In this document: positions 1-28,555 of the stretch, one piece after another | Layout: each line of letters begins with the position of its first letter | Position numbering within the stretch: the stretch's first letter is position 1 | Virus record (IMG/VR): IMGVR_UViG_3300031629_000051 | Coordinates: 1 to 28,555 of that record | From: a virus | Reading direction: 5' to 3' (one strand) | Length of the DNA: 28,555 bases | The notes under the pieces: generated by a model | Seen by the model: the letters and a program-made list of their open reading frames with translations, nothing else | Told to the model about the DNA's origin: nothing | Database searches by the model: none | Made by a program: the position numbers and the translations under genes

Positions 1-2
1 CC

Positions 3-341
3 GTTAAGCAGACTAAAACTGTTTCTACCAAGCGTAACCAAGCGTTACCAAATTCACCAAGCGTAAACACATCTACAACAGAAGTGTTACAAACATTAAA
101 ACTAATTAAATCTATCAACACAATGACTCAAGTAGGCATGATAGACACAATAGACATGAGTAGCTACACAGGTGTCACATTAGTTGAATCAGTAGCTTTA
201 GAAGATAACGATGATTGGTATCAAGACCAAGCATTTTATAGTTCGATAGGAATGACCGATAGTGGCATCTTAAACGGTTACAATAGCGTAAAAATTAACG
301 ATAACAGGGGATGGTATGGAAGCAATAATCAATTTTATTAA
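3..341 (+). CDS. Hypothetical phage protein, 5' end cut by window edge
   Basis: The reading frame is open from base 3 without a stop, so the gene starts before the window. The 112 visible residues begin with a Lys/Thr/Ser/Asn-rich linker, then a short hydrophobic stretch (LKLIKSINTMTQVGMIDTID), and end in an acidic, aromatic segment (DDWYQDQAFY, NDNRGWYGSNNQFY). The Asn/Tyr/Gly-rich end resembles the C-terminus of a virion or tail protein, but I do not recognise the family. It overlaps the next gene by 26 bases, so the two are probably cotranscribed at the end of a rightward operon. A GTG at 84 is only an internal codon. Confidence 0.55.
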   Translation, partial: VKQTKTVSTKRNQALPNSPSVNTSTTEVLQTLKLIKSINTMTQVGMIDTIDMSSYTGVTLVESVALEDNDDWYQDQAFYSSIGMTDSGILNGYNSVKINDNRGWYGSNNQFY

Positions 342-660
342 AGAAGCATTAGAAGGTAAGAAGATGTCGGCATCATGGATAGTAACTATTGCTATTGCTA
401 TAGGTGGCTTAGTGTTCTCAGGAATGTTAGCTCTACAGAAGTATGAAGGAATGTTGGCTGATATAGAATCACTAAAGGCTTCATCTCATGAGAAGACACC
501 TGCTTATACATACACATTTGATGATACTGCTTTAGAAGCAATCACAAGAGTAAACTCAGGCGCTATCATTAGTCTGTCTGAGAAACTAAAAGCATTAAGA
601 AAAGACCAAGACCGTGTTGATACTAAAGTCAACTCAACAGGCAACCCACTATCTTTATAA
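316..660 (+). CDS. Small one-TM coiled-coil protein, possible holin or inner-membrane spanin
   Basis: This 114-residue protein has a short N-terminal amphipathic segment, one hydrophobic helix at about residues 20-41 (WIVTIAIAIGGLVFSGMLAL), and a charged, probably helical tail with heptad-like Leu/Ile spacing (about 42-55 and 83-105). AGGGG at 306-310 lies five bases before the ATG. One N-terminal membrane anchor plus an extended coiled coil fits inner-membrane spanins (Rz-like) and some small holins, and the position at the end of a rightward operon fits a lysis or tail-end module. The next gene encodes an apparently exported small protein, which loosely fits a two-gene envelope module, but no lipobox is present. 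The lysis role is inference. Confidence 0.5.
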   Translation: MEAIINFIKEALEGKKMSASWIVTIAIAIGGLVFSGMLALQKYEGMLADIESLKASSHEKTPAYTYTFDDTALEAITRVNSGAIISLSEKLKALRKDQDRVDTKVNSTGNPLSL

Positions 661-884
661 AAATAACTACTCTAGCGTGCATGCTAATTGGGATGCAAAC
701 TTACGCTGACGAGCTTCACATAATGAAAAACAACGGGATGCTTACGCACGAAGTTTATCAATGTATAGACACGAGAGAATGCTACGACTTATATAAAGCT
801 AAAAGGTTCTTTGATAGTAATATAAATTGTGCATCCAAGATGTGGATAGAGAGAGACAACCGAAAGATTATGCGACTAAAGTGA
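657..884 (+). CDS. Small exported Cys-containing protein with an apparent AUA start
   Basis: An ATG-initiated reading begins at 681, but the in-frame codons before it complete a signal peptide: from ATA at 657 the product begins M-KITTLACMLIGMQTYA, then DEL, with a plausible signal peptidase I site after TYA. The mature part is about 58 residues with cysteines in YQC, REC and INC and a basic end. ATA at 657-659 overlaps the TAA stop of the upstream gene as ATAA; nearly all coupled genes here use ATGA, so a single G-to-A change at 659 would have changed ATG to ATA and TGA to TAA together. An ATC at 651 is an alternative start, with AGG at 638-640 as a weak ribosome site. Function unknown; probably periplasmic. 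Confidence 0.5.
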   Translation: MKITTLACMLIGMQTYADELHIMKNNGMLTHEVYQCIDTRECYDLYKAKRFFDSNINCASKMWIERDNRKIMRLK

Positions 885-1008
885 GGTCTTCGCAGTAGCT
901 ATCTTTTATAAACAGTAGTCTTTATAACTTGGTAACTCCTAGTTATTCTTACTATTGCAATATCGGTCTGCTTTGTCAGTCGGACTTCCCCCGTTGCCCT
1001 CTACTGTG
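885..1008. other. Convergent intergenic region
   Basis: This lies between the end of the plus-strand genes (884) and the end of the leftward operon (1009). A short hairpin TAACT-CCT-AGTTA (around 931-943) is followed by a mildly T-rich stretch and could be a weak plus-strand terminator. No gene or RNA family recognised. Confidence 0.35.
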
Positions 1009-1464
1009 TCAAGCCATCTTTAAGAACAACCTACTCATAGGGTCGAAGTAATTACGCTCTTTAATCACGTTCCTAACTGCTTTAGGTTGGAATGACATTT
1101 TGACATAACCCTTGCTAAGTTTATTAACGGTACTCTTAGGCTTTTGTGATAGCACCTCTATTTCTCGAATACCTCTCAATAGCCTAGCATACATGGTGCT
1201 TTTGTTAATATCCCATTTGAAGGCACACTCTTCTGCGGTCATTTTAGAACCATCAGATAATAAAAATTGCTTACATTGATAAGGCTTATGTCGTTGTGCT
1301 TTTGCATTAAGTACATATTTGGGGCGCATAACCACAGCTACATCGTTTGATTTACAAAGCCTATAGCGACAAGCTGTTTGAGTAATACCTAATTCAAATG
1401 CTAGTTGGCGGGCTGTCCATACACTACCGTCAGATAGTGTAAATTCTTTTGATATAGTTGCCAT
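1009..1464 (-). CDS. Tandem-HTH DNA-binding protein
   Basis: The frame is open up to 1572, but that would lie deep inside ssb. The ATG at 1464-1462 directly follows the ssb stop and gives a 151-residue protein. It contains two copies of one module: FTLSDGSVWTARQLAFELGI..TACRYRL near residues 6-33 and FLLSDGSKMTAEECAFKWDI..STMYARL near 67-95. Each looks like a helix-turn-helix (T-A-x-x-x-A-F-x-x-x-I as the first helices, then a recognition helix ending R-L). The C-terminus is basic. This suggests a sequence-specific DNA-binding protein, perhaps a regulator, from an internally duplicated HTH. It is the last gene of the leftward operon, and its target is unknown. Confidence 0.6.
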   Translation of the reverse strand: MATISKEFTLSDGSVWTARQLAFELGITQTACRYRLCKSNDVAVVMRPKYVLNAKAQRHKPYQCKQFLLSDGSKMTAEECAFKWDINKSTMYARLLRGIREIEVLSQKPKSTVNKLSKGYVKMSFQPKAVRNVIKERNYFDPMSRLFLKMA

Positions 1465-1465
1465 A

Positions 1466-1909
1466 CTAAAACGGAATCTCATCGTCTTCAAAACCACTAC
1501 TATCAACAGGCGTGATAGGGTCACGAACCGTAGGAACGTATGGCTTTTCAGATGCTTGTGCTTGTCCTTCACCTTTACTGTCTAGCATCTTCAATACACC
1601 ACCAAATCCTGATACATTGATTGATGTAGAGTAATGGTCAACACCGTCTTTCTGATACTTAGTAGTCTTTAGTTGCCCTTCTACATAGACCTTAGAGCCT
1701 TTCTTTAAGAACTGACCTGCCACTTCAGCTAACTTACCGAACAAGCTAACTCTATGCCACTCAGTCTTCTCGACCTTCTCACCTGTAGTCTTATCTTTCC
1801 ATGACTCAGATGTTGCTACTGCTAGGTTAGCGATAGCGTTACCGTTTGTTGCGTATTTAACTTCAGGGTCTCTGCCCAAATTCCCGATTAGGGTTGCTTT
1901 GTTTAACAT
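1466..1909 (-). CDS. ssb: Single-stranded DNA-binding protein
   Basis: The 147-residue protein has the bacterial SSB layout. An N-terminal OB fold spans about residues 1-107, opening MLNKATLIGNLGRDPEVKY, with the conserved TEWHRVSLFGKLAE and KGSKVYVEGQLKT segments. A short flexible linker follows, and the acidic tip ends DDEIPF, which docks partner proteins. It coats single-stranded DNA during replication and recombination. GGGAG seven bases before the ATG is a good ribosome site. It sits 12 bases after an exported protein and a few genes after ERF, the usual ERF/SSB recombination pairing. Family assignment is secure. Confidence 0.97.
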   Translation of the reverse strand: MLNKATLIGNLGRDPEVKYATNGNAIANLAVATSESWKDKTTGEKVEKTEWHRVSLFGKLAEVAGQFLKKGSKVYVEGQLKTTKYQKDGVDHYSTSINVSGFGGVLKMLDSKGEGQAQASEKPYVPTVRDPITPVDSSGFEDDEIPF

Positions 1910-1921
1910 GTTAATCTCCCT

Positions 1922-2245
1922 TTATTTAAGTTTACCAAAGAACATTTCTGCGTACTTCTTTGAGTCTAGGTCTTCATCCCACATTTCTTTTAAACCAATA
2001 CAACCAAATGTCTTACCCATGTCGTATCCTGTGTCATAGTCTTCGTAATGGTCTTTCTTTACGCCTATAGTCTTGTCAGTCCAATATGCCATCTTCTTAC
2101 CTTGCTTGGTAAATCTTTGACAGTTATTGTCGTAATACTCCATCAGACCCAAGCCTAGACCCATCTCGTATGTGTATGGTGTTGCTGCGTTGGCTGTTCC
2201 TGCTAATAGTGCTACTGTTAGTGCTATTGTTTTTAGCTTCTTCAT
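1922..2245 (-). CDS. Small exported protein with signal peptide
   Basis: An upstream in-frame start exists at 2293, but the ATG at 2245-2243 has AGGAG seven bases before it and starts a textbook signal peptide: MKKLKTIALTVALLAGTANA, with predicted cleavage after ANA. The mature protein is about 87 residues with two cysteines (NNCQRF and FGCIG) that could form one disulfide after export, and many Tyr/Asp/Lys residues. I do not recognise the family. An exported protein made from a phage early operon could alter the host envelope, for example superinfection exclusion, but this is inference; it could also be a captured host gene. Confidence 0.7.
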   Translation of the reverse strand: MKKLKTIALTVALLAGTANAATPYTYEMGLGLGLMEYYDNNCQRFTKQGKKMAYWTDKTIGVKKDHYEDYDTGYDMGKTFGCIGLKEMWDEDLDSKKYAEMFFGKLK

Positions 2246-2442
2246 GATGTTTCTCCTTGCTTTATTAAAATTTGGAGTCCGTAACGTGGACAAATCGCAC
2301 TATTTCTCTTTAACTTGGCATCCATAAATGCCGTGAGGTGGGAGATACTTCCGAGGAGAAGACGCGCTGAAAAAAAACAAAAGACGCTATCTGACCCCAC
2401 ACTCGCAATAGAGGCATGACCCCCGAGTTAATTAATTATATA
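2246..2442. other. Intergenic region between exported protein and ERF gene
   Basis: About 200 bases without a credible gene. There is a 5-bp hairpin GGCAT/ATGCC at 2317-2332, another at 2401-2405/2424-2428, and an A/C tract at 2370-2382 (T-rich on the minus strand). It may slow or attenuate the leftward transcript before the exported protein and ssb, but none is a clear terminator or promoter. Confidence 0.35.
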
Positions 2443-3036
2443 TCACATTCCTTCCTTGCTGTCATCTAAACCAAATAACATCACATACCTGTCATAGATT
2501 TGTTCTACAGGAGGGTTATTGTTTGATGCCCACTTAAATATAGTTTTAGCCTCTTCGTCTTTGCCTTCGTCAAAAAGTTTATCAAGTTTTTCAAGACCTC
2601 TCTCAATGGCATCTTTAGATACATAATTCATTTCACTATTATCACTGTCATCAGCATCCACTGAATTTTCACTGACTAAAAACAATCCTCCAAGGGCGTA
2701 TTTACGGGCGTAGCTTGAGGCGCTACCTGTACATTGGTCAGCACTCATACCCTTTCTTGCTTCTTCCCATGCAAAAGACGTAGTACATATATTGTCAGCA
2801 CCATCAGCTAGACATACTGTAGCCTTAACGTAGTTTCTATCGCCCACACGTTCGATTGTGTCGGACATTGTGACTGATGCTTGTGCAACAGATAACAAAG
2901 GCTTTAAAGCGTCTAGAATCCCCTCTACGTTCCTGTAGTTATATTTACCGTATGAGTTGTTCTTGTCCTTGGCAGATTTAAGTTGCCTCTGAATATCAAT
3001 TAATTTGTCACATAGTTTTGTTGTCTTATCCATCAT
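2443..3036 (-). CDS. erf: ERF-family single-strand annealing protein
   Basis: The 197-residue protein shows the ERF superfamily core, as in P22 Erf. Residues 28-48 carry SYGKYNYRNVEGILDALKPLL, and residues 104-120 carry the conserved GSASSYARKYALGGLF. The C-terminal half is acidic and variable, as usual. Such proteins anneal complementary single strands in phage recombination and genome circularisation, working with SSB (1466-1909) and nucleases. GGAG precedes tandem ATGs at 3036 and 3033. The start overlaps the end of the small membrane-protein gene at 3026-3205 by 11 bases, so translation is probably coupled. Confidence 0.92.
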   Translation of the reverse strand: MMDKTTKLCDKLIDIQRQLKSAKDKNNSYGKYNYRNVEGILDALKPLLSVAQASVTMSDTIERVGDRNYVKATVCLADGADNICTTSFAWEEARKGMSADQCTGSASSYARKYALGGLFLVSENSVDADDSDNSEMNYVSKDAIERGLEKLDKLFDEGKDEEAKTIFKWASNNNPPVEQIYDRYVMLFGLDDSKEGM

Positions 3037-3205
3037 CTTCTCCTGTAATCATCCATAACATCCATGCTTGGAATAAAACCATCATGCCTATCAGTATCTC
3101 ACCAACATCAGTATCAAAGAACCCGTTGGCAGTTTTTAAAATCAAAGCTATTGTCACCATAGCCAATCCAACCATCAATACAAAGTTATCTGTAATCTTA
3201 ATCAT
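3026..3205 (-). CDS. 59-residue two-TM membrane protein
   Basis: This short gene falls below a 60-codon cutoff but is well supported. Its ATG (3205-3203) overlaps the TGA of the upstream HTH gene as ATGA, and its TAA lies 11 bases inside the ERF start. The product begins MIKITDNFVL and has two hydrophobic helices, about residues 8-24 (FVLMVGLAMVTIALIL) and 36-53 (EILIGMMVLFQAWMLWMI), joined by a short Asn/Gly/Asp turn, and ends GEDDG. It is most likely an inner-membrane hairpin. The family is not recognised; small membrane proteins in early phage operons often act on host or competing phages, but nothing here shows that. Confidence 0.75.
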   Translation of the reverse strand: MIKITDNFVLMVGLAMVTIALILKTANGFFDTDVGEILIGMMVLFQAWMLWMITGEDDG

Positions 3206-3414
3206 GACGTTCTCAACTTATATAGAGCAACAACACATGACTCTCCATGCGAGTTAATAACTGCTTTACGTCCTGTATTTATATCCCAACCTTGCTTACG
3301 CAGTCTGTGGATGCAAGAAGATAGTCTGTAGATGCCTAACTTCTTCCATGATGTAAGTGGGTCAATCTGTTTATTATCTCTAAGATAATCTAATAGTCTT
3401 TGGTCTTGGCTCAT
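3202..3414 (-). CDS. Small winged-HTH phage protein (HTH_39-like)
   Basis: The 70-residue protein has the pattern of a widespread small phage HTH family: QRLLDYLRDNKQIDPLTSW near the start, KLGIYRLSSCIHRLRKQGW as the central helix pair (about 25-43), and DINTGRK as the start of the wing. I associate this layout with the Pfam HTH_39 family. Members are small DNA-binding proteins of unclear target, common in early phage operons. Start and stop both use ATGA-type overlaps with neighbours (3411-3414 and 3202-3205), so it is locked into the operon. Confidence 0.75.
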   Translation of the reverse strand: MSQDQRLLDYLRDNKQIDPLTSWKKLGIYRLSSCIHRLRKQGWDINTGRKAVINSHGESCVVALYKLRTS

Positions 3415-3614
3415 AATAACCTCGCTTTAGTTTCTTTATATTCGTCATAACCTTGGTCTTGGTCAACATCTATCATGTCTTGTTCAAACTCTTTTGAAGC
3501 CATCACCTTGTGGGCGTATGACATGAAGTCAGGCTCTTGGTCGTGCTTTGGCACAACACCACCAATAGCCTCCATCTCTTGATTGTCAATATCTAAATCG
3601 CTGAAATATCCCAT
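3411..3614 (-). CDS. Hypothetical small acidic protein
   Basis: The 67-residue protein is strongly acidic (DLDIDNQEMEA, DMIDVDQDQGYDEY). No family, membrane segment or cysteine motif is visible. It follows the upstream acidic gene by one base and overlaps the HTH gene as ATGA. Small acidic early proteins can be DNA mimics or inhibitors of host enzymes, but I have no positive evidence for that. Confidence 0.65.
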   Translation of the reverse strand: MGYFSDLDIDNQEMEAIGGVVPKHDQEPDFMSYAHKVMASKEFEQDMIDVDQDQGYDEYKETKARLL

Positions 3615-3615
3615 G

Positions 3616-3927
3616 TTAATACTCCCATCCGTAGTCGTCTAAAAGGATATCTGATAACTCACTTTCAAAATTGTACCAAACATCGTCATGCTCATCTTCG
3701 TAATGGAAGTTAGCCTTTTTTGTCATTTCATCAACACTATGTGCCATCTGCATAATCACATATAAAGGAACATCGCAGATAGGTGTTTCGTTAAGGTAAT
3801 GCTCGAATGATTGCTTTATAGGTTCGAGTGAAGTTTTGAACTCATCAAGCGCTGTGTCGTAACACGCTTCATAACGTGTCTGATAATCTTCTTCGATTTG
3901 GTAATCGGTAGTAGTCATGTTATCCAT
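3616..3927 (-). CDS. Hypothetical acidic early protein
   Basis: The 103-residue protein is acidic, rich in Asp, Glu and Tyr, and probably helical, ending in an acidic aromatic tail (LLDDYGWEY). GGAG eight bases upstream supports the ATG at 3927 over the one at 3918. Family not recognised. It belongs to the leftward early operon between the 52-residue gene and the acidic 67-residue gene. Confidence 0.65.
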   Translation of the reverse strand: MDNMTTTDYQIEEDYQTRYEACYDTALDEFKTSLEPIKQSFEHYLNETPICDVPLYVIMQMAHSVDEMTKKANFHYEDEHDDVWYNFESELSDILLDDYGWEY

Positions 3928-3931
3928 GATT

Positions 3932-4090
3932 CTATCTCCAAACCGTAAGCATGGCAGTTACGTGCGCTCTAGTGTGTGGGTATCCATGAGCTTCAAGAAC
4001 CATAACCATATTACTATAGCTATTGAACTCTCTTGACCATTGGTATGCTTCGTCATTTTTAAGGATGCTGTGTACTTGTTTTGCGTTCAT
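3932..4090 (-). CDS. 52-residue hypothetical protein, first gene after promoter A
   Basis: This is a short reading frame starting MNAKQVHSIL and ending TVWR. It is supported by an upstream GGAG eight bases before the ATG, by sharing the leader ACGGAGATTCAAA with two other genes of the operon, and by lying immediately downstream of promoter A and its hairpin. Its TAG ends five bases before the next ATG. Sequence features suggest a small helical protein (ILKNDEAYQWSREFNSY). Function unknown. Confidence 0.65.
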   Translation of the reverse strand: MNAKQVHSILKNDEAYQWSREFNSYSNMVMVLEAHGYPHTRAHVTAMLTVWR

Positions 4091-4116
4091 TTGAATCTCC
4101 GTTTTTAGTTTAAAGT
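4091..4116 (-). repeat. Conserved ribosome-binding leader, copy A
   Basis: On the minus strand this reads ACTTTAAAC, a short A-rich stretch, then ACGGAGATTCAA before ATG. Close copies precede the genes starting at 4534 (4535-4561) and 4866 (4867-4893). GGAG is the Shine-Dalgarno core, about eight bases from the start codon. The extent of identity, well beyond the Shine-Dalgarno, suggests a duplicated or selected translation cassette. Confidence 0.7.
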
Positions 4117-4138
4117 ATCAGCGAAATGTTTCGTTGAT
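4117..4138 (-). promoter_or_regulatory. 5'-terminal hairpin of transcript A
   Basis: Bases 4117-4126 are complementary to 4129-4138 except for one A-C mismatch in the RNA. The outer arm ends exactly where transcription from promoter A should start (about seven bases past the -10). A hairpin at the very 5' end of an RNA usually shields it from RNase E and RppH. An equivalent hairpin with a different sequence is found after promoter C. Confidence 0.6.
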
Positions 4139-4144
4139 GGGGTA

Positions 4145-4173
4145 ATTATATCATGTTCGGAACATTAATGTAG
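4145..4173 (-). promoter_or_regulatory. Promoter A (extended -10) with palindromic operator
   Basis: On the minus strand there is a perfect TATAAT (4150-4145) preceded by TGA, making an extended -10. A weak -35 CTACAT lies 17 bases upstream (4173-4168). The spacer holds the perfect palindrome TGTTCCGAACA (4154-4164), placed where a repressor would block RNA polymerase. It should drive the genes from 4090 leftwards. Host sigma-70 recognition is inferred from the consensus match. Confidence 0.75.
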
Positions 4174-4201
4174 TTAGTTTTGAAAAGAATTTAATATCAT
4201 C

Positions 4202-4227
4202 AATAACCACTATCTCTAATGGCTATT
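4202..4227 (-). terminator. Weak terminator-like hairpin after the winged-helix gene
   Basis: Just after the stop of the gene at 4235-4534, the minus strand forms a 7-bp stem (AATAGCC with GGTTATT, one G-U pair) and a 12-base loop. The sequence after it is only moderately T-rich. It may partly separate the promoter C transcript from promoter A, but it lacks a proper U-tract. Confidence 0.3.
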
Positions 4228-4234
4228 AGTTATA

Positions 4235-4534
4235 TTAGTATGTAAATTCAGCAGATGGCTCTAAAGACTCAAGGTAAGCCTCAGTTACCCACCAAACTAC
4301 AGGACGACCTTCGTCTTCATCTCTATAGATAACATCTTTCTTTTCTAGTGATGATAGAAAGCCACCGATTGTTGCAGCAGTAAAATTAGGAGCTAACTCA
4401 AGATAGTCTTCCATAGACTTACATGAGAAGTTGTCTTCTAATAAATCCGATGCTGTCTTAGCGCCACAATCATTTTCTTTAAGTTGAGCATTAATAAATA
4501 GTTTTTCCATTCCTGTTAATTTGTATGTGTTCAT
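4235..4534 (-). CDS. Small winged-helix-like protein
   Basis: In this 99-residue protein, residues 1-50 contain two predicted helices (KLFINAQLKENDCGAKTASDLLED). Residues 50-90 look like a winged helix: FTAATIGGFLSSLEKKDVIYR as helix-turn-recognition helix, then a charged turn (DEDEGRP) and the strand VVWWVTEAYLESL. This resembles the MarR-like layout in which one helix chooses DNA and a wing follows. I cannot assign a family. It sits second in the transcript from promoter C and shares the repeated leader. Confidence 0.6.
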   Translation of the reverse strand: MNTYKLTGMEKLFINAQLKENDCGAKTASDLLEDNFSCKSMEDYLELAPNFTAATIGGFLSSLEKKDVIYRDEDEGRPVVWWVTEAYLESLEPSAEFTY

Positions 4535-4561
4535 TTTGTATCTCCGTTTGTGTTTTAAAGT
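4535..4561 (-). repeat. Conserved ribosome-binding leader, copy B
   Basis: Reads ACTTTAAAACACAAACGGAG followed by ATACAAA on the minus strand, almost identical to copy C. The TAA stop of the upstream gene (4557-4555) is embedded in it, so this copy has no promoter and would promote translation inside the polycistronic RNA. Confidence 0.7.
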
Positions 4562-4866
4562 GCTACAGAGCCTGCAAAGGCATAAATATTGTTTTCTAAT
4601 AATGTGTTAGCGTAAGCCTCAACACCCGCTTCTTTAACATCTAGTGATTGAGTGTTGGTGTCTAAAATATCATCAACCATCATTCCTCTTGCACAATCTC
4701 TTGATGTTAGTCCTTGTTTTTTAAGGTCTCGGTAGAAAGATGTAGTACCTTTAATCTTTACATAAGTGTAACCACAATATTGAGTTTCACCGTTTTCTTT
4801 AATATAAGCATCAACTGCTTTGTTAGCGTTTTCTCTTGCTAGGTTGTGTAGTTCTAAGTTTGTCAT
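4555..4866 (-). CDS. Hypothetical early protein, first gene after promoter C
   Basis: The 103-residue protein begins MTNLELHNLARENANKAVDAY and is likely alpha-helical at the start, with a YCGYTYVKIKG strand region and a hydrophobic end (NNIYAFAGSVAL). No family recognised. It is the first gene of the leftward transcript, under the strongest promoter seen in the window, so it is probably among the earliest and most abundant phage proteins, perhaps acting in host takeover. That role is inferred from position only. Confidence 0.7.
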   Translation of the reverse strand: MTNLELHNLARENANKAVDAYIKENGETQYCGYTYVKIKGTTSFYRDLKKQGLTSRDCARGMMVDDILDTNTQSLDVKEAGVEAYANTLLENNIYAFAGSVAL

Positions 4867-4893
4867 TTTGAATCTCCGTTTGTGTTTTAAAGT
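4867..4893 (-). repeat. Conserved ribosome-binding leader, copy C
   Basis: Reads ACTTTAAAACACAAACGGAG then ATTCAAA on the minus strand, directly before the ATG at 4866. Copies A and B lie at 4091-4116 and 4535-4561. Confidence 0.7.
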
Positions 4894-4915
4894 ACCAACC
4901 TAAAGTGTGGTTGAT
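4894..4915 (-). promoter_or_regulatory. 5'-terminal hairpin of transcript C
   Basis: Bases 4894-4900 pair with 4909-4915 (seven pairs including one G-U in the RNA) around an eight-base loop. The predicted transcription start from promoter C falls on 4915, the first base of the stem. Only the ATCA start is shared with hairpin A while the rest differs, so structure seems more conserved than sequence. Confidence 0.6.
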
Positions 4916-4921
4916 GGAGAT

Positions 4922-4949
4922 ATTATATCATGTTCGATACACATGTCAA
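4922..4949 (-). promoter_or_regulatory. Promoter C, near-consensus sigma-70 early promoter
   Basis: The minus strand has a perfect -35 TTGACA (4949-4944), a 16-base spacer and a perfect TATAAT (4927-4922), preceded by TGA as an extended -10. The spacer element TGTATCGAACA (4931-4941) is an imperfect copy of the palindrome in promoter A at the same position relative to the -10. It drives the leftward early operon. Confidence 0.88.
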
Positions 4950-5025
4950 TAGAAAGTTACAAAAATAATTAAATTAAATACCCAACATCTATTTCAAATC
5001 TTAGTTTATAATTTCACCTAGAACG

Positions 5026-5062
5026 AAAAAACCCCCGAAAGTCTAGGAGACAATCGAGGGTT
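5026..5062 (-). terminator. Strong intrinsic terminator on the minus strand
   Basis: On the minus strand, AACCCTCGA (5062-5054) pairs with TCGGGGGTT (5038-5030). Inside is a second 4-bp stem GTCT/AGAC (5051-5048 with 5044-5041) and a three-base loop. The stem runs straight into a run of T (5031-5026). It lies upstream of promoter C, so it cannot serve the leftward early genes; it must end a separate minus-strand transcript from 5060-5700. Confidence 0.85.
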
Positions 5063-5669
5063 AAAATTAGGTGTTGCGCCACCTAGATACGTATTATACC
5101 CTTCTTGGGTTCTTATGGGTCTATATGGTACTTCACCTACACGACAGGTGATATGTCATTCAAAATGGATTCACTCACACCTGAATAAAATAACAGAGAT
5201 AGCTACAAACGTGTAAAGCTGTTGGTTGATGTTAGATTAAGTCATTGGTTTCTGAGGCAAGACTCGGACATGTAGAAGGAAAGCCTACAACCTTTGTTAC
5301 GAACTTATTAGGATAATACCTGTATAGTGTTTTAAATCTAGCGCATCTTTTCAGAGGTAGCGAACCCGAACAGGGTGGTGAAAAGGATGAGTCATATATT
5401 GTTATAGATATGACCTTACGATGAAGACTGCTTCGGCTCTTTATACGAATGTTAATCCTCAAGGTTATTAATTTAGCCTTGGGTTTTCTTCGCCCCGATT
5501 TCCCCAACTCCTCTCATTACCGAATATTACTAAACTGCTCTAGCTCTTGACTTACCAAGGGGATTTATCCCTCAGAGGAACGAAGTGACGAGCTGTACCA
5601 TAGCTCATGGTAACGAGGCTTGAGCTTGCTCAAACGTAGATGCCCCACAAACGATAGTGCGGGAGTTAG
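5026..5669 (-). ncRNA. Candidate large structured non-coding RNA, about 640 nt
   Basis: No convincing gene lies between 5063 and 5700. A strong minus-strand terminator ends the region and a candidate promoter (5676-5704) begins it. Many local hairpins can be read directly, given in plus coordinates: 5643-5648 with 5657-5663 (one bulge), 5620-5624/5629-5633, 5596-5601/5607-5612, 5560-5564/5567-5571, 5460-5464/5477-5481, 5391-5397/5408-5414, a 10-bp stem 5344-5353/5379-5389 capped by 5364-5367/5373-5376, 5169-5173/5182-5186, 5133-5138/5146-5151, 5098-5101/5107-5110 and 5068-5073/5080-5085. Possible long-range pairing joins AACTCC near the 5' end with GGAGTT near 5506-5511. Size, phage setting and hairpin density recall the giant phage RNAs GOLLD and ROOL, but I cannot match it to either by eye. 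Confidence 0.65.
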
Positions 5670-5675
5670 AGTGGA

Positions 5676-5704
5676 ATAATGTTAATTTACCTGTTCTAAT
5701 GTAG
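5676..5704 (-). promoter_or_regulatory. Candidate promoter of the large RNA
   Basis: On the minus strand, CTACAT (5704-5699) and CATTAT (5681-5676) are 17 bases apart. CTACATTA at the -35 is also found in promoter A, and GAACA follows in the spacer. Transcription would start near 5669, just before the first hairpin. The match to consensus is modest, so the start is approximate. Confidence 0.4.
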
Positions 5705-5710
5705 CCATAG

Positions 5711-5719
5711 TGATATAAT
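5711..5719 (+). promoter_or_regulatory. Rightward extended -10 promoter
   Basis: TGATATAAT is a perfect extended -10, the same nonamer used by promoters A and C on the other strand. No good -35 is present (CTGTTC at the right distance). A TGTTC half-site lies at 5692-5696. Transcription would start near 5726, giving a leader of about 23 bases before the ATG at 5749. It overlaps the divergent candidate promoter of the large RNA. Confidence 0.65.
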
Positions 5720-5748
5720 AGTAACTTAATTCAACAATATAAATAATC

Positions 5749-5985
5749 ATGGCTAAGCAACAGAAGGCTTTTAAAGATGTCAGTAGAACTATCTACTTTA
5801 ACTCAATACCTGTAGAAATTAAAAGATTAGGAATTACTCAAGCTAAATGTGCTGAACTATTAGGATGTACTCGTAGTGGATTAATGCACAGAATCAAAGC
5901 AGACAAAGCACAACTACATTGGGCGGTATATGGTCTTGCTAATTACTTAGGTGAAGACGAAAACCTTGGAGAACGAGACCTCTAA
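5749..5985 (+). CDS. Small Cro/XRE-like HTH regulator
   Basis: In this 78-residue protein, residues 28-48 form a helix-turn-helix: GITQAKCAELLGCTRSGLMHR, with the Cro/CI pattern of ITQ, then AELLGC, then the recognition helix SGLMHRI. A short C-terminal segment (WAVYGLANYLG) could be a dimer helix. It is the first gene of the rightward operon and lies beside the divergent promoter region, the usual place for a Cro-like switch protein. The TGTTC/GAACA elements in the nearby promoters are candidate operators. The leader has no clear Shine-Dalgarno. Confidence 0.75.
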   Translation: MAKQQKAFKDVSRTIYFNSIPVEIKRLGITQAKCAELLGCTRSGLMHRIKADKAQLHWAVYGLANYLGEDENLGERDL

Positions 5986-6110
5986 TGCTATATGACTATT
6001 CATGTAATAAATGCTTACAAAGATATACACGAACAAACCCAATAGAGCATCGCAACAGAAGTGGTAGATGCCCTTATTGCACTAGTAAAAATACTAAAAA
6101 GGCTGATTAA
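5985..6110 (+). CDS. 41-residue zinc-ribbon protein
   Basis: The ATG overlaps the TAA of the HTH gene (TAATG). The product MLYDYSCNKC...RCPYCTSKN has two CxxC pairs at Cys7/Cys10 and Cys29/Cys32, a classic zinc ribbon similar in layout to FmdB-type regulators. It is likely a small zinc-binding protein that contacts nucleic acid or a protein partner. Its stop overlaps the next start (TAATG). Confidence 0.72.
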   Translation: MLYDYSCNKCLQRYTRTNPIEHRNRSGRCPYCTSKNTKKAD

Positions 6111-6271
6111 TGAAATGGTTCGGACATAATAAAAGACAATGTGTTACAGCGCTTGTAGGTGTTAAAGAGTTGTTAGATAGGATTGCACACATGAATGATG
6201 AGCAAGTAAGGAAACACACTTGTGATTCAGCAAAAGAGATTATTAATAATTTATTAAGAGAGTCTAAATGA
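6110..6271 (+). CDS. 53-residue hypothetical protein
   Basis: The start overlaps the preceding stop and the TGA overlaps the next ATG (ATGA). The product begins MKWFGHNKRQC and continues as a probable amphipathic helix (ALVGVKELLDRIAHM, then DSAKEIINNLLRES). No family recognised. The double overlap is the main support for its being translated. Confidence 0.6.
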   Translation: MKWFGHNKRQCVTALVGVKELLDRIAHMNDEQVRKHTCDSAKEIINNLLRESK

Positions 6272-6846
6272 TTGATAATTTAACCTTTGAAAAAAATGGA
6301 TTTTGTATCGTTAAAAATGTAATTTCCAAAGAATTAAGAAAGTTTATTACTCAATATGCTTTGTTTGATAGAATGCAGAATTTTGATATAAACTCAGAAG
6401 TACAAGTAATGGGTGCGTATGAAAAGTATATTGACCCTGCATTTGAAACTTTACTTTTAAAGTTAAAAGATACTATGGAAAAAAACACAGGACTAGAATT
6501 ATTACCTACATATTCATTTTTTCGTATTTATACAAACGGTACTGAATTATTAAAACACAAAGATAGACCATCTTGTGAAATTTCCTGTTCTATTTGTTTA
6601 GACTACGAATTTAAAGATAAACATTTTAAATACCCTATATTTATAAATGGCAACGAAGTATTTTTAGAGCCTGGCGATATGGTTATATATAAAGGATGTG
6701 AATTAGTACATTGGAGAGATAAACTTGTTTGTTCAAATGATGATTGGCACGCTCAAGCATTTTTACATTATGTAGATAAAAACGGACAATACTCAGACTT
6801 TGAAAACGATAAAAGAAAATCAATAGGTGGGAGACCTGATTTATGA
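6268..6846 (+). CDS. 2-oxoglutarate/Fe(II) oxygenase-like protein 1
   Basis: The 192-residue protein has the double-stranded beta-helix layout of 2-oxoglutarate oxygenases: HxD metal ligands at His97 and Asp99 (LLKHKDRPSC), the strand-turn LEPGDMVIYKG, and the distal His148 (ELVHWRDKL). The family normally has an Arg or Lys about ten residues after the distal His to hold 2-oxoglutarate; here positions 156-160 are SNDDW, so this residue is missing or displaced. Related proteins are frequent in aquatic phages, with unknown substrates (protein or nucleotide hydroxylation is possible). The gene is very AT-rich compared with the packaging genes. Confidence 0.8.
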   Translation: MIDNLTFEKNGFCIVKNVISKELRKFITQYALFDRMQNFDINSEVQVMGAYEKYIDPAFETLLLKLKDTMEKNTGLELLPTYSFFRIYTNGTELLKHKDRPSCEISCSICLDYEFKDKHFKYPIFINGNEVFLEPGDMVIYKGCELVHWRDKLVCSNDDWHAQAFLHYVDKNGQYSDFENDKRKSIGGRPDL

Positions 6847-7196
6847 TTGACCTAGAACACCAAGTCCAAGTAGCAATATGTCAGTACCTAGATGTCCGTA
6901 AGGTTCTTTACTTTGCAATACCTAATGGCGGTAAGCGTAATATAGTTGCTGCTACTAAATTAAAGAAAGAGGGCGTTAAATCAGGAGTGCCGGATTTGTG
7001 TATTATTCATGAGGGTCAAGCGTTTTTTTTGGAGATTAAAAGACCCGCTTCAACAGCAGGTGGCAAAGGCAGACTAAGCCCTGCTCAGATAGAGATGATA
7101 GGAAGACTTGAAGAAGCATGTGCTGAAGTTAAAGTAGTGTACTCAGTAGCTGATGTTATTGAGGCTTGTATTGATTGGCAGATAAACGTATTATGA
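6843..7196 (+). CDS. VRR-NUC domain nuclease
   Basis: This 117-residue protein is a stand-alone VRR-NUC domain of the PD-(D/E)XK superfamily. Motifs are LEHQVQ near residues 4-9, the IPNGGKRN loop, GVPDL with catalytic Asp51, FLEIKRP with Glu64 and Lys66, and LSPAQIEMI. VRR-NUC proteins cleave structured DNA such as junctions or flaps, so it may resolve recombination or replication intermediates before packaging. It overlaps both neighbours as ATGA and lies between two oxygenase genes. Its composition is nearer the core genes than theirs. Confidence 0.92.
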   Translation: MIDLEHQVQVAICQYLDVRKVLYFAIPNGGKRNIVAATKLKKEGVKSGVPDLCIIHEGQAFFLEIKRPASTAGGKGRLSPAQIEMIGRLEEACAEVKVVYSVADVIEACIDWQINVL

Positions 7197-7813
7197 GTAA
7201 GATTACCGTACATACACATCCTTTTCATTATATCGTTGTAGAAGACTTATGGAATGATGTGGAACATAAAGATATTTTAAATGAAATGTTAAATTTTGAA
7301 TCAAAAGGTCTTTTTTTAGACCCGTCTGAAAGTCAATCAGCTAAAGACGATGATGGAAAGGATTTAAAGAAAAATAAAGCTATCTTTATAGATTCAATAT
7401 TTAACAATAGAGACTTTTCTAGTATCTTAACAAAAAATAGAAAATTGTTTGATGTTTTAGATGATAAAAAAATGAAGGAATCATGGTTTTTTGATGCTGC
7501 CGTATATGATGAAGATACAACATTAGTTTCGTATTATGAGAATAGTGATTACTATGAACCACATAGAGACAAAGCTGTTGTAACTGTTTTAAGTTATTTT
7601 TTTAAAGAACCACAAACGTTTAAAGGTGGAGATATTACATTTACTGATTTTAATTTAACATTTAAAGTTCGTAACGGATTAACTATTATATTTCCTTCAA
7701 ATATTAAGCATGAAGTGTCAATGATAAATTTAGATAAAAAATATCAAGGAAAGCAAAAGGGAAGGTTTTGCATGACTCAATTTTTACTTTGTGGGTTAAA
7801 TGAAAAAATATGA
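7193..7813 (+). CDS. 2-oxoglutarate/Fe(II) oxygenase 2, prolyl 4-hydroxylase-like
   Basis: The ATG at 7193 overlaps the preceding TGA as ATGA and is preferred to a TTG at 7175. The 206-residue protein carries the full oxygenase set: HxD at His124 and Asp126 (YEPHRDKAV), GGDITF about 20 residues later, distal His173 (SNIKHEVSM) and Arg191 (KGRFCMTQF) for 2-oxoglutarate. The arrangement matches prolyl 4-hydroxylase-type proteins. The substrate is unknown. It is AT-rich (15 G/C in the 60 bases counted at 7621-7680). Confidence 0.88.
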   Translation: MSKITVHTHPFHYIVVEDLWNDVEHKDILNEMLNFESKGLFLDPSESQSAKDDDGKDLKKNKAIFIDSIFNNRDFSSILTKNRKLFDVLDDKKMKESWFFDAAVYDEDTTLVSYYENSDYYEPHRDKAVVTVLSYFFKEPQTFKGGDITFTDFNLTFKVRNGLTIIFPSNIKHEVSMINLDKKYQGKQKGRFCMTQFLLCGLNEKI

Positions 7814-8370
7814 AATTTAATACGTGGATTTGGGAAGCAGATTTACCCAACAAGTTAATTGTAAAAGCAAAAAAACTTGCGCTTAAAAACGGATTAGAAA
7901 ATAGTCAAATAGGTATGGAAGATGGCTCTATAGTTCAAGACAAAAACTATAGAATTTCAAAAGTTTGTTTTATTAAAGACAAAGATATAGAAGAGAAAAT
8001 ATGGAGATATATACTAGATGCTAACGCACAAGCATTTGGTTTTGATATTGTAAAAGATTTTGCTGTACAGTTTGGTGAGTATAAAGGAAAAGATAAAGGC
8101 TTCTATGATTGGCACATTGACCAAAGTATGATTACCGATAAATTATTAGATAGAAAGTTATCAATAGTTATACAACTATCTGATAAATCAGAATATAGTG
8201 GCGGTAAATTGGAATTTGAAATAGATGGTGAGATACTTACTTTTGATTCGTTTGAGAACAAGGGTAGTGTAATTGTGTTTCCATCATTTATTAGGCATAG
8301 AGTTACTCCTGTTACAAAAGGTGTAAGACATTCACTTGTTGCGTGGATAAAAGGACCTAACTTCAGATGA
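7810..8370 (+). CDS. 2-oxoglutarate/Fe(II) oxygenase 3, PKHD/PiuC-like
   Basis: The 186-residue protein has HxD at His102 and Asp104 (YDWHIDQS), the SGGKLEFE strand, VIVFPSFIRHRVTPV with distal His163, and GVRHSLVAWIKGP with Arg173 ten residues on. This set is typical of PKHD-type hydroxylases such as the YbiX/PiuC group, whose C-terminus also ends in a W-I/V-x-GP motif. All catalytic residues are present. The gene is coupled by ATGA to oxygenase 2 and to the YbcO-like gene, making three oxygenases within 2.1 kb. Confidence 0.9.
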   Translation: MKFNTWIWEADLPNKLIVKAKKLALKNGLENSQIGMEDGSIVQDKNYRISKVCFIKDKDIEEKIWRYILDANAQAFGFDIVKDFAVQFGEYKGKDKGFYDWHIDQSMITDKLLDRKLSIVIQLSDKSEYSGGKLEFEIDGEILTFDSFENKGSVIVFPSFIRHRVTPVTKGVRHSLVAWIKGPNFR

Positions 8371-8648
8371 GTAAAATTACAAAATCTGCAAGGGGTCAAG
8401 CGTGTACTGTGCGTCTCGACCTTTGCTATAGTGGACCTAATAATGAAACAGTTGTCTTTGCTCATTTAAACGGTGGAGGCATGGGAATGAAGGCTATGGA
8501 TATTCATGGTGCTTATTGCTGTGCGAGCTGCCATGATGTTCTTGATGGACGCAAGCCTAGTGAATATACCAAAGAGTTCTTATTGTTATCTCACCTAATG
8601 GGAATGAAACGAACACAAGAGATTTTAGTTAGTAAGGGATTGATGTGA
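8367..8648 (+). CDS. YbcO/DUF1364-like metal-binding nuclease
   Basis: This 93-residue protein follows the DUF1364 (YbcO) family closely: SARGQACTVRLDLC at the start, FAHLNGGGMGMKAMDIHGAY in the middle, and CCASCHDVLDGR. Candidate metal ligands are Cys13, Cys20, Cys51 or Cys52, Cys55 and His56. YbcO-type proteins are encoded in lambdoid recombination (nin-like) regions and have an HNH-like nuclease fold. It is next to a NinB-like gene, as in lambdoid phages. Confidence 0.88.
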   Translation: MSKITKSARGQACTVRLDLCYSGPNNETVVFAHLNGGGMGMKAMDIHGAYCCASCHDVLDGRKPSEYTKEFLLLSHLMGMKRTQEILVSKGLM

Positions 8649-8740
8649 GCTGTAACTGCGGTGGAATATGTGCTAAGTACACACATTATTGGATGTGTCC
8701 TAAATGCTTTAGAGTTGAAAAACATGAAACGAATACTTGA
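8645..8740 (+). CDS. 31-residue Cys-rich mini zinc-ribbon
   Basis: A GTG start at 8645 overlaps the preceding TGA (GTGA). The product is M-SCNCGGICAKYTHYWMCP, then KCFRVEKHETNT, with Cys3, Cys5, Cys9, Cys18 and Cys21, enough for one zinc site. It overlaps the NinB-like start by 17 bases. The cysteine spacing and start coupling argue for a real protein, but it is very short. Confidence 0.5.
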   Translation: MSCNCGGICAKYTHYWMCPKCFRVEKHETNT

Positions 8741-9137
8741 AAGAAGCAAACCTAAGCAGCAGATAATAGAAGCTATGGTCAAAGCATTCTATAGTGAACA
8801 TGACGTGGAGCAAGCTATCATTGAGATAAAAGAGTCAAAGCTAACAAGAAGTCAGAAGCAAAACAGCCTATATTGGGAGTGGATAACTGTCATAGGTAAT
8901 GAACTAGGCTATACCAAGGACGAGACTCACATGTTGCTAAGAGATAAGTTTTTGGGTTACAATGAATTAACGACTAAGAAAGGCGAGGCTATCAGGGAGC
9001 TGAGAAGTACAACAAAATTAAAGGTGGGCGAGATGAAGGATTACCTAGAGCAGATAGATAAGTTTGTAGCTGAGTGGGGAATCATGTTGCCTAGACCTGA
9101 AGATTTATATTTAGAATCAATGGGAATAAAGAGATGA
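8724..9137 (+). CDS. ninB: NinB-like recombination protein
   Basis: An upstream in-frame start at 8661 exists, but the ATG at 8724 removes an odd hydrophobic extension and gives 137 residues, close to lambda NinB/Orf. Family-like features are KLTRSQKQNSLYWEW (the R-S-x-x-Q-N-x-x-x-W signature, about residues 39-53) and STTKLKVGEMKDYLEQIDKF toward the C-terminus. NinB proteins bind single-stranded DNA and SSB and help load recombinases. Together with ERF, SSB, YbcO-like and VRR-NUC it completes a recombination toolkit. Similarity is moderate. Confidence 0.7.
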   Translation: MKRILERSKPKQQIIEAMVKAFYSEHDVEQAIIEIKESKLTRSQKQNSLYWEWITVIGNELGYTKDETHMLLRDKFLGYNELTTKKGEAIRELRSTTKLKVGEMKDYLEQIDKFVAEWGIMLPRPEDLYLESMGIKR

Positions 9138-9343
9138 CTGAGATAGAAGATTACATGGACACTGATGATTTTAGATTTACACAAGTGCTATTGAACGATA
9201 CATCTAAAGAAGCATTGGTAGCTATGTACTACACAGCATTACATACAATGTCAGAAAAAGATGAAATTGACTTATTTGATGTTCATAACAATATTATTGA
9301 TTCATTAAATGAGGCACAAGATGCTACAGCGGAGTTACACTAA
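9134..9343 (+). CDS. Hypothetical small acidic protein
   Basis: The 69-residue protein is acidic and probably helical (MTEIEDYMDTDDFRFTQVLL, then EIDLFDVHNNIIDSLNEAQ). It overlaps the NinB-like gene as ATGA and the next small gene as TAATG. No family recognised. Confidence 0.62.
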   Translation: MTEIEDYMDTDDFRFTQVLLNDTSKEALVAMYYTALHTMSEKDEIDLFDVHNNIIDSLNEAQDATAELH

Positions 9344-9516
9344 TGGCTAAGATAATCATTAAAGAAGTTTCTAACGGATTTGTACTAGAGTTTGAAGATT
9401 TAGAAGTGAATTATAGACAAGAGGAAATATACGCAACATTTGAAGAGGTAGTCAAACGACTTGAAAGAATTAAAAGAATAGAGGATGTCACACATGACAG
9501 CAAAGAAAACAGATAA
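9343..9516 (+). CDS. 57-residue hypothetical protein overlapping terS
   Basis: The ATG shares its A with the preceding TAA. The product begins MAKIIIKEVSNGFVLEFEDL and continues as a charged helix (EEIYATFEEVVKRLERIKR). It overlaps the terminase small subunit start by about 32 bases in another frame. A beta-beta-helix pattern is possible. Function unknown. Confidence 0.58.
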   Translation: MAKIIIKEVSNGFVLEFEDLEVNYRQEEIYATFEEVVKRLERIKRIEDVTHDSKENR

Positions 9517-9928
9517 CTTCCTACCACTAGGAAGACCATCTAAATACAATGAAGAGATGATAGAGAAGGCTCAGGACTATATTGACAATCACTTTACTAA
9601 GTATCACGATGCAATACCTATGGTGGAAGGATTGGCTATGGAACTAGGTGTAGACAAGTCTACTATCTATGAATGGGAGAAGCATTATCCTGATTTTTCC
9701 CACACCGTCAGGGGATTAATGACATCACAAGGCAGAAGTCTTATCAATGGTGCGCTAAATGGAACACTCAAAGAGAAGACAGCAGGACTATTATTAGGTG
9801 TTAATCATGGGATGATTCCTAAGAGTGCAACAGACATAATGTCAAGCGATGGCTCAATTATGCCAACAGTTATTGAAATTGTAGCTTATGGTGAGGATGA
9901 TTATGAAGATGCTGAAGAAGAAAAGTAA
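9485..9928 (+). CDS. terS: Terminase small subunit, P22 gp3-like
   Basis: The 147-residue protein matches gp3-type DNA packaging proteins: GRPSKYNEEMIEKAQDYID near the start, an HTH-like VEGLAMELGVDKSTIYEWEKHYP (about 47-69), and SLINGALNGTLKEKTAGLLLGVNHGM. It forms the ring that recognises the pac site and regulates the large subunit. Starts at 9485 or 9494 are both possible. The C-terminus is acidic. The usual terS-terL adjacency is broken by one inserted gene. Confidence 0.88.
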   Translation: MSHMTAKKTDNFLPLGRPSKYNEEMIEKAQDYIDNHFTKYHDAIPMVEGLAMELGVDKSTIYEWEKHYPDFSHTVRGLMTSQGRSLINGALNGTLKEKTAGLLLGVNHGMIPKSATDIMSSDGSIMPTVIEIVAYGEDDYEDAEEEK

Positions 9929-10661
9929 ATTAAACTATAGATTTATTGATGAAAGTCGAAATACAAAAGATATAGCAGAAGAGTTAATAAAAACTATATT
10001 AGTCAAAGCAAAACCAACTTCTTCTTGTTGGTGGAGTAAGATGAAAGCTAGAGTTGATGAATATAAAGATAATATTGAATCAATTAAACATCAGCAGATA
10101 CAAAATTTAAGTGGTTTTAATATTGTTCCTAGTAATGGTGATGGCGCAACAGCAAAGACTTGTCCTGGAATACTTGGTCTTTTTAAGCAAACTATATTAG
10201 TAAAGTCACCAACAGAAATTATTATTACCATTAACAAAAGTGGTGAGTATTATTACAATATAGCTGACCCTTCAATAATAACAATATCAGGACACGAGAA
10301 GAGTCAGTTTTACCAAGAAGATAACATTTTTTTTAAAGATAAAATATCGCTAAAATTTGAAATTCATGTTAGATTAAAAACATCGGATTTTGGGTATATG
10401 TTGACAGACCCAACTTATCACAACAATTCAGGGTGTTTTATTCCTATGGGAATAATAAATGAAAAATATGGAAAACAACAAGAGTTAAATTTAATCTCTT
10501 TTATAGATATTCCTAAAGATAAAGAAACAACAATAGTTATAAAGGCAGGTGATGTTTTGGCATACCTTATACCTTTTAAAGATTGCGACATTGAATTTAC
10601 AGAGAAAAACTTTGTTTTTAAAAAGCTAACAACGAGGTTTCAACTTAAACACATGTACTAA
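9903..10661 (+). CDS. AT-rich cargo protein between terS and terL, DUF6065-like at best
   Basis: The ATG at 9903 has GAGG six bases upstream and is preferred to one at 9888. The 252-residue protein has a helical, basic start and a beta-rich core: FKQTILVKSPTEIIITIN, FEIHVRLKTSDFGYML, and near the end IKAGDVLAYLIPF. The 'fill a water-tight beta core, then AG-x-x-LAYLIP' pattern reminds me of DUF6065 proteins, which aquatic phages often carry, but the match is from memory and weak. Composition is extreme (9 G/C in the 60 bases counted at 10321-10380), like the oxygenases and unlike terL. It is probably a horizontally acquired moron. Confidence 0.55.
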   Translation: MKMLKKKSKLNYRFIDESRNTKDIAEELIKTILVKAKPTSSCWWSKMKARVDEYKDNIESIKHQQIQNLSGFNIVPSNGDGATAKTCPGILGLFKQTILVKSPTEIIITINKSGEYYYNIADPSIITISGHEKSQFYQEDNIFFKDKISLKFEIHVRLKTSDFGYMLTDPTYHNNSGCFIPMGIINEKYGKQQELNLISFIDIPKDKETTIVIKAGDVLAYLIPFKDCDIEFTEKNFVFKKLTTRFQLKHMY

Positions 10662-11953
10662 TGACTACAGAAAAGCTAAAAGCACAAATTAAAGTACCGC
10701 CTAAACTAAAACCTTTATTTGTAGGTGATGCTAGATATCGCATTGCTTACGGTGGACGTGGCTCAGGTAAGACAAGAACCTTTGCATTGATGACAGCTAT
10801 ACGTGGTTATGAGTGGGGCAGAGAAGGTAGGTCAGGACAGATACTATGTGGTCGTGAGTTTATGAACTCATTAGAAGATTCATCACTAGAAGAGATTAAA
10901 ACAGCAATTAGGTCAGTTCCTTGGTTAGAGGCTTACTATGAAGTGGGCGAAAAGTACATCAGGTCTAAAGATGGTCGCATCTCATATACATTTGTAGGAC
11001 TAAGACGCTCACTTGATGCTATTAAGTCTAAGGCTCGTATATTGTTGGCGTGGGTGGATGAAGCAGAGGGAGTAAGTGATATGGCATACATGAAGCTTAT
11101 CCCAACTGTGCGTGAAGAAGGCTCAGAAGTGTGGATTAGTTATAACCCTGAATCCAAGTACAGCGCAACCCATGAACGCTTTAGAGTGAATACTCCTGAT
11201 AATGCGCATATATGTGAAATAAACTACTCAGACAATCCTTGGTTTCCTAGTGTGTTGGAAGAGCAAAGACTAGAAGACAAGAAGAAGCGTCCTGATATGT
11301 ATGACCATATTTGGGAAGGTGGGTTCTTAATATTTAGTGAAGGCTCTTACTATACGACAGAGATGCGTAGGGCTAGAGATGAAGACAGAATCGGTAAGGT
11401 TAGATACAGTAGAGATAAGCCTGTCATTACAGCATGGGATTTAGGTGTAGGTGATTCAACTGCTATATGGTTTGCTCAATACATAGGCGCAGAGATACAC
11501 ATCATTGATTATTACGAAGCATCAGGTGTAGGATTAGACCACTACGCTCGCATACTACAAGAGAAAGGCTATATCTATGAACAGCACATCTTGCCACATG
11601 ACGTTAGAGTGAGAGAACTAGGCTCAGGTAAGTCAAGGCTAGAGGTATTAGATAACCTAGGCATTAGGAACGTAGAGATTGCTCCTATGCTTATGGTTGA
11701 TGATGGTATTCAGGCAGTGCGTTCAATGCTAGACAAATGTTGGTTCGATGAGGTTAAGTGTGAGAAGGGTGTTGACTGTCTGATTAACTATTCAAGAGAT
11801 TATGATGAGAACGGTAAGACTTGGCGCTCAAGACCGAGACATGATTGGTCATCACATGCAGCAGACGCTTTCAGATACCTAGCAATCGGCTACAGACCTA
11901 TGGCAGAGTCATGGGGTAAGTCAATTAAAAGAAACGTAAAGGGCATTGTGTGA
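10661..11953 (+). CDS. terL: Terminase large subunit
   Basis: The 430-residue protein is a packaging motor. The ATPase domain has Walker A GGRGSGKT (31-38) and Walker B LLAWVDEAE (128-136, acidic pair Asp133-Glu134). The RNase H-like nuclease has TAWDLGVGDST with Asp260, and HAADAFRYLAIG near 399-410 with Asp402, the expected metal-binding acids. The length is normal. The ATG shares its A with the preceding TAA. It pumps DNA into the procapsid through the portal (25031-27130) and cuts at headful or cos. Confidence 0.97.
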   Translation: MTTEKLKAQIKVPPKLKPLFVGDARYRIAYGGRGSGKTRTFALMTAIRGYEWGREGRSGQILCGREFMNSLEDSSLEEIKTAIRSVPWLEAYYEVGEKYIRSKDGRISYTFVGLRRSLDAIKSKARILLAWVDEAEGVSDMAYMKLIPTVREEGSEVWISYNPESKYSATHERFRVNTPDNAHICEINYSDNPWFPSVLEEQRLEDKKKRPDMYDHIWEGGFLIFSEGSYYTTEMRRARDEDRIGKVRYSRDKPVITAWDLGVGDSTAIWFAQYIGAEIHIIDYYEASGVGLDHYARILQEKGYIYEQHILPHDVRVRELGSGKSRLEVLDNLGIRNVEIAPMLMVDDGIQAVRSMLDKCWFDEVKCEKGVDCLINYSRDYDENGKTWRSRPRHDWSSHAADAFRYLAIGYRPMAESWGKSIKRNVKGIV

Positions 11954-11997
11954 TATGGTAAGATAGCGCCTATATTTGTCATATTTAGGTCTTATTC

Positions 11998-14900
11998 ATG
12001 GGTTTATTCGATGCTTTACTAAGTCAAGAGGGTGTTAATTTAACAGGTGGTGGCTTTGTAGGCGCACCTGATGACAAGTTGATGGAGACAAGATTCGATG
12101 ATATGGGTAATGCCTATCAAGTAGACGTAAGAATGCCTCTACATCAAGGACACACTAAAGCAAATTCATTTAATATCCCTGACAATGCTCAAGGATTGTT
12201 ACAACCTGAGATGCCAACAGAGTCTATTGACTTAGGAAGACAACAAGTTGTACAGCCTTCACCACAAATGATGCAACCTGTACCACAATCATCATTCATG
12301 CCAGGCAGTCAAGAGTCAATGGCTCAGAACCAACAATCAACTATTTCACCATGGTCTCCTGAACAGACAGACTACACTGATGCTCGTAATGTTATGAGTG
12401 GATACAAAGGTGGCGAGAGACTTGCACAAAGAGATTCAGGCACATTCCAAGACTTAACACCTAACGCAGACCCATCTCAAGCGATGGAAATGTTAGCAAT
12501 GTTTAAGAAAGAAGGCAAAGCATTGACCGACCTACAGTTTGAAAAGGCTATGGGTAGTTTAGGTATGAGTGATGTATTAGCAGAGAATCGCTCTCAGATA
12601 AACAATGTTAATGAGTCAGTAAACAAACTGATGAACGACAATACTAATGACTTTGGTGAGCAAGTATCAGCAGATAGCTTTGGTCAATCAGACTATGACT
12701 TGAATCAGCAACGCCAAGACACATTAGACGGACTAATGATGCAAGACTCAGTAGGTGAGAGAGCAGACAACTCTATGGAGCAAATGTACGCTCTAAACGG
12801 AACTACACCTAATGTGATTCCTCAAGAGCCTACATTCAAACCTGACCCAACTGCTACTGACTTTTGGAATGAAGGTGCTGAGAGTACATTCAACACTAAG
12901 CAAACTATTGCTAAGATTATGGGTGTTGGTGAAGATATAGTAGATAAGGTGTTACCTATGCTTGGTAACACTACACCCGCTATTCTAATGAACGAGAGCC
13001 ATCCTAGAAATCAAGAGGCTAAAGACTTGTTCTTGAATCTTACTAGAGGCGCTACACAAGGATTACTACACGATTTACCACAAGGAACTATCGACCTAGG
13101 TGTTGATGCCCTTAACTATGGCTCTAATAAGTTAGGTTATGACAATGTGATTGACCCGAAAGACGCACAGATTATCGGTGGCGGATATTCAGAAGAGCAA
13201 CAGAAAGAATTTGAAGACAGCACAGCTTACAACCTAACCAAGTTTGGTTCTCAGTTAGTTGGTGGTTACGCAGGTCTTGCTAAGGTAATGGGTAATGCTA
13301 ATAGTGCTAGTAAGTTCACTAGGTTCTTAAAAGAGTCTATTGCAGTCAGTATGCCTGGTGGAACACTTGATGTAACTGAAGGTAATATCTCTGACTTAAT
13401 CAACACTACAGAATACAAGAATGCTGTTACTGAACTAATGGGTTCTAAGGTTGGCGATGATGCTAGTGCTGAGGAAAGATTCGTTGCTCGATTAAAGAAT
13501 ATGGGCGAGGAATTAACACTTGGTATGTCTGTTCCTGCTTTGTATAGTTTGGCTAAAGCAACTAAGAGTGCATTAACTGACCCACAAGCAATGTCTAGGT
13601 TTATGGATAAGTTCCCTGGCTTAGAAGCGCCTGTAGAAAAAAGTATGGTTGCTCCTGGTGTTGACGCAAGCACAGGTGTTGACCAACTAGGCTTTTACTC
13701 AGAAGCAGAGAACGTATTAAACAAATTAAAGCAAGAGACAAACCTTCCTAATGACGTTCAAAGGTTTATGAAGAAGAATGGTGTAACCGCAGATGAGATG
13801 CAAGATACAGGATTACTTGGTTATCTACAGACTGCTAAAGCAAATGATGAGCGTGTTACTAAGACAGGCTTACTAGCTCACATGGACAGCAACAAGACTA
13901 ATCTAGATGAGACACAGCATGTTGGTAGTTCAGATGAGGCGGGAGAACAACTTGAGCAACTTCAATTAGAGGACCCCTCAGATAACTACACTGACGATGC
14001 CTTCGATAATGCTAATTTTGAAGTTATGGAAAGCGAAAACCTAGAATATGAGGTTGATGAGTTTTTTGATTATAAAATTCCACAAGGTGATGTGTATCAC
14101 GAAAATCAGAAATCTATTATTTTAAATATGAATAAGTTAAACACAGAAAGATATCCTGTAAAAGCAGGTGTATTTGATGTGGATGGAAATATTGTTGATG
14201 AGAATATTCCTAGTTGGTATAAACCAATTGATAATGCTATAAAAGAGAAAGATGTTGATTTAATACCAAACAACTTAGATAATGATTTTAGAGATGCTGT
14301 TTACGAAATGAAAAACGAGGAGTACCTAGAAAACCCTTATTACGAGTGGAACGTAGGCATTGATGGAAAGGACTTTACCGCAGTAGGTAATGAAGATGTA
14401 GGCATAATGATTACAGGACCTGATGGTCAACATATTAATGGTGGTGGTGTTTACAGTATTAACGAAGCTAACATTCAGATAAGGGAGTATGCCTATGATA
14501 ATGATATTGGCTATAGTGCTTCATCAACCACAAAGTATTCTGATTACACCCAACCAGGACTAGATGTTGGAACATACAGAGAGATTCCTATTACATCTAA
14601 ACCTTTAGGTGGTGATGATTACAGAGGCGGTCATTTTGAAGAGGATAACGTAGTAGGTCATTTACGTGTATCTGATAAAACAGATGTAGATGGTAACAAG
14701 GTTCTGTTTATTGAAGAGTTACAGTCAGATTGGCATCAAAAAGGTCGTAAGGATGGTTATGACACCAAGGAAACTAAACTTGAGCAACAAGCTGTTGCAG
14801 AGAAGATTAAGCTACACGATGATGAATATATAGTCTATGAGAAGAAGGCTAAAGAGGTTGGACTTAACTTTAGAGAAGGTTCGGATGATGCTAGTATATT

Positions 14901-16023
14901 TAAGAACGATGAGCTTATTGGCTCTATAAAGACTAGAGACGATAATCCTGTTGTTCGATGGACTGAGTTGGCTATGTCGCTACCTGTTAATGATTTCAAG
15001 GTGTTTGACACACTTATGGGTGAGGTCAAAGAATACGTAAACAGAGGCACAGCACTTAGAACAGAAAGCAACAAACTACAGGGTGGAGTGCCTAACGCTC
15101 CTCTGAAAAATGACAAGTGGCAAGAGATGGCGTTTAAACGTGCTATGAAGATAGCATCAGATGAAGGTTACGATAGAGTTGCATGGACTAATTCACAACA
15201 ACAGGTTGACTTATACTCTGAAAGATACAGAGAGTTATATGAAAACACTTATGATAAGAAGATTCCTGGCATTGCTAATAAACTAGCTAAGAAACATGGC
15301 TCACAAACAGGCAAGACTAATATAGGTGTTGAAGAGTCAGATAGTGGCTACAAGAAAGCAGAAGTAAACTACATAGACATTACTCCTGAGTTAAAAACAA
15401 GCATTAAAGGTGGTCAGTCAATGTATGGCTCAACATCAGTAGCTAAGAAAACTGTGGGCGTAAGTGGTGGATTATTGGCTATTGAGCAATCTCAAGCAGA
15501 AGAAGGTGAAGGTCTATTAAGTGTTAAGAAGAAAGTAGAAAAGCCTATGAACGGTGTACTTGACGGTGTTAAAAAACCTAAAGTTGTACGAAATGTTCGT
15601 AGCAACAATCCTGGCAACATTAAAGACTTCGGCATTAAGTGGAACGGCATGACAGGCACTGAATCAGGTGGTACTGTAGCAGAGGGTGAGTTCGTAGTGT
15701 TTGATAAGCCTGAGAACGGCATCAGAGCATTGACTAGAGACCTAACTAACAAGCGTAAGCGTGGACTTGACACAATCACTAAGATTCTTAATAAGTACGC
15801 TCCAAACGGCAAAGAGAACGACACTAAGTCTTACATTAAGGATGTTGCTAGAGATGTTGGTATAGGCGCTACTGATAAACTATCAGATAAGAACATGTAC
15901 AAGATGATTAAAGCTATCACTAAGCATGAAGGTGGTAAAAAATCTTTAAAGCATTTCAGTGATTCTATTATCAAGAAAGGTATGAAATCAGCATACAAAA
16001 ATAAGTACCAAAAGTTCAAGTAA
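11998..16023 (+). CDS. Giant polyvalent virion protein with lysozyme-like C-terminus
   Basis: The 1341-residue protein begins with a Gln/Pro-rich, low-complexity region (about 70-130). Residues 340-470 are amphipathic and Gly/Ala-rich (GATQGLLHDLPQGTIDLG). Residues 560-645 match a helper domain of large phage polyvalent proteins (FYSEAENVLNKLKQ, GVTADEMQDTGLLGYL, VTKTGLLAHM). Residues 850-1050 hold the partner region: TYREIPI, GHLRVSDKTDVDGNKVLFIEE (around 890-908), LQSDWHQKGRKDGY, VPNAPLK and YDRVAWTNSQQQ. From about 1200, RSNNPGNIKDFGIKWNGM resembles the RNNPGNI-type lysozyme-like domain. It is probably injected with DNA and locally digests peptidoglycan. An AT-richer insert occupies about 660-830. 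Exact activity of the middle domain is unknown. Confidence 0.75.
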   Translation: MGLFDALLSQEGVNLTGGGFVGAPDDKLMETRFDDMGNAYQVDVRMPLHQGHTKANSFNIPDNAQGLLQPEMPTESIDLGRQQVVQPSPQMMQPVPQSSFMPGSQESMAQNQQSTISPWSPEQTDYTDARNVMSGYKGGERLAQRDSGTFQDLTPNADPSQAMEMLAMFKKEGKALTDLQFEKAMGSLGMSDVLAENRSQINNVNESVNKLMNDNTNDFGEQVSADSFGQSDYDLNQQRQDTLDGLMMQDSVGERADNSMEQMYALNGTTPNVIPQEPTFKPDPTATDFWNEGAESTFNTKQTIAKIMGVGEDIVDKVLPMLGNTTPAILMNESHPRNQEAKDLFLNLTRGATQGLLHDLPQGTIDLGVDALNYGSNKLGYDNVIDPKDAQIIGGGYSEEQQKEFEDSTAYNLTKFGSQLVGGYAGLAKVMGNANSASKFTRFLKESIAVSMPGGTLDVTEGNISDLINTTEYKNAVTELMGSKVGDDASAEERFVARLKNMGEELTLGMSVPALYSLAKATKSALTDPQAMSRFMDKFPGLEAPVEKSMVAPGVDASTGVDQLGFYSEAENVLNKLKQETNLPNDVQRFMKKNGVTADEMQDTGLLGYLQTAKANDERVTKTGLLAHMDSNKTNLDETQHVGSSDEAGEQLEQLQLEDPSDNYTDDAFDNANFEVMESENLEYEVDEFFDYKIPQGDVYHENQKSIILNMNKLNTERYPVKAGVFDVDGNIVDENIPSWYKPIDNAIKEKDVDLIPNNLDNDFRDAVYEMKNEEYLENPYYEWNVGIDGKDFTAVGNEDVGIMITGPDGQHINGGGVYSINEANIQIREYAYDNDIGYSASSTTKYSDYTQPGLDVGTYREIPITSKPLGGDDYRGGHFEEDNVVGHLRVSDKTDVDGNKVLFIEELQSDWHQKGRKDGYDTKETKLEQQAVAEKIKLHDDEYIVYEKKAKEVGLNFREGSDDASIFKNDELIGSIKTRDDNPVVRWTELAMSLPVNDFKVFDTLMGEVKEYVNRGTALRTESNKLQGGVPNAPLKNDKWQEMAFKRAMKIASDEGYDRVAWTNSQQQVDLYSERYRELYENTYDKKIPGIANKLAKKHGSQTGKTNIGVEESDSGYKKAEVNYIDITPELKTSIKGGQSMYGSTSVAKKTVGVSGGLLAIEQSQAEEGEGLLSVKKKVEKPMNGVLDGVKKPKVVRNVRSNNPGNIKDFGIKWNGMTGTESGGTVAEGEFVVFDKPENGIRALTRDLTNKRKRGLDTITKILNKYAPNGKENDTKSYIKDVARDVGIGATDKLSDKNMYKMIKAITKHEGGKKSLKHFSDSIIKKGMKSAYKNKYQKFK

Positions 16024-16041
16024 TAGGGATATAATGAAACT

Positions 16042-16671
16042 ATGGCTATAAATACGTTTACTACATTAAAGACTGCAATAGCGGACTTCTTAAACAGAGA
16101 CGATTTAACATCGGCTATCGAGAACTTCATCGCATTGTCAGAAGCACAGATTAACAGAGATATTCGACATTGGAAGATGGAGACTAGAGCAAGTGGTCAA
16201 CAGAGTGGTGGTGATGAATATTCACAGATTCCTGCTGATTGGATGGAGACTATAAGATTTCACGTCACAGACAACGGAACATCACCACTTGATTTAATCT
16301 CAAGAGCAGCAATGGCAGACAAGAGAGCATCTAATAATGATGCTATTGGCACACCAACACATTACACACACGCAGATAGTCAATTTCAGTTCTACCCAAC
16401 ACCATCTTCGACTGTGAATACAGAATTACTTTACTATGCTAAGACAACAGCTCTTAGTTCAAGTAATAGCGATAATTGGCTTTTACTAGAAGCACCTGAT
16501 GTGTACCTTTATGGCGCACTACTACATTCAGCACCGTATCTAGGCGAAGACGAGAGAATAGCAGTTTGGGCGCAGATGTATTCAGCCTCTGTTGCTAGAC
16601 TAAACGAAGTATCTGAGAACGCTAGATTTAGTGGCTCAGGCTTAAAACTTAAAATCAGGGGTCTAGGTTAG
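16042..16671 (+). CDS. Head-tail adaptor protein, SU10/gp4-like
   Basis: This 209-residue protein begins TTLKTAIADFLNRDDLTSAIENFIALSEAQINRDIRHW, the N-terminal pattern of phage adaptor proteins that dock under the portal. It continues with IPADWMETIRF, YPTPSSTVNTELLYYAK and the conserved C-terminal helix region LLEAPDVYLYGALLHSAPYL. Residue number and motif order fit the family. It joins portal to tail. It is next to the giant ejection-type protein and the fibre genes. Confidence 0.83.
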   Translation: MAINTFTTLKTAIADFLNRDDLTSAIENFIALSEAQINRDIRHWKMETRASGQQSGGDEYSQIPADWMETIRFHVTDNGTSPLDLISRAAMADKRASNNDAIGTPTHYTHADSQFQFYPTPSSTVNTELLYYAKTTALSSSNSDNWLLLEAPDVYLYGALLHSAPYLGEDERIAVWAQMYSASVARLNEVSENARFSGSGLKLKIRGLG

Positions 16672-16692
16672 ACCTCACAAGGAGAAATATTA

Positions 16693-17073
16693 ATGTCATT
16701 TTCAAACTTTTTAGAAACAGAAATCTTAGACCATGTATTTGGCGCAGCAGCTTACACAGCACCTACAACTTTATACCTAGCATTGTTCACAGCAACTCCG
16801 GGTGAAACAGGTGGCGGTACTGAAGTATCAGGTAATGGCTATGTTCGTAAAGCAGTAGCATTTACTACTTCAGGAAACACTACATCAAACACCTCAGCAG
16901 TTGAATATCCAACAGCAACAGGCAACTTTGGTACGGTAACTTCAGTAGGCGTATTTGACGCATCTACATCAGGTAACTTAATGGCATACGCTGCTTTATC
17001 TTCGTCTAAGACGATTGAAACAGGCGATGTATTCCGTGTTCCCGCAGCAGACTTAGATATTACACTAGACTAA
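16693..17073 (+). CDS. Small tail-fibre/virion protein, Gp80-like
   Basis: The 126-residue protein begins SFSNFLETEILDHVFGAAAYTAP, then TLYLALFTATPGETGGGTEVSGNGYVRKAV, and ends with a T/S-rich beta domain and GDVFRVPAADLDITL. This is a common small structural protein of aquatic phages, usually annotated as tail fibre or baseplate-like. AAGGAG upstream supports the start. Exact position in the virion is inferred from the context between adaptor and long fibre. Confidence 0.72.
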   Translation: MSFSNFLETEILDHVFGAAAYTAPTTLYLALFTATPGETGGGTEVSGNGYVRKAVAFTTSGNTTSNTSAVEYPTATGNFGTVTSVGVFDASTSGNLMAYAALSSSKTIETGDVFRVPAADLDITLD

Positions 17074-17077
17074 ATAG

Positions 17078-17995
17078 ATGTCACTTTACGGTGGTTCTTA
17101 TTACAGTTTATTAGCTTTCTCAGATACTGATGGTGTAGTTCATGACGCATCGGCTACGGTCAATGCTTCTGCGACTCTTGCTAATGTAGGTTGGATTGTT
17201 ACTATGGGTAGTGGTCCGTTCACTCTCACAGCAACGTCTTCTTCTACATGTTCAGGTGAGGTTGTTATTCTCGAAGAGACTGATAAGTATGGATTCGGCT
17301 CAGGCTTATATGGTCTTCACGTTTATGATGATGCTAACTTACAAACCGTAATATCAGCAACATCTTCTTCTACAGTATCAGGTGAGAAAATTAACCTTGG
17401 TGTTGTAGCAGTTGGTGCGACCTCTGCCGTTAGTGCTAATGCTAGGAGAGTACCTGAAGGTTCTGCCCTTGTAAACGGAGCATCCGCCACTACTGTAGAT
17501 ACTACAGGTAATGGAACTAGAGTTAGAGAGTCAAGTGCTATATCAAGCACAACAGCTTCTAATTCAATAAGCTCTACTAGAGTTAGAGAAGGTGATGCTA
17601 CACCATCAGCAACTGCAACTATAAGTGCAAGTGGTGTATTCATTATTAGTGCTAGTGCTACTGTAACGTCTGCTTGTACTACAGCCTCAATATGCAATAG
17701 AGTAAGGTTTGGCTCAGGAACTCCTACAGCCTCTGCCTCTATTACCGTATTAGGCTTTGCTACTAGGGGTGGAAATGCTACGCTCATCGGAACATCAGCA
17801 TCTACGTCAGACTCTGAAAAGATATTCCAAGGAAGCGCAACATCACAACCTGAAGCTACAATTACAGCAACTTGTAATAGAGTTCAGCGAACAGGCGGAG
17901 CAGTATCATCCACATCAGGAACTCTTGCCGTTGGTAGAGAGAAGTGGGAAGTTATACCTCCTACATCCACAACTTGGACAATAATAGCAGCATGA
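17078..17995 (+). CDS. Repetitive tail fibre/adhesin with 20-residue repeats
   Basis: The 305-residue protein is rich in Ala, Ser, Thr and Gly and lacks large charged regions. From residue 123 there are about eight units of roughly 20 residues, each with a basic-acidic turn (RVPEGSA, RVRESSA, RVREGDA, RVRFGSG, TRGGNA, IFQGSA, VQRTGGA) followed by S/T/A alternating strands. It ends WEVIPPTSTTWTIIAA. This suggests a long stacked beta fibre with a short C-terminal tip, probably receptor binding. The last codon overlaps the next ATG. Confidence 0.75.
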   Translation: MSLYGGSYYSLLAFSDTDGVVHDASATVNASATLANVGWIVTMGSGPFTLTATSSSTCSGEVVILEETDKYGFGSGLYGLHVYDDANLQTVISATSSSTVSGEKINLGVVAVGATSAVSANARRVPEGSALVNGASATTVDTTGNGTRVRESSAISSTTASNSISSTRVREGDATPSATATISASGVFIISASATVTSACTTASICNRVRFGSGTPTASASITVLGFATRGGNATLIGTSASTSDSEKIFQGSATSQPEATITATCNRVQRTGGAVSSTSGTLAVGREKWEVIPPTSTTWTIIAA

Positions 17996-19470
17996 GTTTA
18001 ATACCACTACAATTACAGTCAGGTGTCTATAACAATGGTACTGATTTTGAATCGTCTAATAGATGGAGAGATGCTAGCTTAGTACGTTGGCACGATAATT
18101 CACTTCGTCCTGTGGGCGGTTGGACTTCACGTAAAACATCAGCCTTTGCATCAGCTCCTAGAGCAATGATTTCTTGGGTAGATAACTCAAGTGGAAGTAA
18201 CTTAGTGGGTGCTACATTTGACCACTTGTACTATGTTAATGTTTCCCATACGGTGTCCGACATTACACCTACGGGATTAACATCAGGTACATTAAATGCT
18301 TCTTTAAACTTAGGTTATGGTGGTGGTTTCTATGGTGCAACTAACTATGGTCGAGCGCCAACATCTTCAGGTATTTATGAAGAGGCAACTACATGGGCTT
18401 TAGACACATGGGGCGAGTATTTGATTGCTTGTTCATCTAAAGACGGTAAGATATACGAGTGGGCGTTAAATACATCAGTATTACCAACAGCATTAACCAA
18501 CGCACCTGTATCAAACGCTTCAACGCTTGTAACAGAAGAAAGGTTTGTATTTGCACTAGGCGCAGGTGGTAATCCTAGAAAGGTACAATGGTGTGATAGA
18601 GAAGATAATACAGCATGGTCTCCTTTAGCTACAAATGAGGCAGGTGACTTTGAATTACAAACTCAGGGTCAGATTATGTGTGGCGTTCGTATGAGAGGTA
18701 GAACTCTTATCGTTACCGACCAAGATGCTCACATTGCTACTTATTCAGGTCCACCTTTTGTATATGGTTTTGAAAGAGTTGGTACAGCATGTGGTATTGC
18801 ATCACGTAAGGCACTTGTTGCAGTAGATGAAGGCGCATATTGGATGGGTCACAGAGGCTTCTTTAGCTTTAACGGTTCAGTAGCTACAGAGATTAAGTGT
18901 GATGTATTAGACTATGTGTTTAATCATATTAATGACAGTCAAATAACTAAGGCATACGCAATACATAATTCACAACACGGTGAAGTTTGGTGGTTTTATC
19001 CGTCAGGCACATCTACAGAAAATGACAGATATGTGATGCTAGATTACAAAGATGCTAATTGGTCTGTAGGAGTATTAGACAGAACAGCAGGTATTGATAG
19101 AGGTATATTCCAAAACCCTATTTATGCTGATGCTAGTGGTAATTTATACAATCATGAGACAGGATACACACACGGAGCAGTTAAACCTTTTGCAGAGTCA
19201 GGACCTATTAGTTTAGGCAACGGTGATACAGTAATGAAAGTATCAAGTGTTATTCCTGATGAAGAAACTCAAGGTGAAGTAGATGTCACATTTAAGACAC
19301 GATTCTATCCGAATGCTAGTGAGACATCACATGGACCTTTCACGTTGACTAATCCTACAGACGTTCGCTTAACAGGCAGACAAGTTAGGCTAAGAGTAGA
19401 AGGCACAGGTAATGATAATTGGCGTTCAGGTGTTATGCGCATGGAAGTTAGACCCGGAGGTAAGAGGTGA
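17992..19470 (+). CDS. Tail stabilisation protein, P22 gp10-like
   Basis: A start at 17944 lies inside the fibre gene; the ATG at 17992 overlaps its TGA and is preferred, giving 492 residues. The N-terminus (LQLQSGVYNNGTDFESSNRWRDASLVRWHD, then RPVGGWTS) and the propeller-like repeats that follow (LYYVN, YGGGFYGATNYG, TWGEYLIACSSKDGKIYEW, GSVATEIKCDVLDYVFNHIND) resemble packaged-DNA stabilisation proteins at the tail hub of short-tailed phages. Length is near P22 gp10 (about 470). Assignment is by pattern and position. Confidence 0.68.
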   Translation: MSLIPLQLQSGVYNNGTDFESSNRWRDASLVRWHDNSLRPVGGWTSRKTSAFASAPRAMISWVDNSSGSNLVGATFDHLYYVNVSHTVSDITPTGLTSGTLNASLNLGYGGGFYGATNYGRAPTSSGIYEEATTWALDTWGEYLIACSSKDGKIYEWALNTSVLPTALTNAPVSNASTLVTEERFVFALGAGGNPRKVQWCDREDNTAWSPLATNEAGDFELQTQGQIMCGVRMRGRTLIVTDQDAHIATYSGPPFVYGFERVGTACGIASRKALVAVDEGAYWMGHRGFFSFNGSVATEIKCDVLDYVFNHINDSQITKAYAIHNSQHGEVWWFYPSGTSTENDRYVMLDYKDANWSVGVLDRTAGIDRGIFQNPIYADASGNLYNHETGYTHGAVKPFAESGPISLGNGDTVMKVSSVIPDEETQGEVDVTFKTRFYPNASETSHGPFTLTNPTDVRLTGRQVRLRVEGTGNDNWRSGVMRMEVRPGGKR

Positions 19471-19676
19471 TGCAACCACCTCCTCCATTAGGAGCTGATT
19501 GGAAGGTTTGGGGTGAGCGTCTTGTTTCGTTTTTATCAACTAATAAAGACAAGCTAAGATACATCACATCAGGTGAATCAGCATCAGAAGATGGAATACT
19601 TATGTGGGATAGAAGCCAAGGCACTTTAGTTGTTTCTAAGAATGGAGCATGGGTAAAGGTTAAACTAGACCCATGA
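19467..19676 (+). CDS. Small virion-associated hypothetical protein
   Basis: The 69-residue protein begins MMQPPPPLGADWKVWGERLV and ends in a beta segment (EDGILMWDRSQGTLVVSKNG). Coupled by ATGA to both neighbours. The WDRSQGTLVVSKNGAW segment resembles short beta-repeat tips of fibre-associated proteins. It is common next to gp10-like genes in aquatic phages, but its function is unknown. Confidence 0.68.
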   Translation: MMQPPPPLGADWKVWGERLVSFLSTNKDKLRYITSGESASEDGILMWDRSQGTLVVSKNGAWVKVKLDP

Positions 19677-20038
19677 ACATTAAAGACGACTTACTAAGAT
19701 GTAGAGAGTGGATTCAATCAGCCTTAGATAAAGGTGGAGACACTCACGGGTTTGTTGATGTAGTTGACGGTGTAATGAGTGGACACATGCAGTTATGGTC
19801 AGGCGCAAAAGGCTGTGCGGTAACTGAAATAGTAGTGTATCCTAACAAGAAAGTTCTACATGTGTTTTTAGCAGGTGGGAAACTTGAACAGATTACAGAT
19901 ATGCACCAAGATGCGGTAAAATGGGCTAAAACCCAAGGGTGCGAAGGAATGACTCTTTCAGGACGTAAGGGTTGGTTAAAAATATTAAATAAAGACGGTT
20001 GGAAAGAACAACAGGTCGTAATGGTAAAGGAGTTTTGA
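19673..20038 (+). CDS. GNAT-like virion-module protein
   Basis: This 121-residue protein has helices at the start, then HMQLWSGAKGCAVTEIVVYPNKKVLHVFLAGGKLEQI, KWAKTQGCEGMTLSGRKGW and a final GWKEQQVVMVKEF. The order of strands and the Gly-rich turn resemble GNAT acetyltransferases, and similar small GNAT-like genes occur in the tail modules of marine phages. I do not see a secure acetyl-CoA loop, so it may be a structural protein using the fold. It overlaps the previous gene and precedes the split S74 gene by one base. Confidence 0.55.
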   Translation: MNIKDDLLRCREWIQSALDKGGDTHGFVDVVDGVMSGHMQLWSGAKGCAVTEIVVYPNKKVLHVFLAGGKLEQITDMHQDAVKWAKTQGCEGMTLSGRKGWLKILNKDGWKEQQVVMVKEF

Positions 20039-20039
20039 T

Positions 20040-20414
20040 ATGAGTGGTGGCGGTGGAAAAGGCGGAAGCCAAACACAACAGACGGAAATCCCTAAGTGGA
20101 TTGAAGAGCCGTCAATAAGAAATTTAGCACGAGCAGAGACTGCGCAAAAGATAGGATATATGCCTTGGCAAGGTCCTGATATTGCAGCTTTCAACCCAAC
20201 TCAACAGATGGCGATGCAACAAAACATGGATGCAGCTTCTGCTTTTGGACTCGCTCCTCAAGGCTCAAACGCTATGGCAGGAATGCCACAAGCACAAACA
20301 TTTGCAGGTGGTGTACAAGGTTACAGTTCTATGCCTCTTTATGAGCAAGCATTAGCAGAGACTAAAGCCAAGCAAGGCAATGATGTTAATCAATACAACA
20401 AACTGTTCGTTTAG
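20040..20414 (+). CDS. N-terminal half of a split tail/virion protein
   Basis: The 124-residue protein begins MSGGGGKGGSQTQQTEIPKWIEEPSIRNLARAE and includes YMPWQGPDIAAFNPTQQMAM, AFGLAPQG and FAGGVQGYSSMPLYEQAL. In marine phages these motifs normally continue in one long virion protein. Here they end at TAG (20412-20414), and the next gene starts three codons later in the same frame, so the pair is a split or readthrough gene. It is probably a tail or ejection structural protein. Confidence 0.7.
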   Translation: MSGGGGKGGSQTQQTEIPKWIEEPSIRNLARAETAQKIGYMPWQGPDIAAFNPTQQMAMQQNMDAASAFGLAPQGSNAMAGMPQAQTFAGGVQGYSSMPLYEQALAETKAKQGNDVNQYNKLFV

Positions 20415-20423
20415 GAGAATATT

Positions 20424-21365
20424 ATGGCAGGTGCAGGAAACGTAAATACAGCAGCAGCTCAAGGTATGCAAGCATCAGGTCTTGGTACAGCTAACGCAAT
20501 GGGGTATCAACCTCAACAAGTTCAAGCAGGTCAGTTAGCAAACACTAACATGACACCTTACATGAATCCTTATGAAACCAACGTAGTTAAAGCTAATGAA
20601 GCTGATATTATGCGAGGTGCTACTCAAGGAATGAATATGTTAGGCGCTCAAGCACAAGCAGGTCAAGCATTCGGTGGCTCACGTCATGGTGTTGCTATGG
20701 GTGAATTAGGTAGAGATACAGTATCTCAACTAGCTCAATCATCTGCAAACCTAAGACAGCAAGGTTATCAAAACGCTCAACAAATGGCACAGCAAGATAT
20801 TGGAAACAATATGCAAGCAAATCTAGCTAATCAACAAGCAGGATTACAAGGCAATCAGCAGTTAATGGGTGGAGCAGGTCAAATGGCTGATATATCTAAC
20901 CTAGGCTTCGGCATGGGTCAGACTCTTACAGGCAACCTAGCAACACAGGGCGCACAGCAACAAGCTATGCAACAAGCTCTTATTGACGCAGGTAAGCAGA
21001 ACTTCCAAGGCTACACTAACCAACCGGGTCAGTCTATCGGTTATGTTACTCAGGCTCTTGGTGCTACACCTGTTCCACAAACTCAAACTACATCTAAGCA
21101 ACCGGGTCTGTTCGATTACTTGACTCTTGGTGCGCAGATGAAGTCTTCAGATAAAAGATTAAAGAAAAACATCACTAAGATGGGTCAGCTTAAATCAGGT
21201 CTAAACATCTATAAGTGGGAATGGAGAGAAGGCGCTAAAGAATTAGGCGCTGACATGAATCATACACTTGGTGTTATTGCTCAAGAAGCTAAGGAATTAT
21301 TCCCTAATGCGGTTGTTAAGATGGATAACGGCTACTACGCTGTTAAATACAATGAGCTAAGCTAA
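20424..21365 (+). CDS. Gln/Ala-rich virion protein with S74 autoprotease/chaperone domain
   Basis: The 313-residue protein continues the frame of the preceding gene. Residues 1-225 are Ala/Gln/Gly-rich and helical (QGMNMLGAQAQAGQAFGGSRHG, ANLRQQGYQNAQQMAQQ). The C-terminal region from residue 241 is an intramolecular chaperone domain: SSDKRLKKNITKMGQL, YKWEWREG, GVIAQEAKELFPNAV, YYAVKYNEL. S74 domains help trimers fold and then cut themselves off through a Ser-Lys pair; the SDKRLKKNI motif retains both. The usual coiled-coil end beyond it is short. AGGAG at 20413-20417 serves the ATG. Confidence 0.78.
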   Translation: MAGAGNVNTAAAQGMQASGLGTANAMGYQPQQVQAGQLANTNMTPYMNPYETNVVKANEADIMRGATQGMNMLGAQAQAGQAFGGSRHGVAMGELGRDTVSQLAQSSANLRQQGYQNAQQMAQQDIGNNMQANLANQQAGLQGNQQLMGGAGQMADISNLGFGMGQTLTGNLATQGAQQQAMQQALIDAGKQNFQGYTNQPGQSIGYVTQALGATPVPQTQTTSKQPGLFDYLTLGAQMKSSDKRLKKNITKMGQLKSGLNIYKWEWREGAKELGADMNHTLGVIAQEAKELFPNAVVKMDNGYYAVKYNELS

Positions 21366-21769
21366 TGAGTTACCTACAGCAGATATTAGGTAGCGCTCAA
21401 GAACGTGGTGGACTAACGGATGATGAGTTTAACTCTATCTTTCAGCAGTTCATGCCTCAACAACAGCCTCAAGCTAATATGGGGTTACCTCAACAACAGC
21501 CTCAACAAGTTCAAAGACCTCAAGGCATTCAACAAACCCAAATGCCTATGCAATGGGGAACAGGTTTAAACACAACTCAGTTTTCTAAAGGAAAGCCTAA
21601 CGGTGTACAGAGTGATGATAGTGTTGGACTATTAGATAGAGCTATAACGTCTAATGAGTATGATACTAATTTAATGTCTGACCAAACTGAGATGTTAGCT
21701 CAACAAAACAGAGAACTAAACGAAGATGATGATAAGATGAAAATGTTTAGCCGTTTCTTCGGACAATAA
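21365..21769 (+). CDS. Gln-rich virion-module hypothetical protein
   Basis: In this 134-residue protein, residues 1-25 look like a helix (YLQQILGSAQERGGLTDDEF). Residues 29-65 are a low-complexity Gln/Pro tract, and the rest is acidic and helical. The ATG shares its A with the previous TAA. It lies between the S74 protein and the ejection proteins, so it is probably virion-associated. Not recognised. Confidence 0.62.
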   Translation: MSYLQQILGSAQERGGLTDDEFNSIFQQFMPQQQPQANMGLPQQQPQQVQRPQGIQQTQMPMQWGTGLNTTQFSKGKPNGVQSDDSVGLLDRAITSNEYDTNLMSDQTEMLAQQNRELNEDDDKMKMFSRFFGQ

Positions 21770-21782
21770 ATAGGAATATATT

Positions 21783-23051
21783 ATGAACCCATTACTTAGC
21801 GGATTACTAGGAAACATGGCAGGAAACTACTTGTCAGATGATAAAGAAGGCACTGTTTGGGATAAGTTAGGTTTTAGTGGTGCTAACGCACAACCACCTG
21901 AACAAATGACAGACCCTGGTGTTCAAATAGGTGGACAGCCACATGTAAATATTCCACAACAGACTGTACAACAACAAACGCCTCCACCTGTAGAAGAACA
22001 AGGCTTTATGAGTAAGATGGGTGATGGCATAAGTGACTTTTGGAATGATGAAGCTAAGATGGCAAACCTAGCCATCGGTCTTAACTCAATGAGACTTAAT
22101 CCTGATGCAAACCTTGCTAAAGCAATGCAAACAAAGATAGATGGACTGCAAAAGAAAAAAGGCTTAACAAGTGGAGTTAAGTGGCTTAGACAGTATGCAA
22201 TGAAACAAACAGACCCTGCAAAAAAACAAAAGTTCCTTGAAATGGCTGTTATGGCAGAGCAAAACCCTACCATGTCAAAAAGTATTGTTGAGAAAGGCAT
22301 GGAAGCAGCACATGGTATTGGCGCTCCTGACAACAAACCTTATTCGCCTAGATTCGATAGCGAAGGCAAAGAGTACATCCCTGTTTACAATCCTAGTTCA
22401 AATACTGTTGATAAGGTTTACACAGGAACACAGGGTATGTCTCCTAAGCAGAAGATTACATTTGAGACTGATGAAAAGAGAAGATTTAAAGATGAAGAGC
22501 GCAGAGATACTGAGTCTGCCAATTTGTTCCAAAAGGCAGAGGGAATATCATCTCGACTTAGAAACTACCAAGGCATTCTAACCTCATTGGATGAGGGCGC
22601 AGTTACAGGTTGGGTTGCTAATCAACTTCCTACACTTAATGCGAATACTGCAAACCTAGAGTCTTTTGCGAGACAGTTAGGTCTTGATGTAATTGGCTCT
22701 GTTACGTTTGGTGCGTTAAGTGAAGCAGAAATGAAGTTAGCAATGGCAACACCTATTGATGTTAATTTACCTCCTATTCAGTTAAAGGCGCAAGTATTAA
22801 AGAAACTTGAGTTACAAGAAAAGATAAGAAACGAGTTATACATCAAAGCACAAGAGATGTCACGTTCATCAGGCTATAGTTCTTGGGTTCAAGACGAGTC
22901 TAAGCGACAAATAGAACATTCTAAGCATAGTTACTTTAATATGCCTGATGAGATGCAACAAGCATTGGACTCAAAAGGAATTGATTACAGCAAATGGCAA
23001 AATTTCAATTTGATGAAGCGTAAAGAAATGCTTAATCAATATAACAAGTAG
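21783..23051 (+). CDS. Internal virion (DNA ejection) protein 1
   Basis: The 422-residue protein begins with a hydrophobic Gly/Leu segment (MNPLLSGLLGNMAGNYL), then a Pro/Gln linker, then a long helical region with many charged residues (KQKITFETDEKRRFKDEERRDTES). The segment GSVTFGALSEAEMKLAMATPIDVNLPP is typical of phage internal virion proteins. Position before the portal fits a P22 gp7/gp16/gp20-like ejection role: it leaves the capsid first and helps form a channel. Family evidence is by pattern only. Confidence 0.62.
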   Translation: MNPLLSGLLGNMAGNYLSDDKEGTVWDKLGFSGANAQPPEQMTDPGVQIGGQPHVNIPQQTVQQQTPPPVEEQGFMSKMGDGISDFWNDEAKMANLAIGLNSMRLNPDANLAKAMQTKIDGLQKKKGLTSGVKWLRQYAMKQTDPAKKQKFLEMAVMAEQNPTMSKSIVEKGMEAAHGIGAPDNKPYSPRFDSEGKEYIPVYNPSSNTVDKVYTGTQGMSPKQKITFETDEKRRFKDEERRDTESANLFQKAEGISSRLRNYQGILTSLDEGAVTGWVANQLPTLNANTANLESFARQLGLDVIGSVTFGALSEAEMKLAMATPIDVNLPPIQLKAQVLKKLELQEKIRNELYIKAQEMSRSSGYSSWVQDESKRQIEHSKHSYFNMPDEMQQALDSKGIDYSKWQNFNLMKRKEMLNQYNK

Positions 23052-23057
23052 GGAATT

Positions 23058-25022
23058 ATGGGATTAGACGCATTAAATAGTTTTATCGATGACAATCAAT
23101 TAGGTACACAACCAACACCACCACCACCTTCTTTCGGTGATGAGGCAATTGATTTTGGTAGAACTCTTGTAGGACAAGGCGCATTACTAGGCTTTGGCGA
23201 TGAGTTGGAAGCAAAGATGGAGAGTTGGTTTAGTGATACCCCTTATGAAGAAATTGTTACAAGAATTAGAACAGAATTAAAAGGCTTTGAAGAAAGAAAC
23301 CCTGGCACTGCAATTACGTCTGAAATACTAGGCTCTATTGCACCAACTGCTTTGATGTTAATGTCAGGTATAGGTACAGGCGGAGCAGTAGCAAACACAG
23401 CTAGAGTAGGCTCTAAGATGATGTCTATGGGGCAGAAATTTAAATCAGCAGCTCCTATTGCTATGGCAGAAAGTGGAACGTATGCGGTTGGAAAAGGCGA
23501 GCAAGGTATATCAGAAGATATTAAAGAGTTTCCTGAAGGCGCAGCATGGGGTCTTGGTGGAACAGCAGTGGTAACCCCTCTGATACACGGTGGACAAGTA
23601 GGTTTTGATAAAATAGCTAATGCTGTTAGAAGTAAGTTTGGTGACAGAGCGTCAGGTGTTGTTATTAAGCAATTAGACGACTTAGTTAAAGAAACAGGCA
23701 AGTCGGTAGGTGAGATTATTACAGATATTCAAACAGGTAGATTGTTTGCTGAAAACAAAACTTTAGCGCACGCTATTAGCTCTATATTTGGAGAAGGTGG
23801 AGAGGTTAAAAAATTCTTAACAAACCAAACAACTCAAAGAGCGGAAAATACTAGGGGTGATTTAAGAGATGTTATGTCTCGTTCTGCTCTTGGTATTGAG
23901 GGAGATGACGCTGTTGATAGTGCTTATGCTACATTTAGGCAAGGTCAAGAAGGTGTACAAGAAGGAACATCAAAAGCATATCAAAAAGCGTGGAAAGAAG
24001 CTGATGAACTTCCACCTGAAATAATAGATTCCTTGTATGACGATATTTTAAGCATACCTGATGCAAAAACAGTTTTAAACACTATAAATACAGCAGAAAA
24101 GAACATAGTTCCTTTTTATAAGTTTGATGATACGGGTAGGTTAGTATTTGTTAAAAAACCAACATTAAACGATGCTGAAGAAATATACAAAACTTTACGA
24201 GATACAAGAACAGGTGTCCAAAAAGCGGACAACGCATTGAAAAAATCTGCACTAGAATTGAAAGCAAAATTAAATAAGATTTCTCCACAATTGCAAGAAG
24301 CTAGGGTTGGGTTTAGAATATTAAAGACTAATGAAGATGCGTTTAAGGCAGGCTCAAGTGGTTTAACAAAGGCTGATGAAACTATCTATCATTTTAATAA
24401 AATATTAGACGAGACTTCTAGCCCAAATAGTGAAATCGCACAAATTGCCCAAGAAAAACTTAAAGCATTTAGAGCAGGTATTATGAACGGTCTAAGTAAC
24501 AAGTTAAGAGGTGCAGGTGGCTCAAGTCAAGTGGCAGGCGATGCAGATATGAAAATTCCTTTAATTATTAGAACTGTATTCCCCGACCAAGACATAAATA
24601 CAATCATCCAAAAAGCAGACCTTGCTGAGACCGCTCAAACCATGAAGAACAAGATTACAGCAGGTGGCACAGGTGGTGGTGCAGATACTTTTGGTAGAAT
24701 AGCCTCCCAAGCTAGAAAAGAGGGTAAAGGTATCGCACAAGGTGATTCACCAACTAGGCTTGCAATCACTAAAATAATTGATTTTGCTATTGATAAAATA
24801 GCCCCTAAGATGGATGATAAAGGTAGAATGGAAGTTGCAAAGGTTCTATACTCTAAAAACCCTGACGCTGTAAAGAGAGCTTTAACAGGTGAAAGTGAAA
24901 AAGGAGTTGAAATTCAACAATTAATAAATGATATTATTACATCTATGGGGTATGTAACTCCTGGAGCTGTAGCAACACAGCCACAAGAAGGAATACTAGA
25001 CCAATTTGGCATAGCAAAATAG
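23058..25022 (+). CDS. Internal virion (DNA ejection) protein 2
   Basis: The 654-residue protein has two hydrophobic helices near residues 85-110 (SEILGSIAPTALMLMSGIG, then TGGAVANTA) and near 160-180 (AAWGLGGTAVVTPLIHGG), embedded in long helical, charged regions. This amphipathic layout fits ejection proteins that enter membranes. It lies between ejection protein 1 and the portal. An alternative is a large scaffold-associated structural protein. No enzyme motif seen. Confidence 0.62.
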   Translation: MGLDALNSFIDDNQLGTQPTPPPPSFGDEAIDFGRTLVGQGALLGFGDELEAKMESWFSDTPYEEIVTRIRTELKGFEERNPGTAITSEILGSIAPTALMLMSGIGTGGAVANTARVGSKMMSMGQKFKSAAPIAMAESGTYAVGKGEQGISEDIKEFPEGAAWGLGGTAVVTPLIHGGQVGFDKIANAVRSKFGDRASGVVIKQLDDLVKETGKSVGEIITDIQTGRLFAENKTLAHAISSIFGEGGEVKKFLTNQTTQRAENTRGDLRDVMSRSALGIEGDDAVDSAYATFRQGQEGVQEGTSKAYQKAWKEADELPPEIIDSLYDDILSIPDAKTVLNTINTAEKNIVPFYKFDDTGRLVFVKKPTLNDAEEIYKTLRDTRTGVQKADNALKKSALELKAKLNKISPQLQEARVGFRILKTNEDAFKAGSSGLTKADETIYHFNKILDETSSPNSEIAQIAQEKLKAFRAGIMNGLSNKLRGAGGSSQVAGDADMKIPLIIRTVFPDQDINTIIQKADLAETAQTMKNKITAGGTGGGADTFGRIASQARKEGKGIAQGDSPTRLAITKIIDFAIDKIAPKMDDKGRMEVAKVLYSKNPDAVKRALTGESEKGVEIQQLINDIITSMGYVTPGAVATQPQEGILDQFGIAK

Positions 25023-25030
25023 GATAGAAC

Positions 25031-27130
25031 ATGGCAGAATTGAAACAAATGAGCGAAGACGACATCCAAGGCATTGTAAGTGATGCTGTTAGTGAAGCTG
25101 TTGACTTTGTAGAGAGTGAAATTACAGAAGACCGTATTAAAGCACAGCGTTATTTTGATGGTCAAGTTGACATTGGTGAAGAGGAAGGACGCTCTAAGAT
25201 TGTAGCAACTAAAGTAAGAGATACGGTAAGAGCAATCAAGCCTAGTCTTATGAGAGTGTTTCTATCATCTGACAATCCTGTTGAGTATGTTCCAAGTTCT
25301 CAAGAAGAAGTGTCTATGGCTGACCAAGCTACCAAATATGCTCATTACCGCTTCCAAGAGTTGAATGGCTACACTTTGCTTAACGATGCTATTCATGACG
25401 CTCTAGTAAAGAAGACGGGCATTTTAAAAGCATATTGGGAAGACTCAGCAGAGTCTAAGATTCATACATACTCAAACCTAACTGAAGAAGAAATGTCAGT
25501 CATTGTTAATGATGATGATGTGACAGTTATTGAGCAATCAACTGAAATGACAATGTCTATGGATGACTTCGGCATGGAAGCTGAAAGACCTGAGTACACA
25601 TTAAAGATTAGCCACAAGAAAGAATCAGGCAAGATGATGATTGAGTCAGTTCCACCTGAAGAGTTCTTTGTAGATAGAAACGCTAGAAGTATTACAGATG
25701 CTTTTGTAGTTGCTCACAAGACAGAAATGCGTGTTGGCGACTTAGTGTCTATGGGTTATGAGTTTGACGTTGTATCTGAATTATCAGGTAACTCTGTTGA
25801 TGACACATTCTCTGATGCTGAAAAGTTTGAGCGTAGTGGTTACTCAGAAGACGATGAAGAGCAAGTAAAAGACCCTTCAATGAAATTAGTAGAAGTTACA
25901 GAAGCATATATGAAGATGGATGTTTATGGCACAGGCGAAGCTACCATGCACAGATTCATCTTAGGTGGTGGTAATCAAGAGTTATTAGACTTTGAACCAT
26001 GGGGCGATGTTCCTTTTGCTGTATTCGAGATTGACCCTGAGCCTCATACATTCTATGGACGCTCTATTGCTGACCTAATCATGAACGACCAAGATTCATC
26101 TACTGCTATGTTACGTGGCATGATGGATAACGTGGCACTTGTAAACAACCCATCTATTGATGTTGTTGAAGGTCAAGCGAACATGGACGACATTATGAAT
26201 AACGAGATTGGCTCGATTAGACGTGTGAAAGTTCAAGGCGCTATTCAAGCAAACGCTATTCCTTTTGTTGCAGGTCAAACACTTGTAGCAATGCAATATT
26301 TAGATGACGAGATTCAAGTTAAGACAGGTGTTTCTAAGGCTTCTATGGGATTAGACCCAAGTGCTTTACAAAACACTACAGCAACAGCAGCACAACTTAC
26401 AGCACAACAAGGCGCAGGTCAGGTTGAAGTAATTGCTCGAAATATCGCTGAGGGAGGCATGAAGCGTTTATTTAAGTTAATGCTTAACCTTCTTGTAGAA
26501 AACTCTTGTGAAGAGACTATGATGCGTCTGAACGGACAATATGTACCGATTGACCCTCGTTCATGGAACTCATCTATGGATGTAACTGTAAACGTAGGTT
26601 TAGGCACAGGTAAAGAAGACACTAAGGCAATGGCACTTAATCAGACATTCCAAACTCAGATGCAGATTTGGCAAGCATACGGTCCTGGTAACGGTCTTGT
26701 GACTATGACAGGCATGCGTAATACTTTAGCAGATATGTTAGTTTTATCAGGTGTTAGAAACACGGATAGATACTACAGTCCTATGAGTCCTGAGACTGAA
26801 CAGCAATTAATCATGCAACAGCAACAAGCACAAGCTAATCAACCACCTGCTCAGTCACCTGAAGCACAAGCGATAGTAGAGGCAGAGACTATTAAGGCAC
26901 AGGCTAAATCTCAGACTGATATGATGAAGTTAGAGATTGAAGCACAGAAGGCTATTTCAGAAGATGACCGTAAACGCGACCAAATGGACCAAGACTTACT
27001 TGTAGATGCCGCTAAGATTTTAGGCGACCATGGTACAAGAGTTGACATTGAAAGAATTAAGCAGATGCAAGACGAACCTAGATACCCACAGCAACAACCT
27101 ACTCAAGCAGTAACGGGTGGTAGATTCTAA
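25031..27130 (+). CDS. Portal protein, P22/SU10-like
   Basis: The 699-residue protein is close in length to P22 gp1 (725). N-terminal KIVATKVRDTVRAIKPSLMRVFLSSDNPVEYVPSSQEE and YTLLNDAIHDALVKKTGILKAYW match the P22-like portal family. Later features are the VPPEEFFVDRNARS segment, FGRSIADLIMNDQDSSTAMLRGMMDN-like stem region (reads FYGRSIAD here), and a C-terminal Gln-rich helical barrel (EQQLIMQQQQAQANQPP). It forms the twelve-fold ring through which DNA enters and leaves the head. Confidence 0.93.
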   Translation: MAELKQMSEDDIQGIVSDAVSEAVDFVESEITEDRIKAQRYFDGQVDIGEEEGRSKIVATKVRDTVRAIKPSLMRVFLSSDNPVEYVPSSQEEVSMADQATKYAHYRFQELNGYTLLNDAIHDALVKKTGILKAYWEDSAESKIHTYSNLTEEEMSVIVNDDDVTVIEQSTEMTMSMDDFGMEAERPEYTLKISHKKESGKMMIESVPPEEFFVDRNARSITDAFVVAHKTEMRVGDLVSMGYEFDVVSELSGNSVDDTFSDAEKFERSGYSEDDEEQVKDPSMKLVEVTEAYMKMDVYGTGEATMHRFILGGGNQELLDFEPWGDVPFAVFEIDPEPHTFYGRSIADLIMNDQDSSTAMLRGMMDNVALVNNPSIDVVEGQANMDDIMNNEIGSIRRVKVQGAIQANAIPFVAGQTLVAMQYLDDEIQVKTGVSKASMGLDPSALQNTTATAAQLTAQQGAGQVEVIARNIAEGGMKRLFKLMLNLLVENSCEETMMRLNGQYVPIDPRSWNSSMDVTVNVGLGTGKEDTKAMALNQTFQTQMQIWQAYGPGNGLVTMTGMRNTLADMLVLSGVRNTDRYYSPMSPETEQQLIMQQQQAQANQPPAQSPEAQAIVEAETIKAQAKSQTDMMKLEIEAQKAISEDDRKRDQMDQDLLVDAAKILGDHGTRVDIERIKQMQDEPRYPQQQPTQAVTGGRF

Positions 27131-27360
27131 TGAATCTAGGTGAAAAATCTGCTAGAATAAAGACATTGATGAATGATGACACCTTTAAGGACATTATTTC
27201 AGAAGTCATGGAGAAGCAAGTATTGGTCTTTATGAATGCTCATTCCAATGCGGAAGAGCGTGATGAAGCGCATGACATTGTTCGTGCGATTGACAGCATC
27301 ACTAGCTATATGGAAAGCGTCATTGACGACCATAAGATTAGTGAGCGTAAACGTAAATAG
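27130..27360 (+). CDS. Small helical protein between portal and scaffold
   Basis: The 76-residue protein is charged and helical throughout (KSARIKTLMNDDTFKDIISEVMEKQVLVFMNAH, then ERDEAHDIVRAIDSITSYMES). The ATG shares its A with the portal stop. It could assist head assembly. Such small genes at this place are common in SU10-like phages, but the role is not known to me. Confidence 0.65.
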   Translation: MNLGEKSARIKTLMNDDTFKDIISEVMEKQVLVFMNAHSNAEERDEAHDIVRAIDSITSYMESVIDDHKISERKRK

Positions 27361-27374
27361 GAGGTATCAGCACC

Positions 27375-28394
27375 GTGGAAACGACTGAAACTACAAACGA
27401 TGGTAGCATTGAGTCTGCCATTGAGAGCATTATTGCTCCAACAGAAGAAGTAATAGAAACAACTGAAGAAGAAACTCAGATAACAGAAGAGGCTACTGAT
27501 GTAGAGGAAACTGCTGAGTCTGAAGAAGAGGAAATTACAGACACTGAACAGGAAGAAGACGATGACACTGAAACTGATGAGGAATCTGATGAAGACGTGG
27601 CAGAGTTGGACGAAGTTGACCAAGTAGAGGATGCCGTTCAAGCAAAGCCTTCTAACATTACTGTCAAGGTTGATGGAAATGACGTAGAAGTAACTTTGGA
27701 TGAACTAAAGCAAGGCTATAGCGGACAGAAATACGTCCAAAAAGGTATGCAAGAAGCAGCCCAACAGCGCAAAGAAGCTGAAGGAGTGTATCAAGCATTA
27801 CTGAACGAACGTCAGCAGATAAATCAACTTTATCAGCAACTTCAACAGGGAGGCGTAGCACAAGCACCTACTCCACCATCGAGAGAACTTTTCGAAAGTG
27901 ACCCTATCGGTTACATGGAACAGAAGTTAAACTACGATGAGAGTAAGGTGGCTTATGAGGGTCAGATGGCACAACTTCAGCAAGTGAGCAATCAAAGTTC
28001 ACAAGCAGAGAAGGTTGCCAAACAGACTTATATAAAGCAAGAGATGCAAACCTTACAACAGAAGATTCCCGAATTTGCAGACTCTAATAAAGCGAGCAAA
28101 ATTAAGGAGAGATTAGTACAAGTAGGACGTGAGCATTATGGTTACTCAGCCGAGGAAATCGGACAAGTGATGGACCATAGAGCAATTCAAGTCTTAAATG
28201 ATGCTATGAAATACCGTGATATTATGTCAGGTAAAGCTAAGGCAGTCGCTAAGACTAAGAAAGCTAGACCGACTATTAAAGCGGGCGCGAAGAGAGTTAA
28301 TGATTCTGCAACGAAGGTTCGTAACCGCCAAAAGGCAAAACTTAGTAAAACAGGTGACATCAATGATGCGCTTGGTTTAATTTTAAATACCTAA
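27375..28394 (+). CDS. Capsid scaffolding protein
   Basis: The start is GTG with AGGAGGT ten bases upstream. The 339-residue protein has a very acidic first 90 residues (runs of Glu, Asp, Thr), then a structured segment (SNITVKVDGNDVEVTLDELKQGYSG), a long Gln-rich coiled coil (100-230), and a basic C-terminus (KAKAVAKTKKARPTIKAGAKRV). Acidic start, coiled coil and basic capsid-binding end directly before the capsid gene define tailed-phage scaffolds. It guides procapsid assembly and leaves before packaging. Confidence 0.88.
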   Translation: METTETTNDGSIESAIESIIAPTEEVIETTEEETQITEEATDVEETAESEEEEITDTEQEEDDDTETDEESDEDVAELDEVDQVEDAVQAKPSNITVKVDGNDVEVTLDELKQGYSGQKYVQKGMQEAAQQRKEAEGVYQALLNERQQINQLYQQLQQGGVAQAPTPPSRELFESDPIGYMEQKLNYDESKVAYEGQMAQLQQVSNQSSQAEKVAKQTYIKQEMQTLQQKIPEFADSNKASKIKERLVQVGREHYGYSAEEIGQVMDHRAIQVLNDAMKYRDIMSGKAKAVAKTKKARPTIKAGAKRVNDSATKVRNRQKAKLSKTGDINDALGLILNT

Positions 28395-28410
28395 TAAAAG
28401 GAGTAATAAC

Positions 28411-28555
28411 ATGGCACAACCATCAAACACATTTGATAGCTATGACGCAAACGGAATCCGCGAGGACTTAGAGAACGTAATTTATAACATCTCACCTGAA
28501 GAGACCCCGTTCTATTCATCACTTAAAAAAGTAAAGGCTTCAAACACTTTACATG
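28411..28555 (+). CDS. Major capsid protein, SU10-like, 3' end cut by window
   Basis: Only 48 residues are visible: MAQPSNTFDSYDANGIREDL, then NVIYNISPEETPFYSSLKKV. The DLxDVIYNISPxETPF-type opening is characteristic of SU10-type (HK97-fold) major capsid proteins. AAGGAG lies eight bases upstream. It follows the scaffold by 16 bases, as expected. Confidence 0.9.
   Translation, partial: MAQPSNTFDSYDANGIREDLENVIYNISPEETPFYSSLKKVKASNTLH

Follow-up and report, generated by a model that had tools for sequence, protein, structure and literature searches.

Antisense-controlled attenuation is known from the plasmids pT181 and pIP501, and the RNAs GOLLD and ROOL are often encoded near tRNA islands. 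No function is known for the latter two, which are large RNAs of phages (PMC12286853). For the cluster A mycobacteriophages RedRock, Alma, and LadyBird, RNA-based prophage origins have been reported, and the ColE1 mechanism is described alongside them (PMC7157519). Lytic growth stays normal when these origins are deleted (PMC7157519). Here, we describe a phage locus at which a large structured RNA and a small RNA are very probably encoded on opposite strands, and compare it with these systems.

Gene context and distribution of the locus

The window, i.e., the whole stretch of DNA that was analyzed, is a virus record of 28.5 kb with the gene content of a tailed phage, and the non-coding locus sits between its divergent leftward and rightward operons (Table 1). 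No tRNA was found in the 28.5-kb window by ARAGORN. The GC skew reaches its minimum at the locus; as this minimum coincides with the switch in gene direction, it provides no independent support for an origin and was not used. The view of an earlier note on this DNA that no credible gene lies between ~5026 and 5704 was borne out, the longest candidate open reading frame not being conserved among the relatives. As a possible hidden protein gene, a minus-strand frame of 91 amino acids with a TTG start (5232-5507) was considered and rejected; the aligned stretch contains stops in all three minus-strand frames in 41 of 41 relatives.

Some further features of the window were recorded. Similar leader/promoter segments (4090-4159, 4531-4561, and 4867-4936; 70 bp at 81% identity) precede successive genes of the leftward operon. 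Two adjacent 2OG-Fe(II) oxygenase-like proteins are encoded at 7175-8370, and relatives of the proteins at 7810-8370 and 6268-6846 occur in the tail region of three RNA-bearing genomes (G001-G003). Between the terminase and the tail genes lies a gene (11998-16023) for a 1341-aa protein without Pfam match.

Table 1. Features of the window and of the RNA locus, with their positions, strands and supporting observations.
Feature	Position	Strand	Observations
Terminase	10661-11953		
Portal	25031-27130		
Leftward early operon			Includes SSB and an Erf-like protein
Rightward operon			First gene is a 78-aa HTH-like gene at 5749
HTH gene promoter	extended -10 TGATATAAT at 5711-5719; -10 box ATTATATCA at 5714-5719	+	Conserved in alignments
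Large structured non-coding RNA, ~470 nt (predicted transcript)	5019-5488 (both ends predicted)	+	Covariation-supported core 5137-5416
Candidate promoter of large RNA	5004-5012; -10 TATAAT 5007-5012	+	Block around CTTRGTTTAKARTT conserved in most relatives; -35 weak
Stem A (5138-5143/5210-5215) around hairpin B (5145-5183)	5137-5215	+	Helices 1-3; 13 of 17 pairs changed on both sides
Possible long-range helix C (5196-5200/5455-5459)	5196-5459	+	Conserved, 94.8% of cells paired; no double changes
Pseudoknot D (5201-5206/5357-5361)	5201-5361	+	Helix 5; double changes in 4 of 5 pairs, one of which occurs as GC, CG, AU, and UG
Stem G (5231-5236/5337-5342), closing a variable insert	5231-5342	+	Helix 6; 6 of 6 pairs with double changes, 98.8% paired
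Domain F-E: two hairpins and kissing loop (5368-5372/5400-5405)	5344-5416	+	Helices 8-11
Terminator-like hairpin with U-rich tail	about 5456-5488	+	Scan of the window
Small RNA, ~60 nt: loop hairpin (GGUGGCGCAACACC) and intrinsic terminator	5086-5026	-	Two-hairpin fold, terminator-stem covariation
Small RNA promoter	-10 TATAAT 5098-5093; -35-like TAGACC 5123-5118	-	~30-60 bases upstream of the terminator; conserved

Relatives were collected from loci with a related terminase, among which the intergenic region itself is conserved, then by scanning IMG/VR for exact patterns taken from conserved motifs, and finally by nhmmer with the resulting profile. This yielded 129 loci at E <= 1e-6 (window included), and two more were added later. 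The loci are distributed over ~125 IMG/VR contigs, some of which carry more than one locus, and comprise 65 sequences after dereplication at 96%. In every relative the locus is non-coding and adjoins a small HTH gene. None of the Rfam families reached its gathering threshold in the window or in nine relatives, and searches of three members at E up to 10 gave no credible relative, with GOLLD, ROOL, and RNAI not listed; the earlier note, too, had not been able to match the region to GOLLD or ROOL. Searches of the INPHARED phage isolates (blastn) and of the PLSDB plasmids yielded nothing credible. Among the 84,980 species genomes of GTDB, a stricter pattern gave no hits, while a looser one gave 118 loci, none with a profile match better than E 0.025. 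Isolates related by portal or terminase (Octadecabacter DB virus 2 and Sulfitobacter pCB2047-A) contain no comparable large gap between divergent operons, and no description of this RNA was found in the literature or in annotated records. The large RNA is a new RNA family, absent from Rfam. Neither ParA/ParB nor an integrase was present among the Pfam/PHROG matches of the early genes scanned. Since no integrase was found there and no copy was found in the species genomes, the phages carrying this RNA are probably lytic.

A large plus-strand RNA and a small opposing RNA

To assess the fold of the large RNA, 42 relatives were aligned in plus orientation with MAFFT, without use of structure (A2). 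Covarying base pairs, which had been anticipated among relatives, are present in this alignment: RNAalifold predicted 44 pairs, 31 of them with changes on both sides. The named structure comprises 66 pairs, among them those of two long-range helices and of the kissing loop; it is paired in 95.4% of cells across the 42 sequences and shows double changes at 47 pairs. Its covariation score of 0.403 compares with 0.159 +/- 0.006 for shuffled data, in which none of 500 reached the observed value. When one side of the helices was moved by 1-3 columns, the score was at most 0.092, a control that favors the 66-pair structure because this structure was derived from the same sequences. The size of the difference, together with changes of whole stems such as the replacement of AGGUG/CACCU by CUGUAG/CUACAG in the stem A/hairpin B region of three relatives (L142, L143, and L161), is hard to explain otherwise. 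In a tree-based covariation test, many of the top pairs were Watson-Crick and fell into helices. Under a strict tree null only six column pairs reached E <= 0.05, four of which are Watson-Crick pairs in helices; this low number is probably due to deep splits in the tree, and the conclusion on the fold is drawn from the test of the named structure and not from the strict null.

With regard to the strand, the non-Watson-Crick cells in plus orientation comprised 157 G-U vs. 62 A-C. Of these 62, 42 belong to one outer column pair, which was then dropped, leaving 157 G-U vs. 20 A-C, compared with about 333 vs. 285 for random partners. Covariation and the bias for G-U over A-C therefore place the large RNA on the plus strand and, at the level of comparative sequence analysis, establish its fold. 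Folded as a single sequence, the plus strand from 5019 to 5488 gives z = -3.10, with 0 of 100 shuffles as good.

The earlier note had proposed one large ornate RNA of 640 nt on the minus strand, running from a promoter at 5676-5704 to a terminator at 5026. That a large ornate non-coding RNA exists in the divergent region has been upheld; its strand, its boundaries, and the assignment of the terminator have not, and two RNAs on opposite strands had been merged into one. The feature which speaks for this version, the minus-strand terminator (5062-5026), is real: exactly two hairpins are formed by a 71-nt RNA with this 3' end (z = -5.8, 0 of 200 shuffles), and the terminator stem covaries. However, it has a nearer promoter and belongs to a separate small RNA. 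A minus-strand RNA spanning the whole region (~690 nt) folds no better than chance (z = -0.55; 6 of 20 shuffled sequences folded as well), and the strand bias points to plus. The supposed promoter is missing from the promoter scan, no conserved promoter exists at this position, and the conserved ATTATATCA just beyond it is the plus-strand -10 of the HTH gene. All this makes a single minus-strand RNA from ~5704 to 5026 hardly tenable.

The small RNA itself recurs in nearly all relatives as an RNA of 60-70 nt that combines one loop hairpin with an intrinsic terminator, and its stems and loops have diverged. Its promoter is of the sigma70 type in nearly every relative, with TTGCCA-N16-TATAAT or a near variant in most and TAGACC-N19-TATAAT in the window. 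The terminator stem carries double changes in five of six pairs and, in minus orientation, contains 75 G-U vs. 4 A-C; in the loop hairpin, pairing is kept with different stems (GGUG/CACC, GCAG/CUGC, and GUAG/CUAC). These comparisons establish a small RNA with its terminator. At 5086-5026 it is predicted to match, without mispairs, the beginning of a large RNA starting near 5019, and the complementary region would lie, in 5' to 3' direction, between the candidate -10 of the large RNA, which is good in the clade of the window, and stem A. As it depends on this presumed start and on a promoter with a weak -35, the overlap is a prediction. The anatomy of a large plus-strand RNA and a small opposing RNA is nevertheless very probable, the exact starts and ends of the transcripts, and hence their overlap, being read from the sequence.

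Within the large RNA, the insert closed by stem G is clade-specific and varies in length between clades, and the kissing loop AUUACA/UGUAAU is replaced by AUCAUA/UAUGAU in another clade. A covariance model built from domain F-E (R1) finds members, including the window at E 7.6e-12, the window being part of the training set. A terminator-like hairpin of diverse sequence and about -12 to -22 kcal/mol follows on the plus strand in 41 of 42 relatives (in the remaining one, L193, the compared stretch was clipped). In most relatives a AUUUCUUU-like tail is located behind this hairpin, which likely represents the 3' end of the large RNA.

At position 5553-5572, a conserved and covarying hairpin (AGGGATAAATCCC, minus strand) is followed by a T-run in most relatives, which suggests that a third RNA, short and on the minus strand, terminates here. 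Just left of the equivalent hairpin, four relatives (L086, L114, L120, and L122) contain short direct repeats of GCTCTT (two to four copies) beside an A-run.

The 3' arm of helix C, a helix without covariation support as it contains no double changes, overlaps the terminator-like hairpin in most relatives. This overlap would suit an attenuator, in which the small RNA decides between a stop of rightward transcription at the hairpin near 5458-5487 and read-through into the right operon, beginning with the HTH gene. Two pairings are open to the conserved AUCUC arm in most relatives, one with the upstream GAGAU (helix C) and the other within the terminator-like hairpin, and comparable alternative pairing is found in plasmid attenuators. 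Such a function is nonetheless improbable in view of helix C lacking covariation, of an inverted arrangement in one group of relatives, and of the well-conserved promoter TGATATAAT (5711-5719) of the HTH gene. Since this gene has a promoter of its own, the large RNA need not be its leader.

The inverted arrangement is seen in L011 and in two loci nearly identical to it, L367 and L370. In these, the segment that carries the small RNA together with its promoter and the TTAGTTTATAATTT block has the opposite orientation with respect to the HTH gene, while both flanks, i.e., the left-operon promoter and the HTH side, keep their orientation. The candidate promoter block of the large RNA is retained in L011 beside the small-RNA terminator. 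Inversion between unchanged flanks fits an autonomous element better than the leader of one gene. In these three loci the inverted module (L011 3510-3635) adjoins ~400 bases of unrelated non-coding sequence (z -1.62), which may be a different large RNA; the covariance model R1 (domain F-E) gives no match in L011.

Possible functions of the RNA pair

A large folded RNA the 5' end of which is predicted to be covered by an antisense RNA, in a genome without a recognized initiator, is the arrangement of ColE1, and RNA-based origins are known from mycobacteriophages. For these reasons, our leading reading, albeit a tentative one, is that the locus is a ColE1-like, RNA-initiated, and antisense-controlled phage replication origin. 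According to this reading, the large RNA would be transcribed rightward on the plus strand from ~5019 to 5488 and the small RNA leftward over its 5' end, terminating at 5026. The large RNA would fold and stay on its template DNA as a primer for the host polymerase. By attaching to the loops at the 5' end of the large RNA, the small antisense RNA would divert this folding and set the frequency of initiation. A phage without initiator, helicase, primase, and polymerase of its own could thereby start replication with host enzymes. It is possible, though far from assured, that lytic replication proceeds in this way without any phage initiator protein, with a pseudoknotted RNA of ~470 nt priming DNA synthesis by the host. 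A small antisense RNA, the loops of which change rapidly, would then set both the rate and the compatibility between related phages.

The gene content of RNA-bearing phages is consistent with this. The genomes G001-G003 (39-41 kb) encode structural proteins and, among the early genes, SSB, HNH/YbcO, VRR nuclease, NinB, DUF932, DNA methylase, and winged-helix proteins; family searches, in which several early proteins matched no family, recognized neither an initiator nor a helicase, primase, or polymerase. In 20 RNA-bearing records, none of the families Prim-Pol, DNA_pol_A, ResIII, and DnaB_C occurs. Two terminase relatives without the RNA (L014 and L052) encode a Prim-Pol/DUF5906 protein and a DNA polymerase, whereas most other RNA-lacking relatives likewise contain none of the four replication families searched. 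A general rule that replication genes are present where the RNA is absent was therefore discarded; it holds for L014 and L052, fails in most of the others, and is only suggestive. An unassigned early protein of 223 amino acids was also considered as an initiator and set aside, as its motif appears to resemble that of Erf-type annealing proteins. Against an origin also stand the weak -35 of the large RNA's promoter and the terminator-like hairpin that apparently forms the end of this RNA, a feature dispensable for a primer. In L011, moreover, the large RNA itself is not recognizable.

Alternatively, the large RNA could be a separate ornate RNA with a function in trans, such as a scaffold, sequestering agent, or host-takeover factor in the style of GOLLD, ROOL, or OLE, and the small antisense RNA could adjust its level. 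The terminator-like end, the compact pseudoknotted fold with its kissing loop, the intergenic position, and the phage-only distribution agree with such a role, as does the existence of GOLLD and ROOL as large phage RNAs (PMC12286853). On the other hand, it leaves the apparent lack of replication genes unexplained, and neither a match to GOLLD, ROOL, or any other Rfam family nor a tRNA island in the window connects the locus with these RNAs. To our knowledge, an antisense RNA dedicated to the 5' end has moreover not been described for those RNAs. We regard a trans-acting RNA as a doubtful, though serious, alternative.

Comparison with known systems

With attenuation in pT181 and pIP501 the locus shares a leader that is covered by an antisense RNA and contains both alternative helices and a terminator. 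It differs from these plasmids in that no recognized initiator gene follows the phage RNA, that the HTH gene downstream has its own promoter, and that the module is inverted in L011. Like GOLLD and ROOL, the large RNA is large, pseudoknotted, and phage-encoded. In contrast to them, however, it is shorter, has a conserved opposing small RNA, has no tRNAs nearby, and is not matched by their covariance models.

The likeness to RNA I and RNA II of ColE1 extends to a small antisense RNA that ends in a terminator and is predicted to overlie a large structured RNA at its 5' end, to two opposed promoters, to the conserved secondary structure of the large RNA, and to the absence of a recognized initiator protein from the phage genome, in which several early proteins matched no family. 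Differences are that the phage RNA has no match to the Rfam family RNAI (E up to 10), that it apparently ends in a terminator, and that the locus lies within a 40-kb phage. In ColE1, DNA synthesis is primed by an RNA processed by RNase H, a role that is only predicted for the phage RNA. In addition, we know of no pseudoknots and kissing loop in RNA II like those of the large phage RNA.

The mycobacteriophage origins resemble the locus as phage regions of ~600 bp which express a non-coding RNA and contain no replication initiator gene (PMC7157519). These origins, however, are placed next to parABS and serve temperate extrachromosomal prophages, and no small antisense partner is described for them in the passages considered here (PMC7157519). 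In sequence, too, they differ, as the window locus has no credible blastn match to any INPHARED record.

A large RNA with pseudoknots and a kissing loop, supported by covariation and absent from Rfam, is thus present in more than 100 environmental phage contigs. If it is part of an origin, it would represent RNA-initiated, antisense-controlled replication for the lytic growth of tailed phages without recognizable replication genes, and the question of how such phages replicate would become directly testable. While the RNA family is new, its mechanism would in that case be a variation of an already known type.
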